A stretch of DNA of 64,000 bases from assembly GCF_018131105.1 (NCBI RefSeq), contig NZ_JAFCJI010000002.1:124001-188000 (forward strand), in the 5' to 3' direction. Source of the DNA: Bradyrhizobium manausense. GTDB taxonomy: Bacteria; Pseudomonadota; Alphaproteobacteria; Rhizobiales; Xanthobacteraceae. Made by a program: the position numbers and the translations under genes. Of the stretch, positions 1 to 64,000 are shown in pieces. Under the pieces are notes generated by a model. That model was not told the DNA's origin. It saw nothing but the letters and a program-made list of their open reading frames with translations, and searched no databases. Each line of letters begins with the position of its first letter. Position 1 is the first letter of the stretch.

Positions 1-227
1 AGATAGAGCCCGAAGGGGTTACGACCCGGCGTCAGCCATCCCTCGACCGCGTCGGTCAGATGCAGATATCCGCCGTGCCCGTTCGACAGCATGCGATAGG
101 TGTCCGCCTCGCCTCGCGCCGGCCTTTCGCTGTCCGGGCGCGCAAAGCCCAGCCTGGCGTAGAACCGCTCCGACGCATCGAGGTCGTTGCACGGCAGGAT
201 CGCGATCAGGGCTCCGGACGGGCTCAT
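1..227 (-). CDS. VOC (glyoxalase/bleomycin-resistance) family protein, partial
   Basis: Only the first ~75 residues lie in the window; the rest runs off the left edge. The N-terminus (MSPSGALIAILPCNDLDASE) followed by RFYARLGF is the usual opening of vicinal-oxygen-chelate proteins: a beta strand, then 'D...S..FY..LGF'. The text continues to HGGYLHLTDAVEG, another VOC strand. The ATG at the right end is preceded by GGAG at normal spacing. VOC proteins bind metals or small toxic molecules; the substrate cannot be told from this fragment. The gene opens away from the small gene on the other strand, so the two are divergent. Confidence 0.75.
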   Translation of the reverse strand, partial: MSPSGALIAILPCNDLDASERFYARLGFARPDSERPARGEADTYRMLSNGHGGYLHLTDAVEGWLTPGRNPFGLY

Positions 228-317
228 GCATGCACTCCGATTGAGCGGCATCAAAAAGCCCGCGGCGAATTTCTCCGCGCGGGCTGAACCAACTTTTTCG
301 ATGATGCCATTGTGCCA

Positions 318-340
318 GTGTTTTGCCCGACGTGTCAAAC
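318..340. repeat. short GTGTTTTGCCCG-type motif, copy 1
   Basis: GTGTTTTGCCCGACGTGTCAAAC lies between the VOC gene and the 65-residue orphan. A near copy that is a perfect palindrome in its second part is at 57845-57865. I recall similar TTTTGCCCG..G.CAAA strings in other Bradyrhizobium intergenic regions, which is memory rather than a search result. Its role is unknown. Confidence 0.4.
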
Positions 341-385
341 GAACGATCTGACGGCCTCGCGCGTTGGTCGACGGGAGGACCGGCC

Positions 386-583
386 ATGACATCGAGGATT
401 GCACCCAAAACGTCACGAGATCTGCCGGGGCAGAGGCCCCGCATCGACAGGGAGCGGGAGACGCAAGAGGCTGTCATCGAAGACGCCGGCGAGACTGAAG
501 ACAACAACCGCGATCTCGTTCACGGCGACGGCGGAACCATCGACCTGCCCACCAAGCCAGGCGATCTGTCGAAGGATGATTAG
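386..583 (+). CDS. small acidic orphan protein (65 aa)
   Basis: Unrecognised protein rich in Asp, Glu, Arg and Thr with no membrane segment, probably cytoplasmic and partly disordered. The ATG chosen has a GGGAGGA ribosome-binding site seven bases upstream. An in-frame start 63 bases earlier has no such site. The C-terminus ends in LSKDD. Similar short proteins are frequent in Bradyrhizobium, but I assign no function. Confidence 0.6.
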   Translation: MTSRIAPKTSRDLPGQRPRIDRERETQEAVIEDAGETEDNNRDLVHGDGGTIDLPTKPGDLSKDD

Positions 584-751
584 GCCGCAAAGGCAGCGCG
601 CATCGCGGGTGTATGCCCGATGCCGCGGAGACCCCGGCCGAAGGGGACAACGCTCGTCCTCCCAGCTCTATATGTGGTGCGCAAGGGGCTTGCTTCAAGC
701 TCCCGCCCCCGGTGTACACCCCCGCGCCTCACAGCAACGAGAGGGGTCACC

Positions 752-2284
752 ATGCCGGTCCTGCTTCCGACGTCACGCCCGCGCGCCCGCACCTCGCCGA
801 CCCGCGCCGAGAAGCCGGCCGACCATGCCGTGTTGATCGCCGGCGGCGGGCCGACCGGATTGATGCTGGCGGCGGAGCTGGCGCTCGCAAAAGCCGATGT
901 CGCCATCGTCGAGCGCCGCGCCAGCCAGGATCTCACCGGCACGCGCGCCGGAGGCCTGCACGCGCGCAGCATCGAGATCCTCGATCAGCGCGGCGTTGCG
1001 GATCGCTTCCTGCGCGAAGGGACAATCACCCAGCTCGCGGGCTTTGCCTGGACGCGGCTCGACATCCGCGACCTGCCCACGCGGCACCCTTACGGGCTTG
1101 CGCTGCGGCAGGGCCACATCGAACGCATTTTGGCCGATTGGGTCGCCGAGCTCGGCGTCCCCTTCTATCGCAACAGCGAGGTGAGCGATGTCGTGCAGGG
1201 CGACACTTGCGTCGACGTGACGCTCGCGGGCGGCAAGAGGTTGCGCGCAGATTATCTGGTCGGCTGTGACGGCGGGCGCAGCCTGGTGCGCAAGATGGCC
1301 GGCATCGATTTTGCCGGCTCCGAGCCGACGCTGAGCAACCTCATGGCAGACGTCGAGATGCGCGAGGCGCCGGAATGGGGCCTGCGTCACGACGCACTCG
1401 GCTTTCACGGCCTCAGCAAGACCGAGAGCGGGCGCGTGCTGGTGGTGATGACGGAAGCGACGCTGGGACGGCGCGGCGAAGCGACCCTGCGCGATCTCAG
1501 CGCGGCGCTGATCGCCGTGTACGGCACCGATTTCGCCGTCCACAGCCCATCCTGGATCTCCCGCTTCACCGATGCGGCACGGCAGGCGGTGGCGTATCGC
1601 CGGGGACGCGTGCTGCTCGCCGGCGACGCCGCGCATATCCATCACTCCGTCGGCGGACAGGGCCTCAACACCGGCCTGCAGGATGCCGTCAATCTCGGCT
1701 GGAAGCTGGCGCAGGCGGTCCATCGCCAGTCGCCCGACAGCCTGCTCGACACCTACCATGCCGAACGCCACCCTGTGGCCGCGCGCGTGTTGCGCAACAC
1801 CAGGGCGCAGATCGCCCTGCTCCGCCGCAATGACGACGGCCGCAAGGCCGCGCGCGAGGTCGTGTCCGAGCTGCTGGCGATGGACGAGCCGCGCAAGCGC
1901 TATGGCGCGATGATGAGCGGGCTCGACATCCACTATGATCTCGGCCAAGGGCATCCGCTGCTCGGCCGCCGCATGCCGGATCTCGCCTTGACCGTCGAGG
2001 GCCGCCCCATGCAGCTGTTCACGCTGCTGCACGATGCGCGCGGCGTGCTGCTCGATTTCGGCGGGCTCGACGTGCCGGACATCCCGGACACCGCGCTTTG
2101 GGCCGGTCGCGTCACGCGCGTCGATGCCCGCTATGGGGGCGCATGGGCGCTTCCGGCCATCGGCGCGATCGACGCGCCCGCGGCCGTGCTGGTGAGGCCC
2201 GACGGGCACGTGGCGTGGGTGAGTGATGGGAGCGAAGGCGGACTTGCGGAGGCTCTGACGAGATGGTTCGGCGCGGCGCGCTGA
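752..2284 (+). CDS. FAD-dependent aromatic monooxygenase (PHBH/PheA-like)
   Basis: A flavoprotein hydroxylase of the p-hydroxybenzoate hydroxylase superfamily (510 aa). The Rossmann FAD motif GGGPTG is at residues 31-36. The second FAD signature, LLAGDAAHIHHSVGGQG, has its Asp at residue 292. Both are diagnostic of group A monooxygenases, which use NAD(P)H and O2 to hydroxylate phenols or polyketide-like rings. The C-terminal ~120 residues form the thioredoxin-like tail found in the phenol-hydroxylase and rifampicin-monooxygenase branches. The ATG used has a GAGAGGGG site before it; a longer in-frame start is possible. There is no catabolic neighbour, so the substrate is unknown. Confidence 0.85.
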   Translation: MPVLLPTSRPRARTSPTRAEKPADHAVLIAGGGPTGLMLAAELALAKADVAIVERRASQDLTGTRAGGLHARSIEILDQRGVADRFLREGTITQLAGFAWTRLDIRDLPTRHPYGLALRQGHIERILADWVAELGVPFYRNSEVSDVVQGDTCVDVTLAGGKRLRADYLVGCDGGRSLVRKMAGIDFAGSEPTLSNLMADVEMREAPEWGLRHDALGFHGLSKTESGRVLVVMTEATLGRRGEATLRDLSAALIAVYGTDFAVHSPSWISRFTDAARQAVAYRRGRVLLAGDAAHIHHSVGGQGLNTGLQDAVNLGWKLAQAVHRQSPDSLLDTYHAERHPVAARVLRNTRAQIALLRRNDDGRKAAREVVSELLAMDEPRKRYGAMMSGLDIHYDLGQGHPLLGRRMPDLALTVEGRPMQLFTLLHDARGVLLDFGGLDVPDIPDTALWAGRVTRVDARYGGAWALPAIGAIDAPAAVLVRPDGHVAWVSDGSEGGLAEALTRWFGAAR

Positions 2285-2322
2285 GCTCTGGCGATCAGCG
2301 GAGGCATGGCCGGTGTTTTTGC

Positions 2323-2358
2323 GACTTGGTAGATCCCGAAGACTTGGCAAATCCCGAA
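2323..2358. repeat. tandem 18-bp repeat, two copies
   Basis: GACTTGGTAGATCCCGAA is followed directly by GACTTGGCAAATCCCGAA, with 2 differences in 18. It sits just after the monooxygenase gene and before a GC-rich hairpin. It is probably a slippage or small duplication product. Confidence 0.7.
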
Positions 2359-2361
2359 AAC

Positions 2362-2398
2362 GGCCCCGGCGCTGACGGGGGGCTTGGGCGCCGGAGCC
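2362..2398. terminator. GC-rich hairpin downstream of the monooxygenase
   Basis: The arms CCGGCGC and GCGCCGG pair around a 15-base loop and extend by an outer GGC/GCC with one mismatch. There is no T-run after it, so it could act as a Rho-linked or mRNA-stabilising hairpin rather than a classical terminator. Confidence 0.4.
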
Positions 2399-2453
2399 GC
2401 CATTCCAGGCCGGTCAATCGGCGGTAGGCCGGCCAGCTGACAAAGTCGAATCC

Positions 2454-2467
2454 GGAACTTAAGTTCC
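2454..2467. promoter_or_regulatory. 14-bp perfect palindrome
   Basis: GGAACTTAAGTTCC is perfectly self-complementary and lies in the gap between two convergent genes. It begins with GGAAC, the EcfG -35 core, but no CGTT follows at 16-17 bases, so I do not call a promoter. The function is unknown. Confidence 0.35.
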
Positions 2468-2494
2468 TAACGGCGCAAGCGGCTGCGCCTGCAG

Positions 2495-2683
2495 TCAGAA
2501 ATCTTCCTCTTCGCTCGGAAACGGATCCTGCGTCCTGCGGCCAAGAAAGGTGTCCGGCCTTGGGGTCTTCAAGACCTCGAGCGCCCTTGCGATCTCGCTG
2601 CGCACCCGCTCATTCTGGGTCGCGATTGCGGCTGTCTCGTTGTGGACGTGATGGATCGGCGCGCGCTTGTCCGGCATGACCAT
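2495..2683 (-). CDS. small orphan protein (62 aa)
   Basis: Unrecognised soluble protein. It has a central helical stretch (NERVRSEIARALEVLKT) and a very acidic tail ending SEEEDF. The first ATG is preceded by GAGGAG at good spacing, so it is preferred over the ATG two codons later. No partner gene can be inferred from the context. Confidence 0.6.
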   Translation of the reverse strand: MVMPDKRAPIHHVHNETAAIATQNERVRSEIARALEVLKTPRPDTFLGRRTQDPFPSEEEDF

Positions 2684-3009
2684 GCTCCTCGCGATGCAGG
2701 CGGGAGCGCAATCGGTCTCTCAGCCACCGACGCCTACGGCAGAACCTTGGCCGGTGATGCCGGGTAAACTACCTCAGGCTGACTTGGTTCAACAGTGAAC
2801 TTTGGCCGCAGTGCAAAATGAGTAAGTATCTCAAAAGGCCCAAACGTTGCACTCGAATCATCACAGAGTTTTTTCCGCGGACCTATCAAATGATGAGGAC
2901 GCTCCCGGTACGAGACGTACAATCAATTATCACCGCAAGACCCGTGGTATCCATCGGTGATGAGAACGCCCGATCGCGCTCCCGCCTTCTCGAACATGGG
3001 AGCAGCGCC
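2684..3009. other. 326-base non-coding interval
   Basis: No convincing gene is present. The only structured element I see is GTTCA-ACAG-TGAAC at 2787-2800, a small inverted repeat between two divergent small genes that could be an operator. Open frames here lack ribosome-binding sites. Confidence 0.4.
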
Positions 3010-3210
3010 ATGTTGAAGCGGCGTCGTTTCAAGCAGACCAGGACACTCCACCAGAGGCTCGCAGAGGAAGCCGTGCAATTGCGCGAGCAGGCGCGCGGGC
3101 TTGCGCCGGGACATCGCCGCGAGACGCTGCTGCGCCGCGCGCGGCAGGACGAGATGGCGATGCAGATCGACGCCTGGCTGCATTCGCCGGGCCTGAGGGC
3201 GCCGACATGA
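3010..3210 (+). CDS. small helical orphan protein (66 aa)
   Basis: A basic, helix-rich protein (MLKRRRFKQTRTLHQRLAEE...) with the pattern LREQARGLAPG and LLRRARQDEMA. It resembles a small family I recall as common in Bradyrhizobium, usually annotated hypothetical. The ATG is chosen because GGGAGCAG lies just upstream. The reading frame extends further upstream without a good start. Its stop overlaps the next gene's ATG by four bases, so the two are probably translated together. Confidence 0.6.
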   Translation: MLKRRRFKQTRTLHQRLAEEAVQLREQARGLAPGHRRETLLRRARQDEMAMQIDAWLHSPGLRAPT

Positions 3211-3419
3211 CCCAGCAATACCGTGCCTATCTCGTCGGTGAAGACGGCGTCTTTCGCGCCGCCGAGGCGTTCGAGGCTTCCAGCGACACGTCCGCCCTTG
3301 CCTTTGCGCGGCGGTTTGCACGCCGCGGCGACGTCGAGGTCTGGCAGCTCGGCCGCAAGATCGGTTTGCTGAAGGGGGCGTGGCCGCCCGAGGCGCAGGA
3401 CTCGCGGGCTGAGCGCTAG
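3207..3419 (+). CDS. small orphan protein (70 aa), coupled to the preceding gene
   Basis: Unrecognised soluble protein with an alpha/beta pattern: MTQQYRAYLVGEDG, a helix with ALAFARRFARRG, then VEVWQLGRKIG. This layout is typical of small Bradyrhizobium proteins that pair with DUF6894-like neighbours. Its ATG overlaps the previous stop (ATGA), indicating translational coupling. Its end overlaps the end of the leftward DUF6894 gene by four bases. Confidence 0.6.
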   Translation: MTQQYRAYLVGEDGVFRAAEAFEASSDTSALAFARRFARRGDVEVWQLGRKIGLLKGAWPPEAQDSRAER

Positions 3420-3664
3420 GACCTGAGGTTTTCGACCTCGAAGGTGAACTTGACCTGCATCACGGGCCCCGCTGCGTCGCGGACCTCGATCGCCATGTTC
3501 TGGCGGCCCGTCGCGGGCGGAAAGCTGTGCACCGCATCCCGTGCCATGTCGGCGAGCGACTTGGCAGCCTCGGCCTGCACCGCGCGGAGGCTGGAAAGCT
3601 CCAGGCCCTCCTCGTCGACGGCGAGGAGATCGCCCTCGAGCAGATCGAAGAAATAGCGTGCCAT
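3416..3664 (-). CDS. DUF6894-like small protein (82 aa)
   Basis: The sequence MARYFFDLLEGDLLAVDEEG, then ELSSLRAVQAEAAKSLADMA and a closing VKFTFEV strand, match the pattern I associate with DUF6894, a rhizobial family of unknown role. The start chosen is the second of two nearby ATGs because an AAGGG site lies nine bases before it. The upstream ATG would have none. It converges on the two-gene operon to its left and shares four bases with it. Confidence 0.7.
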   Translation of the reverse strand: MARYFFDLLEGDLLAVDEEGLELSSLRAVQAEAAKSLADMARDAVHSFPPATGRQNMAIEVRDAAGPVMQVKFTFEVENLRS

Positions 3665-3794
3665 GGCGAGCATCCCTTTGCCTTGGGATGAAAGAGCAGC
3701 GGGAGGCATCCGTTCCTTAAATTCAGGACAGGAGACCACAGCCTCTGCGGCATGGCACTTCGGGTCGATTGCGGTCCGTCATGTTCCGGGACGG

Positions 3795-4052
3795 CTACGC
3801 TGCTCGCTGCAACTCCGCCGGCCGCTCCACCCGCGCCTCCAGCAGGGCAACCGAGGTCCGCAGATTGTCCCGGCGCGCACGCAATGCCTGGGCCAGCGTG
3901 GAATACATGGGGCTGCCGGGGTCGGCATTGCCGGAATTGCGCTCTTCCTCGGCAATGTCGCTCTCGAGCATCTGGATCCGCCAGTGCAGGTCGGAGATCA
4001 GAGCGTGGAGCTGCAAGGACGCTGTCGCTTCGAAACGGGACGTGGACTGCAT
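3795..4052 (-). CDS. small coiled-coil protein (85 aa)
   Basis: Unrecognised. Residues ~12-40 (LQLHALISDLHWRIQMLESD) and ~55-80 form two helices with heptad-like hydrophobic spacing separated by a short NSGNADPGSP linker, suggesting a helical hairpin or dimer. AGGCGA lies before the ATG. There is no signal peptide or metal motif. It is likely a conserved Bradyrhizobium orphan. Confidence 0.55.
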   Translation of the reverse strand: MQSTSRFEATASLQLHALISDLHWRIQMLESDIAEEERNSGNADPGSPMYSTLAQALRARRDNLRTSVALLEARVERPAELQRAA

Positions 4053-4162
4053 GGGATCGCCTCAATCTGAAACGGCACGATCGGCCGGGTTGGAATTAAG
4101 ACCTCATGCAGCAAGAGCGATGCCAACTCTTTCCGGGACAATCAGTAAGAGCCCTGAGCGCC

Positions 4163-4411
4163 CTACTCCTCCGCCAGCTTGCGCTGGATATAGGCGTCAA
4201 CCGTCTCGGCGAACGAGCGCTGCACGCCGACCGAGGTCACATGCAGCTCGAGCGCGTCCTGCTGCAGCGCGCGCAAGCCGCGACTTCGCGCGCTGACCGG
4301 GGCCATCGCCAGATAGTCGTCGATCGCGCCCGTCGCCAGCGGGATGCCTTTCGGATCTCCCCTCGCGATCAGCAAACGCAGAAAGCTCAGGCAATCGGCC
4401 AACCCCGCCAT
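4163..4411 (-). CDS. small orphan protein (82 aa)
   Basis: Unrecognised, mostly helical and soluble (MAGLADCLSFLRLLIARGDP...ALELHVTSVGVQRSF...VDAYIQRKLAEE). The ATG is ten bases after the stop of a 34-residue gene, with TAAGG just upstream. A longer reading frame exists upstream but simply overlaps that small gene out of frame. The two probably form one operon. Confidence 0.55.
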   Translation of the reverse strand: MAGLADCLSFLRLLIARGDPKGIPLATGAIDDYLAMAPVSARSRGLRALQQDALELHVTSVGVQRSFAETVDAYIQRKLAEE

Positions 4412-4421
4412 GGATTTGGCC

Positions 4422-4526
4422 TTAGCTGCGCGGGGATTTCGGCTTCGGCTTCCTGATGGGCTGGGAATGCGTCCCGAACAGCGCCAGCAGCAACGCAACT
4501 TCTTCCTTCGAACCGACCTGGATCAT
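4422..4526 (-). CDS. 34-residue mini-protein upstream of the 82-aa orphan
   Basis: MIQVGSKEEVALLLALFG, then a basic Pro/Lys-rich tail ending KPKSPRS and TAA. The start has a near-perfect Shine-Dalgarno (AAAAGGAGATC) directly upstream, the best in the area, and the frame closes ten bases before the next gene's ATG. It could be a real small peptide or a leader that couples translation of the next gene. Composition is reasonable but the length is short. Confidence 0.45.
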   Translation of the reverse strand: MIQVGSKEEVALLLALFGTHSQPIRKPKPKSPRS

Positions 4527-4648
4527 GATGATCTCCTTTTCGCTCCGTTGGTCGGGCCCTGCAGCGAAGGAGTTCAGAACGATCTGGTTTCAGCTATGTT
4601 TCAATTGTTTCGTCGAAGGCAAGGTCGCGTCGCGCGAGCCCGGGACGC

Positions 4649-4909
4649 TCAGCTATTGGGCGCCCATCCGATGATCGCGCCGACCAGGCACAGCAGCGAG
4701 CCGAAGGCCGTGCCGCCCATCTGCATCCAGTACCGGATCGGCATGGTGTCCCGGTAAAATTCCTGCCGCGACCATCTCGACCAGTCCAGCCAGTCGTCAT
4801 TGACGAACAGGATCTTGCGCTCGACGTAGCCATACCAGGCCTTGCGGGCCCAGTAGATGCTGAACCCGATCGTGACAAACCGATAGAGCAGATCCAGCGC
4901 GGGGTTCAT
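4649..4909 (-). CDS. small membrane protein (86 aa)
   Basis: Two hydrophobic stretches are visible: residues ~5-22 (LDLLYRFVTIGFSIYWA) and the C-terminal ~65-82 (GTAFGSLLCLVGAIIGWA). Between them is an aromatic, charged loop with DDWLDWSRWSRQEFYRD, so it is probably a hairpin in the inner membrane. The family is unknown to me. The ATG is chosen because the upstream in-frame extension is Arg/Pro-rich shadow sequence. Confidence 0.6.
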   Translation of the reverse strand: MNPALDLLYRFVTIGFSIYWARKAWYGYVERKILFVNDDWLDWSRWSRQEFYRDTMPIRYWMQMGGTAFGSLLCLVGAIIGWAPNS

Positions 4910-5070
4910 GCAAGCATCCGTTCTCCAGCCCGGGCTCCGGCCAGGGCAACAGCTCTGCCTGTCTTGGTGTCGCCGGAGAGGATGCAGGTTCAATCGACCG
5001 GGCAAGAAAGTCCGCCCGACCGCTCGCTGATGATCGCACCTCGCTCAAGTATCAAGGTGATGCCCTGCTA

Positions 5071-6300
5071 TCATCGCGCCACCAGCGGGACGTATTGTTC
5101 GAGCTCAGGATCCGGGAAGTGCACGGTTTGGCCGAGCTCCGCAGAGCGATAGAGTCCCATGAGCATTTCCATGACCCCTACTCCATCATCAAAGGTCTCA
5201 CTGGGGCTCGTACCAAGCCTGAACGCTTCGACCATATGACGGTTTTCGTCCGTGTAACCGTAGATGCCGGCTTCATCCTCGATCACGGGCATCAGGCCCT
5301 GTTCGGCGTTCTGCTTCTCGACCAGATCCTCGCCCTCCGAGCCGGTGAGCGTGCGTGACAGGAAGACCTTGAGCCCGGTCGAAAGCGACGAGAACTCCAT
5401 CGAATATTCGGGACCAAGCAATTCGAGCTGGATACGCAGCCCCGCCCCAACGTAAGCCCACGATGTCGTCGCCTCGATCATCAGTTGATGCCCCTCGACA
5501 TCTTCCATCGTGAGGATGCCGCGCGCGAAGTCCTCGACGGGACGCTTGGCAAAGTCGACGCCCATTCGCGCCTTGAGGTCGGCGGCATAACGAGGCCGCG
5601 TCCATTTGAGATTGGCCGTCGTGGCACTGGCGCTGACCAGCCGCAACGAATCGCGCTTTGCACCAGGCGCGGTCAGCATGAAGCGTGCGACCTCGACCGA
5701 ATGGCACATCATGTCGGACAGCACGCCGCCTCCCTGCTTTTCGCCCTCCCAGAACCACGGCTCGTGGGGTCCGGAATGCTCCTCCGCCGCGCGAGCAAGA
5801 TAGGGGCGACCGCTCCCGGGCACGGCCCGCCGCCAGATGATGTCCTTGCCGCGCATCACCGCAGTCGAAAATATCTGGTTCTCCAGATAGCCGTGGAGCA
5901 GGCCCGCATCCTCGGCAAGCCTGCGCATTTCCCGCGCTTCGGCAAGGGTCCGAGCCAACGGCTTTTCGCAAGCAACGGCACGCAGGGGAGCTCCAGCCTT
6001 GGTCACGCGGTGAATCTCGCGCATGATGTCGAGACGCGTGTCGTTCGGCGTCAGCAGCCAGAGCGCATCGACCTCGCCGGACATGGCCATGGCCTCGATG
6101 CTGTCGAACTCGCGCGCCTGTCCAAGGCCGAGACTGCGCGCCTTGTCCCCGATCCGCGCACGACGCTCAGCAGAGCGGCTGTACACGCCGCCGACGCTGA
6201 CATTGCGTACGCCGAGCATGGACTGCAGATGGAACGCGGCGATAAAGCCGCTGCCGATGAGCCCGACACGCAGTATCGGAAGTTCGGTGAGCTTCTGCAT
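5071..6300 (-). CDS. Gfo/Idh/MocA-family NAD(P)-dependent dehydrogenase
   Basis: A sugar- or inositol-type oxidoreductase (409 aa). The Rossmann motif GLIGSGFIAAFH is at residues 13-24 and the family signature CEKPLA at 111-116. A histidine-containing segment (MMCHSVEVARFM) lies in the catalytic half. It is the last gene of a leftward five-gene operon, 35 bases after the fused transporter ATPase. AAAGGAGG precedes the ATG. In the context of NagB and an importer it probably oxidises a sugar, amino sugar or cyclitol released inside the cell. MocA of rhizopine catabolism is a family relative, but nothing here proves that substrate. Confidence 0.85.
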   Translation of the reverse strand: MQKLTELPILRVGLIGSGFIAAFHLQSMLGVRNVSVGGVYSRSAERRARIGDKARSLGLGQAREFDSIEAMAMSGEVDALWLLTPNDTRLDIMREIHRVTKAGAPLRAVACEKPLARTLAEAREMRRLAEDAGLLHGYLENQIFSTAVMRGKDIIWRRAVPGSGRPYLARAAEEHSGPHEPWFWEGEKQGGGVLSDMMCHSVEVARFMLTAPGAKRDSLRLVSASATTANLKWTRPRYAADLKARMGVDFAKRPVEDFARGILTMEDVEGHQLMIEATTSWAYVGAGLRIQLELLGPEYSMEFSSLSTGLKVFLSRTLTGSEGEDLVEKQNAEQGLMPVIEDEAGIYGYTDENRHMVEAFRLGTSPSETFDDGVGVMEMLMGLYRSAELGQTVHFPDPELEQYVPLVAR

Positions 6301-6335
6301 ATCAGGCCTCCTTTGGATGATGGCATGGGCTTGGA

Positions 6336-7955
6336 TCAGTTCGGCGCTTTCCGTTGCCGCCCCGGAATCGCGGCCAGCAAGGCCTGCGTATAGGGATGCT
6401 CAGGCCGATTGAGCAGGTCTGCGGTCGGCCTGATCTCGACGATCTCACCAAGACGCATGACGGCAATTCGATCGCAGACCTGCGCCGCAACGTTGAGATC
6501 GTGGGTGATGAACAGCACCGCGAGCCGCAGCTTCTGCTTCAGCGTCTCGAGCAGCGCGAGCACCTGCGCCTGGACCGAGACGTCGAGCGCCGACACAGGT
6601 TCGTCCGCGACCAGGACCTCCGGGTCGAGCGCCAGCGCGCGCGCAATGCCGATCCGCTGGCGCTGCCCACCGGAAAACTCATGCGGAAAGCGTCGCACAG
6701 CGGCCGGATCGAGACCAACGAGTGTCAAAAGCTCCTCGGCGCGCGCGAAGGCCTGTGCCGCCGGAACTCCGTGCGCGATTGGACCGTCGGCGATGATCCG
6801 TCCGACGCGGCGGCGCGGATTGAGCGAGGCAAACGGATCCTGGAAAACCATCTGCATATGTTTGCGGGCGGCCCGTAGACGCGCTCCGCGAGCCTCGGAG
6901 AAATCAAGTTCGCCGATGCGGACCACGCCGGCATCTGCGTCGGTGAGACGCATCACCAATCGTCCGATCGTGCTCTTGCCCGAGCCCGACTCGCCGACCA
7001 GGCCGAGCGTCTCGCCGCGCCGGATCTCGAAGCTTACGTCCTTGACCGCCGCGACCTCGGTCTGCGCTCCAAACCATCCGCTTCCCCGATAAGTCTTTGC
7101 AAGCCCGGTCGCCGCACAGGCAATCGGCTCGTCCTTGACTTGCGCCCGATCCGGCGGGGTTCCCCCCGGTACGGCAGCGAGCAGCCGGCGTGTATAGGGA
7201 TCTTGTGGGCGCCTAAGAACATCTTCGACCGGCCCCTGTTCAACCACCCGCCCCTTCTCCATGACCGCGACGCGGTCCGCGATGTCGGCGACGACGCCGA
7301 AATCATGTGTGATGAAAAGCACCGCCATGCCGCGCCGCTGCTGGATGTCGCGGATGAGCCGAAGGATTTGCGCTTGCGTGGTGACGTCAAGCGCCGTGGT
7401 TGGTTCGTCCGCCACCAGGACCGACGGCTCGAGCGCCAGCGCCATGGCGATCATGGCGCGCTGACGCTGGCCGCCCGACAACTGATGCGGATAGCTGCGG
7501 ACAATCCGCTCCAGGTCGCGCAGGCCCACTTCCTCGAGGAGTGCGCGCATGCGCAGCTTCCGCTCGGGCGGGGTGAGCTGCTCGTGCGCCTCGAATGCCT
7601 CCATGATCTGATCACCGATCCTGATCACAGGATTGAGTGCCGTCATCGGCTCCTGGAAGATCATCGCGATGCGCCGCCCACGCAATCCTCGCCATTCTGC
7701 GGGCGCCAGTCTCAGCAAATCGCGCCCTTCGAAGCGGATTGCTCCTGCAACCGGACGAATGGCTTTCGGAAGCAACCCCATAGCGGCCGAGGCGCAGACC
7801 GATTTGCCGGAGCCGGACTCGCCGACCACGCAGAGGATCTCCCGCGCGTGCAGGGCAAGGGAGACGCCTTCCACGGCGAAGGCACGATCAGCACCGCCGG
7901 GCAGCGCCAGCGTCAGCAGCTCAATTGACAGGATCGGTTCGGCCATGTCGTTCAT
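6336..7955 (-). CDS. fused dipeptide-type ABC transporter ATPase (DppD-DppF type)
   Basis: Two complete ABC domains in one 539-residue chain. The first has Walker A GESGSGKS at 45-52 and signature LSGGQRQR. The second has GESGSGKST in the middle of the protein and FSGGQRQR. Each half ends with the oligopeptide-type region seen in DppD/DppF and GsiA. It energises the importer whose binding protein and permeases are encoded divergently at 11794-15163, which otherwise lack an ATPase. The start is placed at MNDMAEP, 38 bases after the transferase gene; an ATG three codons later is possible. Confidence 0.88.
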
Positions 7956-7993
7956 TTGACCCGATCCAACATCGCGCTTCTCCCTCGTCCCGA

Positions 7994-9589
7994 TCACGCC
8001 GCCAATGCGATGCCGTCCTTGCGATGATCCGACGCGCCAAACATGACGCCCCTGCGAACATCGATGTGCACGGCCTGGCAACCTCCCAGCGGTTCGTCGG
8101 CCCAGATCACACGATGGCCGCGACCGATCAAATCATCAGCCACCGAGGAGGAAATCGTAGGTTCGAGCGTCAGCACGCCGTCGAATGCAAAGCTGCGTGG
8201 CGCGTCCGAGGACTGCTGAACATCCCAACCGCGATCAAGCATGCCGCTCAGGATCTGCACATGCCCTGTCGCCTGATATTGACCGCCCATCACGCCAAAA
8301 GCCATGACCGGCTTGCCATGCCTGGCCAACAGACCTGGAATAATGGTGTGGAACGGACGTTTTCGTGGCGCGATGGCATTGGGGTGCCCGTCGACGAGTG
8401 AGAACCCCGAACCTCTGTTCTGCAGCAACACGCCAGAGCGAGGAGCGTAGATGCCGCTCCCGAAAGCGAAGAACAGCGAATTGATGAGAGACACCATGTT
8501 GCCGTCGCGATCGACGACCGCGACGTAGGCGGTATCACGATGCACAGGCATGTCGAAGTCCGTTGGTGCGCTCGCGCGCCCGCGGCTGATGCGGGAGCGC
8601 AGGGCCCCGACTGATGCCTCCGAGAGCAGCGCGTCGATATCGAACGGACGGAACAAGGGATCCGCGATGAGCGCATCGCGCTGCCGGTAGGCCGCCTTGG
8701 TCGCCTCGGCCAAAAGATGGATGCGGTCTGCCTCGCCGAGCGCCGGATCGGCCATATCGAAGCCGGCAAGGATTCGGGCGATCAACAGTGCCGCGACGCC
8801 CTGGCCGTTCGGCGGGCATTGCCAGATCTGATGATCACGATAGTCGGCACTGATCGGCTCCACGTATTCAGGCCGGGCACTCGCCAGATCCTCGAGCGTC
8901 ATCAGTCCGCCCATCGCCTGCAGAACTGCGACGATTTCTTCGGCAACAGCGCCTTCGTAGAACGCGGCCCGTCCTTCACGCGCGATCCGGCGCAACGTTG
9001 CGCCGAGGGCAGGATGGCCGAGCCTGCCGCCGACGTCGGGCGCAGCTCCACCGGGCAGATACACCGGCACACCGGTCCGATGCCGTTCGATGCGATTGGC
9101 GTAGCGTGCCCAGTCCAGGGCGGCACGTGGAGTCACCACGAAACCATTCTCGGCCGCCTGGATCGCAGGCGCCAAAACCTCGTCCAGCGCTTTTGAACCA
9201 TAATCGGCAGAGAGCCGGCACCAGGCATCGACAGCGCCTGGAATTGTCACCGCATGGGGCGAGTCGTCCGGGATCGACGTCAATCCCGACTGCCGGAACC
9301 AGCCAAGCTCTGCCTTCGCCGGCGCTCGACCCGAACCGTTGATGGCGACGGGTTTGCCTGAGGCGGGCGCATAAATCGCAAAGCAATCGCCACCGATGCC
9401 GGTCATGTGCGGATCGATGACGCCCTGAAGAGCAATGGCACCGATCGCGGCGTCGACGGCGTTACCGCCGCTCCGCAGGATTTCGACCGCAGCCAGCGTG
9501 ACAGCGGGGTGAGAGGCCGCGACCATACCCCGATCGCCGACCGCCAGGGACCGTCCCGGCACCATGAAATCGCGCTGTCGCCAGCTCAT
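7994..9589 (-). CDS. gamma-glutamyltransferase-family hydrolase
   Basis: An Ntn-hydrolase of the gamma-glutamyltranspeptidase family (531 aa). The N-terminal GGNAVDAAIGAIALQGV and GIGGDCFAIYA segments and the C-terminal HTIIPGLL and GVMGGQYQATGHVQ are typical. The autoprocessing nucleophile is Thr353 in HRDTAYVAVVDRDGN. No signal peptide is seen, unlike classical periplasmic enzymes, so a cytoplasmic YwrD-like role is likely. It would cleave gamma-glutamyl bonds or act as an acylase. It overlaps nagB by four bases and lies in the same operon, suggesting that the imported compound carries a gamma-glutamyl or similar amide. Confidence 0.85.
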   Translation of the reverse strand: MSWRQRDFMVPGRSLAVGDRGMVAASHPAVTLAAVEILRSGGNAVDAAIGAIALQGVIDPHMTGIGGDCFAIYAPASGKPVAINGSGRAPAKAELGWFRQSGLTSIPDDSPHAVTIPGAVDAWCRLSADYGSKALDEVLAPAIQAAENGFVVTPRAALDWARYANRIERHRTGVPVYLPGGAAPDVGGRLGHPALGATLRRIAREGRAAFYEGAVAEEIVAVLQAMGGLMTLEDLASARPEYVEPISADYRDHQIWQCPPNGQGVAALLIARILAGFDMADPALGEADRIHLLAEATKAAYRQRDALIADPLFRPFDIDALLSEASVGALRSRISRGRASAPTDFDMPVHRDTAYVAVVDRDGNMVSLINSLFFAFGSGIYAPRSGVLLQNRGSGFSLVDGHPNAIAPRKRPFHTIIPGLLARHGKPVMAFGVMGGQYQATGHVQILSGMLDRGWDVQQSSDAPRSFAFDGVLTLEPTISSSVADDLIGRGHRVIWADEPLGGCQAVHIDVRRGVMFGASDHRKDGIALAA

Positions 9590-10362
9590 GCCCTTCTCCG
9601 ATCGTTGGTGTAAGGCCGATTGACAAGCGCAGCGGCCGCCGATTCATCGCAGAGAACGTCGACGTTGCCATGCAGCCGAAGGGCTGACGCAGGGCAAGCC
9701 GTCCCAACAGGGCCCTCGATTGCTGCCGCGACCGCGGCTGCCTTCTCCGGTCCTGTTGCAACAAGAAGAATCCGTTTCGCGTCCAGGATTGTCGCGACAC
9801 CCATCGTAATGGCACGTCGAGGAACTGATGCGCGATCAGGAAAACTCCCGGCATTGGCAGTGCGGGTCGCTTCGTCAAGCCTGATCTCGCGGGTGCGCGA
9901 GGCGAAATCCGACCCCGGCTCATTGAAGCCGATATGGCCGTTGGTGCCGATACCGAGCAACAGCAGATCGATACCACCGGCTGCCGCGATCTGCGCCTCG
10001 TAGCGTGCCGCCTCGGCGGCGACGTCGGCGGCCATGCCGTCAGGGATTCTGGCTCGCTCCGCCGGCATGTCCACGTGCCGAAACAAATGCTCCTGCATGT
10101 AGGCCCGGAAACTCCCCGGCGATTGCGGCGCAACCCCGACATATTCGTCGAGGTTGAAGCTCGATGCAGCGCGGAAGGAGATCAGGCCGGCGCGTGTTGC
10201 CGTGACAAGACGGGCATAGAGCGGCGTCATTGTTGCGCCGGTGGCAAGACCGAGGGTAACCGGCTGTCGATCGCGCAACTGGCCGATGATCGTTGCGGCC
10301 GCGCGCTCCGCGACTGCATCCGCGTTGCCGACAACCTCAATTCTCGGCGGATATTGTTTCAT
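9586..10362 (-). CDS. nagB: glucosamine-6-phosphate deaminase/isomerase
   Basis: NagB converts glucosamine-6-phosphate to fructose-6-phosphate and ammonia. The signature LLLLGIGTNGHIGFNEPG is intact, as are the N-terminal GLATGATMTPLYARL phosphate loop and FNLDEYVG. Length (258 aa) is normal. It overlaps the ROK regulator upstream and the transferase gene downstream by four bases each, so the three are one transcriptional unit. A related sugar-isomerase role such as 6-phosphogluconolactonase is less likely given the signature. No NagA deacetylase or sugar kinase is present here. Confidence 0.88.
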   Translation of the reverse strand: MKQYPPRIEVVGNADAVAERAAATIIGQLRDRQPVTLGLATGATMTPLYARLVTATRAGLISFRAASSFNLDEYVGVAPQSPGSFRAYMQEHLFRHVDMPAERARIPDGMAADVAAEAARYEAQIAAAGGIDLLLLGIGTNGHIGFNEPGSDFASRTREIRLDEATRTANAGSFPDRASVPRRAITMGVATILDAKRILLVATGPEKAAAVAAAIEGPVGTACPASALRLHGNVDVLCDESAAAALVNRPYTNDRRRA

Positions 10363-11567
10363 GCGGCGACATCTGCCGCCATGGCGGGAAGGGCAAGAGG
10401 GCCCGCGTCCCTGCCGATGCCAAACAGCGAGCGATGCACGAGGTCTATCGCGCTGCCGATCGCGCCGATCAGCGTGGCACGATTGCCGAGCGCGCTCAGC
10501 TCGATACGAACGGGCTGGCGCATGCAGCGCCCGAGATGCTCATCGACCCGCAGCTTCAACTCGGGCCGCGCGCCGATGCTGCCACCCATGATGATGATCT
10601 CTGAATCGAGGATGCTGTGCACGGCCAGGATCGCGCTCGCGAGGATCCGGCTGACTTCGTCGATTGTGATTCGTGCCGCCTCATCGGTCTCGAGCCGGTC
10701 GAAGACATCGCGCACCGTGCCGCCCGGGACGCCACCAAGGCCGAGATAGCGCTCGACAATCCCGACGCTGCCGACGGCGGTTTCCAGCGTACCCAGCCGA
10801 AGACCGCGCGTATCGTAGGGATCGCCTCCAAGTGGCAGGTAGGCGATCTCGCCGGCCGCACCACGCGCGCCGCGCACAAGATAGCCGTCCGAAAAGATGC
10901 CCATGCCGATACCGGTGCCCAGGGCGATGAAAGCGAAGCTGCGGGCCTTGCGGCTGTTGCCGCGCCAGTGTTCGCCGATCGCCGCGAGATTGACGTCGTT
11001 CTCGATCGCGACGTCGATACCGAGGCGCTCGCGCAATGCAGCCCGCACATCCAGACTATCGAGCCCGGGAATATTCGGGGCGAAGACGATCGCGCCTGAC
11101 GCCGGATCGATGATCCCCGGACTTCCCATCACGCCGCCGCGCAGGCGTTGCGCAGGTACGGATGCTCGCTGGAGCAGAGACTCTTGCATGCGCCCGATCT
11201 GAGCGACCACAGCAGCACCACCGTCGACGGACGTCGCTTCGATGCTCTCGGCGACGATCTCTCCGTGCAGGTCGGCAAGCGCAACGTGCAATTTTGTGCC
11301 GCCAAGGTCGATGCCCAGCACGAAAGCGGCGTCCGGCCGCAAGGCATAGGTGACTGCACTTCTACCCACGCTGCCCTGGATTTGCCCGTCCTCGCGCACC
11401 CAGCCGTCGCGTTCGAGGTCGCGCATGACTTCGGAGATGGTCTGCTTCGACAAGCCGGTGCTGCGAGAGAGCTCCGCCCGCGATACCGCGCGATCGCGCA
11501 ACAGGCACTCGACGACGAGGCGCACGGATTGTTGTCGCGCAATTGGCGACGAGGGGGCATCTGGCAT
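10359..11567 (-). CDS. ROK-family transcriptional regulator
   Basis: An N-terminal winged helix (residues ~20-75, RAELSRSTGLSKQTISEVMR) is followed by a ROK sugar-kinase-like domain with GIDLGGTKLHVAL, GSPGIID and GTGIGMGIF. The zinc site usual in ROK proteins (GEIGH...CxCGxxGC) is replaced by GEIAYLPLGGDPYDTRG, so both the His and the Cys ligands are missing. As first gene of the leftward operon it probably represses its own operon and the divergent transporter in response to an amino sugar. It overlaps nagB by four bases. Confidence 0.85.
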   Translation of the reverse strand: MPDAPSSPIARQQSVRLVVECLLRDRAVSRAELSRSTGLSKQTISEVMRDLERDGWVREDGQIQGSVGRSAVTYALRPDAAFVLGIDLGGTKLHVALADLHGEIVAESIEATSVDGGAAVVAQIGRMQESLLQRASVPAQRLRGGVMGSPGIIDPASGAIVFAPNIPGLDSLDVRAALRERLGIDVAIENDVNLAAIGEHWRGNSRKARSFAFIALGTGIGMGIFSDGYLVRGARGAAGEIAYLPLGGDPYDTRGLRLGTLETAVGSVGIVERYLGLGGVPGGTVRDVFDRLETDEAARITIDEVSRILASAILAVHSILDSEIIIMGGSIGARPELKLRVDEHLGRCMRQPVRIELSALGNRATLIGAIGSAIDLVHRSLFGIGRDAGPLALPAMAADVAA

Positions 11568-11633
11568 GGAGGCTCAATCCAATTCGTCAATATACCGAAC
11601 TAATGCTGACCGGGCGCCGCCGTCAAGGGGGAT

Positions 11634-11670
11634 ACGAGAACGCATTTCTTCTCGTAAGAGGTGTTATAAT
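11634..11670. promoter_or_regulatory. putative ROK operator and promoter of the transporter operon
   Basis: A perfect 7-bp inverted repeat, ACGAGAA-N8-TTCTCGT, occupies 11634-11655. A perfect TATAAT lies ten bases further at 11665-11670. With a 17-base spacer the -35 box would fall inside the repeat, so a bound regulator would block the rightward promoter. It is the only strong dyad in the divergent region between the ROK gene and the binding-protein gene. The leader before the next ATG is ~120 bases. Confidence 0.55.
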
Positions 11671-11793
11671 ACGCCATCATTCTACGCCCTAAGTCGATTT
11701 GTTCTAGACATTTACAAATTGAAGTCGGCGTGCTTGTCTTGACCTTCGACAGCAGAGCCTTGGCAAAGAATCCTTGGATGAAAGGAATTCCGT

Positions 11794-13305
11794 ATGAAGC
11801 GGATCGGCACAGCGTTGGCGACAATCTTGATGATCGGGTCGGGCCTCATCTCGGCGCATGCTGCGACGCTGCGGGTCGGCATTCAGGACGATCCCGATGC
11901 GCTCGACCCGGCACTCAGCGGCACTTATTCCGGCCGGTTCGTGTTTGCTGCGCTGTGCGACAAGCTTGTCGATATCTCCCCTGACCTCAAGATCTTGCCA
12001 CAGCTGGCAGAGTCCTGGGAGTGGGCCGCGGATGGCAAGTCGATCACCTTCACCCTGCGCAAGAATGTCACGTTCCATGATGGCACCGCGTTCGATGGCG
12101 CTGCGGTCAAGTTCAATATCGAGCGCATGAAGACGATGCCGGATTCGAAGCGCAAAGCCGAGCTTGCGCCGATCATGAGCGTCGAGGCCCTTGCGGCGGA
12201 CAAGGTCAAGTTCAACCTGTCGGAACCGTTCGTGCCGCTGCTTGCCAATCTCAGCGATCGCGCCGGCATGATGGTATCGCCGAAGGCGGCAACGGAGAAA
12301 GCCGGCGAATTTGCAGCTGCGCCGGTCTGTGCGGGTCCGTACCAATTCGTCGAGCGCAAGTCGCGTGACCTCATTCGCCTCAAGAAGTATCCCGGCTACT
12401 GGAACGCTGGCGCCGTCGGCTACGACGAGGTCGTCTATTACTACGTCCCCGACTCGACCGTGCGGTTGTCGCGGGTACGAGCGGGCGATCTCGAGCTCGC
12501 GGAACGCGTGGCACCCACCGATCTCAAGACCGTTCGCGACGACCCCAATCTCACGCTTCATTCCGGCAAGGGACTCGCGGTTTCGCATCTGATGTTCAAT
12601 GTCGGCGCAGGCGCGAAGGCCGATACGCCACTCGGCAAGAACGCGACGCTGCGGCAGGCCTTTGAGCTTGCGATCGATCGCAACGTCATCAACCGCGTCG
12701 CCTTCAACGGCGAGTTTCTGGCGGACAACCAGATGATTCCGCCGTCGTCTCCATTCTACGATAGCGCACACAAGGCGCCGGCTCGCGACGTTGCCAAAGC
12801 CAAGGCATTGATTGCAGCGGCCGGAATGACCCGAGTCCCGGTCGAAATTTCGTACGAGAATACGGCCGGTGACTCCCGCGTCGCACAGATCATGCAGTCA
12901 ATGGCGGCCGAGGCCGGCTTTGACGTGAAACTGTTGCCCATGGAAACGACCACCGCCATCGAGCGCTACCTGAACGGCAATTTCGAAGCCTATATCGGCA
13001 ACTGGAGCGGCCGCCCTGATCCGGATCCGACACTGGTCGCATTCTTCAGTTGCGCAGGCTCCCAGAACGTCAACAAATATTGCAACAAGGATCTCGATGC
13101 GATCCTGACTCAAGCACGAGGCGAAGCCGACGAGGCCAAGCGCAAGGCCCTCTACGCGAAGGCGACTGACATTTACCTGACGGCGCTCTCGTCGATTCCT
13201 CTCTATCACCCCAACTGGTTCTTCGCCGCTCGCAAATCGGTCGGCGGCATCGTCATGGTGCCAGACGGGCTCTTGCGATTGGTGGGTGTCAAGCCAGTGA
13301 ATTGA
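11794..13305 (+). CDS. ABC transporter substrate-binding protein (SBP family 5)
   Basis: A periplasmic binding protein of the peptide/opine/nickel class (503 aa). A cleavable signal peptide (MKRIGTALATILMIGSGLIS, cut near AHA-A) precedes ATLRVGIQDDPDALDPA, then the family pattern LAESWEWAADGKSITFTLRKNVTFHDGT and DLIRLKKYPGYWNAG. It captures the substrate for the two permeases directly downstream; the ATPase is in the divergent operon. GAAAGGAATT is upstream of the ATG. The neighbouring catabolic genes point to an amino-sugar or gamma-glutamyl conjugate. Confidence 0.88.
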   Translation: MKRIGTALATILMIGSGLISAHAATLRVGIQDDPDALDPALSGTYSGRFVFAALCDKLVDISPDLKILPQLAESWEWAADGKSITFTLRKNVTFHDGTAFDGAAVKFNIERMKTMPDSKRKAELAPIMSVEALAADKVKFNLSEPFVPLLANLSDRAGMMVSPKAATEKAGEFAAAPVCAGPYQFVERKSRDLIRLKKYPGYWNAGAVGYDEVVYYYVPDSTVRLSRVRAGDLELAERVAPTDLKTVRDDPNLTLHSGKGLAVSHLMFNVGAGAKADTPLGKNATLRQAFELAIDRNVINRVAFNGEFLADNQMIPPSSPFYDSAHKAPARDVAKAKALIAAAGMTRVPVEISYENTAGDSRVAQIMQSMAAEAGFDVKLLPMETTTAIERYLNGNFEAYIGNWSGRPDPDPTLVAFFSCAGSQNVNKYCNKDLDAILTQARGEADEAKRKALYAKATDIYLTALSSIPLYHPNWFFAARKSVGGIVMVPDGLLRLVGVKPVN

Positions 13306-13352
13306 CGCGCAACGTCGCGCGTTTTCCCTGGGATGAGGACTAGTCTGCTCCA

Positions 13353-14294
13353 ATGAAGACCCTGCTTCTGCGCCGCCTTGCCGTCTTGCTGCCGACCTTG
13401 TTGCTCGTGTCGATGATGGTGTTCGGTCTGCAGAAGCTGCTACCCGGCGACCCGGCGCTGGCGCTCGCCGGAGAAGAGCGCAATCCCGAGGTCATCGAAT
13501 ATCTTCGGCAGAAATATCGCTTCAACGATCCGATTCCGGTGCAATACGGCATCTGGCTAAAGGCCGTGGCGCACGGCGATTTCGGCACATCGGTCCGCAC
13601 CCGACTGCCGATCGGCACCATGCTTGTCGAGAAGCTGCCGGTGACCATCGAGCTCGCGATCCTGTCGATGCTGGTCGCGCTGCTCGTCGGGCTGCCGATC
13701 GGGATCTTCGCGGCGTTGCGACGCGGAACGCCGCTGGACTACGGTGCCAGTCTTTTCGGGCTCGCCGGACTTTCGATTCCGCATTTTTGGCTGGGGATCA
13801 TGTTGATCCTCCTGTTCTCGGTGAACCTCGGCTGGCTGCCGGCGGGAGGCTTTGTTCCGCCATCCGAAAGTATCGGCCGCAACCTGATCTCGATGCTCAT
13901 GCCTGCGCTGGTGCTCGGCACGGGGACAGCCGCGATCATGATGCGCCATGTCCGCAGCGCGATGATCGAGGCGATGAAGCAGGACTATGTGCGTACCGCC
14001 CGTGCCAAGGGCGTCCGCGAACGTACCATCGTGCTGCGCCATGCCCTGCCGAATGCGCTGATCCCGGTTGTCACCCTGGGCACGCTGCAATTTGGCGAGT
14101 TGCTGGCTGGAGCGGTGTTGACCGAGCAGGTCTTTTCGATCCCCGGTTTCGGCAAGATGGTCGTCGATGGCGTATTCAGTCGCGATTACGCGGTGGTTCA
14201 GGCCGTCGTGCTCTGTACGGCGGCGGTCTTTCTGCTGATGAGCCTGATTGCCGATGTGGCCTATGTGCTCCTCAATCCGAGGCTCAGGGCATGA
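13353..14294 (+). CDS. dipeptide-type ABC permease (DppB-like)
   Basis: Inner-membrane permease of 313 residues with an N-terminal helix (LLLRRLAVLLPTLLLVSMMV), a periplasmic loop containing LPGDPALALAGEERNPE, and about five further helices. The coupling motif before the last helices reads DYVRTARAKGVRERTIVLRH, the EAA loop that contacts the ATPase. The length is normal for DppB-type proteins. Its stop overlaps the next gene's ATG by four bases. Confidence 0.88.
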   Translation: MKTLLLRRLAVLLPTLLLVSMMVFGLQKLLPGDPALALAGEERNPEVIEYLRQKYRFNDPIPVQYGIWLKAVAHGDFGTSVRTRLPIGTMLVEKLPVTIELAILSMLVALLVGLPIGIFAALRRGTPLDYGASLFGLAGLSIPHFWLGIMLILLFSVNLGWLPAGGFVPPSESIGRNLISMLMPALVLGTGTAAIMMRHVRSAMIEAMKQDYVRTARAKGVRERTIVLRHALPNALIPVVTLGTLQFGELLAGAVLTEQVFSIPGFGKMVVDGVFSRDYAVVQAVVLCTAAVFLLMSLIADVAYVLLNPRLRA

Positions 14295-15163
14295 GCGCGA
14301 TCGAGGCGGCGCCGGTCTCCGCTCAGATGCGCGCAGGCGGGCGCTCTGAAATTCGTCGCCTGCTGCGCGAGCCGTCCGCAATGATCGGCGGCACCGTCAT
14401 CTTGTTCTTCGTCGTGCTGGCGGTGTTCGCGACATGGATCTCACCCTACGATCCGAATACGCCGGATTGGATGGCGATTCGTGCTGCGCCCAATGCCGCG
14501 CATTGGTTCGGCACGGACGATCTCGGCCGCGATGTTCTGTCCCGGGTGATCTTCGGAACGCAGGCATCTCTCGCGGCCGGTTTGATTTCCGTGACTGTCG
14601 CGGTGCTGATTGGCCTTCCGTTCGGTCTCGTTGCCGGCTATTTCGGCGGTGTCACCGACATGGCGATCTCGCGCATTGCAGATGCCCTTCTCGCCTGCCC
14701 GTTTCTCGTCCTTGCGATTGCGCTGGCCGCATTCCTGGGTCCGAGCCTGCAGAATGCGATGATTGCAATCGGCATTTCCGCGGTTCCAGTCTTCGTCCGC
14801 GTTGCACGCGCCGAGACACTGGTTGTCCGCACCGAGGACTATATCGCGGCAGCGCGCGCTCAGGGGCTTGGCCATTTCGCTATCCTGACCGGGCAGGTCT
14901 TGCCGAATGTGCTCGCGCCGACGATCGTCCAGGCGACCCTCACGATGGCGATCGCCGTTCTGGCCGAGGCGAGTCTCGCCTTTCTCGGTCTTGGTCAATT
15001 GCCGCCGGCTCCCTCCTGGGGATCCATGCTGGATGTCGCCAGGCAATTCCTCGGCGAAGCACCATGGATGGCATTCTGGCCGGGCCTCGCGATCATCGCC
15101 CTTGTCATCGGCTTCAACCTCATTGGCGATGGGTTGAACAGCGCGCTGAATCCCCGGCATTAG
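14291..15163 (+). CDS. dipeptide-type ABC permease (DppC-like)
   Basis: Second permease of the importer, 290 residues. It has the N-terminal cytoplasmic segment of DppC proteins, a first helix (GGTVILFFVVLAVFATWI), then DPNTPDWM..., HWFGTDDLGRDVLSRVIFG, the family signature after TM1, and the coupling loop EDYIAAARAQGLGHFAILTG. The ATG overlaps the dppB-like stop. An upstream in-frame extension is only a shadow of the previous gene. The operon ends here. Confidence 0.88.
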   Translation: MSAIEAAPVSAQMRAGGRSEIRRLLREPSAMIGGTVILFFVVLAVFATWISPYDPNTPDWMAIRAAPNAAHWFGTDDLGRDVLSRVIFGTQASLAAGLISVTVAVLIGLPFGLVAGYFGGVTDMAISRIADALLACPFLVLAIALAAFLGPSLQNAMIAIGISAVPVFVRVARAETLVVRTEDYIAAARAQGLGHFAILTGQVLPNVLAPTIVQATLTMAIAVLAEASLAFLGLGQLPPAPSWGSMLDVARQFLGEAPWMAFWPGLAIIALVIGFNLIGDGLNSALNPRH

Positions 15164-15447
15164 ATGTCGGAAGCGAGCAAACCGCCGAGTTTCCGCTTGT
15201 GGACTAAATCCAGGCGATCATTGGCTTTGCCTTGATGGCTCGTTCTAATCCGAAGCCGACACCGGGGCCGTTCTGAAATCGCGGTCAGGCCATGCTGCGA
15301 CACGGCCATTTCGACATGTCTTCACGGTGTGTGCTTTGGATCACAGCAGAATCAAGCAGCATTGCCTAGAAAGGTCGCGCATGGCCGCAAACAAGGTAAC
15401 GGCGGTACGCACCAGGCTGGGAGGCGATCAACAGCTACGGACTTTCG

Positions 15448-15486
15448 AAGCCGCCAGGGTGAAGAACCCGGCGGCTTTCTTCTATT
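15448..15486 (+). terminator. hairpin terminator
   Basis: AAGCCGCC-A-GGGT pairs with ACCC-GGCGGCTT around a five-base loop, with one bulged A, and is followed by the pyrimidine-rich TCTTCT. It could end the transporter operon or an independent short RNA. Confidence 0.55.
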
Positions 15487-15647
15487 CGGAAGCCTGATTT
15501 CCCGATGAGATGGCGCGATAGACGCCGTTACGACTTCAGACAAGGAAGAAGTCCACAACGGATCAGCACGCAGGAGCGAGGGAGAAATTGTCAAGTTTTC
15601 CCGATACGTCCGGTCATCATCCAACGGGCGCATGGGAAGTGACTTGT

Positions 15648-15688
15648 GCCCCAGTTCACCCCTCCTCTAAAGAGCTGGGGCCTTTTTC
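15648..15688 (+). ncRNA. 3' end of a candidate small RNA with anti-Shine-Dalgarno loop
   Basis: GCCCCAG and CTGGGGC form a perfect 7-bp stem followed by CTTTTTC, a classical intrinsic terminator. The 20-base loop contains ACCCCTCCTCT, complementary to ribosome-binding sites, as in rhizobial trans-acting sRNAs that use CCUCCU loops. No gene lies upstream on this strand for ~480 bases, so an independent RNA is plausible. The 5' end cannot be placed from sequence alone. Confidence 0.4.
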
Positions 15689-15711
15689 GCTGCGCCGACA
15701 GTCCGGCAACG

Positions 15712-15739
15712 AAAAAGCCGCCGACCCTGTGGCCGGCGG
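15712..15739 (-). terminator. intrinsic terminator of the leftward 58-aa gene
   Basis: Read leftward, CCGCCG pairs with CGGCGG, extended by GG/CC past one mismatch, with a four-base loop, followed by TTTTT. It lies ~90 bases downstream of the small gene at 15832-16008 and faces the rightward terminator, making a convergent pair. Confidence 0.65.
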
Positions 15740-15831
15740 GAAGTCGAAACTGAGATCGTTGACGATCAGCGGGCACCGATCGTGCGGTCAAACTAGCACT
15801 GATTCCCGTCTTGGCCGTTTCAGCCCTCCCG

Positions 15832-16008
15832 CTAGCCAGCCTCCCGCTCATGCATGGCCGCTTCCACCTGATCGGCCAGGACGGTCAGATGCGCGGCAAG
15901 GCGCGCGAACAATTCCTGCTTTGCCGTGTCGGTCGCAAGGTCGCGGATGAGGGCGCACTCGGCGGCGTCCTTACGCAGCTTTTCGAGTTGAGTCTGGTAG
16001 TCCTGCAT
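15832..16008 (-). CDS. small helical orphan protein (58 aa)
   Basis: MQDYQTQLEKLRKDAAECAL, then IRDLATDTAKQELFARLAAH and a further helix (LTVLADQVEAAMHE). An all-helical soluble protein of a type I recall repeatedly from Bradyrhizobium genomes, where it is annotated hypothetical. It is followed by a clear intrinsic terminator, which supports transcription. The ribosome-binding site is weak. Function unknown. Confidence 0.65.
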   Translation of the reverse strand: MQDYQTQLEKLRKDAAECALIRDLATDTAKQELFARLAAHLTVLADQVEAAMHEREAG

Positions 16009-16062
16009 GCCGCGTCACATTGCCTGTTTTTCCCGATTTTAGGGCATGCCTGGCAAATTCGA

Positions 16063-16078
16063 ACACAACAAATGTTAG
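16063..16078. promoter_or_regulatory. ACACAACAAATGTTAG motif (AACA-N2-TGTT), copy 1
   Basis: This dyad lies in the gap between two small leftward genes, upstream of the 58-aa gene. The inverted complement of the same sequence recurs at 17059-17074, with 16 of 18 bases shared, ahead of the Crp/Fnr regulator. Looser copies are at 17017-17026 and 17132-17141. It may be a binding site for that regulator. Confidence 0.4.
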
Positions 16079-16079
16079 C

Positions 16080-16295
16080 TCAAGCGGCTCTCGCCTGCTT
16101 TCGTGCCCGATATTGATCGATGGCGCGATTGATGACCATCAGCCGGCGGTGCTCGCCTTTCGCGACGATCTTGGTCACCACTTCCACAAGAATACGACCG
16201 GCTTCATCGGGATCGTGGATTTCGCCCGCGCGTTCGAGAACATCCCAGATGATCTGAATGCAATCTTCGATGAAGGCAGGGATCTGTTCGGTCAT
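16080..16295 (-). CDS. small orphan protein (71 aa)
   Basis: MTEQIPAFIEDCIQIIWDVL, then ERAGEIHDPDEAGRILVEVV and a basic C-terminal helix (AIDQYRARKQARAA). Unrecognised, soluble and helical. It is upstream of the 58-aa gene in the same direction, but 71 bases separate them and a repeated motif lies between, so they may have separate promoters. Confidence 0.6.
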   Translation of the reverse strand: MTEQIPAFIEDCIQIIWDVLERAGEIHDPDEAGRILVEVVTKIVAKGEHRRLMVINRAIDQYRARKQARAA

Positions 16296-16464
16296 TCAGG
16301 GAAATACGCAACGCGAGAGGTCGTTCCGGATGGCGGCGCCGTTCAGTCCACCTTCGTCCGGGCAGATGGCGCAAACTTTAATAGAATGCGATGAGCCGGA
16401 TTCGGCAGACTGCAATCGGTTCGCGCCATGTTGGCACATGTCCGTTCTCGCGCGTGAGGGAGCC

Positions 16465-16650
16465 ATGTACTACGTCGCCGCTGGACTGCTCGGACTTTCG
16501 GGACTGTTCTATTCAGCGGGCCGTCACGAGCTCGGCTCGTTCGGCGCGGACGTGTGCAGCTATGGCGGCACCTTCTGCGACAGCCCGGTGATCGTCTTCA
16601 CCGGCGCGGCGCTCGCCGCGGCGTGGGGCATGTTCGTCAGCATCAAGTAA
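16465..16650 (+). CDS. small membrane protein (61 aa)
   Basis: Two hydrophobic stretches: MYYVAAGLLGLSGLFYSAGR and the C-terminal PVIVFTGAALAAAWGMFVSI. They are joined by a loop with two cysteines (VCSYGGTFCDS) that could form a disulfide on the periplasmic side. GTGAGGGAG precedes the ATG used; an upstream in-frame ATG eight codons earlier lacks a good site. Family unknown to me. Confidence 0.6.
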   Translation: MYYVAAGLLGLSGLFYSAGRHELGSFGADVCSYGGTFCDSPVIVFTGAALAAAWGMFVSIK

Positions 16651-16692
16651 GGCAACCCGCGTCGATCGGACGCTGGATCTGAACGTCGCGCC

Positions 16693-16866
16693 TTAGAGCG
16701 CGAGCTCCTTGCGAACAGCGGCCGCCGAATTGCCGACCTTGTCGACGGCCTGCTGCAACTCCTCCCTGGAGATGCCGAGCGCATGGGTCCAGTACTTGAC
16801 CTCCCACGCCTCGTGCATGTTGATCTTGCTGCGATCCGGCTGTTCGCGCTTCGTCAGATGGTCCAT
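16693..16866 (-). CDS. DUF3606-family small protein (57 aa)
   Basis: MDHLTKREQPDRSKINMHEA then WEVKYWTHALGISREELQQA and VDKVGNSAAAVRKEL, which is the DUF3606 pattern: the D..KIN..E.WE..YW motif and LGVS...L..AV..VG.....V. DUF3606 proteins are small soluble proteins of unknown function, frequent in stress regulons. GGGAGGA precedes the ATG. An EcfG-type promoter lies directly upstream with a predicted leader of about 18 bases, supporting a general-stress role. Confidence 0.8.
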   Translation of the reverse strand: MDHLTKREQPDRSKINMHEAWEVKYWTHALGISREELQQAVDKVGNSAAAVRKELAL

Positions 16867-16890
16867 CGCTACGTCCTCCCTCGACAGAAG

Positions 16891-16915
16891 AACGCCACCG
16901 TGCCTTCGCCGTTCC
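16891..16915 (-). promoter_or_regulatory. EcfG (general stress sigma factor) promoter of the DUF3606 gene
   Basis: Read leftward: GGAAC, 16 bases, CGTT. This is the exact consensus of alphaproteobacterial EcfG promoters controlled by PhyR-NepR. The predicted start of transcription is about 18 bases before the DUF3606 ATG. Other GGAAC strings in the window that I checked lack CGTT at the right distance. Confidence 0.65.
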
Positions 16916-17016
16916 GAGGCGGATCATGGTGAATCTCCTCGCAGGAATTGCGATTCGGAAAATCGGTGCGACAGCAAGACCCGTCGCGAGGCAGGGAACG
17001 AACGACACGCCGACTT

Positions 17017-17141
17017 GACAAATGTTAAGTTTCGTTCGCTTTGCCGTGCGCGCGACACCTAACATTTGTTGTGTTCCTCCATTTCACTAACGCATCGTCC
17101 ACAGTGTTAAGAAGCCGGGGCGGCGTTATCTAACCTTTGTT
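17017..17141. promoter_or_regulatory. three AACA-N2-TGTT motifs upstream of the Crp/Fnr gene
   Basis: GACAAATGTT (17017-17026), AACATTTGTT (17061-17070) and AACCTTTGTT (17132-17141) share one dyad core with at most one mismatch each. TGTTGTCAACA, a perfect 5-bp dyad, overlaps the last. They fill the ~190 bases before the regulator gene and could be its autoregulatory sites. They differ from the usual TTGAT-N4-ATCAA of Fnr/FixK proteins. Confidence 0.45.
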
Positions 17142-17209
17142 GTCAACAGCAAGCCGGGGTCTGTGCTTTTTGGCCCACACGTGCCCAGGCGCGTGGGGGA
17201 TGGGAAGAC

Positions 17210-17941
17210 GTGGCAAGCGACATGATCTGGGCGCCGCTGTTTCAGCGCCTGAAAACGACGACCGGCGCGGATGACCGGGATCTGCAAGCCCTCGCGGCAC
17301 TGCCGTTCACGCTCCGCGACTTTCGCGAGAACGAGTCCGTGCTGCGCGACGGCGAACAGCCGGGCGAATGTTGCCTGATCGCCGACGGATTCTGCGTCCG
17401 CTCCAAGACCATCCCGGACGGCCGGCGCCAGATCCTGTCGATCCACATTCCCGGCGACCTGCCCAACCTGCAAAACCTCCACTTCCCGACCGCGGATCAT
17501 GACCTGATCGCGCTGTCCGATTGCACGCTGGCCTTCATCGCCCACAAGGCGTTGAACGATCTCATCCGCCAGCGCCCCGGTGTCGGCGACGTGTTCTGGC
17601 GCGACACGCTGGTGGACGCCGCGGTCTCCCGGGAATGGATCGTCAATGTCGGCCAGCGCTCGACTTACAACCGGCTTGCGCATCTGATCGTCGAGTTGCG
17701 CGAGCGGCTGCGCCTGATCGGCCGCGTGATCGACAACACGTTCGCGATCCCGCTGACGCAGGAGCAATTCGGCGAAGCCATGGGCGTGACCAGCGTTCAC
17801 ACCAACCGCATCCTGCGTGAACTCCGCATCGACGGCGTTCTGGAGCTTCAGCGCGGCACCGTGAAAATCCTCAACGAGCACAAGCTCCAGGAGCTTGCCC
17901 AGTTCGACGGCCGCTATCTGCATTTGTCGCCGCTGTCCTAG
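17210..17941 (+). CDS. Crp/Fnr-family transcriptional regulator
   Basis: Cyclic-nucleotide-like sensor domain (residues ~30-140; LRDGEQPGECCLIADGFCVR) followed by a Crp-type winged helix: PLTQEQFGEAMGVTSVHTNRILREL. No N-terminal Fnr cysteine cluster is present, so oxygen sensing by Fe-S is unlikely; the ligand is unknown. The chosen start is GTG with GGGAAG close upstream; an ATG four codons later is an alternative. Repeated dyads sit upstream. Confidence 0.85.
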   Translation: MASDMIWAPLFQRLKTTTGADDRDLQALAALPFTLRDFRENESVLRDGEQPGECCLIADGFCVRSKTIPDGRRQILSIHIPGDLPNLQNLHFPTADHDLIALSDCTLAFIAHKALNDLIRQRPGVGDVFWRDTLVDAAVSREWIVNVGQRSTYNRLAHLIVELRERLRLIGRVIDNTFAIPLTQEQFGEAMGVTSVHTNRILRELRIDGVLELQRGTVKILNEHKLQELAQFDGRYLHLSPLS

Positions 17942-18081
17942 ACAGACCGGCTGCGCCAGTAGGCGTTCACGGACATCGCATACCGCCGGCCAATCCTGGA
18001 ACTTTCCGGCCAGGATCGCGCTTAGGCTCTGACTTCGTAATTTCCGGAAGGTCAGCCCTGTCGAACCGATCCAACCATCGC

Positions 18082-19374
18082 ATGTCCAACCACGGCGGCG
18101 GCTCCGCGCCGACGAAGTCCACACCGATGCTGCTGCGACGGCTGGGTCCGGGCCTCATTACCGGCGCGGCCGACGACGATCCGTCCGGCATCGCAACCTA
18201 TTCGCAGGCCGGCGCGCAATTCGGTTACGGATTGCTCTGGACGATCTTTCTCACCCTGCCGTTCATGATCGCGATCCAGCTCGTCAGCGCGCAGATCGGC
18301 CGGGTGACTGGCAAGGGGCTCGCGGCCAACGTCATGCAGCTCGCACCGCGCTGGATCGTGATGGGGCTGGTGGCACTGCTTGTCATCGCCAACACCTTCA
18401 ACATCGCCGCCGACATCGCCGCGATGGCGGAGGCGCTCTCGCTGGTCATCGGCGGGCTCAATCACGAGCACGCGCTGATCTTCGCCGCAGGCTCGACACT
18501 GCTCCAGGTGTTCGTGCCCTATCGCCGCTATTCGCCGGTGCTGAAATTCCTGACGCTGACGCTGTTTGCCTATGTCGCCACCGCCTTCACGGTGAAGATC
18601 CCGTGGAGCACCGCGCTGCTTGCCGCGGTATGGCCGAAGACTAATATCAGCGCCGACTATTTCATGATGGTGGTCGCCGTCCTCGGCACCACCATCAGCC
18701 CCTACCTCTTCTTCTGGCAGGCCTCGCAAGAGGTCGAGGAGATGAACCAGGGCAAGCGCGACAAGCCGCTGCGCGATCTGCCCAGCGGGGGCGACCCTGA
18801 AATCGCGCGCATCAGGGCCGACACCGCCGTCGGCATGCTGCTGTCGAACAGCATCGCCTTCTTCATCATCCTGACCACGGCTTCGGTGCTGAACGCCAAC
18901 GGCGTCACCAACATCAACTCGGCGACGGAGGCGGCCGAGGCGCTGCGGCCGCTTGCGGGCGACTTTACCTTTGCGCTGTTCGCGATCGGGATCATCGGCA
19001 CGGGCCTTCTGGCCATTCCAGTGCTGGCAGGCTCGGCGGCTTATGGTGTTGCGGAGATTTTCGGCTGGCGCGCCACGCTGGAGGCGAAGCCGGAGAAGGC
19101 GGTCGGCTTCTACACCATCATCGCCGCCGCAACCATCATCGGCTTCGGTCTCGGCTTCACCGGGATCGACTCCATCCACATGCTGGTGTGGAGCGCTGTG
19201 CTCAACGGCATCGTCGCGGTGCCGATCATGGCGATGATGATGCTGATCGTCTCGAACGGGACCATCATGGGGCGCTTCAGGGCCCGGTCATGGCTGGTCG
19301 CGCTGGGCTGGCTCGGCACCGCGCTGATGGCACTCGCCGTCCTCGCCCTGCTCGGCTCGTCGGTGATCGGCTAG
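18082..19374 (+). CDS. Nramp-family divalent metal transporter, atypical metal site
   Basis: An integral membrane protein of 430 residues with 11 probable helices and the Nramp fold. The usual TM1 metal motif DPGN is DPSG (residues 33-36). The TM6 region that normally holds A-x-x-M-P-H reads TTISPYLFFWQAS (from 203), so the metal-binding Asn and Met are both absent. These residues select Mn/Fe in classical Nramps, so this member probably carries another cation (Mg2+ in NRMT-like relatives) or uses another site. No neighbouring metal gene helps decide. The ribosome-binding site is poor. Confidence 0.82.
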   Translation: MSNHGGGSAPTKSTPMLLRRLGPGLITGAADDDPSGIATYSQAGAQFGYGLLWTIFLTLPFMIAIQLVSAQIGRVTGKGLAANVMQLAPRWIVMGLVALLVIANTFNIAADIAAMAEALSLVIGGLNHEHALIFAAGSTLLQVFVPYRRYSPVLKFLTLTLFAYVATAFTVKIPWSTALLAAVWPKTNISADYFMMVVAVLGTTISPYLFFWQASQEVEEMNQGKRDKPLRDLPSGGDPEIARIRADTAVGMLLSNSIAFFIILTTASVLNANGVTNINSATEAAEALRPLAGDFTFALFAIGIIGTGLLAIPVLAGSAAYGVAEIFGWRATLEAKPEKAVGFYTIIAAATIIGFGLGFTGIDSIHMLVWSAVLNGIVAVPIMAMMMLIVSNGTIMGRFRARSWLVALGWLGTALMALAVLALLGSSVIG

Positions 19375-19472
19375 AGCGGCGACAGCGCCGCGGAAATCTG
19401 CGAGGCGATGATGAAGGTTGCAATCACCGCAGGCACGCTGATGAACCGCAAGAACTGGTCGACCGAACGCAT
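19371..19472 (-). CDS. 33-residue hydrophobic mini-protein
   Basis: MRSVDQFLRFISVPAVIATF then IIASQISAALSPL: one short membrane-spanning helix. The ATG is preceded by GGGGGGA at six bases, a strong site. The stop overlaps the end of the transporter gene by four bases in convergent orientation. It is close to another short hydrophobic frame in the same direction. The length makes the call tentative. Confidence 0.4.
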   Translation of the reverse strand: MRSVDQFLRFISVPAVIATFIIASQISAALSPL

Positions 19473-19509
19473 TGTTGTCCCCCCAAACACAAAGCGCCCC
19501 GCGCGCGCA

Positions 19510-19620
19510 CTACTCCACCCCTTGCGCGACGTGCTGATCGGCCGTCAGAAACCGATCGGAAATGGCGGCCCCGCTCATCGTGAGGAGCGCCAGAACGGAA
19601 ATCATGGCTAAAAACTGCAT
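19510..19620 (-). CDS. 36-residue hydrophobic mini-protein
   Basis: MQFLAMISVLALLTMSGAAI then SDRFLTADQHVAQ: a single hydrophobic helix that could be a signal peptide or membrane anchor followed by a short soluble tail. AAGGA is just upstream of the ATG. It is followed ~40 bases later by the similar 33-residue frame, so they may be co-expressed. Tentative because of length. Confidence 0.4.
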   Translation of the reverse strand: MQFLAMISVLALLTMSGAAISDRFLTADQHVAQGVE

Positions 19621-19874
19621 GCGTCCTTGATCGATTCCGATTGTGGCCAAAAAGCTCGGGACTTGGCGCAATTTCGGGACGATCCCGGGAAAACTCGTGG
19701 CTATCCCCACCGGAATCTACGGGCCCTCCCTCAAAACGGCGCGGAAGGCGCCTCAGGCCGCGATCTTGGCAGGCTTCACGACGGCCGGTCGTTAGCCTAA
19801 CAATTGGGGCTTGAGCCGGGCTTGTGACCGGGCTGATAAGAAAAATAACGCCCGGCCGGGCGACAGGGAGCGAC

Positions 19875-21089
19875 ATGACACAATCATCAAAAGCAACAAG
19901 TCTCGAGATCCTTGCCTGCGATGCCGGCTGGAGAAACTACCACTTCGTCAAGGTGACAACGGAGGACGGCGTCGTCGGCTGGAGCGAGTTTGACGAAGGA
20001 TTCGGCTCGCCCGGCGTCGGTGCTGCGATCCAGCGTCTCTCCGCCCGCGTGATCGGCCAGAACGTCTTCCAGCACGAACGCATCCACGCCGAGCTGTTCG
20101 CCGCCACCCGCCCGGCCGCCGGCGGCGTCGTCGCGCAGGCGCTCGGCGCGATCGAAAATGCGTTACTCGATGCCAAGGCAAAGTGCCTCGGCGTTCCCTG
20201 CTACGAGCTTCTCGGCGGCAAGATCCGCGACCAAGTCAGGGTCTACTGGTCGCATTGTGCGACGTGGCGGATCAATCATCCCTCCTGGTACAAGCCGCCG
20301 ATCGAGAACTTCGACGGCGTCAAGGCGATGGGCCGCGAAGTCCGTGAGAAGAAATTCACTGCACTCAAGACCAACATCTTCTCTTACGACGACGGCAAAC
20401 CGACCGGCTGGCGGCCCGGCTTCGGCTCGCCCTTCTCGCCCGAGATCAATGTCGACCGCAAGATCCTGCGGGACCTGCGCACGCATCTGGAAGCGATCCG
20501 CGACGGCGCGGGTCCTGATGTCGATATCTTGCTCGATTGCAACTTCAACGCCAAGACCGAGGGCTATTTGAAGATCCTGCGCGAGATCGCCGATCTCGAC
20601 ATGTTCTGGATCGAGATCGACAGCTTCAATCCGCAAGCCCTCGGCTATATCCGGAGGCAGAGCCCGCACCCGATCTCGTCCTGCGAGACGCTGCTCGGCC
20701 TGCGCGAATTCCTGCCCTATTTCCATGAGCAGGCCATGGACGTCGCGATCATCGACACGCCCTGGAATGGCGTGTGGCAGTCGATGAAGGTCGCCTCAGC
20801 CGCGGAAGCCTTCGAGGTCAACGTCGCGCCGCATAATTTCTACGGCCATCTCTGCTCGATGATGAACGCTCATTTCTGCGCAGCGGTACCGAACCTGCGG
20901 ATCATGGAGATCGACATCGATCGCCTCGCCTGGGACCGCGAACTCTTCACGCATGAGCCGGAAATCCAGAACGGCCATCTGATCATCCCTGACCGTCCAG
21001 GCTGGGGTACGGAGCCGAACGAAGAAGCTCTCCGCGCCCATCCGCCGAAGACGACGGGCGGCTTGCTCAGCTACGGCCGTAAGAATTGA
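19875..21089 (+). CDS. enolase-superfamily (mandelate racemase/muconate lactonizing) enzyme
   Basis: 404 residues. An N-terminal capping domain leads to a barrel with the superfamily signature: the Lys strand ALKTNIF; metal ligands Asp in LLDCNFN, Glu in WIEIDSFNP and Glu in SCETLLGLRE; and a late His in APHNFYGHL. Such enzymes abstract a proton alpha to a carboxylate, acting as acid-sugar dehydratases or racemases; the substrate cannot be read. CAGGGAG precedes the ATG chosen over an upstream in-frame start. No obvious operon partner. Confidence 0.83.
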   Translation: MTQSSKATSLEILACDAGWRNYHFVKVTTEDGVVGWSEFDEGFGSPGVGAAIQRLSARVIGQNVFQHERIHAELFAATRPAAGGVVAQALGAIENALLDAKAKCLGVPCYELLGGKIRDQVRVYWSHCATWRINHPSWYKPPIENFDGVKAMGREVREKKFTALKTNIFSYDDGKPTGWRPGFGSPFSPEINVDRKILRDLRTHLEAIRDGAGPDVDILLDCNFNAKTEGYLKILREIADLDMFWIEIDSFNPQALGYIRRQSPHPISSCETLLGLREFLPYFHEQAMDVAIIDTPWNGVWQSMKVASAAEAFEVNVAPHNFYGHLCSMMNAHFCAAVPNLRIMEIDIDRLAWDRELFTHEPEIQNGHLIIPDRPGWGTEPNEEALRAHPPKTTGGLLSYGRKN

Positions 21090-21106
21090 CGCTCAAAAAC
21101 TGACTC

Positions 21107-21403
21107 TTACGGCTGCACCGGATTGACGGTCGGAGACGTCTTGGGCCCCGGGGGCACCGGCTCGACCAGCGACTTTGGTTCGGTCGGAAGCACCTTGGCG
21201 CCTACCGCGCGGGCGGCTTCGCCTGTGGTTGCAAACATCGCGACATGAGCCGGCTGGGTCTTGGCGCGGCTCCAAGGACCATGATCGACGACCAACATCG
21301 CAGCAATCGTCAAGGCGGCTACAATCATCGCGATCACGCCGGGATGGCGAAGCGCTGAGGACATGGAGTTTGCGAAGCGGCCGGTTGTCATCGAAAGACC
21401 CAT
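21107..21403 (-). CDS. small single-pass membrane protein (98 aa)
   Basis: One transmembrane helix at residues ~25-43 (VIAMIVAALTIAAMLVVD), followed by a Pro- and Ala-rich soluble tail (EPKSLVEPVPPGPKTSPT) that is probably periplasmic. GAGAGGAAA is upstream of the ATG; an ATG four codons later is possible. Unrecognised family. It lies after the cytochrome gene in the same direction but ~100 bases apart. Confidence 0.55.
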   Translation of the reverse strand: MGLSMTTGRFANSMSSALRHPGVIAMIVAALTIAAMLVVDHGPWSRAKTQPAHVAMFATTGEAARAVGAKVLPTEPKSLVEPVPPGPKTSPTVNPVQP

Positions 21404-21505
21404 ACAATTTCCTCTCACAGGTTAATTCGAATCCAGCCTGCGAGTTCCGGGCCTGAGCGAGGCGAGTTCCAAGCCAATGCCCGGAACCTGGCGATTCCGC
21501 CTCGT

Positions 21506-22045
21506 TCACTTCACGTCGGGTCGCGCATCGCCGACGAATTTGTCGCGATTCGGCATCTTGATCTCCGCAAGCGATTTGGCATCGAGCGTCGCATCCGCTC
21601 CGACCAGCCCATTCAGGTTCAAGACATAGGCAGAAACCGCGTAAACATCGTCATCGCTCAGCGACTGTGGCGCGTTCTGCGGCATGGCACGACGGATGTA
21701 GTCGAACAAGGTTGGTGCATACGGCCAGTAGCTTCCGACGGTGCGGATCGGCTTGGCCGTCCCGATCGTGCCTTGCCCGCCAACAAGGCGATCGCCGATA
21801 CCGCCCTCGCCCTTGTCCCCGTGGCACGACGCACATTGCTGGGCGAATACCTCGCGTCCGTGACTGACCGAACCGCTTCCCTTCGGCAGATTGCTGCCAT
21901 CGCGCCCGATATCGATATTCCAGCCCGCAATCTCGGCCGCCGTCGCGGGCCGCCCGATGCCATAGAGGCTTTGCGCCTGCGCGCCATTCGCTGAAGCGCA
22001 GAGCAAAGCAATGATGGTGCGGCCAAAAATCTCACGCCAGCGCAT
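21506..22045 (-). CDS. c-type cytochrome partner of the SoxC-like enzyme
   Basis: A periplasmic mono-haem cytochrome (179 aa). A signal peptide (MRWREIFGRTIIALLCASAN, cut near AQA-Q) is followed by haem motif CASCH and a likely Met ligand in RRAMPQNAP. It overlaps the molybdoenzyme gene by 14 bases, indicating tight coupling. It should accept electrons from the sulfite/sulfane oxidase and pass them to the respiratory chain. It is shorter than classical di-haem SoxD and more like a SorB-type subunit. Confidence 0.82.
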   Translation of the reverse strand: MRWREIFGRTIIALLCASANGAQAQSLYGIGRPATAAEIAGWNIDIGRDGSNLPKGSGSVSHGREVFAQQCASCHGDKGEGGIGDRLVGGQGTIGTAKPIRTVGSYWPYAPTLFDYIRRAMPQNAPQSLSDDDVYAVSAYVLNLNGLVGADATLDAKSLAEIKMPNRDKFVGDARPDVK

Positions 22046-23300
22046 TGGTCACCTCCCCGCCGCTCGCGATGCGCCAGGGCCAGATCGCATTGTTGTGGTA
22101 GAAATAATTCTCGCCGCGTATTGCGAGCAGCTCAGCGAACGTCGGCTGCACATAGCCGGTTTCGTCGATCGCGCGGCTCTGGATCACTGCAGGCTTGCCG
22201 TCCCATTGCCAGGGCAAGCGGAAGCGCGTCAGGGCACGCGTCAGCACCGGCTCCTGCAATCGCGCGTCCTGCCAGCTCTTGCCATCATCGACGGATACTT
22301 CGACGCGCCTGATCTTGCCGTGGCCACTCCAGGCGATGCCGGTGATTTCGTGGAAGCCGGGTCCGCTCAAATGCTGTCCGCCCGAGGGGCGCGTGATGAT
22401 CGACTTCGCTTCCATGTAGAAGGAGAATTCACGCGCGGTGCCATCAGGCAGAAGATCGGTGTATTTCGAGGTCTCCTCACGCGAATAAGCAGGCTCCGCC
22501 GTCGCGTGCAGGCGTCGCAGCCACTTCACGTTCATGTTGCCTTCGAAGCCCGGCAGAAGCAGCCGCAACGGGTAACCCTGCTGCGGACGAAGCCGCTCGC
22601 CGTTCTGGCTATAGACGAGCATGGCATCCTCGAGGCACTTCTCGATGGGGATACTTCGGGTCAACGCGGCGGCGTCGGCGCCTTCAGCGATGATCCATTT
22701 GGCTTCCGGCTTCAGTCCGGCCTCCTGAAGCACCAGCTTCAGGCTGACGCCTGTCCATTCAGCACAGCTCAACAGGCCGACGAGGTCGGACGCGGTCTTG
22801 CCATAAGGCTTGGTGTAACCGGGGTTGCCGGAACATTCGAGAAAGTGGATGCGCGACTCCGACGGGAAGCGCCTGATATCGTCAACGGTGAAGATCAGGG
22901 GCCGTTCGACGAGGCCGTGAAGCATCAGCCTATGCTGCGCCGGATCGATGGTCGGAACGCCGCCGTGATGGCGCTCGTAGAACAGCCCATTTGGGGTGAT
23001 GATGCCGTCGAGCTCCTGCAATGGCGTACGGCCGGATGCGGAGATGTACTGTTTGAGGGTCTTCGAAACATTCTTGACGACGCCCTTCTCGAACGGCGAC
23101 GGTGCACCGTAGGGCTGGCTTCCCATGGGATCGCCGGGCGCCTTCATCCAATCCGGAATGTTGGGTGGAAGGTTTTCCGTCTCTGCCGCTGTCGACGCAC
23201 CGGCCCCGAGGACGACGCCTGCCACGGCGCCGCCACCTTGCAGGAAGCGACGGCGTGTGGCTCTCGCGGATTTATCGCGGCTTTCGATCGTGCTGCTCAT
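22032..23300 (-). CDS. soxC: SoxC/SorA-type sulfite (sulfane) dehydrogenase, molybdopterin subunit
   Basis: A 422-residue enzyme of the sulfite-oxidase family exported by Tat (ATRRRFLQGGGAVAG). The Mo-binding Cys lies in HFLECSGN. The C-terminal dimerisation domain carries IAWSGHGKIRRVEVSVDDG and SRAIDETGYVQPT. The wording is closest to SoxC as I recall it. The start at MSSTIES is chosen to place the twin-arginine near the N-terminus. The rest of a sox cluster (XYZAB) is absent here, so it may detoxify sulfite rather than support thiosulfate growth. The symbol is provisional. Confidence 0.8.
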   Translation of the reverse strand: MSSTIESRDKSARATRRRFLQGGGAVAGVVLGAGASTAAETENLPPNIPDWMKAPGDPMGSQPYGAPSPFEKGVVKNVSKTLKQYISASGRTPLQELDGIITPNGLFYERHHGGVPTIDPAQHRLMLHGLVERPLIFTVDDIRRFPSESRIHFLECSGNPGYTKPYGKTASDLVGLLSCAEWTGVSLKLVLQEAGLKPEAKWIIAEGADAAALTRSIPIEKCLEDAMLVYSQNGERLRPQQGYPLRLLLPGFEGNMNVKWLRRLHATAEPAYSREETSKYTDLLPDGTAREFSFYMEAKSIITRPSGGQHLSGPGFHEITGIAWSGHGKIRRVEVSVDDGKSWQDARLQEPVLTRALTRFRLPWQWDGKPAVIQSRAIDETGYVQPTFAELLAIRGENYFYHNNAIWPWRIASGGEVTNALA

Positions 23301-23461
23301 GGCGGGGACCTCGGCTGAAGCGTGGTCCGCATGAAACCTTTTGCGAAGCGCTTTTGCAATTCGCGCGCATTTCAAAAGCCGGCGATCTCGATCAGGACTG
23401 ACCTAAATCCGCCGGCTGCGGCAGCAGTTCCATTCTTCGCAATGCACAATCGGCCCGCGCG

Positions 23462-24439
23462 TCACTCACCCGGCGCGATCGCGTTGCTGGGCGTCGGCCG
23501 ATCGGTGATCTGCTGGCCGAACAAACTGCCGATCAGTTCGACCGCGGTGCGCGCTGTGCGGCCACGCTCATCCAGGAACGGATTGAGCTCAACGATGTCG
23601 ACCGATCCGACCACACCGGAATCGTGGAGCAACTCCATGATCAGATGCGCTTCACGATAGGTTGCGCCGCCCGGCACCGTGGTACCGACGCCCGGCGCTA
23701 CGCAAGGGTCGAGAAAATCGACGTCGAAGCTGACGTGCAGCACGCCGTTGCTCGCCTTGACTCGCTCGATGACGCGCCGGATCAACACGGCAACACCGAA
23801 CTCGTCGATCTGACGCATATCGACGACCCTGATCCGTCGCGCGCGCATCAGTTCCTTTTCGAGCTTGTCGATCGAACGCGCACCGAACAGGTCGAGCTTG
23901 TCAGGATCAATAGAGGCGCGCGGATCGTCGCCCAAGAGCCCATCAAGGCCCGCCTCACCGCAGAGGAACGCGGCTGACATCCCATGCATGTTGGCGGTGA
24001 TGGTCGTCTGCGGTGTGTTGTAGTCGGCGTGGGCATCAAGCCAGAGCACGAACAGTTCGCGTCCGCGCTCCCGCCAATGCCGCGCCATCGCATTGACCGA
24101 GCCCATTGACAGCGTGTGGTCACCGCCGAGGAAGATCGGTAGCGCACCGGTTTGCGCGATCTCATAACCGCGAGAGCTGAGCAGGCGCGTCCAGCGCTGG
24201 ATTTCGCGGTAATGATTGGCCTTCTCGGGCGGCCTATCGGCGAGATCCGCAATTTCGGTCGTAGAAAGATCGCCGTAGTCAACGACTTCAAAATCCAGGC
24301 TTTCGAGCAGCGTTGCGAGGCCGGCCGTTCGCAGCGCCGCAGGACCCATCAGGGTGCCCCGCTGTGAAGCGCCCATGTCGATGGGCGCGCCCAGCAATGC
24401 GATGCGCCGGGCTCGATCCGCGATGGTTCGATCGGTCAC
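23462..24439 (-). CDS. rocF: arginase
   Basis: A ureohydrolase of 325 residues hydrolysing arginine to ornithine and urea. All manganese motifs are visible: FLGGDHTLSMGS, WLDAHADYNTP and SFDVDFLDPCVAPG. The typical N-terminus is GAPIDMGASQRGTLMGP. The start is GTG, with CAGGAGATTGCC directly before it; the upstream in-frame ATG lacks a site. It stands alone. Agmatinase is less likely because the N-terminal GA..D.G...G...GP arrangement is arginase-like. Confidence 0.88.
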   Translation of the reverse strand: MTDRTIADRARRIALLGAPIDMGASQRGTLMGPAALRTAGLATLLESLDFEVVDYGDLSTTEIADLADRPPEKANHYREIQRWTRLLSSRGYEIAQTGALPIFLGGDHTLSMGSVNAMARHWRERGRELFVLWLDAHADYNTPQTTITANMHGMSAAFLCGEAGLDGLLGDDPRASIDPDKLDLFGARSIDKLEKELMRARRIRVVDMRQIDEFGVAVLIRRVIERVKASNGVLHVSFDVDFLDPCVAPGVGTTVPGGATYREAHLIMELLHDSGVVGSVDIVELNPFLDERGRTARTAVELIGSLFGQQITDRPTPSNAIAPGE

Positions 24440-24560
24440 GGCAATCTCCTGAGATCCGCAAGGATGCACCAGCGTAACAGAGATTCGCACCCGTCGTTTC
24501 ACGGGGAAACCGGAACAAATTCCAGCGCGCCGCATTTTCCCAGCAAGGCCGGCACCCGCC

Positions 24561-24642
24561 GTTCTAAACGGCGCCTGTCGCGGATAGCCAAAGGCCTTCG
24601 GGCCCGCTGTTCAAAACGAGCGCACGCGCGGATAGCCAAAGG
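24561..24642. repeat. degenerate tandem duplication, 48-bp period
   Basis: Two units of ~34 bases start 48 bases apart. Each begins GTTC.AAACG and ends with the identical 16-mer CGCGGATAGCCAAAGG. It lies between the arginase gene and the small membrane-protein gene; the second copy abuts the possible GTG start of the latter. Confidence 0.65.
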
Positions 24643-24683
24643 TGCCGGCCTCAGTTGCGTCCTCAGATCCGGAGATCGCGAGC

Positions 24684-24944
24684 TTGAGCACGGACATCCC
24701 GCAGCACAATCCCCAGCCAGGCATGGCCGAGCGCGCCATCGACGCGGCGACTGATGTCTCACACACCATCGGCGAAGTTGCCGGAGGTTTGCGCGCGGCT
24801 GTCGACCGCCTCACCTATACGATCAACGAAGCGAGAAAGCCGGGTCGACCGCTCTCCACGGTCGCGGCGATTACGCGCGAGGCTCCCTTGGCCAGCCTGT
24901 TCATCGCGTTTCTCTTTGGTGTTGCCGTCGCGCGTCGACACTAG
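24684..24944 (+). CDS. small membrane-anchored protein (DUF883/YqjD-like)
   Basis: An amphipathic helical region (DVSHTIGEVAGGLRAAVDRL...) ends in a C-terminal hydrophobic segment (PLASLFIAFLFGVAVARR). This is the layout of ElaB/YqjD/DUF883 proteins, which anchor ribosomes or other partners to the inner membrane. The start is uncertain: TTG with GGAG upstream is used here. A GTG at 24642 and an ATG at 24723 are alternatives. Confidence 0.6.
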   Translation: MSTDIPQHNPQPGMAERAIDAATDVSHTIGEVAGGLRAAVDRLTYTINEARKPGRPLSTVAAITREAPLASLFIAFLFGVAVARRH

Positions 24945-25280
24945 CCTCGGACCAAGGCAATCGGATTCAAGCATTGCTGACGTCGGCTGGCGCCGGAGTT
25001 CGGTTTTTCCTGCCGCATGATTTTCAGGCCGATTTCGGCGTGGCCGTGCCATTGAGCTACCAGCCTGCGCGTCCTCCTCACCCTGTCGAGCGTCTTCAGG
25101 CTTTGCCCCGAACGCGGCCAAGGGCGGCTGCCGCTAGGTGGGTGCACCTTTACCCCGATACGGCCCTTTTGGGACCATCCTCACAGACTTGCCTAAATTT
25201 AATCCCGTAACGTGCTCACGATCGCTCGATCCGGGGGTTTTCTATAGCCATGTTCAGTCAAAAGTGATTGAGACGGAACC
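24945..25280. other. 336-base interval with no clear gene
   Basis: A leftward frame of ~68 codons covers part of it but has no ribosome-binding site, and its composition is that of a relic. GGTAGCTCAATGG on the minus strand near 25055 resembles a tRNA D-arm, but no acceptor or T-arm pairs with it. I see no terminator or promoter I would defend. Confidence 0.4.
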
Positions 25281-26111
25281 ATGAAGAAGGTTTTTGGAAT
25301 TCTGGCCTTTCTTTGCGTCCTGGCGGCGGGCCAATATATCCTCGTCAGCAAATTCGCTATCCGGCACGAGATGCTGTCCTTGTTCGACGCTTCGCGTCAG
25401 CGGCCGATCTCGGTCGAGATCGCCGTGCGGCGCGACTACGAGACCAAGGCCAATCTCGGCCTCTGGAAGCTTCCGGTCGCCGTCATCAGCAACGGCAACA
25501 CCGTCAAGGCCACCGAATATTCATTCCTCGCCAACGTGCTCGCGGCGCGCGGCTATCTGGTTGCCAGCGTCCAGCAGGACCTGCCGAGCGATCCTCCGCT
25601 GATGACCCATGTCGGCCAGCAATATGTCGGCCGGCGCGAGGTCTATATGCGTTGCGAGGCCAACATCCTCTACGTGCTGAACACGTTGAAGGGGCGACAG
25701 CAGAATGCCGACTACGACCACATCACGCTGGTCGGCCATTCCAACGGCGGCGATGTCTCGATGTATGTCGCCCAGCAGCATCCCGAACTCGTGTCGAAGG
25801 TGATCACGCTCGACAATCTCAGGGTCCCCTTCGTCATCAACGACCGCATGAAGATCCTTTCGTTCCGTTCCAAGGACCCGCATTTCCAGACCGATCCCGG
25901 CGTGCTACCGACGCCGGAAGAGGCCAAGGCGCGCGGCATCGACATCATCCATACAGGCGCGCAGCACACCGAGATGAGCGATCGCGGTCCCGATGCCGTC
26001 AAGGAAAAAATCCAGGCGACGCTCGACCACTTCCTGCGCGACAGCGCCAGCAGCACGCTTGCGCCGGCCGACACAACCACCCCGATGATCATGAACCCCG
26101 GCGATTTTTAG
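25281..26111 (+). CDS. exported alpha/beta hydrolase
   Basis: 276 residues. An N-terminal hydrophobic helix (MKKVFGILAFLCVLAAGQYI) suggests export or membrane anchoring. The nucleophile elbow GHSNGG carries the Ser. An Asp lies near TLDNLRVPF and a His in GAQHTEM, so a catalytic triad is plausible. It is related to lipase- or esterase-like hydrolases of unknown substrate. Read start: ATG with GACGGAACC upstream. Stand-alone gene. Confidence 0.75.
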   Translation: MKKVFGILAFLCVLAAGQYILVSKFAIRHEMLSLFDASRQRPISVEIAVRRDYETKANLGLWKLPVAVISNGNTVKATEYSFLANVLAARGYLVASVQQDLPSDPPLMTHVGQQYVGRREVYMRCEANILYVLNTLKGRQQNADYDHITLVGHSNGGDVSMYVAQQHPELVSKVITLDNLRVPFVINDRMKILSFRSKDPHFQTDPGVLPTPEEAKARGIDIIHTGAQHTEMSDRGPDAVKEKIQATLDHFLRDSASSTLAPADTTTPMIMNPGDF

Positions 26112-26186
26112 CCGGAAGCTTCGCGGCAGATCAACGCAACTCCATGCCGGCCACGATAGAGAGGCCGCACGGCATCGGAGAGGCAC

Positions 26187-26474
26187 GTGTCGCACCATAT
26201 CGATATCGAGAAGCTTGGTACGGAGAGCCTTGGTCTGGCCCCTGCAAGGCGGCGCGGGCTCTTACGCCACGTCTATCGTTCGGTCCGCACGCTGTTGCGG
26301 TCGATCGTCGCGCGCATCGACCTCTTGCAATTTCCGGGATCGTGCTGCGGCTCACCACTGAGCTTTGCGCCAATCCCTCTAACTGCAAATCCCTGCCGGG
26401 TGAACCGCCAGGGACCAGCAGAAAGGATGATGGACTGCTCCCGCGTCAGGATTTGCCCTTGCCCGGCTGCATGA
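26187..26474 (+). CDS. possible small basic protein (95 aa), doubtful
   Basis: Starts at GTG with GGAGAGGCAC just before it: MSHHIDIEKLGTESLGLAP then a basic helix (RRRGLLRHVYRSVRTLLRSI). The second half looks less protein-like (many Cys and Pro), and its end overlaps the phasin gene on the other strand by 29 bases. Either the gene is real with a ragged tail or it is a decayed fragment. Confidence 0.3.
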   Translation: MSHHIDIEKLGTESLGLAPARRRGLLRHVYRSVRTLLRSIVARIDLLQFPGSCCGSPLSFAPIPLTANPCRVNRQGPAERMMDCSRVRICPCPAA

Positions 26475-26787
26475 AATTGCCGGTCATCTGGCGCATGTGG
26501 TCACCGGCATTGGTGAACTGGCTTCGCAGGAACTCGGACTGGATTCGCATCGCCTCCTGAACGTCGGTTGCGTGAACCAGTTTGCGGGCATGCTCGAACG
26601 CCGCCTTCATGTTCTGCTCGGTGAAGGCGAGCGCCTGCTTGGAGACGTCCGCGCCCGCACCGGGAACAGACGACATCGACTTGGTGGCGGCATCGAAAAA
26701 CATGCCGAACGCCTTCTCCGCCTGGTCGATCGTTTTCTCGGCTAGGTCACGCAGTTCAGCCGGAACTTCGAGCTTCGGTTCGATCAT
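26446..26787 (-). CDS. phasin-family protein
   Basis: A small helical protein (113 aa) with the phasin pattern: VPAELRDLAEKTIDQAEKAF, then TEQNMKAAFEHARKLVHATD and QSEFLRSQFTNAGDHMRQMT. Phasins coat polyhydroxybutyrate granules in the cytoplasm and control granule size. The ATG is preceded by GGGAGGAG; the longer frame upstream is ignored. No PHB synthase is nearby, which is usual for accessory phasins in Bradyrhizobium. Confidence 0.85.
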   Translation of the reverse strand: MIEPKLEVPAELRDLAEKTIDQAEKAFGMFFDAATKSMSSVPGAGADVSKQALAFTEQNMKAAFEHARKLVHATDVQEAMRIQSEFLRSQFTNAGDHMRQMTGNFMQPGKGKS

Positions 26788-26931
26788 GGTCGCACTCCTC
26801 CCTCTTTTTACCCACTGATTATCACATCTGCCGCACCACCTTCCAGCGGCGTGCAGCCGCAACGGCCGCAACTTTGCGGTCCGTTTCGGCCGGGAAGATG
26901 GACAAAACGTAATCTCGGCCCGCCGCGGAGC

Positions 26932-27117
26932 CTAGGACAGGGGATGTTCGGGGAGTGTTTCGTCGGTGGCGAGGTCTTCGACGAGCCTGATGACCTCAAA
27001 GCGCTGTCGGGGAGCGAGCTTGAGAAAGGCGCGCAGCAGGCGGAGACTCTCTACCGTGCCGGTCGCGGGTGCGCCGAGCTTGAGATGCAGTTCAGCCGCG
27101 AAATTGAGGTTTTTCAT
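26932..27117 (-). CDS. small orphan protein (61 aa)
   Basis: MKNLNFAAELHLKLGAPATG then TVESLRLLRAFLKLAPRQRF and EVIRLVEDLATDE: a compact helical protein. It matches a Bradyrhizobium small-protein style I recall, but has no function I can name. AGGTGCGAG precedes the ATG. Upstream in-frame codons look non-coding (Cys/Arg-rich). Confidence 0.6.
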   Translation of the reverse strand: MKNLNFAAELHLKLGAPATGTVESLRLLRAFLKLAPRQRFEVIRLVEDLATDETLPEHPLS

Positions 27118-27499
27118 CTCGCACCTATGACAGGATCGGCCCTTCGGGTCGGAGGCGGGAGCCCGATCAAGGACCAGATGCCGACACCGAACGCCATGGC
27201 GACGACAAACTCGAGGTCGGAGCACCCAGCAGGCTAGTACGCTGAGCTACAGATCTGAACAGGCTCGGCCCGAGAAGTTGCAATTATGACAAGGAACAAC
27301 CCGTCGGGCAAGCCAAACCGTGCAACTTAGCGATGCTTCGCCGGCATCGCGCCACGGCAATTCCGGATAACAGGAATTCGAGCCATCGTCACCCACCTGC
27401 GTCAAGAAGCAGCATCAGTCATCACGCCGTTCTAATAGTTGTCAATTCGACCAACGTTTCGGGCTGTTTCCGGCATGCTCGGAAACTGGCAACCGCGGA
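27118..27499. other. 382-base interval without a gene
   Basis: It contains AATTCC-N8-GGAATT (27359-27378), a small dyad, and a CCCGTCGGGCAA string near 27301 that resembles the GCCCG motif found at two other places in the window. Otherwise nothing is supported. Confidence 0.4.
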
Positions 27500-27964
27500 C
27501 TAGCGCTTCTTCAGCGTATACACGTAATCGTTGAGCCCGATTTCGGCGGTTGTATCGTCGACGAAATGAATGTCGATCTCGCAGCCGGTCTCCAGCGTCC
27601 TGATGTGCGATCCTGTGAGGCCGAGCGAAGCGGCAAGCGCCTTGGGATCGGCCCTCTTGTCGGCACGCTGCATCTCGTCGAATGCTCCCTGGAAGATCAT
27701 GTCGGGACCATAGTCGGTCACTTTGTATTGCGGCTTCGCGCAGGCAAACGGGCGCGGACCGGAGATTTCCCTGGTCTTCAGGACGACCGTCTTGCCGATC
27801 AGCCGCGCGCGCTCCGCATCGTCAGGTTTGCGATGCCGATCAGCCCATGGCGCCAGTGCAGCCGTCGTCAATGTCCAGCCTCCGACATAAAACGGATCGG
27901 CGGCCGTGGCGGGGCCGGCGAGGCAAAGAGATGCGAACAAACAAACAGCGCGCGTCCATTTCAT
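27500..27964 (-). CDS. secreted protein of unknown function (154 aa)
   Basis: A clear signal peptide (MKWTRAVCLFASLCLAGPAT, cut near ATA-A) leads to a small periplasmic domain with YVGGWTLTTAALAPWAD, a stretch KTVVLKTREISGPRPFAC, one further Cys in TGCEIDIHF, and a closing YVYTLKKR. Two cysteines could form a disulfide. The family looks like a rhizobial orphan. It has no operon partner. Confidence 0.65.
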   Translation of the reverse strand: MKWTRAVCLFASLCLAGPATAADPFYVGGWTLTTAALAPWADRHRKPDDAERARLIGKTVVLKTREISGPRPFACAKPQYKVTDYGPDMIFQGAFDEMQRADKRADPKALAASLGLTGSHIRTLETGCEIDIHFVDDTTAEIGLNDYVYTLKKR

Positions 27965-28159
27965 CTAACGAGTCCCCTTGATCTCGCCTTTGGACTCGCC
28001 GCTCCGCGTCACGGTTCACGATTGCCCGATATTTCTCGCGCCATGAACCGTCGTTCAAGATGATGCGACCAAGCAATTGCGAAAACGGCCACGCAGATCA
28101 CGGGCGCCATGGCTGATGGACTGTTTTGATTCGGGCGCACGTCAGCAAAGGACGACGGC

Positions 28160-28516
28160 ATGCTTTCTCGCTGCGATCTCATCAAGGGCGCCGCGGTCGC
28201 GCTTCTCACGCTCTCGACGCAGGGCGCATGGGCGCAGGAAACCAAAATGAACCTGTTCAAGATCGTAACCATCAGGGACGAGATCATCATCGGGCTGTCG
28301 CCCGAGGAGCTCAAAGCCCTCGGCGGCAACGACGCCAGCGCGGTCGCGCATGCACTGGCGCAGAAGGGCGATCTGACCGTCTGGCAATACAACGTACATC
28401 GCGGACAGAATGGCGAAATGCAGCATGCGCCAACGGCCAAGATCGGCCTGCTCGCCAACGCCTCGCTCCGCGTCGAGCCCTACACCACGCCCTACCAGAT
28501 CATGCCGCATCCGTAA
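28160..28516 (+). CDS. secreted protein of unknown function (118 aa)
   Basis: Signal peptide MLSRCDLIKGAAVALLTLST, cut near AWA-Q, then a small domain: NLFKIVTIRDEIIIGLSPEE, LKALGGNDASAVAHALAQKG and DLTVWQYNVHRGQNGE. The middle could be an alpha/beta sandwich. Unrecognised. It ends just before a strong hairpin shared with the convergent gene. Confidence 0.6.
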   Translation: MLSRCDLIKGAAVALLTLSTQGAWAQETKMNLFKIVTIRDEIIIGLSPEELKALGGNDASAVAHALAQKGDLTVWQYNVHRGQNGEMQHAPTAKIGLLANASLRVEPYTTPYQIMPHP

Positions 28517-28530
28517 GACGCAACGGAGAA

Positions 28531-28556
28531 CTGCCGGCGGCGAACACCGCCGGCAG
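28531..28556. terminator. perfect 10-bp hairpin between convergent genes
   Basis: CTGCCGGCGG-CGAACA-CCGCCGGCAG. It lies 15 bases after one stop and 7 before the other, so it can serve both strands. No T-run on either side; it may also protect 3' ends. Confidence 0.6.
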
Positions 28557-28562
28557 CTACAT

Positions 28563-29126
28563 TCAGCGGCGTCGCGTCGATGCATCAGTCGCAAAGCCGT
28601 AGACCAGCGCCAGTCGGTCGAGGCATTCGCGAAATCGCCGGGCAAAATAGTCGTTCCAGCGCTGCGTGCGTACGGCACGTCGCTGCCCGATCTGATCCAT
28701 GGTCAGGCCGAGCACCAGCACGTCATGCACCAGTGCCGCACCGTCGGTGCCAAGCTCGCGCTCGACCCGGTTCAGCCGCAGCACCGCCTGGCGCTGGCTC
28801 TCGATCACGGGCTCGCGGGAGCGCGCCCCGTCGACATGCTCCCGGGTTGGATCCATGGCCTGGGGTCCCCGCTCCGCCCTCTCCCAGTCATTCTGATAGG
28901 CGCGGCCGCCCCGATACTGCGCCTCGTCGATCTGATGATGCGCGTGCAGCCGACCGAGCGGATCATGGCGGATCGATCGCATGGCGACGATCTTCTCGTC
29001 CAGATCGAGCGCGAGCGGATTATCGACCTCGACTTCGGCCAATTCCGCGTTGAGCGGCTGGTCACGCGATCGCCGGTCGTGAGGGCCGGTCAATTTGTAG
29101 GACATGTTGCGTCTGGCACGTGCCAC
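28563..29126 (-). CDS. DUF6456-like protein
   Basis: 187 residues. The C-terminal half reads GGRAYQNDWERAERG, DPTREHVDGA, LNRVERELGTDGAALVHDVL and FRECLDRLALVYGFA, the pattern I associate with DUF6456, an alphaproteobacterial family often next to regulators. The start is GTG with CAAGGAG seven bases upstream; the ATG seven codons later has none. It is 49 bases downstream of the GcrA-like gene in the same direction and probably co-transcribed with it under the S24 operator. Confidence 0.65.
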   Translation of the reverse strand: MARARRNMSYKLTGPHDRRSRDQPLNAELAEVEVDNPLALDLDEKIVAMRSIRHDPLGRLHAHHQIDEAQYRGGRAYQNDWERAERGPQAMDPTREHVDGARSREPVIESQRQAVLRLNRVERELGTDGAALVHDVLVLGLTMDQIGQRRAVRTQRWNDYFARRFRECLDRLALVYGFATDASTRRR

Positions 29127-29175
29127 TCGAAAACTCCTTGCGAATTGACGTAAGAAGGGCTGCTGCTCCCACCGG

Positions 29176-29709
29176 TCAGGCAGCGAAGACCAGCCTCAAT
29201 ACGACGGCACCGGCCGTGCGATCGGACGCGGTGCCGGGACCGCGGGTCAGCTTCGCATGCGGCGCGCAATAGCTTGACCCGTGCAGACGCGGATGACCGC
29301 AAAAGCTGATCGCCTCTCCTTCCTTGTCGCCGCCATAGGGATAGCGACAATCGCCTCGCTCGAGCTCGATCAGCGGGACCAGGCGCGGCCGGACGCCCAC
29401 GCAACGCAGTTTGAGCAGACGGGCCGGTTTCAGTGCCGATGGCGGCGGCAGGTTCAGGCCGGGGATTGCCACACGAGGCGGCGAGAGCGTACTGGGTTCG
29501 CCCGGCAAGGACGGCACGATCGATGGACTCGCCAGACGTTCAAGCGCGCCGAGCCGGAGCCGCTTGGCGCGACCGGCCACTGCATTGCGTGTGTAAACCG
29601 TTCCAAACCTTGCGTTAATCCGTTTTCCGATCTCCGCATATGACAGTCCTTTGAAAAAATAGTCGCGAAGCGCGTCGGAATGCTCCGACGGCCAGTGGCC
29701 CGGTTCCAT
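29176..29709 (-). CDS. GcrA-family cell-cycle regulator paralog
   Basis: 177 residues. An N-terminal helix-turn-helix (HWPSEHSDALRDYFFKGLSY, then AEIGKR...TRNAVAGRAKRL) matches the GcrA DNA-binding domain, though the helix connection is longer than usual. The C-terminus holds a Cys/His cluster (GDCRYPYGG, SFCGHPR, SSYCAPHAKL) as in GcrA. GcrA joins sigma-70 RNA polymerase at methylated GANTC promoters. The low match to the core GcrA suggests an accessory paralog. The promoter overlaps an S24-type operator, so it is probably repressed by the divergent gene. Confidence 0.75.
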   Translation of the reverse strand: MEPGHWPSEHSDALRDYFFKGLSYAEIGKRINARFGTVYTRNAVAGRAKRLRLGALERLASPSIVPSLPGEPSTLSPPRVAIPGLNLPPPSALKPARLLKLRCVGVRPRLVPLIELERGDCRYPYGGDKEGEAISFCGHPRLHGSSYCAPHAKLTRGPGTASDRTAGAVVLRLVFAA

Positions 29710-29758
29710 GCTGCTGTCCTGTGGTGCGCCCCGATTCCACGATCCGGAGGCGAGACAC

Positions 29759-29787
29759 ACATTCCGTTATTCCGAACACTAAGTCAA
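29759..29787 (-). promoter_or_regulatory. promoter of the GcrA-like gene with S24-type operator
   Basis: Read leftward: TTGACT, 17 bases, GAATGT. The operator TTCCG-TTATT-CCGAA (29762-29776) overlaps the spacer and -10. One half-site differs at one base from the consensus TTCCG-N5-CGGAA seen at the other sites. The -10 is weak. Confidence 0.5.
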
Positions 29788-29809
29788 GCCAAAATTCTGA
29801 TATTCATAA

Positions 29810-29838
29810 TTGCATTAATTCCGAATTTCGGATTACAA
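29810..29838 (+). promoter_or_regulatory. promoter of the S24 repressor gene with operator
   Basis: TTGCAT, 17 bases, TTACAA. TTCCG-AATTT-CGGAT (29819-29833) fills the second part of the spacer. Its core TCCGAA-T-TTCGGA is a perfect 6-bp dyad. The position relative to the -35 is the same as at 30511-30539, as expected for autorepression. Confidence 0.6.
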
Positions 29839-29871
29839 CGGACGAAGCCGGGGGCAATCGAGGGAATCACC

Positions 29872-30480
29872 ATGTTGGACGTTGCGATGATCGAGCGGGG
29901 CCTGGAAAAGACAGGCAAGAGCAAGGGCGGACTGGCCGCTGCGATGGGCGTACGCCCGGGCGCGGTTTCGGAAATCCTCGGTGGCGAACGGCTGGTCAAG
30001 GCCTCGGAAATCATTCCGATCATGGAATATCTTGAGCTCAATCTCGCGCCGATCATGGGCCGCGTCGGCGCCGGCGCGGTGATCGAGCCGGATTTCGAGC
30101 AAGTTCCGCCGGAGGGGCTCGGCGACATCGCGCTGCCCTTCCCGATCATGGAAGAAACCGTCGCCTTCGAGATCGTCGGCGATTCGATGCTGCCCAAATA
30201 TGAAAGCGGGGACGTGATTGTGGTCTACAAGGACCAGCGTCACCCGCTGTCCAGTTTCTACGGCGAAGAGGCCGTGGTCCGGCTCAAGACCGGCGAACGC
30301 TATCTGAAGACCATCGAGCGAGGCAAATCTCCCTCCGTCGTCAACCTCAACAGCTTCAACGCGAAGCCGATCGTCGGCGTCAAGCTCGACTGGGTCGGAG
30401 AGATCTGCCTCTCCATGCCGAAGGGTCAGCTCGAGCGGCTGCGCGCCAAGTCGGCCCGGCCCCGCAAGAAAGGGCGATAG
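29872..30480 (+). CDS. XRE/S24 (LexA/cI-type) transcriptional repressor
   Basis: 202 residues. An N-terminal helix-turn-helix (SKGGLAAAMGVRPGAVSEIL) is joined to an S24 peptidase domain. The catalytic Ser is Ser105 (GDSMLPKYESGD) and the Lys is Lys146 (GERYLKTI). The Ala-Gly pair at 67-68 (GRVGAGAV) is the expected self-cleavage site. Such repressors dimerise on operators and can lose repression by RecA-stimulated autocleavage. The ATG has GAGGGAAT upstream. Operators lie before it, before the divergent gcrA-like gene and after its stop. Confidence 0.87.
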   Translation: MLDVAMIERGLEKTGKSKGGLAAAMGVRPGAVSEILGGERLVKASEIIPIMEYLELNLAPIMGRVGAGAVIEPDFEQVPPEGLGDIALPFPIMEETVAFEIVGDSMLPKYESGDVIVVYKDQRHPLSSFYGEEAVVRLKTGERYLKTIERGKSPSVVNLNSFNAKPIVGVKLDWVGEICLSMPKGQLERLRAKSARPRKKGR

Positions 30481-30488
30481 GCGCCGAT

Positions 30489-30503
30489 TTCCGATTTTTG
30501 GAA
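30489..30503. promoter_or_regulatory. S24-type operator, upstream member of a pair
   Basis: TTCCG-ATTTT-TGGAA, nine of ten half-site bases matching TTCCG-N5-CGGAA. It lies just after the repressor stop and 31 bp, about three helical turns, before the next operator, allowing cooperative binding on one face. Confidence 0.55.
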
Positions 30504-30510
30504 ATCCACC

Positions 30511-30539
30511 TTGACTTGATTCCGTTTTTCGGAAATAAT
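30511..30539 (+). promoter_or_regulatory. promoter of the 91-aa gene with S24-type operator
   Basis: TTGACT, 17 bases, AATAAT. A perfect operator, TTCCG-TTTTT-CGGAA (30520-30534), covers the spacer and reaches the -10. It is the best match to consensus at all three promoters of the cassette. Confidence 0.65.
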
Positions 30540-30581
30540 CTGCCGCGCGTCGGGTTACCGGGCGCGCGGCAGGATCGTTTG

Positions 30582-30857
30582 ATGCAGTATTTCGTCGTGA
30601 TGATCGACTATGGGCGACGCGGTCGCGAGGCCATCGTCGACCCCGAGATCACAAGGCGCGAAGTTATCTCCCGCGTCAGTTCCGGCGAATACCAGAACAT
30701 CTCGTTCATCCATGAAATCGCGGAGAACTCCGTCGAGGACGTGACCGAAGCCATTTTGGCTGAGGCCGTCCTCCCCGAAATCCCGCCTGAGGACGTTGAC
30801 CTTCAGGCGATCCGACATGATCACGCTCGCGACATGCGCAAGCACGAGAAAGCGTGA
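30582..30857 (+). CDS. unknown 91-aa protein under S24-type control
   Basis: MQYFVVMIDYGRRGREAIVD, then PEITRREVISRVSSGEYQNI and SFIHEIAENSVEDVTEAILA, ending in a His/Lys-rich tail. It appears soluble with an alpha/beta start. Unrecognised. The start is supported by AGGAT upstream and a short leader from a strong promoter that carries a perfect operator, so it is probably kept off until the repressor is inactivated. Confidence 0.65.
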   Translation: MQYFVVMIDYGRRGREAIVDPEITRREVISRVSSGEYQNISFIHEIAENSVEDVTEAILAEAVLPEIPPEDVDLQAIRHDHARDMRKHEKA

Positions 30858-30896
30858 CGCAGGCTGGAGCAGCCTGCGTCATTGTCCAATCCAGAC

Positions 30897-31871
30897 TCAC
30901 ACCGTGAGGACGGTCGATCCCGTGGTCTTGCGCGCAGCGAGATCGGCATGCGCCTTGGCGGCGTCCTTCAGCGCGTAGGTCTGATGCACCTCGATCTTGA
31001 CCGCGCCTGACTTGACGACGTCGAACAGTTCGTTCGCCATCGCGACCAGGTTTTCGCGCTTGGCCGCGTAGGTGAACAATGTCGGCCGGGTCACGTAGAG
31101 CGAGCCCTTCTGCGCGAGCAGACCGAGATTGAGCGGCTCGACCGCACCGGAGGACGCGCCGAACAGCGCAGCGACGCCAAGCGGCGCAAGGCAATCGAGC
31201 GACTTCAGGAACGTGTCCCTGCCGACGGAATCATAGACCACCGGCACCTTCTTGCCGCCGGTGATCTCGTCGACGCGCTTCACGAAATCCTCGCGGCTGT
31301 AGATGATGACATGGTCGCAACCATGGGCCTTGGCGAGTTTTGCCTTCTCGTCGCTGCTGACCGTGCCGATCACGGTCGCACCGAGATGCTTCGCCCACTG
31401 GCTCAGGATCAGGCCGACGCCGCCGGCAGCCGCATGCAGCAGGATGGTGTCGCCGGCCTTCACGCGATAGGTTTGCCGGATCAGGTACTGCGTGGTCAGC
31501 CCCTTCAGCATCATGGCTGCCGCGGTCTTGTCGTCGACGCCGTCAGGCAGCTTCAACAGCCGATCTGCCGGGATCAGCCGCGCCTCGGAATAGGCGCCGA
31601 GAGGCGATGCACCATAGGCGACGCGATCGCCCGGCTTTAGATCGGTGACGCCCGGCCCGACCTCCTCGACAACGCCAGCAGCCTCGCTGCCAAGCCCGCT
31701 CGGCAATTGCGCGGGATACACACCCGAGCGATTGTAGATGTCGACGAAGTTGAGACCGACGGCCGTGTGGCGAATGCGTGCTTCACCCGGTCCAGGCTTG
31801 CCGACACTGACTTCCTCCCAGACCAGAACTTCCGGACCGCCGGTCTTGTGAAAACGAATGGCGTGGGTCAT
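30897..31871 (-). CDS. NADPH:quinone oxidoreductase (zeta-crystallin type)
   Basis: A 324-residue zinc-independent member of the medium-chain dehydrogenase family that reduces quinones with one or two electrons from NADPH. The quinone-oxidoreductase opening (MTHAIRFHKTGGPEVLVWEE) and the cofactor motif HAAAGGVGLI are present; catalytic Zn cysteines are absent. GGGAG precedes the ATG. It stands alone and is convergent with the small S24-controlled gene. Confidence 0.87.
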   Translation of the reverse strand: MTHAIRFHKTGGPEVLVWEEVSVGKPGPGEARIRHTAVGLNFVDIYNRSGVYPAQLPSGLGSEAAGVVEEVGPGVTDLKPGDRVAYGASPLGAYSEARLIPADRLLKLPDGVDDKTAAAMMLKGLTTQYLIRQTYRVKAGDTILLHAAAGGVGLILSQWAKHLGATVIGTVSSDEKAKLAKAHGCDHVIIYSREDFVKRVDEITGGKKVPVVYDSVGRDTFLKSLDCLAPLGVAALFGASSGAVEPLNLGLLAQKGSLYVTRPTLFTYAAKRENLVAMANELFDVVKSGAVKIEVHQTYALKDAAKAHADLAARKTTGSTVLTV

Positions 31872-32098
31872 GGGCGTTGCTCCCTTATCGTTGCGTTGAC
31901 GGTCCGAGAAAAAGCGGATCGGCCGGAGAAATAGGCATTTTGTCGGCCCGTTACAGTACAGAGACGTAACAAGAATGTCACAGCGAACGACAAACCCTCG
32001 CCGTTCCGTCTCTGTTCGAAAGAGTTGATGACGGCATCCTCGCGACCGGCAGTAGCCTTTGCGCGGGGTTTGGTGGTCGCCTGCGAAGGAGAGCCGAG

Positions 32099-32299
32099 AT
32101 GCCAGCTTATGTACTGCATCATCAGGATATCGAAATCGCGCCTGTGATTTGCCCGACATGCATGGGGTTCCTGCCGATGTACGTGCGTGAGGTCGAGCCG
32201 CACTGGAGCCTTGCCAAGATCGACTTCGTCTATGAATGCGCCGATTGCGGCGCGGAAGTCAGGCAAACCATCCGCAAGCCGGAGCTGCTGCGGCACTGA
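32099..32299 (+). CDS. small zinc-ribbon-like protein (66 aa)
   Basis: Two CxxC pairs, CPTC near residue 18 and CADC near residue 47, are spaced like a zinc ribbon, with an aromatic strand between them (FVYECADCGAEVRQTI). GGAGAGCCGAG precedes the ATG. It may bind Zn and a nucleic acid or protein partner. Rhizobial orphan; no operon partner. Confidence 0.7.
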   Translation: MPAYVLHHQDIEIAPVICPTCMGFLPMYVREVEPHWSLAKIDFVYECADCGAEVRQTIRKPELLRH

Positions 32300-32446
32300 T
32301 CGCACGATCGGCCCGCTTGTTAAGTATTTGCGCTGAACGGAAAAAGCGGCCGTCAGCGCGGATCAGGCCCGTCCCAAACGAGGCTTGTTCTTTGCCGGGA
32401 ACGCAGGCAGAACAAGCCCAAGCAAGACCTTTGGGAGCGCCCTTTC

Positions 32447-33394
32447 GTGGCTGAACAGAAGGCCTCGACCGCGATCGAGGCAGTGGAGAGCGGCCTCGCC
32501 GCACAGGGCTACATCGCGAGCCGGCAGATCGCGACCGCCGTCTATTTGTCGCAACAGATCGAGAAGCCGATCCTGGTCGAGGGACCCGCGGGCGTTGGCA
32601 AGACCGAGCTTGCCAAGGCGATCGCCGCCTGGCGCGGCAAGAAGATGATCCGCCTGCAATGCTACGAAGGCCTCGACGAGGCCAAGGCACTCTACGAGTG
32701 GAAGTACGCGAAACAGCTGCTGTACACCCAGATCCTCAAGGACAAGCTCGGCGAAGTCCTTGGCGGAGCGCAGACGCTGCACGCTGCGCTCGATCAGCTT
32801 CACGATTTCGGTGACGTGTTCTTCTCGAAGGAATTCGTCGAGCCGCGCCCTCTGCTCCAGGCGCTGGAGCAGCCGGGCGGGTGCGTGCTGCTGATCGACG
32901 AGATCGACAAATCGGATGCGGAATTCGAATCGCTGCTGCTGGAAATTCTCTCCGACTTCCAGGTGACCATCCCTGAGCTCGGCACCGTTTCGGCGATCAC
33001 GCCGCCGACGGTGATCCTCACCTCCAACAGCGAGCGCGACCTTGGCGACGCCTTGAAGCGACGCTGCCTGCATCTCCATATCGGCTTCCCCGAGCAGCGG
33101 CTCGAGGAACGCATCGTCGAGAGCCGCGTGCCCGGCATCTCGCAGACGCTGCGCCGGCAGATGGTCGGTTTCATCCACGAGATCCGTTCGCTCGATTTGA
33201 AGAAGCTGCCCTCTGTCAGCGAAACCATCGACTGGGCGCGGGTTCTGGTGCTGCTTCAGGCCTCTGAGCTCGATACCGAGATCGTCAAGGACACGCTCAA
33301 CGTTCTCCTGAAATACGAAGCGGACATCGAGGCTGCGTCGCCGCAGATCACGACCTTCATTGCCAAGGCGACCCGGTCCAACGTCTTCGGTTGA
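32447..33394 (+). CDS. MoxR-type AAA+ ATPase (CoxD-like)
   Basis: 315 residues. Walker A GPAGVGKT at 46-53, Walker B LLIDEID, and sensor-1 LTSNSERDLGDALKRRC. MoxR proteins act with VWA-domain partners to insert or activate metal cofactors; CoxD/CoxE mature CO dehydrogenase. The start is GTG with GGGAG upstream. Its stop touches the next gene, which encodes the VWA partner. Confidence 0.85.
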   Translation: MAEQKASTAIEAVESGLAAQGYIASRQIATAVYLSQQIEKPILVEGPAGVGKTELAKAIAAWRGKKMIRLQCYEGLDEAKALYEWKYAKQLLYTQILKDKLGEVLGGAQTLHAALDQLHDFGDVFFSKEFVEPRPLLQALEQPGGCVLLIDEIDKSDAEFESLLLEILSDFQVTIPELGTVSAITPPTVILTSNSERDLGDALKRRCLHLHIGFPEQRLEERIVESRVPGISQTLRRQMVGFIHEIRSLDLKKLPSVSETIDWARVLVLLQASELDTEIVKDTLNVLLKYEADIEAASPQITTFIAKATRSNVFG

Positions 33395-33399
33395 TCCCG

Positions 33400-34785
33400 A
33401 TGCGCGAGAACCTTCATCGTTTCTTTCGGGCGGCGCGGGGCGCGGGCGTCCATGTCTCGCCCGCCGAAAGCATTGATGCGATGCGCGCGGTCGGACAGGT
33501 CGGCCTCACCGACCGCGCCATCCTGCGCGACACGCTGCTCCTGACGCTCGCCAAGTCGCAGGACGAGAAGCTCGCGCTCGGCGATTGCTTTGACCTGTTC
33601 TTCAGCCCGCCGGAGCCACCGCAGGATCAAGCCGAGGCCAATGACAATGACAATGACGAGGCCTCGCAAAACTCCGATCAATCGCCTTCCGCGAGCTCGG
33701 CCAGCGAAGCGGGCGGAGGTCAGCCTCAGGAAGGATTGGGTCCGCTCGCGCAGATGCTGCTGTCGCAGGACCGCAACGCGATCCAGGCCGCCATCGCCAG
33801 CGCATCCGGTGCGGCTTCGCTCTCCGACATCCGCTATTCGACCCAGCGCGGCATCTTCTCCAGCCGTATCCTCGACGCGATGGGCCTTCAGCGCCTGCGC
33901 GATGACCTCGACGAGCTGACTGCGACGAACCCGGCGCTGGCTGAGCGCCTCCGCGGTGCGCTTGACGCCCTGCGTGAAGCGGTGCGTGACACCGTCTCGC
34001 AGGGACTTGCGCTCTATGCACGCGAAGAGGCCGAAAACCTCCGCAACGAGATCCTGCGCAATGCACCGCTCGCGCGCATCGAGCGGCGCCAGGTGGCGGA
34101 GATGCGCGCCCTCATCCGCCAGATCGCGCGCCGCCTACGCGAACGCTATTCGAAGCCGCGTAAGCGCCAGCGCCGCGGCCATCTCGACGTCCGCCGGACG
34201 CTCCGCCGTAACGCCGCCTGGGGCGGCGTGCCATTCCTCACCGCTTGGAAGCGCAAGCACCGCGACCGGCCGAAGATCGTGGCGCTGTGCGACGTCTCCG
34301 GCTCGGTCGCACAGGTCTCGGATTTCTTCCTGCTCCTGATCCACTCGCTGCATGAAGTGGTGGACGACGTCCGCTCCTTCGCATTCTCGTCACATCTGAT
34401 CGAGGTCAGCGAGATCCTGGAGAAGAAGTCGCCCGAGGAAGCGATGGCCGAGATCATGTCCAAGGTCGGCTTCGGCTCGTCGGACTACGGTTCCTCCCTG
34501 GTCGATTTCGAGCACGATTTCATGAGCGCGCTGACGCCGCAGACCACAGTGATCGTGCTCGGCGATGCCCGCAGCAACAATCTCGATCCGCGCGCCGATA
34601 TCCTGCGTCGGGTCTCCGAGCGCTCAAAGCGGCTGGTCTGGCTCAATCCCGAGGGACGGCTCGCCTGGGGTTTTGGCGATTCCGAGATGCCGCGCTATGC
34701 GACCTTTTGCAGCGTCGTGCGGCAATGCGCTACCGCGCAGCAGCTCGAGCGCGCGGTCTCGGATATCGTTGCGACTTATCAGTAA
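33400..34785 (+). CDS. VWA-domain protein (CoxE-like), partner of the MoxR ATPase
   Basis: 461 residues. A Gln/Asp/Asn-rich low-complexity linker near residues 70-110 (QDQAEANDNDNDEASQ) separates the N-terminal part from a VWA domain with MIDAS DVSGS at 298-302. An Arg-rich segment (RERYSKPRKRQRRGHLDVRR) precedes it. The ATG is used rather than the overlapping TTG three codons earlier. The pair would act as a chaperone for an unidentified metalloenzyme; no CO dehydrogenase subunits are adjacent, but a xanthine dehydrogenase lies ~17 kb away. Confidence 0.82.
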   Translation: MRENLHRFFRAARGAGVHVSPAESIDAMRAVGQVGLTDRAILRDTLLLTLAKSQDEKLALGDCFDLFFSPPEPPQDQAEANDNDNDEASQNSDQSPSASSASEAGGGQPQEGLGPLAQMLLSQDRNAIQAAIASASGAASLSDIRYSTQRGIFSSRILDAMGLQRLRDDLDELTATNPALAERLRGALDALREAVRDTVSQGLALYAREEAENLRNEILRNAPLARIERRQVAEMRALIRQIARRLRERYSKPRKRQRRGHLDVRRTLRRNAAWGGVPFLTAWKRKHRDRPKIVALCDVSGSVAQVSDFFLLLIHSLHEVVDDVRSFAFSSHLIEVSEILEKKSPEEAMAEIMSKVGFGSSDYGSSLVDFEHDFMSALTPQTTVIVLGDARSNNLDPRADILRRVSERSKRLVWLNPEGRLAWGFGDSEMPRYATFCSVVRQCATAQQLERAVSDIVATYQ

Positions 34786-34806
34786 GTCTCAGGTGCGCGA
34801 CAGACG

Positions 34807-34989
34807 TCAGCTCGGCGCAAGCTCTGCGTGAGCGACATTGCACTCGCGAAAGTGATAGGCGATTTCATCAAGCGCGCGCTGTTCCCATTCCTGGGCTTGC
34901 GCGAGCCAGAAAACACGACGCTCGAAATCGAGTGCGGCGCGCTCCCGGCACAGGGATTCCTGACTGCGAATTTCCACCAGCCTGTTCAT
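34807..34989 (-). CDS. small helical orphan protein (60 aa)
   Basis: MNRLVEIRSQESLCRERAAL then DFERRVFWLAQAQEWEQRAL and DEIAYHFREC: nearly all helical with aromatic spacing. AAGGAG lies about ten bases before the ATG; a longer in-frame start (MASHDKE) has no site. Unrecognised. Confidence 0.55.
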   Translation of the reverse strand: MNRLVEIRSQESLCRERAALDFERRVFWLAQAQEWEQRALDEIAYHFRECNVAHAELAPS

Positions 34990-35329
34990 GCACTCACACT
35001 CCTTGTCGTGTGAAGCCATTCCCCACGAAACAGCTTAGCAGAGTCGCGAACGCAGCGTCTCACCGTTTCCGTGCATATCGCGACGCAGAATGAGACAGCA
35101 GCGCTTCCTGTGCAGTGCGGCCGTCGCAGCGCAACATCATCAATTAGTGATCAATGATCGGGACGATTATCGCGTCCGAACGATCTTAACCATTGTGGCA
35201 CGACGGACTGCGGCAATTCGTGAAGAGAAGTTCTAAACAGCTCACCGAATTCCCGACTCATTGTCGTCGCATGGTTTTCATGCAGCGCCGCTAACAGGGG
35301 CGCGCGAACGTGACATCGATCGAGGCAAC
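34990..35329. other. 340-base interval without a clear gene
   Basis: A dyad GGACG-N7-CGTCC lies at 35161-35177, upstream of the next gene. Nothing else is supported. Confidence 0.35.
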
Positions 35330-35551
35330 ATGAACGACGATTTCGACTTCGAACTTTCGCCGGATCAATGGGCAGCGCTGCGCACACTTCGTAACCCTGT
35401 AGCAAACGATCGTCTCTCGAAGGCCTATCTCGTCGAAAGCCTCGTCAAGCTTGGTCTCGTCGTCATCACTGACGGCGTCCCGGCGATAACCCTGATCGGG
35501 CGCAAAGCGCTGGTGCGCGGATCGTGCCGATTGCTGGACTTGGTGGCGTAA
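35330..35551 (+). CDS. small orphan protein (73 aa)
   Basis: MNDDFDFELSPDQWAALRTL, then RNPVANDRLSKAYLVESLVK and LGLVVITDGVPAITLIGRKA. The pattern resembles a winged-helix or DNA-binding fold, but no known family is evident. GAGGCAAC precedes the ATG. It is convergent with the larger gene to the right. Confidence 0.6.
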   Translation: MNDDFDFELSPDQWAALRTLRNPVANDRLSKAYLVESLVKLGLVVITDGVPAITLIGRKALVRGSCRLLDLVA

Positions 35552-35584
35552 CGCCCGCGTCAAAATATCGGCGCGGGTCGCGGA

Positions 35585-36958
35585 TCAGTCGTTCCACCGC
35601 AGGAGCGGCGTTCCGTATGCTCTCTTCCAGACCGACAGGAAGCGCGGAAACCAGGAATGGGCAACCGCGCCCTTATAGGCCCAGGTGCGATATTTCAGAC
35701 CCTGCTCCGAGATCAGTTCCTGATACCCGCCGTGGATCTCGGTCGCCGTGCGAATGTCCTTCAAGATCGCTTGCGCGCAGGTCCGGTAGGTCTCGCTCCC
35801 CGCGAGCTCGTCGAAGTCCAGCATGCGATCCGCGAACTCGACGTTGAACGTCGGCCAGGACGTCCGCCCCTGGTAGGCTGGCGCCGCAATCTTGTGGATC
35901 GTCTTGTTGCGCGGATTATCCATCGAGACGAGGAAGTGGAACGTGTTGGGGATGCGAAAACGAGGTTCGGCGATGATCAGATCCGTCGTGGCCGCAAACA
36001 GCGCGCGCTCGCTCGCATCGTTCATGTCCCAGAAGCCGCGATGCACGCCGACGAAATCCAGCGCGACCATGGAGACCGGCGTGCCCGCCGGGCCGTCCAG
36101 CGAATGCCTGACATAACCGTCCTTGCCAAACAGGCTGAGCAGTCCGGTCTTATACTCTGCAAGGTCGCGCCCAAGCAGCCGCTTCAGTTCATTCTCTTCG
36201 ACGAAGCCGAGCTGCACGCCCCACGCGAAGGTCGTGTAGACACAGGCATTGGTGACAAAACGCCGGCGCTCGGCGCGGGTGTCCGTCGCTGCAGAGCGAG
36301 GCCCGCTGGCGTCACAGAGCAGATATCTGGTGCCGTCAGCGTCGAACGGCTCCAGCTCGCTTGCAAGCTTCAGGGTCGCGCGCTTCAGATCGTCGCCATA
36401 CTCCGCCAGCAACATGCGGCCGGCGTCGGCGCATTGTGACATCGCCACGTAGGACGACGCCCGCTCCTCTGCGGAGAGCATCTGCTGGAGCCCGGCGAGG
36501 ATGCCGAGCAACGTGTCCGAGGGCCGCGAGAAATAGTTCACGCCGAGATACCGGCCGGCTCCTGCCGGGACAATGGTCGTGGTGACGACGTCGGCGCGGA
36601 CTGCCTCCAGCAGCAGGCGCACGCTCTTTTCGAGCAGCCGCGCTCGCCGCACCGCATCCTGCGCATCGATGATGGTCTCGGGGTCGAGTACATCAGGATA
36701 GAACCAGGCGAAGTCACGCGGATAATAGGCCGAGGCATGCGGTGCGCCCGTGACGAGGAAAGCCTCGGTCACCGAAAAGGCCTTATCCATCGAGTGCCGG
36801 TAGAGATCCTCGATGGCCGACAGCGAATGTGGCGATTGTCTCAGGAACCGATCGCCGAGAAAGTTGACCGTCTGGAGAGCGTTGGCGACGAAGGTCGCAG
36901 CCGCGCCTTGGTAAAATCGGTTTCCACGACGTGACGGCAAGAAAATATCGCTGCTCAT
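35585..36958 (-). CDS. large unknown protein, possible six-hairpin glycosidase-like fold (457 aa)
   Basis: I do not recognise a family. The first third has a motif (SAYYPRDFAWFYPDVLDPET) that resembles substrate-site loops of (alpha/alpha)6-barrel glycoside hydrolases; the rest is helical with many aromatics, ending in KYRTWAYKGAVAHSWFPRFL. No signal peptide, so probably cytoplasmic. The start is chosen by position. A glycan-active enzyme is a guess only. Confidence 0.5.
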   Translation of the reverse strand: MSSDIFLPSRRGNRFYQGAAATFVANALQTVNFLGDRFLRQSPHSLSAIEDLYRHSMDKAFSVTEAFLVTGAPHASAYYPRDFAWFYPDVLDPETIIDAQDAVRRARLLEKSVRLLLEAVRADVVTTTIVPAGAGRYLGVNYFSRPSDTLLGILAGLQQMLSAEERASSYVAMSQCADAGRMLLAEYGDDLKRATLKLASELEPFDADGTRYLLCDASGPRSAATDTRAERRRFVTNACVYTTFAWGVQLGFVEENELKRLLGRDLAEYKTGLLSLFGKDGYVRHSLDGPAGTPVSMVALDFVGVHRGFWDMNDASERALFAATTDLIIAEPRFRIPNTFHFLVSMDNPRNKTIHKIAAPAYQGRTSWPTFNVEFADRMLDFDELAGSETYRTCAQAILKDIRTATEIHGGYQELISEQGLKYRTWAYKGAVAHSWFPRFLSVWKRAYGTPLLRWND

Positions 36959-37052
36959 ATGCGCCTGGTATCTGGCGATCCCCGGCGATGGCCGGTCACC
37001 ATTCCAACCATGACTGATTCGTGTCTCGCCCTGATGACGCAGGGGCCTTCGG

Positions 37053-38336
37053 TCAGCGCGCGCCGGCGCGGTCTTCCCGGGGCCTGAAATTCTCGATCAC
37101 CCGCAGCAGCACCCGTGCGCCGGCGTCGGCATCTGCCAGCTCCACATGCTCGTCCGGATGATGGCTGATGCCGCCACGGCAGCGGACGAAGATCATGCCG
37201 ACATCGGCAATGTCGATCATCGCCATACCGTCGTGCCCCGCTCCGCTCGGCAATTCGAAGACGGGAAAACCCTCCGCTGCGATCGCCTGCGCGATCTGAT
37301 CCGTCAGCCACGGTGCGCAAGGCGCGGTGCGGTTTTCATGGGTGACATCGAGTTGAAGCGCCAAATGCCGGCGCCTTGCGATCGCCTCGATCTGGCGGAC
37401 GACGTCGGCCACTGCACATTTGCGATGCATGTCGGTCGGCGCGCGGATGTCGATGGTGAACGATACCTCGCCCGGAATGACGTTGGTCGCGCCGGGCCTC
37501 GCCTGGATGTCGCCGACGGTGCCGACGAGACTGCTCTCGTCAGCACGGCAAAACTGTTCGATCGCGCCGATGCATTCGGCCGCACCCGTGAGCGCGTCGC
37601 GGCGCAACGCCATCGGCACGGTGCCGGCGTGACCAGCCATGCCGGTCAGCCGCGCTGCCAGCCGGGTCGCCCCCGCAATCGCGGTCACGACGCCGACGGG
37701 CAGATTCCGGTTTTCCAGCACCGGCCCCTGCTCGATGTGCAGTTCGAGATAGGCCAGCAACTCCTGTCGGAGCCGCGCCGCCGTGCCGATACGATCCGGG
37801 TCGAGCCCAAAGGTGACGAGCGCATCGCGCATCGACACGCCGTCGCGGTCGCGTGTGCCCAGGACGCTCTCATCGAACGTGCCGGCCAACGCCCGGCTTC
37901 CCAGCAAGGTCGAGGCGAAGCGCACGCCCTCCTCGTCGGCAAAGGCGACCACCTCGATCGCAAACTGCAGGCGCTTGCCGCGGCGGTTGAGCTCGGCAAC
38001 GCAAGCGATCGCCGTGATCACGCCCAGCGGCCCATCCCATTTGCCGGCGTCGCGCACCGTGTCGTAATGCGAGCCGAGCATCAGGCAGGGCGCACCCGGC
38101 TGCTCACCTTCGTAGCGGCCGCACACATTGCCGATCGGATCGAGATGCGCGTTCATGCCGGCCTCCCGCATCCACCCGAGGAGGACGTCCGATGCCGCGC
38201 GCAGCTCCTTCGTCAGATAGATGCGGGTGAGCTTGTCGCCCTCTTCCGAGATCGTCGCGAGTTGATGCACGCGACGCGCGATCGCCTCCCCGAGCGATGC
38301 ATGTTGAAAGGCCGTACCAGCACCCATGTCGGTCAA
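37053..38336 (-). CDS. allantoate amidohydrolase/N-carbamoyl amidase (AllC-like)
   Basis: A dizinc M20-family enzyme of 427 residues. Metal and catalytic motifs: GSHYDTVRDAGKWDGPLG, FADEEGVRF, LELHIEQGP, GHAGTVPM, GAGHDGMAM and GGISHHPDEHV. AllC hydrolyses allantoate to ureidoglycine, CO2 and ammonia; relatives cleave N-carbamoyl amino acids. Neighbouring purine genes favour allantoate. It points away from the first BMP operon. Confidence 0.8.
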   Translation of the reverse strand: MTDMGAGTAFQHASLGEAIARRVHQLATISEEGDKLTRIYLTKELRAASDVLLGWMREAGMNAHLDPIGNVCGRYEGEQPGAPCLMLGSHYDTVRDAGKWDGPLGVITAIACVAELNRRGKRLQFAIEVVAFADEEGVRFASTLLGSRALAGTFDESVLGTRDRDGVSMRDALVTFGLDPDRIGTAARLRQELLAYLELHIEQGPVLENRNLPVGVVTAIAGATRLAARLTGMAGHAGTVPMALRRDALTGAAECIGAIEQFCRADESSLVGTVGDIQARPGATNVIPGEVSFTIDIRAPTDMHRKCAVADVVRQIEAIARRRHLALQLDVTHENRTAPCAPWLTDQIAQAIAAEGFPVFELPSGAGHDGMAMIDIADVGMIFVRCRGGISHHPDEHVELADADAGARVLLRVIENFRPREDRAGAR

Positions 38337-38692
38337 GCTTGCCCTCCTGGAGACCCTTCAACAGTCGCGACCAACAAAATCAGCCGGCCAACGCCATCTT
38401 AAGCCGGCATCTGGTTAGCACGACTGGGGGCGGCCGGCCCTCACGGGCCCATGAGAACCGGTTAAGACTGCTTAACGACATTGCATACAATCAGGAGATA
38501 TTGCCCAAAAATTCATCTGATCATTTCTTGGCCAAAATTTCTTTGACCCGCATACATTATATTTTTCAATCCGTTATCTGAATATGCCCTCTCACTAATC
38601 TCTGGCACGAAGCTTGCCACTCTCTGTTCCAGGTTCCGCCAGACCGGCGCGGCCTCGAGATTAAGGCGGTGCATCCGCCAAGGGAGCAACCA
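38337..38692. promoter_or_regulatory. divergent control region of AllC-like gene and first BMP operon
   Basis: 356 bases, AT-rich toward the right. GTTAAG-ACTG-CTTAAC (38461-38476) is a perfect 6-bp dyad and a likely operator. An 8-bp palindrome TTGGCCAA occurs near 38528. TATATT at 38558-38563 could be a -10 but no clear -35 pairs with it. Confidence 0.45.
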
Positions 38693-39805
38693 ATGGATTT
38701 TGGCAGGATTTCACGACGGCATTTGTTGCAGGGCGGTGCTGCCCTCACCCTCGGCGCTGCGGCCGGCGCGCGCCCGGTTTTCGCGGCCGAGACCACCATC
38801 GGCTTCATCTATGTCGGCTCGCGGGACGACTACGGTTACAACCAGGCCCATGCCCTTGGCGCCGCGGCGTTGAAGAAGATTCCCGGCCTCAAAGTGGTCG
38901 AGGAAGAGAAGGTGCCGGAGACTGACGCGGTCGAGAAAACGGTCGAGTCCATGATCAACCTCGACGGCGCCACCCTGCTCTTCCCGACCTCGTTCGGTTA
39001 CTACAATCCGCACGTGATCAAGATGGCCACCAAGTACCCGAAGCTGCGCTTCGAGCATTGCGGCGGTCTCTGGACCGACAAGGACCCAAAGAACGCCGGC
39101 AGCTATTTCGGCTATATCGACGAGGCGCAGTACATCTCCGGCATCGTCGCGGGCCTGACGTCGAAGAGCGGCAAGCTCGGCTTCGTCGCAGCCAAGCCCA
39201 TTCCCCAAGTGCTGCGCAACATCAACGCCTTCACGCTTGGTGCCAAGTCCGTCAATCCGAAGGCCACCACGCAAGTGATCTTCACCGGGGACTGGTCGAT
39301 GCCGGTCAAGGAGGCTGAAGCTACCAACAGCCTGATCGACCAGGGTGTGGACGTGCTGACCTGTCACGTCGACGGCCCTAAGACCATAGTCGAGAACGCT
39401 GCGCGGCGTGGTGCCTTCGTCTGCGGCTATCACACCAACCAGTCCGCGCTGGCGCCCAAGGCATATCTCACCGGCGCGGAATGGAACTGGGAAGCGCTCT
39501 ATCCGAAGTTCGTCAAGATGATCGCGGCCGGCGAAGGCGTCCCGAATTTCTACCGCGGCGGTCTGAAGGAAGAGATCGTCAAGGTTTCGGCCTATGGCGA
39601 AGCCGTCTCGACCGAGGCACGAAAGGCCGCCGACGAGGCCAAGGCCAGATTCATGTCGGCGGACGGGTTTGCGATCTTCAAGGGCGGCCTGGTCGACAAC
39701 AGGGGCAAGACGGTGATCGCGGCCGGCACTGATCGCGGCCAGAAGGATCCCGAACTCGAGAAGATGGACTACCTCGTCGAGGGCGTGATCGGAGCCACTT
39801 CGTGA
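38693..39805 (+). CDS. BMP-family ABC transporter substrate-binding protein
   Basis: Binding protein of the basic membrane protein/PnrA class (370 aa), which bind nucleosides, purines or related ureides. A twin-arginine-like signal (SRRHLLQGGAALTLGAAAGA) precedes TTIGFIYVGSRDDYGYN, and the fold shows FPTSFGYYNPHV, FEHCGG and FVAAKPIPQVL. The start has AAGGGAGCAACCA upstream. It heads an operon with two permeases, an amidase, an ATPase and a deaminase. Confidence 0.87.
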   Translation: MDFGRISRRHLLQGGAALTLGAAAGARPVFAAETTIGFIYVGSRDDYGYNQAHALGAAALKKIPGLKVVEEEKVPETDAVEKTVESMINLDGATLLFPTSFGYYNPHVIKMATKYPKLRFEHCGGLWTDKDPKNAGSYFGYIDEAQYISGIVAGLTSKSGKLGFVAAKPIPQVLRNINAFTLGAKSVNPKATTQVIFTGDWSMPVKEAEATNSLIDQGVDVLTCHVDGPKTIVENAARRGAFVCGYHTNQSALAPKAYLTGAEWNWEALYPKFVKMIAAGEGVPNFYRGGLKEEIVKVSAYGEAVSTEARKAADEAKARFMSADGFAIFKGGLVDNRGKTVIAAGTDRGQKDPELEKMDYLVEGVIGATS

Positions 39806-40914
39806 CAGCGGAAACGGCGGATTCCGCCGGGGCGGTCGGGACAGTTGCCCCGGCCGCCAAACCGGGGTTCCTCCAACGCTACGGCGGCACGTTCGAATAT
39901 GTGCTGATTCCGAGCGCGGCGCTGGCCGGCGCGCTCGTGGTGTTCGGCATATTCGTCGCGATGTTCGGCAAGAACCCGCTCGATCTCTATTTCTACATGT
40001 ATTACGGCGCCTTCGGCACCTGGTTCTCCTGGCAGAATACGCTGACGCGTGCAGCGCCGCTCATTCTCACCGCCCTTTGCACGGCGCTGCCGGCGCAGCT
40101 CGGCATGGTCATCATCGGTGGCGAAGGCGCGCTGCTGATCGGCGCATTGTCGGCGACCAGCGCTGCATTGTTGCTTCAGGGCATGCCACCACTCGTCGTG
40201 CAGATCGCCATGGTGATCGCTGGCGTGATCGGCGGTGGGCTGTGGATCATGCTGGCGGGCGCGCTACGGCAATATCGCGGTGTCAACGAGACGATATCGA
40301 GCCTGTTGCTCGTCTACATCGCGATCGCGATTCTCAATCACCTCGTCGAAGGCATGATGCGGGATCCCGCGAGTCTCAACAAGCCGTCGACGCGTGAGAT
40401 CGGCGCCGCGAACATGATCGGCTCGATCCCCGGCACCGACGTGCATTGGGGCCTCGTCTTCGGCCTGATCGCCGCGGTCGCCGCCTACATCCTGATCTAT
40501 CACACCGTGTTCGGCTTTGCCGCGCGCGTTGCCGGTGGCAATGTCCGCGCCGCCAAGATCGTCGGCCTCGGTGTCAGCAAACTGATCCTCACCATCTGCT
40601 TCCTTGCCGGTGGCGCCGCGGGTCTTGCCGGTATGGTCGAAGTCGCGGCCGTGCAGGGCCGCACCAATGCCAATCTCGCGGCGGGCTACGGCTTCACCGG
40701 CATTCTCGTCGCCTTCCTCGCGCGACAAAATCCGCTCGCGATCATTCCCGTCGCGATCCTGCTTGGCGGCATCAGCGCGAGCGGCGGCCTGTTGCAGCGT
40801 CGCCTGGGACTGCCCGATGCATCTGTGCTGGTGCTTCAGGGCATCATCTTCGTCTTCGTGCTGGCCAGCGACGCGCTCTACGGCCGCATCGGTTTCCTGA
40901 AGGGAAAATCCTGA
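39802..40914 (+). CDS. BMP-type ABC permease, first of pair
   Basis: 370 residues with about nine helices; the core GEGALLIGALSATSAALL and EVAAVQGRTNANLAAGYG is typical of nucleoside-type permeases. The start is GTG overlapping the upstream stop. It forms the channel with the next gene. Confidence 0.87.
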   Translation: MTAETADSAGAVGTVAPAAKPGFLQRYGGTFEYVLIPSAALAGALVVFGIFVAMFGKNPLDLYFYMYYGAFGTWFSWQNTLTRAAPLILTALCTALPAQLGMVIIGGEGALLIGALSATSAALLLQGMPPLVVQIAMVIAGVIGGGLWIMLAGALRQYRGVNETISSLLLVYIAIAILNHLVEGMMRDPASLNKPSTREIGAANMIGSIPGTDVHWGLVFGLIAAVAAYILIYHTVFGFAARVAGGNVRAAKIVGLGVSKLILTICFLAGGAAGLAGMVEVAAVQGRTNANLAAGYGFTGILVAFLARQNPLAIIPVAILLGGISASGGLLQRRLGLPDASVLVLQGIIFVFVLASDALYGRIGFLKGKS

Positions 40915-40915
40915 G

Positions 40916-41842
40916 ATGGCAGACGGATCGATCGGACTCTGGACCGTCCCGCTCGCCGTGCTCGGTGGCGCCATTCGAGTCTCCACGCCTTTCCTGTTCG
41001 TGAGCCTGGGCGAATGCATCACCGAGCGTTCGGGCCGTATCAATCTCGGCCTCGAAGGCACGCTGGTGATGGGCGCGATGAGCGCCTATGGCATTTCCTA
41101 TCTGTCCGGCTCGCCTTGGCTCGGCGTGTTTGCCGCCGGCATCACCGGCGCGCTGCTGGGCGCGCTGCATGCCGGTATCTGCTCGTTGCCCCGCGTCAAC
41201 GACGTCGCGGTCGGCATTGCCTTGATGCTGTTCGGTACCGGCCTTGCCTTCTATCTCGGCAAGCCGCTGATTGAGCCCACCGCGCCGCGGCTGCCGGCAA
41301 TCGATTTCGGCTGGTGGAGCGACATCCCACAGGTGCGAGCCGCGTTACGCGTCAACGTACTCTTCCTGATCGGCGTCGCACTTGCGCCCATTCTTTACTG
41401 GGCTTTCCGCACCACGCGCTGGGGCTTGCTCATCCGCACCGCGGGCGAGAGCTCCGATGCCGCACGCGCGATGGGCCACTCCGTGCTGCTGATCCGCCTG
41501 CGCGCGACGATGGTCGGCGGCTTCCTCGCCGGCATCGGCGGCTCGTTCCTCTCGCTGTTCTATCCCGGAAGCTGGAACGAGGGTCTGTCCTCCGGCCAGG
41601 GCATCACCGCCGTGGCGCTCGTGATCTTCGCACGCTGGGACCCCCTCCTTTGCCTGTGGGCCTCGCTCGCCTTTGGCGGCGCCGCGGCGCTTGGACCGGC
41701 GCTGCAATCGGTCGGCGTCACCTCCGGCTATCACCTCTTCAACGCCGCGCCTTACATCCTGACGCTGGCGATCATGATCATCACCTGCTCGCCGAAACGC
41801 ACGCTGACCGGAGCCCCGGCCGAATTGTCGATCACCCGCTAG
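40916..41842 (+). CDS. BMP-type ABC permease, second of pair
   Basis: 308 residues. Typical features: [20 protein letters not shown] near residue 36 and [20 protein letters not shown] late. It begins one base after the first permease ends. Together with the ATPase at 42534 it forms the importer of this operon. Confidence 0.87.
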
Positions 41843-41853
41843 AGAACGAAGTC

Positions 41854-42537
41854 ATGCCCGAGCGTCATATCCAGTCCGAACCATACGCGTGGCCCTACAA
41901 CGGCGATCTGCGCCCCCAAAACACTGCGCTCATCGTCATCGACATGCAAACCGACTTCTGCGGCATCGGTGGTTATGTCGACAAGATGGGCTACGATCTC
42001 TCGCTGACGCGGGCACCGATCGAGCCGATCAGGAAGCTGCTTGCGGTCATGCGCAAGCAGGGGTTTCACGTCATCCATACCCGCGAAGGCCATCGCCCGG
42101 ATCTCTCGGACCTGCCCGCCAACAAGCGCTGGCGCTCGCGGCAGATCGGCGCCGGGATCGGCGATCCCGGCCCGTGCGGCCGCATCCTTGTGCGCGGCGA
42201 GCCCGGCTGGGACATCATCGAAGAGCTCGCGCCACTGCCGGGCGAGCCCATCATCGACAAACCCGGCAAGGGCTCGTTCTGCGCCACCGATCTCGAACTG
42301 ATCCTGCGCGTGCGCGGCATAGAGAACATCGTTCTGACCGGAATCACCACCGACGTCTGCGTTCACACCACGATGCGCGAAGCCAACGATCGAGGCTTCG
42401 AATGCGTCCTGCTAAGCGATTGCTGCGGCGCGACCGACAAGGGCAACCACGATCACGCGCTCAAGATGATCAAGATGCAGGGCGGCGTGTTCGGCGCGGT
42501 CGCTACGTCGGACGCTTTCATCGGAGCGATTTCGTGA
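41854..42537 (+). CDS. biuH: biuret-hydrolase-like cysteine amidase (isochorismatase family)
   Basis: 227 residues. The catalytic triad is Asp30 (VIDMQTDF), Lys136 ([10 protein letters not shown]) and Cys169 (TTDVCVHTT). These sit exactly six residues before the triad positions I recall for the Rhizobium leguminosarum biuret hydrolase (36, 142, 175). Flanking segments such as PYNGDLRP and [19 protein letters not shown] also fit. The enzyme cleaves biuret to allophanate and ammonia. Placement inside the importer operon suggests the importer brings in biuret or a related ureide. No allophanate hydrolase is seen here. Alternative: ureidoacrylate amidase (RutB-like). Confidence 0.72.
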
Positions 42538-44066
42538 TCATTGGCGAACCGCCTCGACCGTCAGGCGCCTTCGGCGTCGACGCCATCGCCATGACCATGC
42601 GCTTCGGCGACTTCCTGGCATTGGATAATGTCGAGCTGAAAGTGCGGCCCGGGTCGTTCCACGCGCTGCTCGGCGAGAACGGCGCCGGCAAGTCGACCCT
42701 CGTCAAATGTATCATGGGTTATTACCACGCCACCGAAGGCGACATCCTCGTCGGCGGCCGCGAGCAGGCGATCGCCAACCCGCAGGATGCCCATGCGCTC
42801 GGCCTCGGCATGGTCTACCAGCACTTTACGCTGGTGCCGGCCATGACGGTTGCCGAAAATCTGGTGCTGGCCCGCCAGGACGTGCCGGCGGTGGTGAACT
42901 GGACGAAGGAGATAAAGGAGCTCGAAACGTTCCTTGCCCGGATGCCCTTCAAGGTACCGCTCTCCGCAAAGGTCTCCGACATCTCGGCTGGCGAGCGGCA
43001 GAAATGCGAGATCCTGAAGCAGCTCTATCTGAAGCGCCGCTTCCTGATCCTGGATGAGCCGACCTCGGTGCTGACGCCGGCCGAAGCCGACGAGGTGCTC
43101 GGCATGCTTCGCGACATGGTCGAGAAGGGCGAACTGACCATCCTCATGATCACCCACAAGTTCCGCGAAGTCATGGCGTTCGCCGACGAGGTCACCATCC
43201 TGCGCCGCGGCAAGCTCGCCGGTGCCGGCAAAGTCGCCGAGCTGACGCCGGATGCGATGGCGCGCACCATGATCGGCGCCGAGGAGCTGACCGTTCAGCC
43301 ACCGCGCACCGGCGAAGCCGGCAAGGCGCGGCTCAAGCTGGAGAAGCTCCGCGCGCTCGACGATGCCGGCGCCATGGCCGTGCATGACGTTTCCCTCACC
43401 GTGCGCGCCGGCGAGATCGTCGGCATCGCCGGTGTCTCCGGCAACGGCCAGCGCCAGCTTGTCGAGGTCCTGGCCGGCCAGCGCGAGGCGGAGGGCGGTG
43501 AAATCCGCGTCGCAGGCGATCCCTATCACGCCAGCCGCGAGGAGATGCGGCGCCACAAGATGTCGCTTCTGCCCGAGGAGCCTCTGAAAAACGCCTGTGT
43601 CGGCAGCATGAGCGTTGCCGACAACATCGCCTTCCGCGAGTTCGATCGCGCCCCATTCGCCAGCGGCGGCTGGTGGCTCAACCGCGGTGCCTTCCGCGAC
43701 GACGCAACGAGGAAGATCGGGCAATACAAGATCAAGACCCGCACGCCTGACACGCCGATTTCGGCGCTATCAGGCGGCAACGTGCAGCGCGCCGTGCTCG
43801 CCCGCGAGCTTGCCGGCGATGTCGAGGTGCTGATCGCGGCCAATCCCTGCTTCGGCCTCGACTTCGCGGCAGTGGCACAGATCCACGCCGAGATCATGGC
43901 CGCCCGCAACCGCGGCGCCGCGGTGCTGCTGGTCAGCGAGGACCTCGACGAATTGCTCGAACTGTCCGACCGGCTCGTGGTGATGTTCCATGGCGAATTC
44001 GTGTATGAAGCACGGACCAGCGAAGCCGATCTCACCGAGGTTGGCCGGCACATGGCGGGGCACTGA
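42534..44066 (+). CDS. BMP-type ABC transporter ATPase (duplicated domain)
   Basis: 510 residues with two ABC domains in the sugar/nucleoside arrangement. The first has Walker A GENGAGKS and signature ISAGERQK; the second has a degenerate Walker A (GVSGNGQRQ) and signature LSGGNVQR. The start is GTG overlapping the amidase stop. It powers the two permeases upstream. Confidence 0.87.
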
Positions 44067-44079
44067 CCGCGGAGGCGCG

Positions 44080-44565
44080 ATGAACGGCCTGAGCGAACGT
44101 GACGACCACTTTTTGCGTTTGTCCTTCGCGGTCGCCCGCCGCTCACTCGCCCATGGCAACCATCCGTTCGGCTGCATCGTCGTCGATGCCGACGGCGACG
44201 TGTTGATCGAGACCGAGAACGGCTACATGCCGGATCACGACGGCACCGCGCATGCGGAGCGTCTGGCGGCGACGCAAGCCTGCCGGACGTTCAGCCGCGC
44301 GGTGCTGGCGCGCTCAACGCTCTATTCCTCCGCCGAACCCTGCGCGATGTGTTCGGGTGCGATCTACTGGGCCGGCATCGGCCGCGTGGTCTACGGCCTT
44401 AGCGAGCACCGCCTGCGCGGCATCACCGGCAATCACCCCGAGAACCCGACCCTCGACCTGCCGTGCCGCGAGGTCTTCGCCCATGGCCAACGGCCGACCG
44501 AAGTCGTCGGCCCCGTCCTGGAAAACGAAGCCGAGGCCCTGCACGAGGGGGTATGGACGAAATAG
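44080..44565 (+). CDS. nucleobase deaminase of CDA fold (guanine-deaminase-like)
   Basis: 161 residues with the zinc motifs HAE (GTAHAERLA) and PCAMC (SAEPCAMCSGAIYWAG). The N-terminal FAVARRSLAHGNHPFGCIVV is typical. In a purine locus, guanine deamination to xanthine is the favoured role; tRNA adenosine deamination by TadA is less likely because of the sequence beyond the zinc site. GGAGGCGCG precedes the ATG, 13 bases after the ATPase gene. Confidence 0.75.
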   Translation: MNGLSERDDHFLRLSFAVARRSLAHGNHPFGCIVVDADGDVLIETENGYMPDHDGTAHAERLAATQACRTFSRAVLARSTLYSSAEPCAMCSGAIYWAGIGRVVYGLSEHRLRGITGNHPENPTLDLPCREVFAHGQRPTEVVGPVLENEAEALHEGVWTK

Positions 44566-44696
44566 CGATCGGGGAACCAAAGTGGTGGGTTACACTACGC
44601 TTATCCACCTTATGGTCTTTTTCACGACTTACGCCACGGTCTAAATTGGCCCACAATTGAGGCACTTCAGCTGATCACAGGCGTGCGTGACACCGA

Positions 44697-46268
44697 ATGC
44701 TAGATTCGACTCCCAACGGCCTGCATACCGGCGGGCCTCCGCTGCTCCAGACCATCGGGCTTACAAAGCGCTATGGCGACCTCCTCGCCAATGACGCGAT
44801 CGACATCGATATCCGGCCGAAGGAAATCCATGCCCTGCTCGGCGAGAATGGCGCCGGCAAGTCGACGCTGGTGAAGGCAATCTATGGGCTGATCCAGCCC
44901 TCTGCCGGCGAAATCCGCTGGCAGGGGAAACCAATCGTGCTGTCAGGTCCCTCTGAGGCCCGCAGCCGCGGCATCGGCATGGTGTTCCAGCACTTCTCGC
45001 TGTTCGACAACCTCACCGTCGCCGAGAATGTCGCGCTCGGTCTCGACGGCAGGGAATCCTTCAAGGATATGTCGGCGCGGCTGGAGCAGGTGTCGCAAAC
45101 CTATGGTCTGCCGCTCGATCCCAAGCGCGAGGTCTGGCAATTGTCGGTCGGCGAACGCCAGCGCATCGAGATCGTCCGCGCACTGATGCAGGATCCGAAG
45201 TTCCTGATCCTCGACGAGCCGACCGCGGTGCTGACGCCGCAGGAAGCCGACCAGCTCTTCGTCGTGCTGGAGCGGCTCAAGGCCGAAGGCCGCGCCATCC
45301 TCTACATCAGCCACAAGCTCGAGGAGGTGAAGCGGCTCTGCGACACAGCGACGATCCTGCGCGGCGGCAAAAAAATCCAGACCTGCAGTCCCCGGCTCGA
45401 GACTGCCGCCTCGCTCGCACGCATGATGGTGGGCGGCGAGATCAAGGAGGTGAAGGCACCCGCCGGCCGGCAGACCACGATCCCGCGGCTGGTCGTCAAC
45501 GATCTCTCGCTTGCGCCGGCCGAGGCGCATGGTGTGCGGCTCGAGCACATCTCGTTCGAGCTGAAGGGCGGCGAAATCCTTGGCATCGCCGGCGTTGCCG
45601 GCAACGGCCAGGACGAACTGTTCGCCGCACTCTCGGGCGAGCGGCTCTCGAAGGATCCCGGAACGGTGGTGATCGAGGGCATCGCCGCCGGCCACCTCTC
45701 GATCACCAGGCGGCGCAAGCTCGGTGCCGCCTTCGTGCCCGAAGAGCGGCTCGGCCACGGCGCCGCGCCGCGCATGAAGCTGTCGGAAAACGCGCTGCTC
45801 ACCGGACACGCCGCCAGCGGCATGGTCAATCACGGTTTCATCGACACCGCGGCCACACTGCAGACGGTGGACAAGGCCACCGAAACGTTCGACGTGCGCA
45901 AGTCCAAGCGCGATCCGGAAGCCGCATCGCTCTCGGGCGGTAATCTGCAAAAATTCATCGTCGGCCGCGAGATCCTGCGCCATCCGACTTTGCTGGTGGT
46001 GAGCCAGCCGACCTGGGGCGTCGACGCTGGAGCAGCCGCCGTCATCCGCCAAGCCCTACTTGATCTCGCGACCGCAGGCGCAGCGGTGCTGGTCACGAGC
46101 CAGGATCTCGACGAACTCGCCGAGATCGCCGACCGCATCGCCGTGATGTTCCACGGCCGGCTGTCGGAGCCGCTCGCCGCGCGCGATGCGACACGCGAAA
46201 AGCTCGGCCTTCTCATGGGCGGCAGTAGCCTGGAGCCGGAGGAGGCCGCGCATGCGATTGGTGCTTGA
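44697..46268 (+). CDS. BMP-type ABC ATPase of the second importer
   Basis: 523 residues, two ABC domains: Walker A GENGAGKS and signature LSVGERQR in the first, GVAGNGQDE and LSGGNLQK in the second. It starts the second transporter set, in the order ATPase, two permeases, binding protein, which differs from the first set. 131 bases of intergenic DNA before it contain a small GGTGG/CCACC dyad. Confidence 0.87.
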   Translation: MLDSTPNGLHTGGPPLLQTIGLTKRYGDLLANDAIDIDIRPKEIHALLGENGAGKSTLVKAIYGLIQPSAGEIRWQGKPIVLSGPSEARSRGIGMVFQHFSLFDNLTVAENVALGLDGRESFKDMSARLEQVSQTYGLPLDPKREVWQLSVGERQRIEIVRALMQDPKFLILDEPTAVLTPQEADQLFVVLERLKAEGRAILYISHKLEEVKRLCDTATILRGGKKIQTCSPRLETAASLARMMVGGEIKEVKAPAGRQTTIPRLVVNDLSLAPAEAHGVRLEHISFELKGGEILGIAGVAGNGQDELFAALSGERLSKDPGTVVIEGIAAGHLSITRRRKLGAAFVPEERLGHGAAPRMKLSENALLTGHAASGMVNHGFIDTAATLQTVDKATETFDVRKSKRDPEAASLSGGNLQKFIVGREILRHPTLLVVSQPTWGVDAGAAAVIRQALLDLATAGAAVLVTSQDLDELAEIADRIAVMFHGRLSEPLAARDATREKLGLLMGGSSLEPEEAAHAIGA

Positions 46269-47343
46269 GAAGCGAACTGAGCGCTCCCACGCAATCGCCC
46301 TGATCTCGCCGATGATCGCGATCGGCCTGACCATCGTGACCATGACCATCCTGTTCGCAATCCTCGGCAAGAATCCGCTTCTTGCGCTGCAAGCCTATTT
46401 CATCGCGCCGCTGACCGACGGCTATTCGCTCCAGGAGATCGCGGTGAAGGCGACGCCGCTGGTGATGATCGCGATCGGGCTGTCGCTATGCTATCTCGCC
46501 AACGCCTGGAACATCGGCGCCGAGGGACAATTCCTGGTCGGCGCCGTCGCCGGAAGCTGGATCGCCGTGAAAACGCAAGGCACTGACGCCGGCGCCTGGG
46601 TGCTGCCGGCGATGTTCGTGCTGGCCGCCGCTGCAGGCGCGCTCTATGCGCTGATCCCCGCGATCTGCAAGGTGAGGTTCGGCGCCAGCGAGATCCTCAC
46701 CAGCCTGATGCTGGTTTATGTCGCCGACCTCCTGCTGGACTATCTCGTCCGCGGTCCCTGGCGCGACCCGAACGGCTTCAACTTCCCGACGACGGCCGAC
46801 TTCGATCCGGTTGCGACCGTCCCGCTGCTGATCGAAGGCGGCCGGCTGCATCTCGGCTCGATCATCGCATTGCTGGTCGTCGCAGCAGCCGCGATCCTGC
46901 TCGGGCGCACCATCAAGGGGTTCGAGATCCGCGTGGTCGGAGCGGCGCCGCGCGCGGCGAGGTTCGGCGGCTTCAACGCCAACCAGCTGATCATCCTGAC
47001 CTTTGCAGTGTCGGGCGCGTTGGCCGGCCTTGCCGGCATCATCGAGGTCGCCGGTCCCATCGGACATCTCCAGCCAGGCATCTCGCCCGGCTACGGCTTT
47101 ACCGCGATCATCGTCGCCTTCCTCGGCCGGTTGAACCCGCTTGGAATATTGATTGCTGGCCTTTTTCTCGCGCTGACCTTCATCGGCGGCGAGCAGGCTC
47201 AGATCGCAATGAAAATCCCGCTGGACGTCACCAAGGTCTTCCAGGGCATCCTGCTGTTCTACGTGCTCGCGTGCGACTCCCTCATCCTCTATCGATTCAA
47301 GCTCGTCTTCCCGAACCGACAGGTGGCCCGTGGAGCTGGTTGA
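46252..47343 (+). CDS. BMP-type ABC permease (second importer), first of pair
   Basis: 363 residues; helices include LISPMIAIGLTIVTMTILFA, and NAWNIGAEGQFLVGAVAGSW and EVAGPIGHLQPGISPGYG are family-typical. GGAGGAGG precedes the ATG, which lies 17 bases inside the ATPase gene. The longer frame upstream is a shadow. Confidence 0.87.
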   Translation: MRLVLEKRTERSHAIALISPMIAIGLTIVTMTILFAILGKNPLLALQAYFIAPLTDGYSLQEIAVKATPLVMIAIGLSLCYLANAWNIGAEGQFLVGAVAGSWIAVKTQGTDAGAWVLPAMFVLAAAAGALYALIPAICKVRFGASEILTSLMLVYVADLLLDYLVRGPWRDPNGFNFPTTADFDPVATVPLLIEGGRLHLGSIIALLVVAAAAILLGRTIKGFEIRVVGAAPRAARFGGFNANQLIILTFAVSGALAGLAGIIEVAGPIGHLQPGISPGYGFTAIIVAFLGRLNPLGILIAGLFLALTFIGGEQAQIAMKIPLDVTKVFQGILLFYVLACDSLILYRFKLVFPNRQVARGAG

Positions 47344-48247
47344 AGCCATCATCCTGTCGGTGCTTTCAGCCTCGACGCCGCTCCTGATCGCGGCAACGGG
47401 CGAGCTCGTGACCGAGCGCTCCGGCGTCCTCAATCTCGGCGTCGAAGGCATGATGATCGTCGGCGCGGCCTGCGGCTTTGCCGGCGCGTGGTTGACCGGA
47501 TCGATCTTTATCGGGGCGCTGTTCGGCATCATCGCCGGCATGCTGATGTCGCTGATCTTCGCGCTGATGGCGCTTGGCCTCGCCGTCAACCAGGTCGCAA
47601 CCGGGCTCGCGCTGACCATCTTTGGAATAGGCCTATCCGGCCTGATCGGCGCAGGTTTCGTCGGCGAGCGCATCGCGCCCGCAATCCATCTTTATATTCC
47701 CGGCCTCACCGACATTCCGCTAATCGGCCGCGTGCTCTTCGGCCAGGACGCCTTTGTCTATTTCTCCATCGCGCTCATCATCGCGGTCTGGTGGTTCCTG
47801 TACCGCACGCGCGCCGGATTGATCCTGCGTGCCTGCGGCGACAACCATGTCTCCGCCCATGCACTCGGCTACCCCGTGCTGCGCATTCGTACCTTCGCCG
47901 TGATGTTCGGCGGCGCCTGCGCGGGCCTTGCCGGTGCTTACCTGCCGCTCGCCTATACGCCTTTCTTCGTTCCCGGCATGACCGCGGGCCGCGGCTGGAT
48001 CGCGCTGGCGCTGGTCGTGTTCTCGTCGTGGCGGCCGGGCCGGCTCGTGGTCGGCGCCTATCTCTTCGGCGCGGTGACGATCCTGCAACTGCATGCGCAA
48101 GGCTGGGGCGTTGGTATTCCCTCGCAATTCATGTCAGCACTGCCTTACCTCGCGACCATCATCGTGCTGGTCCTGCTCTCCCGCGCGCGCACTGGTGGCT
48201 CGACCGCACCGGCCGCGCTCGGCACCGTGTTCGTGCCTGACCGCTGA
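47330..48247 (+). CDS. BMP-type ABC permease (second importer), second of pair
   Basis: 305 residues. TERSGVLNLGVEGMMIVGAA and GMTAGRGWIALALVVFSSWR match the second-permease family. The start is GTG, overlapping the first permease by 14 bases. Confidence 0.87.
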   Translation: MELVEAIILSVLSASTPLLIAATGELVTERSGVLNLGVEGMMIVGAACGFAGAWLTGSIFIGALFGIIAGMLMSLIFALMALGLAVNQVATGLALTIFGIGLSGLIGAGFVGERIAPAIHLYIPGLTDIPLIGRVLFGQDAFVYFSIALIIAVWWFLYRTRAGLILRACGDNHVSAHALGYPVLRIRTFAVMFGGACAGLAGAYLPLAYTPFFVPGMTAGRGWIALALVVFSSWRPGRLVVGAYLFGAVTILQLHAQGWGVGIPSQFMSALPYLATIIVLVLLSRARTGGSTAPAALGTVFVPDR

Positions 48248-48322
48248 TTTCATTCCGTGGCGTGCGCGATGGGGCGCACACGTTCCGGATCGTGGCTTTC
48301 CCCTGATGTTTGGAGATTGACG

Positions 48323-49399
48323 ATGAGGAAATCACTTCTTGCACTGGCTGCCGGCCTCCTGCTTGCCGGGAGCATCAGTGCGGCCTCCGCCGCCGACAAG
48401 CTGAAAGTCGGCTTCATTTACCTCGGTCCGATCGGCGATCTCGGCTGGACCTACCAGCATGAGCTTGCCCGTCAGGCGCTGGTGAAAGAACTCGGCGACA
48501 AGATCGAGACCACCTATCTCGAAAACGTCTCCGAAGGTCCCGATGCCGAGCGCTCCATCGAGCAGCTCGTCCGCGCCGGCAACAAGCTGATCTTCACGAC
48601 GTCGTTCGGCTACATGGACTCGACGCTGAAAGTCGCGAAGAAATATCCGAACGTGCATTTCGAGCACGCCACCGGCTACAAGCGCAACGCGAACTTGTCG
48701 ACCTATTCGGCCAAATGGTGGCAAGGCCGCTACATTCAAGGCCTGATCGCGGCCAAGATGTCGAAATCGGGCGTGCTCGGCTATATCGGTTCGTTCCCGA
48801 TCCCCGAGGTCGTTTCCGGCATCAACGCGACGATGATCGCGGCGCAGACGATCAATCCGAACATCAAGGTCAAGATCATCTGGGCCAACACCTGGTTCGA
48901 TCCGGGCAAGGAGGCCGACGCCGCCAAGGCGCTGATCGACCAGGGCGCCGACATCATCATGCAGCACACGGACTCGCCCGCCGCGATGCAGATCGCCAGC
49001 GAACGCGGCAAGCTGGCTTTCGGCCAGGACTCCGAGATGATCAAGTTCGGCCCGAAGGCTCAATTGACGTCGATCCTCGACACCTGGGGCCCCTATTACA
49101 TCGAGCGCGTCAAGGCCGAACTCGACGGCACCTGGAAGTCCGGCGACACCTGGGGCGGCCTCGACAGCCACATGTTCGCGATGGCGCCGTACACCAACAT
49201 GCCCGACGATGTGAAAAAGATCGCCGAGGATGCCCAGGCCGCGATCATCGCGGGCAAGCTGAATCCGTTCAAGTGCCCGGTCCTTGGGCAGGATGGCAAG
49301 CCGATCGAGTGCAAAGGTGGCGATCACCTCGACGACGGCCAGATCCTCGGCATGAATTTCTACGTCAAGGGCATCGACGACAAGCTGCCGGGCAAGTAG
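48323..49399 (+). CDS. BMP-family substrate-binding protein (second importer)
   Basis: 358 residues. Signal peptide MRKSLLALAAGLLLAGSISA (cut near ASA-A), then KLKVGFIYLGPIGDLGWTYQ, FTTSFGYMDST, FEHATGYKRN and GYIGSFPIPEVV. GGAGATT precedes the ATG. It lies last in the operon, just before a strong terminator. Confidence 0.88.
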   Translation: MRKSLLALAAGLLLAGSISAASAADKLKVGFIYLGPIGDLGWTYQHELARQALVKELGDKIETTYLENVSEGPDAERSIEQLVRAGNKLIFTTSFGYMDSTLKVAKKYPNVHFEHATGYKRNANLSTYSAKWWQGRYIQGLIAAKMSKSGVLGYIGSFPIPEVVSGINATMIAAQTINPNIKVKIIWANTWFDPGKEADAAKALIDQGADIIMQHTDSPAAMQIASERGKLAFGQDSEMIKFGPKAQLTSILDTWGPYYIERVKAELDGTWKSGDTWGGLDSHMFAMAPYTNMPDDVKKIAEDAQAAIIAGKLNPFKCPVLGQDGKPIECKGGDHLDDGQILGMNFYVKGIDDKLPGK

Positions 49400-49450
49400 C
49401 ACGCTTCTTGCTTTGACTAAAACACCTGCTCCTCCCGGAGGAGGTTCGGA

Positions 49451-49495
49451 GGGGGTAGCCAGAAGCACCCGGCACTTCTGGCCGCCCCCTCTTTT
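49451..49495 (+). terminator. intrinsic terminator of the second BMP operon
   Basis: GGGGG-TA-GCCAGAAG pairs with CTTCTGGC-CG-CCCCC; the tail is TCTTTT. It stands between the binding-protein gene and a convergent gene whose end lies only a few bases away. Confidence 0.8.
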
Positions 49496-49499
49496 AGTC

Positions 49500-50849
49500 T
49501 CAACCTGCCCGCATCGCGCGCGCCGCGGCGCCATGGCGGCGAATGAGGTCCGGAACGTCCAGCCCCGGGATCGCGCCGTCGACCACGGCCCAATTCCCCG
49601 CCACCATCACCCGGTCGGCACGATGCGCCCCGCACAGCACCAGCGCGGCCAGGGGATCGCCATGGCCGGAGAAGCGCAACTCATCGAGCTTGAACAGCGC
49701 GAGGTCGGCGGCCTTGCCGACCGCGATCTCGCCGAGTTCCGGACGGCCGACGCAGGCCGCCGAACCCTGGGTGGCCCAGCGCAGCGCGTCCTTGTGACTG
49801 ACCTTGGTCACGCCGTAGCGCGCCCGCTGCACCAGGAACGCGGTTCGCACCTCCTGCATCAGGTTCGATCCATCGTTGGAGGCCGAGCCGTCGACACCGA
49901 GCCCGATCCCGACACCGGCCTCCTCCATCTCACACACCGGACAGCATCCGGAGGCCAGAATCTGGTTGCTGCAGGCGCAATGGCTGATCGTCGTCTTGGC
50001 CCTGCCGAGGCGCTTCATCTCGTCCGCATTGAAAAAGATGCCGTGCGCGAGCCAGGTCCGCGCGTTGAGCCAGCCGCACTGCTCGAGATAGTCGAGCGGA
50101 CGGCAGCCATACATCTGCTGGCAGAATCTAGTCTCGTCTTCGGTCTCGGCAAGGTGGGTGTGCAGGCGCACGTCGAGCTTGCCGGCGAGATCGGCGGTGG
50201 CGCGCATCAGCGACGTCGTCACCGAGAACGGCGAGCACGGCGCGAGCGCGATCTGCACCATCGCATCCGCCCCGCGCTGGTGATACCTGGCGACCACGCG
50301 CGCGCTGTCGGCGAGGATGGTGTCCTCGTCCTGCACGACGCTGTCGGGCGGCAGGCCGCCGTCGCGCTGCGACAGATTCATCGAGCCGCGCGTCAGCAGC
50401 ACGCGCATGCCGAGCCGCCTTGCGACGCCAACTTCGATGTCGACGGACTCTTCGAGCCCCGCCGGAAAGACATAGTGGTGATCCGTCGTGGTCGTGCAGC
50501 CCGAGAGCAGCAGCTCCGACATCGCCACGGTGACGCCGAGCTCCAGCGATTCGGGCGTCAGCTTCGCCCACACCGGATAGAGCGCCCGGAGCCAGGGAAA
50601 CAGCTCGCGGTCCATCGCCGCCGGCAGCGCCCGTGTCAGTGTCTGATAGAAATGATGATGGGTGTTGATGAGGCCCGGCAACACGACGTGCTCGTTCGCA
50701 TCGAACACCGCGACGTCCGCGGTCGCGGGGGTTGCGCCCGCGGGTACGAGTTCGATGATGCGGCCATCCCTCACGACGATCCCGCGCCTCGCGCCATCGG
50801 CGAGGATGGCGAGGGGATCCCTGATCCAGATCGGCTTTGCGTCGCTCAT
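49500..50849 (-). CDS. 8-oxoguanine-deaminase-like amidohydrolase
   Basis: 449 residues, TIM-barrel amidohydrolase with zinc ligands in NTHHHFYQTLTR, THLAETEDE, AHGIFF and GVDGSASNDGSN. The NTHHHFYQT and HCACSNQILAS segments are those I associate with 8-oxoguanine deaminases and hydroxydechloroatrazine-type enzymes. Product: urate from 8-oxoguanine, feeding the ring-opening genes nearby. The start is placed at MSDAKPIW with GAGGAGAAG upstream. Confidence 0.75.
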   Translation of the reverse strand: MSDAKPIWIRDPLAILADGARRGIVVRDGRIIELVPAGATPATADVAVFDANEHVVLPGLINTHHHFYQTLTRALPAAMDRELFPWLRALYPVWAKLTPESLELGVTVAMSELLLSGCTTTTDHHYVFPAGLEESVDIEVGVARRLGMRVLLTRGSMNLSQRDGGLPPDSVVQDEDTILADSARVVARYHQRGADAMVQIALAPCSPFSVTTSLMRATADLAGKLDVRLHTHLAETEDETRFCQQMYGCRPLDYLEQCGWLNARTWLAHGIFFNADEMKRLGRAKTTISHCACSNQILASGCCPVCEMEEAGVGIGLGVDGSASNDGSNLMQEVRTAFLVQRARYGVTKVSHKDALRWATQGSAACVGRPELGEIAVGKAADLALFKLDELRFSGHGDPLAALVLCGAHRADRVMVAGNWAVVDGAIPGLDVPDLIRRHGAAARAMRAG

Positions 50850-51011
50850 GCGCTTGCTTCTCCTCACATCCGCTGACGGTCGGCAAGGCAAGGGCCGGCC
50901 CGAGAGCGTGACTGCCGCGACTTGTCGTTGCTACTTCTTGTTGCCACTTGGCGCTGGTCTTGCAAGACTTTCCCTTAGGTCAAATCACCCGGCGCAGGCG
51001 CTGTCGCAGCC

Positions 51012-51839
51012 ATGGACTTGAATACCATCACAGCGGTCTCCCATCCGCAAACGCGGGCCGAATTACCCATTTGGACACCAGGTGATGCTTGGCTTGCGGG
51101 CGGCACGTGGCTGTTCTCGGAGCCGCAGATCCACCTCACGCGGCTGATCGATCTCACCGATCTGAAATGGCCGGCGCTGGTGATTACGCCTGGTCACCTC
51201 AGCATCGCCGCCACCTGCACGATCTCGCAACTCGATGCGCTCACCTGCCCGCCTGGCTGGCTCGCAGCACCGCTGATCGGCCAATGCTGCCGCGCCTTCC
51301 TCGCCTCTTTCAAGATCTGGAAGACAGCGACCGTCGGCGGCAATCTCTGCATGTCGCTGCCGGCGGGACCGATGATCTCGCTCACCGCCGCGCTCGACGG
51401 TGTCTGCACGATCTGGAAGGCCGGCGGCGGCGAGCAGAGGATTCCCGTCGCCGAATTTGTCACGGGCAATCAGCGCAACCGCCTCTCGCCGGGCGACCTG
51501 CTGCGCCAGATCGATATTCCGATCGCCGCGCTGAAACGCCGCTCCGCATTTCGCCAGATCTCGCTCGCGCCGGTCGGCCGGTCCGCGGCCGTTCTGATCG
51601 GAAGCCTCGATAGCAATGACGCGCTGAGGCTGACAGTGACGGCATCGACCGTGCGCCCGATCCAGATATCGTTTCCTGGGCCGACCGATGCAAGCGCACT
51701 CCGTGCCGCCATCTTCGAGGAGATCGCCGACGATCTCTATCATACCGACATCCACGGCAAGCCACTGTGGCGCAAGCACATGACGCTGCGGCTTGCCGAG
51801 GAGATCCGAGCCGAACTCATGGGTGCAACGCCGCCATGA
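51012..51839 (+). CDS. xanthine dehydrogenase FAD-binding subunit (CoxM/XdhB type)
   Basis: 275 residues. The FAD-binding signatures AGGTWLFSEPQIHLTRLIDL and TVGGNLCMSLPAGPM are present. The subunit passes electrons from the Fe-S clusters to NAD+. Its stop overlaps the next gene by four bases (ATGA), so the two subunits are translated together. It starts the rightward purine operon. Confidence 0.83.
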   Translation: MDLNTITAVSHPQTRAELPIWTPGDAWLAGGTWLFSEPQIHLTRLIDLTDLKWPALVITPGHLSIAATCTISQLDALTCPPGWLAAPLIGQCCRAFLASFKIWKTATVGGNLCMSLPAGPMISLTAALDGVCTIWKAGGGEQRIPVAEFVTGNQRNRLSPGDLLRQIDIPIAALKRRSAFRQISLAPVGRSAAVLIGSLDSNDALRLTVTASTVRPIQISFPGPTDASALRAAIFEEIADDLYHTDIHGKPLWRKHMTLRLAEEIRAELMGATPP

Positions 51840-54562
51840 GCTTCGACATCAACGGCACGAATTTTCCGCAAGCGCCGGGCGCCGGCCAGTGCCTGCGCAC
51901 GTTCTTGCGCGAACTCGGTCATTTCGGGGTGAAAAAAGGCTGCGACGCCGGCGATTGCGGAGCCTGCACCGTGCTGCTGGATGGCGAACCCGTCCATAGC
52001 TGCCTGATCCCTGCGTTTCGCGCGGAGGGACGCGCCATCACCACGATCGAAGGCCTCGGCGACGAGCATGGCGCGCATCCGATGCAGCAAGCCTTCCTCG
52101 ACGCGCAGGGCTTCCAATGCGGCTTTTGCACCGCCGGCATGATCCTGACCTGCGTTTCTCTGAACCAGGCGCAGCGCACCGATCTCGGCGCCGCGTTGAA
52201 GGGCAATATCTGCCGCTGCACCGGTTATCGCGCGATCGAGGATGCGATCAACGGCAAGAACAATGTCGAGACAGGCGTCAAAGCCGGCGGAGCTTTCGGC
52301 CGCAGCCTGCCGGCTCCCGCCGGCCCGGACGTCGTCCGCGGCACGGCGCGCTACACGTTCGACACTGAGGTCGACAACCTTCTGCACATCAAGCTGCTGC
52401 GCTCGCCACACGCACATGCCAGGATCGTTTCGATCGACAGGGCGGCGGCGATGGCCGTGCCCGGCGTGCACGCCATCCTGACGCATGAGGATGCGCCTGC
52501 GGTGCTGATCTCGACGGCACGGCACGAGAAGGACTGGATGGACCCCGAGGACACCCGAATCCTCGACGACGTCGTCCGCTTCATCGGCCAGAAAGTCGCG
52601 GCTGTCGTCGCCGAGAGCGAGGGCGCGGCCGAGGAGGCCTGCAGGCGGCTGAAGGTCGCGTACGAGATTTTGCCCGCGTTGATCGATCCTGAAATGGCGA
52701 TGGCGCCGGGCGCGCCTCTCGTCCATCCTGACCGGACCGGCGCGAACCGCGTTGCGGACGCGCAGCGCAATCTCGTCGCGGAGATTCATGGCGAGTTCGG
52801 CGATGCCGCTGCGGCACTCGCTACATCCGCCGTCACGTACGAAGCCACCTTTCACAGCCACCGGGTGCAGCACGCAGCGCTGGAGACCCATGGCGGTCTC
52901 GCCTGGCTCGATGAAGCAGGTGTGCTCAATGTCCGCACTTCGACACAGGTGCCGTTCCTGACCCGGCGCGCGCTCTCGAACATCTTCCAACTGCCGATGG
53001 ACAAGGTCCGGGTATTCTGCGAGCGCGTCGGCGGCGGCTTCGGCGGCAAGCAGGAGATGTTCGTCGAGGATATCCTGGCGCTCGCGGCGCTCAAGACGGG
53101 GCGTCCCGTCAAGCTCGAGCTGACCCGCGAGGAGCAATTCATCGCGACCTCGACGCGGCACCCGATGCGGGTCCACATCAAGGCCGGCGCGGATGCCGCG
53201 GGCAAGCTCACCGCGCTCCAGCTCGATGTTCTCTCCAATACCGGCGCCTACGGCAATCACGGCCCCTCGGTGATGTTCCACGCGGTGTCTGAATCGATCG
53301 CTGTCTACAAGTGCCTGAACAAGCGGGTCGACGGCTTCGTCGTCTACACCAATACGGTGCCCGCAGGCGCGTTTCGCGGCTATGGCCTGCCGCAGAGCGT
53401 GATCGCGGTGGAAGCCGCGATCGACGAGCTGGCCAGGCAGCTCGGCATCAGCCCTTACGACATGCGCCGCCGCAACATCGTCAGGCCCGGCGATCCCATG
53501 CTGTCGCCGCCCGAGTCCGGCTATCACGACGTGCTTTACGGCTCCTACGGGCTCGACCAATGCATCGACCTCGTCGAACGCGCCATGCGGACAGATGCCC
53601 CACAGCCCGAGCTGTCGCCGGAATGGCTGATCGGTGACGGCATCGCGCTGACCATGATCGACACCGTGCCGCCCGCAGGCCACATCGCCGACGCCACGAT
53701 CGCGCTCAACGACGACGGCAGCTTCGATCTCACCGTCGGCACCGCCGAATTCGGTAACGGCACCAGCACCGTGCACCGGCAGATTGCCGCGACAATTTTG
53801 GCGACCACCGTCGATAGAATCCGGCTGCGCCAATCCGACACCGCCCATGGCGGCCACGACACCGGCGCTTACGGCAGCACGGGCATTTTCGTCGCCGGCA
53901 AGGCGGCGCAGGCGGCCGCGATGCAGCTTGCGGCCGAGCTGAAGGCAGCCGCCGCGCGCGCGTGGCTTTGCGATGTCGGGAGTTGCACGCTCGAGGACGA
54001 GTTCGTTGTCAGCGGCGTACGGCGGATGTCCTTTGCTGAGATCGCGAAACTCGCGCGCGAGACGGGACGTCCGCTCGTGGCCCAAGGCAATTCCCAGGGA
54101 ACGCCACGGTCTGTCGGATTCAACGTGCAGGGCTTTCGCGTTGCCGTGAACAAGGGCACCGGCGAGGTCAGGATTCTCCGGAGCGTGCAGGCCGCGGACG
54201 CGGGCGTTGTCGCCAATCCCATGCAGTGTCGCGGCCAGGTCGAGGGCGGCGTCGCACAGGCGCTCGGTGCAGCGCTGTATGAGGAGATGGTGATCGACGC
54301 GGCAGGCCGCATCACCAATCCCACATTCCGTGACTATCATCTGCCGTCCTTCGCGGACGTGCCGCGCACGGAAGTGTTGTTCGCCGAGACCTCCGACACC
54401 ATCGGACCACTTGGCGCGAAGTCGATGAGCGAGAGCCCGTACAATCCGGTGGCCGCCGCACTCGGCAACGCCATCGCCGATGCCACCGGCATCCGTTTCA
54501 CCGGGCCGCCGTTCAAGCCGGACCGGCTGTTTCCGGCCCTGCACGACAAGTTCGGCGATTAA
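51836..54562 (+). CDS. xanthine dehydrogenase, fused 2Fe-2S and molybdenum subunits
   Basis: 908 residues. Residues ~1-145 carry two [2Fe-2S] clusters: a plant-type one (CDAGDCGACTVLLDGEPVHSC) and an all-helical one (CGFCTAGM...CRCTGYR). After a short linker, ~150-908 is the Mo-pterin domain with RVGGGFGGKQEMF, AGAFRGYGLPQ and GPLGAKSMSESP. Most bacteria keep the FAD, Fe-S and Mo parts separate or fuse Fe-S with FAD; here Fe-S is fused to Mo and FAD is separate. Substrate xanthine is inferred from neighbours. It ends convergent with the uraD/uraH gene, overlapping four bases. Confidence 0.84.
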   Translation: MSFDINGTNFPQAPGAGQCLRTFLRELGHFGVKKGCDAGDCGACTVLLDGEPVHSCLIPAFRAEGRAITTIEGLGDEHGAHPMQQAFLDAQGFQCGFCTAGMILTCVSLNQAQRTDLGAALKGNICRCTGYRAIEDAINGKNNVETGVKAGGAFGRSLPAPAGPDVVRGTARYTFDTEVDNLLHIKLLRSPHAHARIVSIDRAAAMAVPGVHAILTHEDAPAVLISTARHEKDWMDPEDTRILDDVVRFIGQKVAAVVAESEGAAEEACRRLKVAYEILPALIDPEMAMAPGAPLVHPDRTGANRVADAQRNLVAEIHGEFGDAAAALATSAVTYEATFHSHRVQHAALETHGGLAWLDEAGVLNVRTSTQVPFLTRRALSNIFQLPMDKVRVFCERVGGGFGGKQEMFVEDILALAALKTGRPVKLELTREEQFIATSTRHPMRVHIKAGADAAGKLTALQLDVLSNTGAYGNHGPSVMFHAVSESIAVYKCLNKRVDGFVVYTNTVPAGAFRGYGLPQSVIAVEAAIDELARQLGISPYDMRRRNIVRPGDPMLSPPESGYHDVLYGSYGLDQCIDLVERAMRTDAPQPELSPEWLIGDGIALTMIDTVPPAGHIADATIALNDDGSFDLTVGTAEFGNGTSTVHRQIAATILATTVDRIRLRQSDTAHGGHDTGAYGSTGIFVAGKAAQAAAMQLAAELKAAAARAWLCDVGSCTLEDEFVVSGVRRMSFAEIAKLARETGRPLVAQGNSQGTPRSVGFNVQGFRVAVNKGTGEVRILRSVQAADAGVVANPMQCRGQVEGGVAQALGAALYEEMVIDAAGRITNPTFRDYHLPSFADVPRTEVLFAETSDTIGPLGAKSMSESPYNPVAAALGNAIADATGIRFTGPPFKPDRLFPALHDKFGD

Positions 54563-55446
54563 CTGCCGCGGTACGTCGAATAGCTCCACGGCGTCACCAG
54601 CAGTGGCACGTGGTAGTGTCCCTCGGCTTCGCTGATCGCGAACCGCAACGGGATCTCGTCGAGGAACGGCGGGTCAGGGAGCTGCACGTTGCGCTCGGCG
54701 TAATATCTGGCGACACTGAAGCGGAGCTCGTAGCGGCCGATCGGCAGCGGGCGGCCGCCGATCAGCGGCTGGTCGGTGCGACCATCCGCATTGGTAACGG
54801 CGCGCGCAATGACGCGGCTCTCGCCGAGCGCAGCGAGTTCGACAAGCTCGACCGGAATGCCGGTTGCGGGCCTGCCCGTGTAATTGTCCAGCACATGCGT
54901 CGAAAGCCGGCCGTGCACCTTGAGCTTGTCATCGGCGACGACGAGCTGATCGAGCCGCAGCGCGGCGATGCGAGAGATTTCCTCGAGCGCGCGGCGCGTC
55001 TCGGTCTTGGCGATGTTCTGCAGCCGCGCGTCGAAGTCCCGCAGGATGGAATCTTTGGTGTGCCGGCGCGCGCAGACGATATAGGGGATGCCAAATTTTT
55101 CACGATATGCCTTGTTCGCCCGCTCGAAGGCCGCGTATTCGGCGTCCGACAGACGGTCGAGGCCGGCGCTGTTCTGCTCGGCACTCGAGTCAAGCGTCAG
55201 TCCCGCCGCGCGTTGGGCCTTGTTGGCGAGGTCGGGATGCGCGCGTATCAGCGCCAGTTGCTCAGCGGGCTCGGCGCTCGCAATCGCCGCCTTGATCGCG
55301 TCGAGCAGTGGATTGATCCCGGCAAACGGACGGCGCGCCGCGGCTTGTTGGGCGATCCAAGGCGAATATTCGACCACGTTTTCAAGTACGGCGACGAAAT
55401 CGTCGAAGCCCGCGACATTGAGATCTGACAAGGCGATCCGCGACAT
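54559..55446 (-). CDS. uraD-uraH: fused OHCU decarboxylase/5-hydroxyisourate hydrolase
   Basis: 295 residues. The N-terminal ~165 are OHCU decarboxylase (RAHPDLANKAQRAAGLTL, AYREKFGIPYIVCARRHTKD). The C-terminal ~125 are the transthyretin-like HIU hydrolase (LSTHVLDNYTGRPATGIPVE, end YHVPLLVTPWSYSTYRGS). The pair turns hydroxyisourate into S-allantoin. The start is MSRIALSDL. It lies seven bases after the allantoinase gene in the same operon. Confidence 0.88.
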   Translation of the reverse strand: MSRIALSDLNVAGFDDFVAVLENVVEYSPWIAQQAAARRPFAGINPLLDAIKAAIASAEPAEQLALIRAHPDLANKAQRAAGLTLDSSAEQNSAGLDRLSDAEYAAFERANKAYREKFGIPYIVCARRHTKDSILRDFDARLQNIAKTETRRALEEISRIAALRLDQLVVADDKLKVHGRLSTHVLDNYTGRPATGIPVELVELAALGESRVIARAVTNADGRTDQPLIGGRPLPIGRYELRFSVARYYAERNVQLPDPPFLDEIPLRFAISEAEGHYHVPLLVTPWSYSTYRGS

Positions 55447-55453
55447 TTCTTCC

Positions 55454-56389
55454 CTATCCGATCTCGAAAGCGTTGTCAGCAAGACCCGCATGCTTGTCGT
55501 GCCAGTGCTGCGCGATCTGAAGCCGCGTCGGTACCCAGACGCGCTCGTGCTTGCCGATGTAATCGAGGAAGCGGATCAGGCCCGCGGCGCGGCCGGGCCG
55601 GCCGGCGAGACGGCAGTGCAGCCCCACAGACATCATCTTCGGCGCAGCCTCACCCTCGGCATAGAGCACGTCAAAGGTGTCCTTCAGATAGGTGTAGAAC
55701 TGCTCGCCCTCGGCAAAGCCTTGCGGGTTGATGAAGCGCATGTCGTTGGCATCGAGCGTATAGGGTATGACGAGCTGCTTGCCGCCCGCGCCCTTGACCC
55801 AGTAGGGCAGATCGTCGGCATAGGAGTCGCAGAGATAGAGCAGGCCGCCCTCCTCCATCAGCAGCCTGAGGGTGTTGGTCGAGGAGCGCCCGGTGTACCA
55901 GCCGAGCGGCCGCGAACCGGTCGCCTCGGTATGGACGCGTATCGACTCGGCGATCTCGGCGCGCTCCTGCGCTTCCGACATGTCCTTGTGCTCGATCCAT
56001 TTCAGACTGTGGCTCGCGATGTCCCAACCGGACTCCTTCATCGCAGCCACAATTTCCGGATTGCGCTTCAGCGCGGTGGCGACACCGAACACGGTCGTCG
56101 GCCAGTTACGTTCCTTGAACATTCGCCACAGCCGCCAGAAGCCGGCGCGCGAGCCGTATTCGAACATGGATTCGATATTGGCGTGACGCTGGCCAGGCCA
56201 GGGCTGCGCACCGAGCACGTCGGACAGAAACGCTTCCGAGGCGCGATCGCCGTGCAAAATGTTGTTCTCGCCGCCTTCCTCGAAATTGACGACGAACTGC
56301 ACCGCGACCCGCGCATTGCCGGGCCACTCCGGATGCGGCGGGTTGCGACCGTAACCGCGGAGATCGCGCGGGTAGCTGCTGTCGGTCAC
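55454..56389 (-). CDS. puuE: allantoinase, PuuE type (polysaccharide-deacetylase fold)
   Basis: 311 residues. PuuE opening YPRDLRGYGRNPPHPEWPG, EGGENNILHGD, the barrel core and the late GLHCRLAGRPGRAAGLIRFL. It hydrolyses allantoin to allantoate. The GTG start follows directly after the DUF3830 stop (TGAGTG). Metal-independent; not related to AllB. Confidence 0.88.
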   Translation of the reverse strand: MTDSSYPRDLRGYGRNPPHPEWPGNARVAVQFVVNFEEGGENNILHGDRASEAFLSDVLGAQPWPGQRHANIESMFEYGSRAGFWRLWRMFKERNWPTTVFGVATALKRNPEIVAAMKESGWDIASHSLKWIEHKDMSEAQERAEIAESIRVHTEATGSRPLGWYTGRSSTNTLRLLMEEGGLLYLCDSYADDLPYWVKGAGGKQLVIPYTLDANDMRFINPQGFAEGEQFYTYLKDTFDVLYAEGEAAPKMMSVGLHCRLAGRPGRAAGLIRFLDYIGKHERVWVPTRLQIAQHWHDKHAGLADNAFEIG

Positions 56390-56803
56390 TCAGACTTCCT
56401 CGAAGCGGATCGGCAGCGCGCCCTTCCAGAGCACGCTCTTGCCCAGCGTCGCCAGATTCTCCAGACCGGAGGTCACGGTGATGAAGTGGTTGCCGGCGAG
56501 CTGGCCCATCTTGCTGGCGAAATGCACGCCGCCATAGGCAAGCAGGATCTCGGTCTCGCTGATTCCGCCGGGATAGAGGATGATCTGCCCGGGCGCGGGA
56601 TAGCTGGTGTGGTTCTCGTAGCCGACACCGAAATCGAGGTCACCGAGCGGCATCCAGACGCCCTCGCCGCTCCAGCGCACGTGGATGATGTGGCTCTCGA
56701 ACGGCAGCGCCTTCCGGAACGCCGCAACGGTCTTGGGCGCCGCCTGCTCCTCGAAGCGGGCATCGAAGGTGAAATCACCGGCGCGGATAACGAGTTTGCT
56801 CAT
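56390..56803 (-). CDS. DUF3830-family protein in the allantoinase operon
   Basis: 137 residues. MSKLVIRAGDFTFDARFEEQ, AAPKTVAAFRKALPFESHII and IILYPGGISETEILLAYGG fit DUF3830, a cyclophilin-like fold without an assigned reaction. It is first in the operon and adjacent to puuE, so it probably acts on a purine or ureide intermediate or assists one of the enzymes. AGAGAGATGAG precedes the ATG. Confidence 0.7.
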   Translation of the reverse strand: MSKLVIRAGDFTFDARFEEQAAPKTVAAFRKALPFESHIIHVRWSGEGVWMPLGDLDFGVGYENHTSYPAPGQIILYPGGISETEILLAYGGVHFASKMGQLAGNHFITVTSGLENLATLGKSVLWKGALPIRFEEV

Positions 56804-56821
56804 CTCATCTCTCTGGATCGG

Positions 56822-56837
56822 GGGGCGATCGCGCCCC
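56822..56837. promoter_or_regulatory. GGGGCG-ATCG-CGCCCC dyad ahead of the DUF3830 operon
   Basis: Perfect 6-bp dyad ~18 bases upstream of the operon's first ATG. Candidate operator for ureide genes; could also be a leader hairpin. Confidence 0.4.
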
Positions 56838-57073
56838 ACGGGGAACTTGCAAGCAAAGAGCATTCCAGCGGGCTTCGCGCAAGTGGCGGCGCGGCGATCA
56901 CAAGGGGCCAGATATTTCGACGTCGCTGTCGCGCCTGAAACCCGATTGGGCCCATTCAACCGGATTGCAAGGGTCAAGTCCATCGGCGCTCGCAGGCAGT
57001 GACTGCCGAATATTTAGCCGGCTCCGGTGCGTCGGTGCGAGAGCGGAGTCTGTTGCATGACTTTCTCCACCTC

Positions 57074-57149
57074 GTCATTGCGATCGCAGTGAACAATCCA
57101 GAGTTTCTCCGCGGAGGGATTCTGGCTTGCTTCGTGCGCTCGCAATGAC
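57074..57149. repeat. 76-base near-palindrome inside the dispersed repeat
   Basis: Arms pair from GTCATTGCGA/TCGCAATGAC inward with mismatches, and the centre CTCCGCGGAG (57107-57116) is a perfect palindrome sharing the same midpoint. It can form a long hairpin in RNA or a cruciform in DNA. Confidence 0.7.
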
Positions 57150-57787
57150 GGAGTGAGGGGTATTGGCGTCGCCCTCCGACTCACATTTTGACTTGCAGAC
57201 ACACCTTCGCAACCTCGCGGCGCAATCCGCCCGAGCTTTGCTCCGTCACTCCGCCCTCTTGTCCAGGAGGGCGCAGGGAAGGCCGGGTGCCGGCTTGGCA
57301 CCCACGGTCCGCTGCGCGAATGTGTAGCGCAAGAAGACCGCACAGCGGCATACAGGTGAAGCCCAACACACGGCCTTCCCTGCGCGATGGTTTGACGGCT
57401 TATGCCGCGCTCTCCCGGGAGCCGAATTCGTTCTGGCCTCCCTCGCCTCGCAGATTGGCGATGCCGTCCGCCCGGTTGGGCTCGCTGACATCTCCGCGAC
57501 AGGCTTGACCGTAGCGACGACGGCCAGGACCACACGGTTTTGCCGTACGCACGTCCGTGGTGCCACAGGGTCTTGCAGCAGTGTGCACACGCACTGCAAG
57601 AATGTTGGCGAGACGAACTTCACAGCGCCGTTCGTTCGCACGCGGTTTCGGGCTCACAGGGACTACCCGCCCTGCCCGCACCTCTCGCGCCGACGCTGCC
57701 GCGTCCACCGCAAAACCCGGTTCTCGATCAGTGACGACGTACGATCGCCCCTCCAGGTCGAACCGGGATGGGCGACACATACGTCAT

Positions 57788-57802
57788 TTCCGAATTTCGG
57801 TA
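57788..57802. promoter_or_regulatory. S24-operator-like string at the repeat end
   Basis: TTCCG-AATTT-CGGTA: the first 13 bases are identical to the operator of the S24 repressor at 29819. It may be chance, or the repeat may carry sites for that repressor. Confidence 0.25.
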
Positions 57803-57844
57803 AAGCGGAATGTTTTTGCCTGGAGAGGTTGACAGACCCCGCAG

Positions 57845-57865
57845 GTGTTTTGCCCGTCGGGCAAA
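57845..57865. repeat. GTGTTTTGCCCG-type motif, copy 2
   Basis: Contains TTTGCCCG-T-CGGGCAAA, a perfect 8-bp dyad just beyond the end of the following leftward gene. It shares its first 12 bases with the motif at 318-340. It could act as that gene's terminator. Confidence 0.45.
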
Positions 57866-57867
57866 GG

Positions 57868-58248
57868 TCAGTACGGATTGTAGTAGCGCGGGCCGCCATA
57901 GTAGCCGTAGCCCGGATCACGATAGTAGTGCGGGCCGCCGTAATAGTAGTTGTTTTCGTAGTACTCCTGGCGCCGGCTCTCGGCGATCGCGCCTCCGATC
58001 AGACCGGCCGCGACGCCCATGAAGGCGAGGCCGGCCGCGCTCGGTCCGCGGCGATAATAGCGATGACGCCGCGCAGCGCTGAAATCCGTCACGTTGGATG
58101 AGCCCTGTCCTGCGACCGGCGCGACCGCGGCCTTCGCCGGGGACGCTGCGGCCGACGGCGACACGGATGCCGCGACCAGGGCGAGACTGGCGAACGCGGC
58201 AAGCGCAGTGTTGCGGCCAAATCTCGAATTCACGGTCCTGTCACTCAT
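57868..58248 (-). CDS. secreted Gly/Tyr-rich protein (126 aa)
   Basis: A signal peptide (residues ~1-34, ending SPSAAA) leads to a short region with a glycine-rich hydrophobic segment (AGLAFMGVAAGLIGGAIAES), then a Tyr/Gly/Pro-rich tail (YYGGPHYYRDPGYGYYGG). Such tails occur in rhizobial surface or outer-membrane-associated proteins of unknown role. AGAGGACGTTGAA precedes the ATG. Confidence 0.65.
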   Translation of the reverse strand: MSDRTVNSRFGRNTALAAFASLALVAASVSPSAAASPAKAAVAPVAGQGSSNVTDFSAARRHRYYRRGPSAAGLAFMGVAAGLIGGAIAESRRQEYYENNYYYGGPHYYRDPGYGYYGGPRYYNPY

Positions 58249-58480
58249 TTCAACGTCCTCTGCTTTCGACCAAGAAGGAGATAAGAAAACGCTCGATAAC
58301 GCACAAACCACTGAAATGGTTTCGTGATCGCGGCAATCTGCCACGCTTTGAACGATTGTAAACCAAACCGCCTGATCCAGCTTGCGCCAGTCAACCTGAG
58401 CGGAAAATGAACGGGCGCGCGCCTGTCGCGCGTCGCGACATCCTCCGCTGCTCACCGGTTCAATTAGACTCGATCAAGCC

Positions 58481-59800
58481 CTAGACCCGATAGCTCCAGT
58501 ATTTGCGAAGCGTGTCGCCTGCGGACTGGAGGTCGAAGCGCTGGTCGGGGGCGAGTTGCTGTACGATCAGGTTGAACATGTCGTTCAGGATCGAGCGCTT
58601 CTCGCCGAAATAGGAATGGTGCAAGCCGACGAGGCTGGTGTCGACCAGCGATGCGTCGATCGTATCGATGCCCTCGACGACCGTCAGGGCATCGCCGGCC
58701 TCGCCCGCCCGGGGATAGCCGTGGACGAATTTCGAAGCCAGCAGCGCCACATCGCGCGACGACGCATAAAGGGTCACGCGCGACGCGCAGCCTTTGAACT
58801 TTGCGGCGAGCTGAACAAAACGGTCGCGGTCGATATCTGGCGCGGCAAAGACGATCTGACCGAGCTTCGCGGCGCCGGCCGGCAGCGGCCACGACGCGAC
58901 CCGTTCGAGCGTGTTGATCACCGCGCGGTTGCCCATGCTGTGCGCGATGATGTGCACCCTGCCCGCTCCGACCTCGCCGAGCGCGAGCTGGAGAAACGCC
59001 TCGAAATGGTCGCGCGACCAGTCGATCGTGCTCTCGTCCACCGTGTACTTCTTGGTATCCGCCGCCGACGCCCAACTATACAACAATGTCCGGCCGGCGA
59101 ACTTCAGATCCACCGCAAGCTGCGCGGCACGTCGCGCGGCATCCGCGAATGTCACGTTGTAGCCGTGGACGAAGATCAGGACGTCGTGCAAATCCGCAGC
59201 CGCGAGCGAATCCTTGAGGCTTGCGACGAAGCCCTCGCGGCCAAGCGCGCCGACGCTTTTGAGGATAACGTGCTTCTCCGGATCGGGCGAGAATTCGAGA
59301 CGCCACCAGCTGGGACTGGGGAGCTCACCGAGCTCGCGGCCGCGCGTGGGCACGCTGACCTCTGCCACGCCAAAAGACAGCGCCCCGCGCGCGCCGCCGA
59401 AATAGGTCGCCGGGGTGTCGTCGCCGCGGGCGCGATCGGTGCCATAGAAGACGGGAATCGTGACGACACCGGTCGCCTCATCCGTGGTCGGCCGGACGGT
59501 ATCGGGGACAACGGGCGGTGATACCCGCCCGCGACGGGTCACGGTCTCCCGGGAGGCTACGGGTGCTGCCATGTCCGCCATCACGCGCTCGACCAGTTCC
59601 ACCGCCGGCGGCTCCGCGAGCAACCGCACGACCAGGAGATCGAGCGCCTGGCGAAGCTTGTCCGGATCTTCGCCCTGGCCAGCACGACCGGCGAGCGCCT
59701 GCAATTCGTCGGCGTAAGGCGGCCATTTGTCGCCCAGCAGATCCTTCAGCCGGGGCCCGAGTTCGAGCAAGGCAAGCAACAGGCGAAGCGTGTCCGACAT
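58481..59800 (-). CDS. DUF900-family alpha/beta hydrolase with N-terminal helical region
   Basis: 439 residues. The hydrolase core (from ~110) has VPVFYGTDRA-like opening TIPVFYGTDRARGD, HGYNVTFADAARRAAQLAVD and the nucleophile motif AHSMGNRAVINTL. Residues 1-90 are a separate Leu-rich helical segment (LRLLLALLELGPRLKDLLGD, DPDKLRQALDLLVVRLLAEP) absent from minimal DUF900 proteins. It may mediate protein contacts. No signal peptide. The function and substrate are unknown. Confidence 0.72.
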   Translation of the reverse strand: MSDTLRLLLALLELGPRLKDLLGDKWPPYADELQALAGRAGQGEDPDKLRQALDLLVVRLLAEPPAVELVERVMADMAAPVASRETVTRRGRVSPPVVPDTVRPTTDEATGVVTIPVFYGTDRARGDDTPATYFGGARGALSFGVAEVSVPTRGRELGELPSPSWWRLEFSPDPEKHVILKSVGALGREGFVASLKDSLAAADLHDVLIFVHGYNVTFADAARRAAQLAVDLKFAGRTLLYSWASAADTKKYTVDESTIDWSRDHFEAFLQLALGEVGAGRVHIIAHSMGNRAVINTLERVASWPLPAGAAKLGQIVFAAPDIDRDRFVQLAAKFKGCASRVTLYASSRDVALLASKFVHGYPRAGEAGDALTVVEGIDTIDASLVDTSLVGLHHSYFGEKRSILNDMFNLIVQQLAPDQRFDLQSAGDTLRKYWSYRV

Positions 59801-59926
59801 CGCGCGTCCCTCGTCGCTGAATGCGGCCAGGCACCAGCCCTGCCGTCCATCCCTAGCCTAGAGGTTGTGAACGATCTGGCAAGTCCGCTCAGCGTGCCAG
59901 CGTCAACTTGCCCGGGAACGCGTTCT

Positions 59927-61714
59927 TTACGACAGTGCGCCCAGCACGCCGCGCGTGGCCTTGTCGATCTCCTCGACATAGCGGCGGCGGGCAAAAGTCT
60001 CGCTCAGGAAGCCGACCACCTTGCGGCTGTCGGTGGAATCGACCACCGCCAGCATTTCGGCCTCTGCCTCGTCGAACACCGCCATCGCGCTCTTCACGTT
60101 CATTTCCGGGATCAGCACGATGTCGGTCAGGCGCGCGAGCTCGATGACCTGGATCTCGTCGGCGATGGTGTCGAGGTCGCTCGAGAACAGGTCGGGCAGC
60201 AGGACGAGGCCGACATATTCGTCAGCATTGTTGACGATGACGATGCCGGGCCGCGATCCCAGCACGAATTCCCGCCGTGTCGCGGCGATGGTGGTGGTCG
60301 ACGGCACCTTGCCGACGTCGGAACGCATCAGCCGTTCGACGGTGAGGTTGCGCAGCCAGCCGACATCGTTGGCGCTGCGGATGGTCTCGCCGCGCAGATG
60401 CAGGCGCCAGGTCGAGAAGGAATGGCCGAACATGAAGCGGACGCAGATCGAGGTGACGATGCAGCCGGCCAGCACCACGGCGGTGACGTCGACATTGCGG
60501 GTCATCTCGAGCACGAGGAACGACATGGTCAGGGGTCCGCCGACGATGGCGACGCCCAGCGTTGCCATGCCGGTCAGCATCGCCACCAGCGGGTCGATCA
60601 CGAAGTGCGGACTGATCAGGAGCAGCACCGCGGAGAAGAACTTTCCGATCAGGCTGCCGACGAACAGCGAGGCGAAGAACAGACCGCCGCGGAAGCCTGA
60701 CGCCAGCGAGATCAGGCACGCCGTCACCTTCAACGCGATGATGATCGCGATCAGGCCGATCGTCATGTCGTGGAAGAGATCGAGCACCATGGCGCCGTGG
60801 CCGGCCGCCAGCACCTGCGGCGTGACGAGGGCGAAGCCGCCGACGATGAAGCCGCCGATCACCGGGCGCAGCCAGACCGGCAGCCATTTGAACAGGCGCT
60901 CGAACATCGAGGACGAGCGCATCACCGCGATGCCGACGCCGCTGGTGACGAGCGCGAGTCCGATCAGCGCCAGATATTGCTCGACGCCGACGGCGCTCAC
61001 TTTCGGGATTTCGAGGGAGTAAGGCGCGCCGCCGAGCCATTGCGCGGTGAGCGCGCCGGCGAGCGAGGCCGCCAGAATCGGCGCGGCGCTGCCGACCGAA
61101 TAGACGCCGACGATCAGTTCGCAGGCATAGAATGCGCCGGTGATCGGCGCGCCGAAGGCGGCCGCGATCGCCGCCGCTGCGCCGCAACCGACGATCAGGC
61201 GGAGGTCGTTGCGGCGGAGGTTGAAGAATTTGCCGAACAGCGAGGCGATGCCCGAGCCGATCTGGGTGTAGCCGGCCTCGAGACCGACCGAGGCGCCGCA
61301 GCCGTTCGAGATCAGCGTCTGGCTCGATACCACCACGCTGTCGCGCATCGACAGATTGCCGCCGCGCAGCGCATTGGCCTCGATCGGGTCGACCGCGCTC
61401 GAGATCTTCAGCCGTCGCCGCCACCACTCCATGACGCCGAGCAGGAGGCCGCCGAGCGCAGGCGCGATCATCGCCGCCCAGGGACTGATGTAGGCGTTGG
61501 CCGAGAGGCGCACGTCGATGGGGATACCGTAGATCACGACATGGGCGATCTGCGCGATCTCGGCCATCAGCGTCACCACCGCGCCGGCCAGCGTGCCGAT
61601 GACCAGCGACAGCGGGATCAGGTAGAACTCGTTGCTGCGCAACAGCGCGCGCAACCGCACCATGGTGCGGTTGGTCCCCTTGCCGTCGACGAAATATCTG
61701 ATCCGCGCGAACAC
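59927..61714 (-). CDS. ClC-type chloride channel/transporter with C-terminal CBS region
   Basis: 595 residues with the ClC fold. The gating glutamate motif is GLEAGYTQIGSG (canonical GREGPTVQ), the first selectivity segment is NGCGASVG, and GGLFFASLFVG replaces GGIFAP. The last ~150 residues are soluble and CBS-like. A chloride/proton antiporter or channel role is likely; the altered selectivity segments could change ion preference. The start is GTG; an ATG 17 codons later is possible. It lies 12 bases after the aldolase gene. Confidence 0.8.
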   Translation of the reverse strand: MFARIRYFVDGKGTNRTMVRLRALLRSNEFYLIPLSLVIGTLAGAVVTLMAEIAQIAHVVIYGIPIDVRLSANAYISPWAAMIAPALGGLLLGVMEWWRRRLKISSAVDPIEANALRGGNLSMRDSVVVSSQTLISNGCGASVGLEAGYTQIGSGIASLFGKFFNLRRNDLRLIVGCGAAAAIAAAFGAPITGAFYACELIVGVYSVGSAAPILAASLAGALTAQWLGGAPYSLEIPKVSAVGVEQYLALIGLALVTSGVGIAVMRSSSMFERLFKWLPVWLRPVIGGFIVGGFALVTPQVLAAGHGAMVLDLFHDMTIGLIAIIIALKVTACLISLASGFRGGLFFASLFVGSLIGKFFSAVLLLISPHFVIDPLVAMLTGMATLGVAIVGGPLTMSFLVLEMTRNVDVTAVVLAGCIVTSICVRFMFGHSFSTWRLHLRGETIRSANDVGWLRNLTVERLMRSDVGKVPSTTTIAATRREFVLGSRPGIVIVNNADEYVGLVLLPDLFSSDLDTIADEIQVIELARLTDIVLIPEMNVKSAMAVFDEAEAEMLAVVDSTDSRKVVGFLSETFARRRYVEEIDKATRGVLGALS

Positions 61715-61726
61715 CGCTTGTGAGCC

Positions 61727-62380
61727 CTACCCTTCCGACAGGCCGTAGCCGGCCATGCGCTGACGCACCCGCTCGATCTCGGCGCTCGACAGCAGCGGCG
61801 GTTTGCCGATCTGGAGGCAGCCGTGATATTGCCGCGCCAACGTCTCGACCTCGACCGCGAGCCACATCGCCTTCTCGAGCGTCTTGCCGATCGCGATCAT
61901 GCCGTGATGGTCGAGCAGGCATGCGAGCCGGCCTTCCAGCGCGCGCACCGCATGCTCGGACAGTTCCACTGTCCCGAAAGTGGCGTAGGGCGCACAGCGG
62001 ATGCTGTCGCCGCCGGCCGCCGCGATCATGTAATGCACCGGCGGGATCTCCATGCCCATGATCGCCAGGATGGTGCAATAGGTCGGATGGGCATGCACGA
62101 CGGCGTCGGCGTCGGCACGGGACTTCAGGATGTCCAGATGGAAACGCCACTCGCTGGACGGCTTCTGGCCGGGGGCATGCGAGCCGTCCATCGCCATGAA
62201 CACGATCTGGTCAGGCGTCATGGCGTCATAGGGCACGCTGGTCGGGGTGATCAGCAGCCCATCGCCATGCCGCACGCTGATGTTGCCAGAGGTGCCCTGG
62301 TTGATGCCGAGCGCGTTCATGCGGCGGCAGGCGTCGATGATGGCCTGTCTCTTGTCGAGTTCGTCCGTAGTCATCGACAT
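61727..62380 (-). CDS. class II aldolase/adducin-family protein
   Basis: 217 residues. Zinc ligands HAHPTY and DHHGMIAIG, the phosphate-site SGNISVRH, and Glu in SSEWRFH match L-fuculose-phosphate aldolases. It cleaves a sugar phosphate or is a relative with an unknown substrate. The start is either of two ATGs two codons apart. Coupled to the ClC gene by short spacing, though the two have no obvious joint function. Confidence 0.78.
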   Translation of the reverse strand: MSMTTDELDKRQAIIDACRRMNALGINQGTSGNISVRHGDGLLITPTSVPYDAMTPDQIVFMAMDGSHAPGQKPSSEWRFHLDILKSRADADAVVHAHPTYCTILAIMGMEIPPVHYMIAAAGGDSIRCAPYATFGTVELSEHAVRALEGRLACLLDHHGMIAIGKTLEKAMWLAVEVETLARQYHGCLQIGKPPLLSSAEIERVRQRMAGYGLSEG

Positions 62381-62408
62381 CTCGATTTCATCTCGACCTT
62401 CTCGTCGA

Positions 62409-62442
62409 TTTTCTTGCCAGTTTTCTTGCCAGTTTTCTTGGC
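62409..62442. repeat. 12-bp tandem repeat, about three copies
   Basis: TTTTCTTGCCAG occurs twice in tandem and a third partial copy follows. It lies upstream of the aldolase gene; on the minus strand it would read Lys-Lys-Thr-Gly, but no supported gene covers it. Confidence 0.6.
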
Positions 62443-62586
62443 GATGGGCGTTTGATAGACCCGAAGTACGTCAAAGCAATGTGGCAGTGCAAGCGAAAGC
62501 GGCCAGGATGGCAGCGGTCTTGTTGGATGTACCGTTACACCGGAAAATAGATCGTAATATCAACCTATTAACAGATTGACGCAGCC

Positions 62587-63213
62587 CTACGTCAGGCTGG
62601 CCTGCACCGCCGCGATCCCGTTGATCACGAATTGCACCGAATAGGCCGCCAGCAGCATGCCGAGCACGCGCGACAACACGGCATTTCCGGTGCGCCCGAG
62701 CGTCCGCGCGATCAGCTGAGCCGAGATGAAGCAGAGCATGCAGATGAGGCAGACCGCGAGGATAATCGCGATGATGATCGCGAGCTTGCCCCCATAACCG
62801 GCATCTCCGGCGAGCAGCAGCGTGGTCGCAATCGCGCCGGGGCCGGCCATCATGGGGATGGCGAGCGGAAATACCGCGACATCGGAGGCATGCTCGGCGG
62901 TCGCCTTGTCGGCCTCCCGCGCCTCGCGATGCGGCCGGTCACCGAAGATCATCTGGTAGGACACGCCGAACAGCAGCAGTCCACCCGCGATCTGGAACGC
63001 GGGGATGCCGATCCCGAGCTGGCGCAGCAGCCAGTTTCCGACCAGCGCAATCACGACCAGGATCGAGGCCGCGATGAACGGGGCGCGCAGTGCCACCGTC
63101 CGCTTGATCGTGTCGGGCATGCCCCCGGTCGCGGCCAGAAACGCAGGCGCAAGGCCGACGGGATCGATCACCAGCAACAGCGTGACGAAGGCGGACAGGG
63201 CGAAGTCGAGCAT
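62587..63213 (-). CDS. MarC-family integral membrane protein
   Basis: 208 residues, six helices: LDFALSAFVTLLLVIDPVGL (IDPVG is the family mark), then LPAF and PMMAGPGAIATTLLLAGDA in the second half. The role of the MarC family is unknown; it is not an established antibiotic transporter. The start is chosen at MLDFA; the upstream extension is Arg-rich shadow sequence. Confidence 0.85.
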   Translation of the reverse strand: MLDFALSAFVTLLLVIDPVGLAPAFLAATGGMPDTIKRTVALRAPFIAASILVVIALVGNWLLRQLGIGIPAFQIAGGLLLFGVSYQMIFGDRPHREAREADKATAEHASDVAVFPLAIPMMAGPGAIATTLLLAGDAGYGGKLAIIIAIILAVCLICMLCFISAQLIARTLGRTGNAVLSRVLGMLLAAYSVQFVINGIAAVQASLT

Positions 63214-63358
63214 GGCTTGGGCGTCTCGGACGAGCGTGGACGGCCAGCCATAGCGGCTTGCTGGGGCCTTCGCGAGGAACATTTGCAAACGCCGGCTCTT
63301 GATCGCGTGAGGATTGAGGAAGGGCGTGCCTTCCCGTGTCACCTCATGAGGAGGATCA

Positions 63359-63928
63359 ATGGCTAAGAAAGCAAAGAAACGTGCGTCCAAGAAAAAGACC
63401 GCGTCGCGCCGCCCGCGCCAGGCGCCTAAGATGTTGAGCGATCTGTTTCTGGAAACACTGAAAGACATCTATTTCGCGGAGAACAAGATCATCAAGACAC
63501 TGCCCAAGATGGCCAAGGCCGCCCATTCGAAAGACCTTGCCGCCGCCTTCAACAAGCATCTGCGGGAGACGCAGGGCCAGGTCAAACGTCTGGAGCAGAT
63601 CTTCCGGATGCTGAACAAGCCCGCGCGCGGCAAGCCATGCGAGGCGATCAACGGCATTACCGACGAAGGCGCCGAGATCATGAAGGATTTCAAGAACGCC
63701 CCTGCCCTCGACGCCGGCCTGCTCGCGGCGGCGCAGGCCGTCGAGCATTACGAGATCTCCCGTTACGGCACATTGCGCACCTGGGCCGAGGAGCTCGGCA
63801 TGCCCGAGGCGGCAAGGTTGCTTCAGGCCACGCTGGACGAGGAAGAGGCCACCGATCACACGCTGACCGAGCTCGCCACATCAGTGATCAACCTTGAAGC
63901 GGAGGCCGAATACCGCGAAGCCGCCTGA
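63359..63928 (+). CDS. DUF892 ferritin-like protein (YciF type)
   Basis: 189 residues. A Lys/Arg/Ala-rich N-terminus (MAKKAKKRASKKKTASRRPR) precedes a four-helix bundle: LFLETLKDIYFAENKIIKTL, HLRETQGQVKRLEQIFRML, AVEHYEISRYGTLRTWAEEL and EEEATDHTLTELATSVIN. Paired Glu/His residues suggest a di-iron site; the family is stress-induced. The basic tail may bind DNA. GAGGAGGATCA precedes the ATG. Confidence 0.87.
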   Translation: MAKKAKKRASKKKTASRRPRQAPKMLSDLFLETLKDIYFAENKIIKTLPKMAKAAHSKDLAAAFNKHLRETQGQVKRLEQIFRMLNKPARGKPCEAINGITDEGAEIMKDFKNAPALDAGLLAAAQAVEHYEISRYGTLRTWAEELGMPEAARLLQATLDEEEATDHTLTELATSVINLEAEAEYREAA

Positions 63929-63957
63929 TCCACGTCCCGCCCAATTGTTGCCTTCGG

Positions 63958-63981
63958 CGCCGCGGAACATCTTTCGCGGCG
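63958..63981 (+). terminator. hairpin after the DUF892 gene
   Basis: CGCCGCG and CGCGGCG pair around a ten-base loop, ~30 bases after the stop. No T-run, so it is a weak terminator or 3' end protector. Confidence 0.4.
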
Positions 63982-64000
63982 TCGATGCGTCTGAGCGCAA

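Follow-up and report, generated by a model that had tools for sequence, protein, structure and literature searches.

What does a LexA/CI-type repressor control when it is encoded next to a GcrA-family gene in the genome of Bradyrhizobium manausense, and why has this arrangement been kept? The question is raised by a four-gene cassette (Table 1) located within the 64,000-nucleotide stretch of DNA analysed here (hereafter, the window). An earlier note on this DNA suggested two possible roles for the cassette, a domesticated phage switch or a cell-cycle checkpoint. Our analysis favors the first: the cassette probably served an ancient temperate phage as its control region, was captured by the ancestor of the genus, and has persisted as an autonomous switch, one that once drove, and in certain species would drive to this day, a domesticated phage or GTA-like cluster. 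This interpretation draws on features that can be read in the sequences, namely, the operators, their overlap with promoters, conservation, selection, homology to phages, and linkage.

Table 1. Features of the cassette, with positions given in the window
Feature	Positions	Strand	Basis or remarks
187-aa DUF6456-like protein, probable remote GafZ/GafA C-terminal relative; second operon gene	28563..29126	-	profile comparison
177-aa GcrA-family protein, first gene of putatively repressed operon	29176..29709	-	Pfam GcrA 8e-39
Putative gcrA-like operon promoter, TTGACT(29787-29782)-N17-GAATGT(29764-29759)	29759..29787	-	sequence reading; conserved in 110 loci
Candidate operator O1, TTCCGTTATTCCGAA	29762..29776	.	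1 mismatch; <=2 mismatches in 110/110 loci
Probable degenerate operator O2, TTCTGATATTCATAA	29795..29809	.	33 bp from O1
Putative repressor promoter, TTGCAT(29810)-N17-TTACAA(29833)	29810..29838	+	sequence reading; nearly invariant block, 88 near-clade loci
Candidate operator O3, TTCCGAATTTCGGAT	29819..29833	.	1 mismatch; between repressor -35 and -10
202-aa S24 (LexA/CI-type) repressor; Ser105, Lys146, Ala67-Gly68	29872..30480	+	Pfam Peptidase_S24 1.2e-10
Candidate operator O4, TTCCGATTTTTGGAA	30489..30503	.	1 mismatch; 31 bp upstream of O5
Putative 91-aa gene promoter, TTGACT(30511)-N17-AATAAT(30534)	30511..30539	+	sequence reading; conserved in near and far clades
Candidate operator O5, TTCCGTTTTTCGGAA	30520..30534	.	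perfect, 0 mismatches; in 91-aa gene promoter
91-aa protein of phage early-gene family	30582..30857	+	62% identity over 60 aa to phage gene

Candidate operators and promoters

The four TTCCG-N5-CGGAA-like sites previously noted at positions 29762, 29819, 30489, and 30520 are all present and lie within 773 bp of the cassette. Of the window's 11 sites with no more than one mismatch, 4 fall in this span, compared with a maximum of 3 per 773-bp span in 60 simulated second-order Markov windows; at up to two mismatches, the window as a whole shows no enrichment (55 sites seen vs 44.9 expected). The operator cluster is far beyond chance and is kept in both near and far clades, with its placement in the promoters conserved. 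At the two-mismatch threshold, O1, O3, O4, and O5 are retained in 91, 91, 64, and 83 of the 91 near-clade loci and in 19, 18, 15, and 15 of the 19 far-clade loci, respectively. The earlier note had made its proposal contingent on conservation of the sites in orthologous loci, and for O1, this conservation is complete (110/110). The additional, degenerate site O2 is nearly invariant among the near-clade loci; in the far clade, the repressor promoter contains a clear operator-like site (TTCTGATAATCGGAA and variants) with the same 33-bp spacing as between O2 and O1. Symmetric covariation of the half-sites was unsupported.

A single type of operator had been proposed to serve three promoters, and each of these indeed has one candidate site between the -35 and -10 elements. 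O1 occupies the spacer of the gcrA-like promoter, overlapping its -10, and this overlap with the promoter of the gcrA-like/gafZ-like operon is found in all 110 loci. The identical placement reported for the other two promoters holds as well: O3 and O5 each start 9 bases after the first -35 base. The alphaproteobacterial LexA box (GTTC-N7-GTTC) was found in none of the three promoters and showed no enrichment, so control of the cassette through LexA boxes was rejected.

Lambda/434-type CI switches and LexA are characterized by autoregulation, a Ser-Lys self-cleavage architecture, and divergent promoters in which the -35 and -10 flank an operator. The cassette shares with them the operator placement, the divergent promoters, the Ser-Lys architecture, and, putatively, autoregulation but differs in that no Cro counterpart was identified, no excisable phage is attached, and the putatively repressed genes encode a sigma70 cofactor and a relative of an activator/antiterminator.

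A genome-wide search with exact and degenerate operator patterns, as proposed earlier, yielded no convincing further target, although it did recover one additional perfect site (C5:28618, between lepA and a transporter gene). This site adjoins a GCTCCGTCGGGCAAAACA stretch that is found beside a site in another genome as well; it thus apparently belongs to a dispersed repeat and was rejected as a regulon member. The many matches in a deep-branching genome (G053) likewise lie in dispersed intergenic repeats.

The repressor and the genes under its putative control

The C-terminal S24 domain of the repressor is readily recognized (PF00717, 41.5 bits vs the 23.3 cut-off), and the putative N-terminal helix-turn-helix scores below the Pfam cut-offs (HTH_31, 24 bits against 27; HTH_3, 18.2 against 23); no match was found among PDB sequences. 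The catalytic Ser105/Lys146 dyad and the Ala67-Gly68 pair, described as intact in the earlier note, are invariant in 137/137 orthologues and likewise in the phage relatives; self-cleavage at Ala67-Gly68 is plausible. An S24 orthologue is present in 141 of the 146 Bradyrhizobium genomes (97%). Synteny of the four genes, another check suggested at the outset, is intact in the ~110 compared loci except for a few at contig ends: the gene order is fixed, and the near clade shares the same flanks too. All four genes are open and under selection across near and far clades, with the repressor by far the most constrained (dN/dS = 0.029) and the values for the other three proteins (0.115, 0.116, and 0.26) also indicating purifying selection.

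The gcrA-like product contains the GcrA Pfam domain (133.9 bits vs the 26.9 cut-off) and fails the GcrA equivalog model (36.1 bits vs the 280-bit cut-off); two better GcrA homologues are encoded elsewhere in the same genome, and, judging by these scores, the product is a divergent third GcrA-family protein. It retains the TRNAV and FCG...YCA motifs and is the fastest-evolving member of the cassette (dN/dS = 0.26). A cell-cycle or DNA-damage checkpoint, in which the repressor would control a GcrA-type regulator that alters host cell-cycle transcription, could draw on these intact DNA-binding and C-terminal motifs and on the invariant residues of a self-cleaving-type repressor, and the retention of the cassette in genomes without the particle cluster leaves room for a host role. 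We nevertheless consider a checkpoint most improbable, given the failed equivalog cut-off, the two stronger homologues, the fast evolution of the GcrA-like protein, and the membership of its operon partner and of the 91-aa protein in phage families; this part of the original suggestion is unsupported.

The operon partner is encoded in the same direction as the gcrA-like gene, which it follows after 49 bp. Its Pfam DUF6456 score (16.8 bits) is under the 26.3 cut-off, and hhalign comparison with the DUF6456 family gives a probability of 96.5% (E 7.7e-10). DUF6456 is the GafA C-terminal/GafZ domain (PMC9638019, PMC9765227), and, by profile comparison, the protein appears to be a remote relative of the GTA activator GafZ. 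Its AlphaFold model produced weak Foldseek matches resembling sigma region-4 (E about 1). For the predicted alpha/beta fold of the 91-aa protein, no confident fold match was obtained.

Phage relatives and the linked particle cluster

A phage origin of the switch is supported by the relatives of its genes. The 91-aa protein has a homologue (62% over 60 aa) in the ERF/YqaJ/NinB early operon of the Bradyrhizobium phage ppBeUSDA76-2 (OP596614, PMC10127595), and additional phage contigs match this family. In Bradyrhizobium phages, GafZ-like homologues are encoded directly upstream of terminase genes: ppBeUSDA76-2 carries one (48%) just upstream of its terminase, and in two viral contigs (L212 and L213), the gene likewise precedes packaging genes. 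A prophage-like locus from another genus contains an S24 repressor (52% identical) and, paired with it, a GafZ-like gene (50% identical), as well as a TTCTG-N5-CAGAA palindrome upstream of the repressor. The phage closest by capsid, ppBeUSDA76-2, yielded neither a homologue of the cassette repressor nor an operator-like palindrome.

These observations bear on whether the cassette is kept chiefly for superinfection immunity, with the repressor silencing incoming related temperate phages via their operators and the other three genes being passengers. Related phages do have S24 repressors about 30-52% identical, one of them (L179) with a similar palindrome, and within the cassette the repressor is by far under the strongest constraint. 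However, the supposed passengers are intact and constrained (dN/dS 0.115-0.26), the operators at their promoters are conserved, and the closest phage lacks a recognizable operator; immunity as the main function therefore seems unlikely to us.

The domesticated phage switch that we prefer is further supported by linked phage genes. A terminase, its N-terminal stub, or a fused C-terminal piece was matched in 122 of the 146 genomes, and in at least 50 genomes, the terminase large subunit or stub lies 8-76 kb from the cassette, on the opposite strand. In about 8-11 of the 146 genomes, an SU10-like (podovirus) capsid-portal-tail-lysis cluster is found at this locus, with terminase, portal, capsid, adaptor, tail, and collar genes in G092, G135, G075, and G108. 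Its capsid evolves with dN/dS mostly of 0.05-0.13, and its divergence broadly parallels that of the repressor, consistent with broadly vertical descent. No integrase was detected among the 20 proteins scanned from the G135 cluster and its TerS-like gene. The particle genes of a GTA would be expected to descend vertically under purifying selection and to lack integrase and replication genes; the cluster is, however, absent from B. manausense and most other genomes. Host genes separate the cassette from the structural cluster; linkage and shared phage relatives suggest that the two form one element. The region upstream of the terminase shows no clear conserved promoter block, and no motif was found that would connect the late cluster with either the GcrA-like or the GafZ-like protein.

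Most genomes have a truncated structural cluster or none at all, and the deletions end on the right at many different points, as expected of a slowly decaying prophage without current function, in which the cassette would be conserved owing to the toxicity of repressor loss. Inactivation of the activators would relieve such harm, and yet the four genes remain open and selected across clades, which makes simple decay quite unlikely. Given that the cluster is present at the locus in far fewer genomes than the cassette, it cannot alone explain retention of the latter. In B. manausense, all that persists of it, just outside the window, is an acetyltransferase gene and a truncated terminase joined to a different gene of the cluster; with the rest deleted, the switch in this genome would be orphaned or have another target.

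Comparison with known switches and gene transfer agents

The view that this type of switch had not been described holds only in part. In Caulobacter, GTA production is controlled by RogA-GafYZ, in which a repressor with S24 organisation governs two activators, one of them a DUF6456 protein (PMC9632790, PMC11150451). The cassette resembles this system, with its helix-turn-helix and S24-organised repressor acting on the promoter of a two-gene activator operon whose second gene is GafZ-type (PMC9632790, PMC11150451, PMC13236601), in that an S24-organised repressor with a putative helix-turn-helix has a candidate site in the promoter of a two-gene operon ending in a probable remote GafZ relative. 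A DUF6456-type C-terminal protein is also encoded second in a two-gene operon in the case of Rhodobacter GafA and the split gafA of Hyphomicrobiales (PMC9638019). What does appear distinctive is that a GcrA-family protein takes the position of the DnaA-domain-IV-like GafY and that the S24 dyad is intact, RogA being reported to lack key catalytic residues (PMC9632790, PMC11150451, PMC13236601); furthermore, the cassette has an additional candidate target, the 91-aa phage gene. In both systems, the particle genes are located elsewhere; in Caulobacter they are not direct repressor targets, and the same probably holds for the Bradyrhizobium cluster. Apart from the repeat-like site, no strong operator was found elsewhere in this genome, which fits a repressor that targets the activators rather than directly the late cluster, the topology of RogA-GafYZ (PMC9632790, PMC11150451).

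The linked particle genes themselves differ, being SU10-like podovirus genes in Bradyrhizobium and RcGTA-like in Caulobacter; the B. manausense genome has neither. DUF2460 of the RcGTA structural cluster was absent from this genome (the control was detected in Caulobacter), as was the PF04860 portal, and the canonical DUF6456 gene of other Rhizobiales had no above-cut-off match. An RcGTA in B. manausense was rejected on the absence of DUF2460 and of the canonical DUF6456 gene. The linked cluster shares its packaging and head proteins with ppBeUSDA76-2 (terminase, 73%; capsid, 70-72%; portal, 71-78%), which also has the GafZ-like gene upstream of the terminase and the 91-aa family in common with the cassette. 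Unlike the cassette, ppBeUSDA76-2 is a complete prophage that is produced spontaneously and has genes for integrase and recombination (PMC10127595).

From these comparisons, we infer how repression, its trigger, cluster activation, and antitermination might work, and what the present-day function might be. The repressor would bind the four to five palindromic sites and repress its own promoter, the divergent GcrA-like and GafZ-like operon, and the 91-aa gene. Upon its removal, possibly by self-cleavage at Ala67-Gly68, RNA polymerase would be assisted at target promoters by the GcrA-like sigma70 cofactor and enabled by the GafZ-like protein to read through a late gene cluster. The past, and in some species present, target would be the SU10-like capsid, portal, tail, and lysis genes, tens of kilobases off at a fixed chromosomal site.

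Under this scenario, a lysogeny-type switch has outlived its phage: nearly every sampled member of Bradyrhizobium, a major nitrogen-fixing genus, keeps the repressor, operators, and activator pair, and most have the switch without particle genes, which makes testable the question of what selects for a phage switch after loss of the phage. The RogA-GafYZ logic would also extend to another phage type, with a GcrA-family protein substituting for GafY and a repressor with self-cleavage residues. A bolder version, which we offer only tentatively, is that Bradyrhizobium has a genus-ancestral SU10-like podovirus-type GTA, unrelated to RcGTA, residing at a fixed site and switched on remotely by the cassette. 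B. japonicum S06B is reported to produce short-tailed particles with even genome coverage (PMC10127595), a hint from the literature that is not linked to the cassette. If real, an SU10-like GTA could account for these particles and would be a concrete candidate for the source of host-DNA-carrying particles in soybean bradyrhizobia.

Conserved operators at the cassette promoters

A sequence scan of the window located the four TTCCG-N5-CGGAA-type sites at the positions proposed in the earlier note (O1, O3, O4 and O5), together with a fifth, degenerate one (O2). Sites with up to two mismatches are not enriched across the entire window (55 vs 44.9 expected); of the 11 with one mismatch or none, 4 fall inside 773 bp, a span that held no more than 3 sites in any of 60 simulated windows (second-order Markov). 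The proposed identical placement also holds: at the repressor and 91-aa gene promoters, respectively, O3 and O5 start nine bases past the first -35 base, with a 17-base spacer. In the divergent gcrA-like promoter, the sequence shows O1 between the -35 and -10 elements, overlapping the -10. A search of the cassette promoters gave no LexA-type box.

Lack of conservation in orthologous loci, named in the earlier note as grounds for rejecting its proposal, was not observed. With up to two mismatches allowed, O1 is present in 91/91 loci of the near clade and 19/19 of the far clade, O3 in 91/91 and 18/19, O4 in 64/91 and 15/19, and O5 in 83/91 and 15/19; in alignments of these loci, the operator-promoter blocks are almost invariant, with variable stretches between them. 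The observation of an S24 cassette with shared operators is confirmed.

Elsewhere in the same genome, no strong site rose above roughly the reversed-control level, except for one repeat-like site. The perfect palindrome TTCCGATTTTCGGAA, between lepA and a transporter gene, is probably a repeat, judging from its context, because a similar sequence in another Bradyrhizobium genome (G021, locus L210) also adjoins a GTCGGGCAAAACA stretch. Two further genomes, G053 and G020 (loci L192-L208, L211), contain dozens of operator-like matches (60-73 forward vs 1-2 in the reversed control); in G053, the ones read are palindromes of the TTCTG-N5-CAGAA type within dispersed intergenic repeats, and either repressor titration or coincidence is possible.

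Locations of the features discussed (unprefixed positions are those of the window; C, contigs of the same genome; L, fetched loci)
Feature	Location	Remark
O1	29762-29776
O2	29795-29809	degenerate
O3	29819-29833
O4	30489-30503
O5	30520-30534
Two overlapping operator-like sites	57788-57810	one mismatch each
Perfect palindrome	C5:28618-28632	L001:4619-4633
Best-scoring GcrA homologue	C1:3565245
Second chromosomal GcrA paralogue	C1:1706144-1706602
Terminase match (terminase search)	C2:122393-122815	about 1.2 kb ahead of window start
Terminase large-subunit fragment (codons 1-~274), in-frame fusion with the last 50 residues of another cluster gene, then acetyltransferase	C2:121925-122887	1.1 kb ahead of window base 1
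Two related genes between capsid and portal (G135)	L283:8260-10861	one with a terminal WHH nuclease (colicin-DNase-like) domain

Four proteins of phage type under selection

The S24 domain of the repressor scores above the Pfam cut-off, and the residues that had been singled out, Ser105, Lys146, Ala67 and Gly68, are present and invariant in 137 orthologues and in phage relatives. By Pfam, the GcrA-like protein is a member of the GcrA family, yet it falls far under the equivalog cut-off and is outscored by two homologues elsewhere in the genome. Against Pfam DUF6456, the 187-aa protein stays below the cut-off, but profile-profile comparison matches it to Rhizobiales DUF6456 proteins over 139 columns (96.5% probability, E 7.7e-10); GafA homologues carry this annotation, the Hyphomicrobiales similarity being located in the C-terminal, GafZ part (PMC9638019, PMC9765227). 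The terminal helices of its predicted structure weakly resemble sigma region 4 (E about 1), which is only suggestive. For the 91-aa protein, family searches gave no match, and an alpha/beta fold is predicted, without a confident structural relative.

The Bradyrhizobium phage ppBeUSDA76-2 encodes a 187-aa homologue (48%) directly upstream of terminase and a 91-aa homologue (62% over 60 aa) within an early ERF/YqaJ/NinB recombination operon. The GafZ-like gene immediately precedes packaging genes in two viral contigs (L212, L213), and the 91-aa family is present in several, two of which also carry a GcrA-like stretch. In a prophage-like locus from another genus (L179), the S24 repressor is 52% identical to that of the cassette, with a GafZ-like gene alongside and the palindrome TTCTGTGTTTCAGAA upstream of the repressor start. 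In the bacterial family beyond Bradyrhizobium itself, the 187-aa protein has few homologues, and these lie beside phage-like genes wherever examined. Of the two readings offered earlier, that of a domesticated phage switch is right and that of a cell-cycle checkpoint is not supported.

The repressor has orthologues in 141 of 146 Bradyrhizobium genomes (split in 2); among the remaining 5, there is only a distant S24 match in 3 and none in 2. In the synteny comparison suggested earlier, the four genes keep their order and orientation in nearly all compared loci, the few listed exceptions being at contig ends. In the near clade, dN/dS averages 0.029 (repressor), 0.115 (GafZ-like protein), 0.116 (91-aa protein) and 0.26 (GcrA-like protein); because all four are under selection, a function of the whole module is argued for.

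A linked SU10-type particle cluster and its loss

A protein search for the terminase matched 122/146 genomes, some solely via fused C-terminal 50 residues that belong to a different cluster gene. By manual count, at least 50 genomes have the terminase, or its first ~105 codons, 8-76 kb away from the cassette and on the strand opposite to the repressor. In four of the genomes (G092, G135, G075, G108), the terminase opens a cluster of ~28-35 kb encoding SU10-type portal, capsid, adaptor, tail and collar proteins, adjoining the same host genes where the fetched region included these; terminase, portal and capsid are 70-78% identical to those of ppBeUSDA76-2. No integrase or replication protein was found among 20 scanned G135 proteins (cluster and TerS-like gene). 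The two related genes between capsid and portal in G135 look like cargo.

The capsid is present in 27/146 genomes, cassette-linked in 8 and possibly in 3 more drafts, with dN/dS mostly 0.05-0.13. Compared pairwise by identity, the terminase, the capsid and the repressor give broadly the same groups (G092 and G135; G098 and G065; G108 and G140), with the G098 capsid somewhat uneven; this pattern speaks for mostly vertical descent, along with some recombination. In the B. manausense genome of the window, the cluster is deleted from terminase codon ~274 to another cluster gene, and the fusion ahead of the window is the scar; many genomes retain terminase codons 1 to ~105-118, with varying right deletion ends (loci L326-L345).

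The cassette outlasts the particle genes (about 97% vs about 5-8% of genomes), being kept either for another target, or for phage immunity, or because derepression is costly. Short-tailed particles with even host-genome coverage were reported in B. japonicum S06B (PMC10127595); these would fit a podovirus-type GTA, and host-DNA contamination is possible because yields were low. A tie of the cassette to a new GTA type is plausible but unproven.

A proposed switch of the CI/RogA type

The cassette is a GTA/prophage-type repressor-activator control, of an already known kind in variant form, and the model with the best support is a switch like those of CI and RogA. In it, the repressor would repress its own gene and hold off both the operon of the GcrA-like and GafZ-like genes and the 91-aa gene; its removal, plausibly by self-cleavage, would bring about derepression, and the late cluster would be activated indirectly, via the GcrA-like and GafZ-like activators. 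Such indirect control fits the lack of a strong operator elsewhere in the genome bar the repeat-like site. In Caulobacter, RogA has been shown to exert such indirect control, through gafYZ (PMC9632790, PMC11150451). The two systems differ in that Caulobacter has GafY where the cassette has the GcrA-like protein, that RogA is reported to lack key catalytic residues whereas the S24 dyad of the cassette repressor is intact, and that the Bradyrhizobium particle cluster is of another type.
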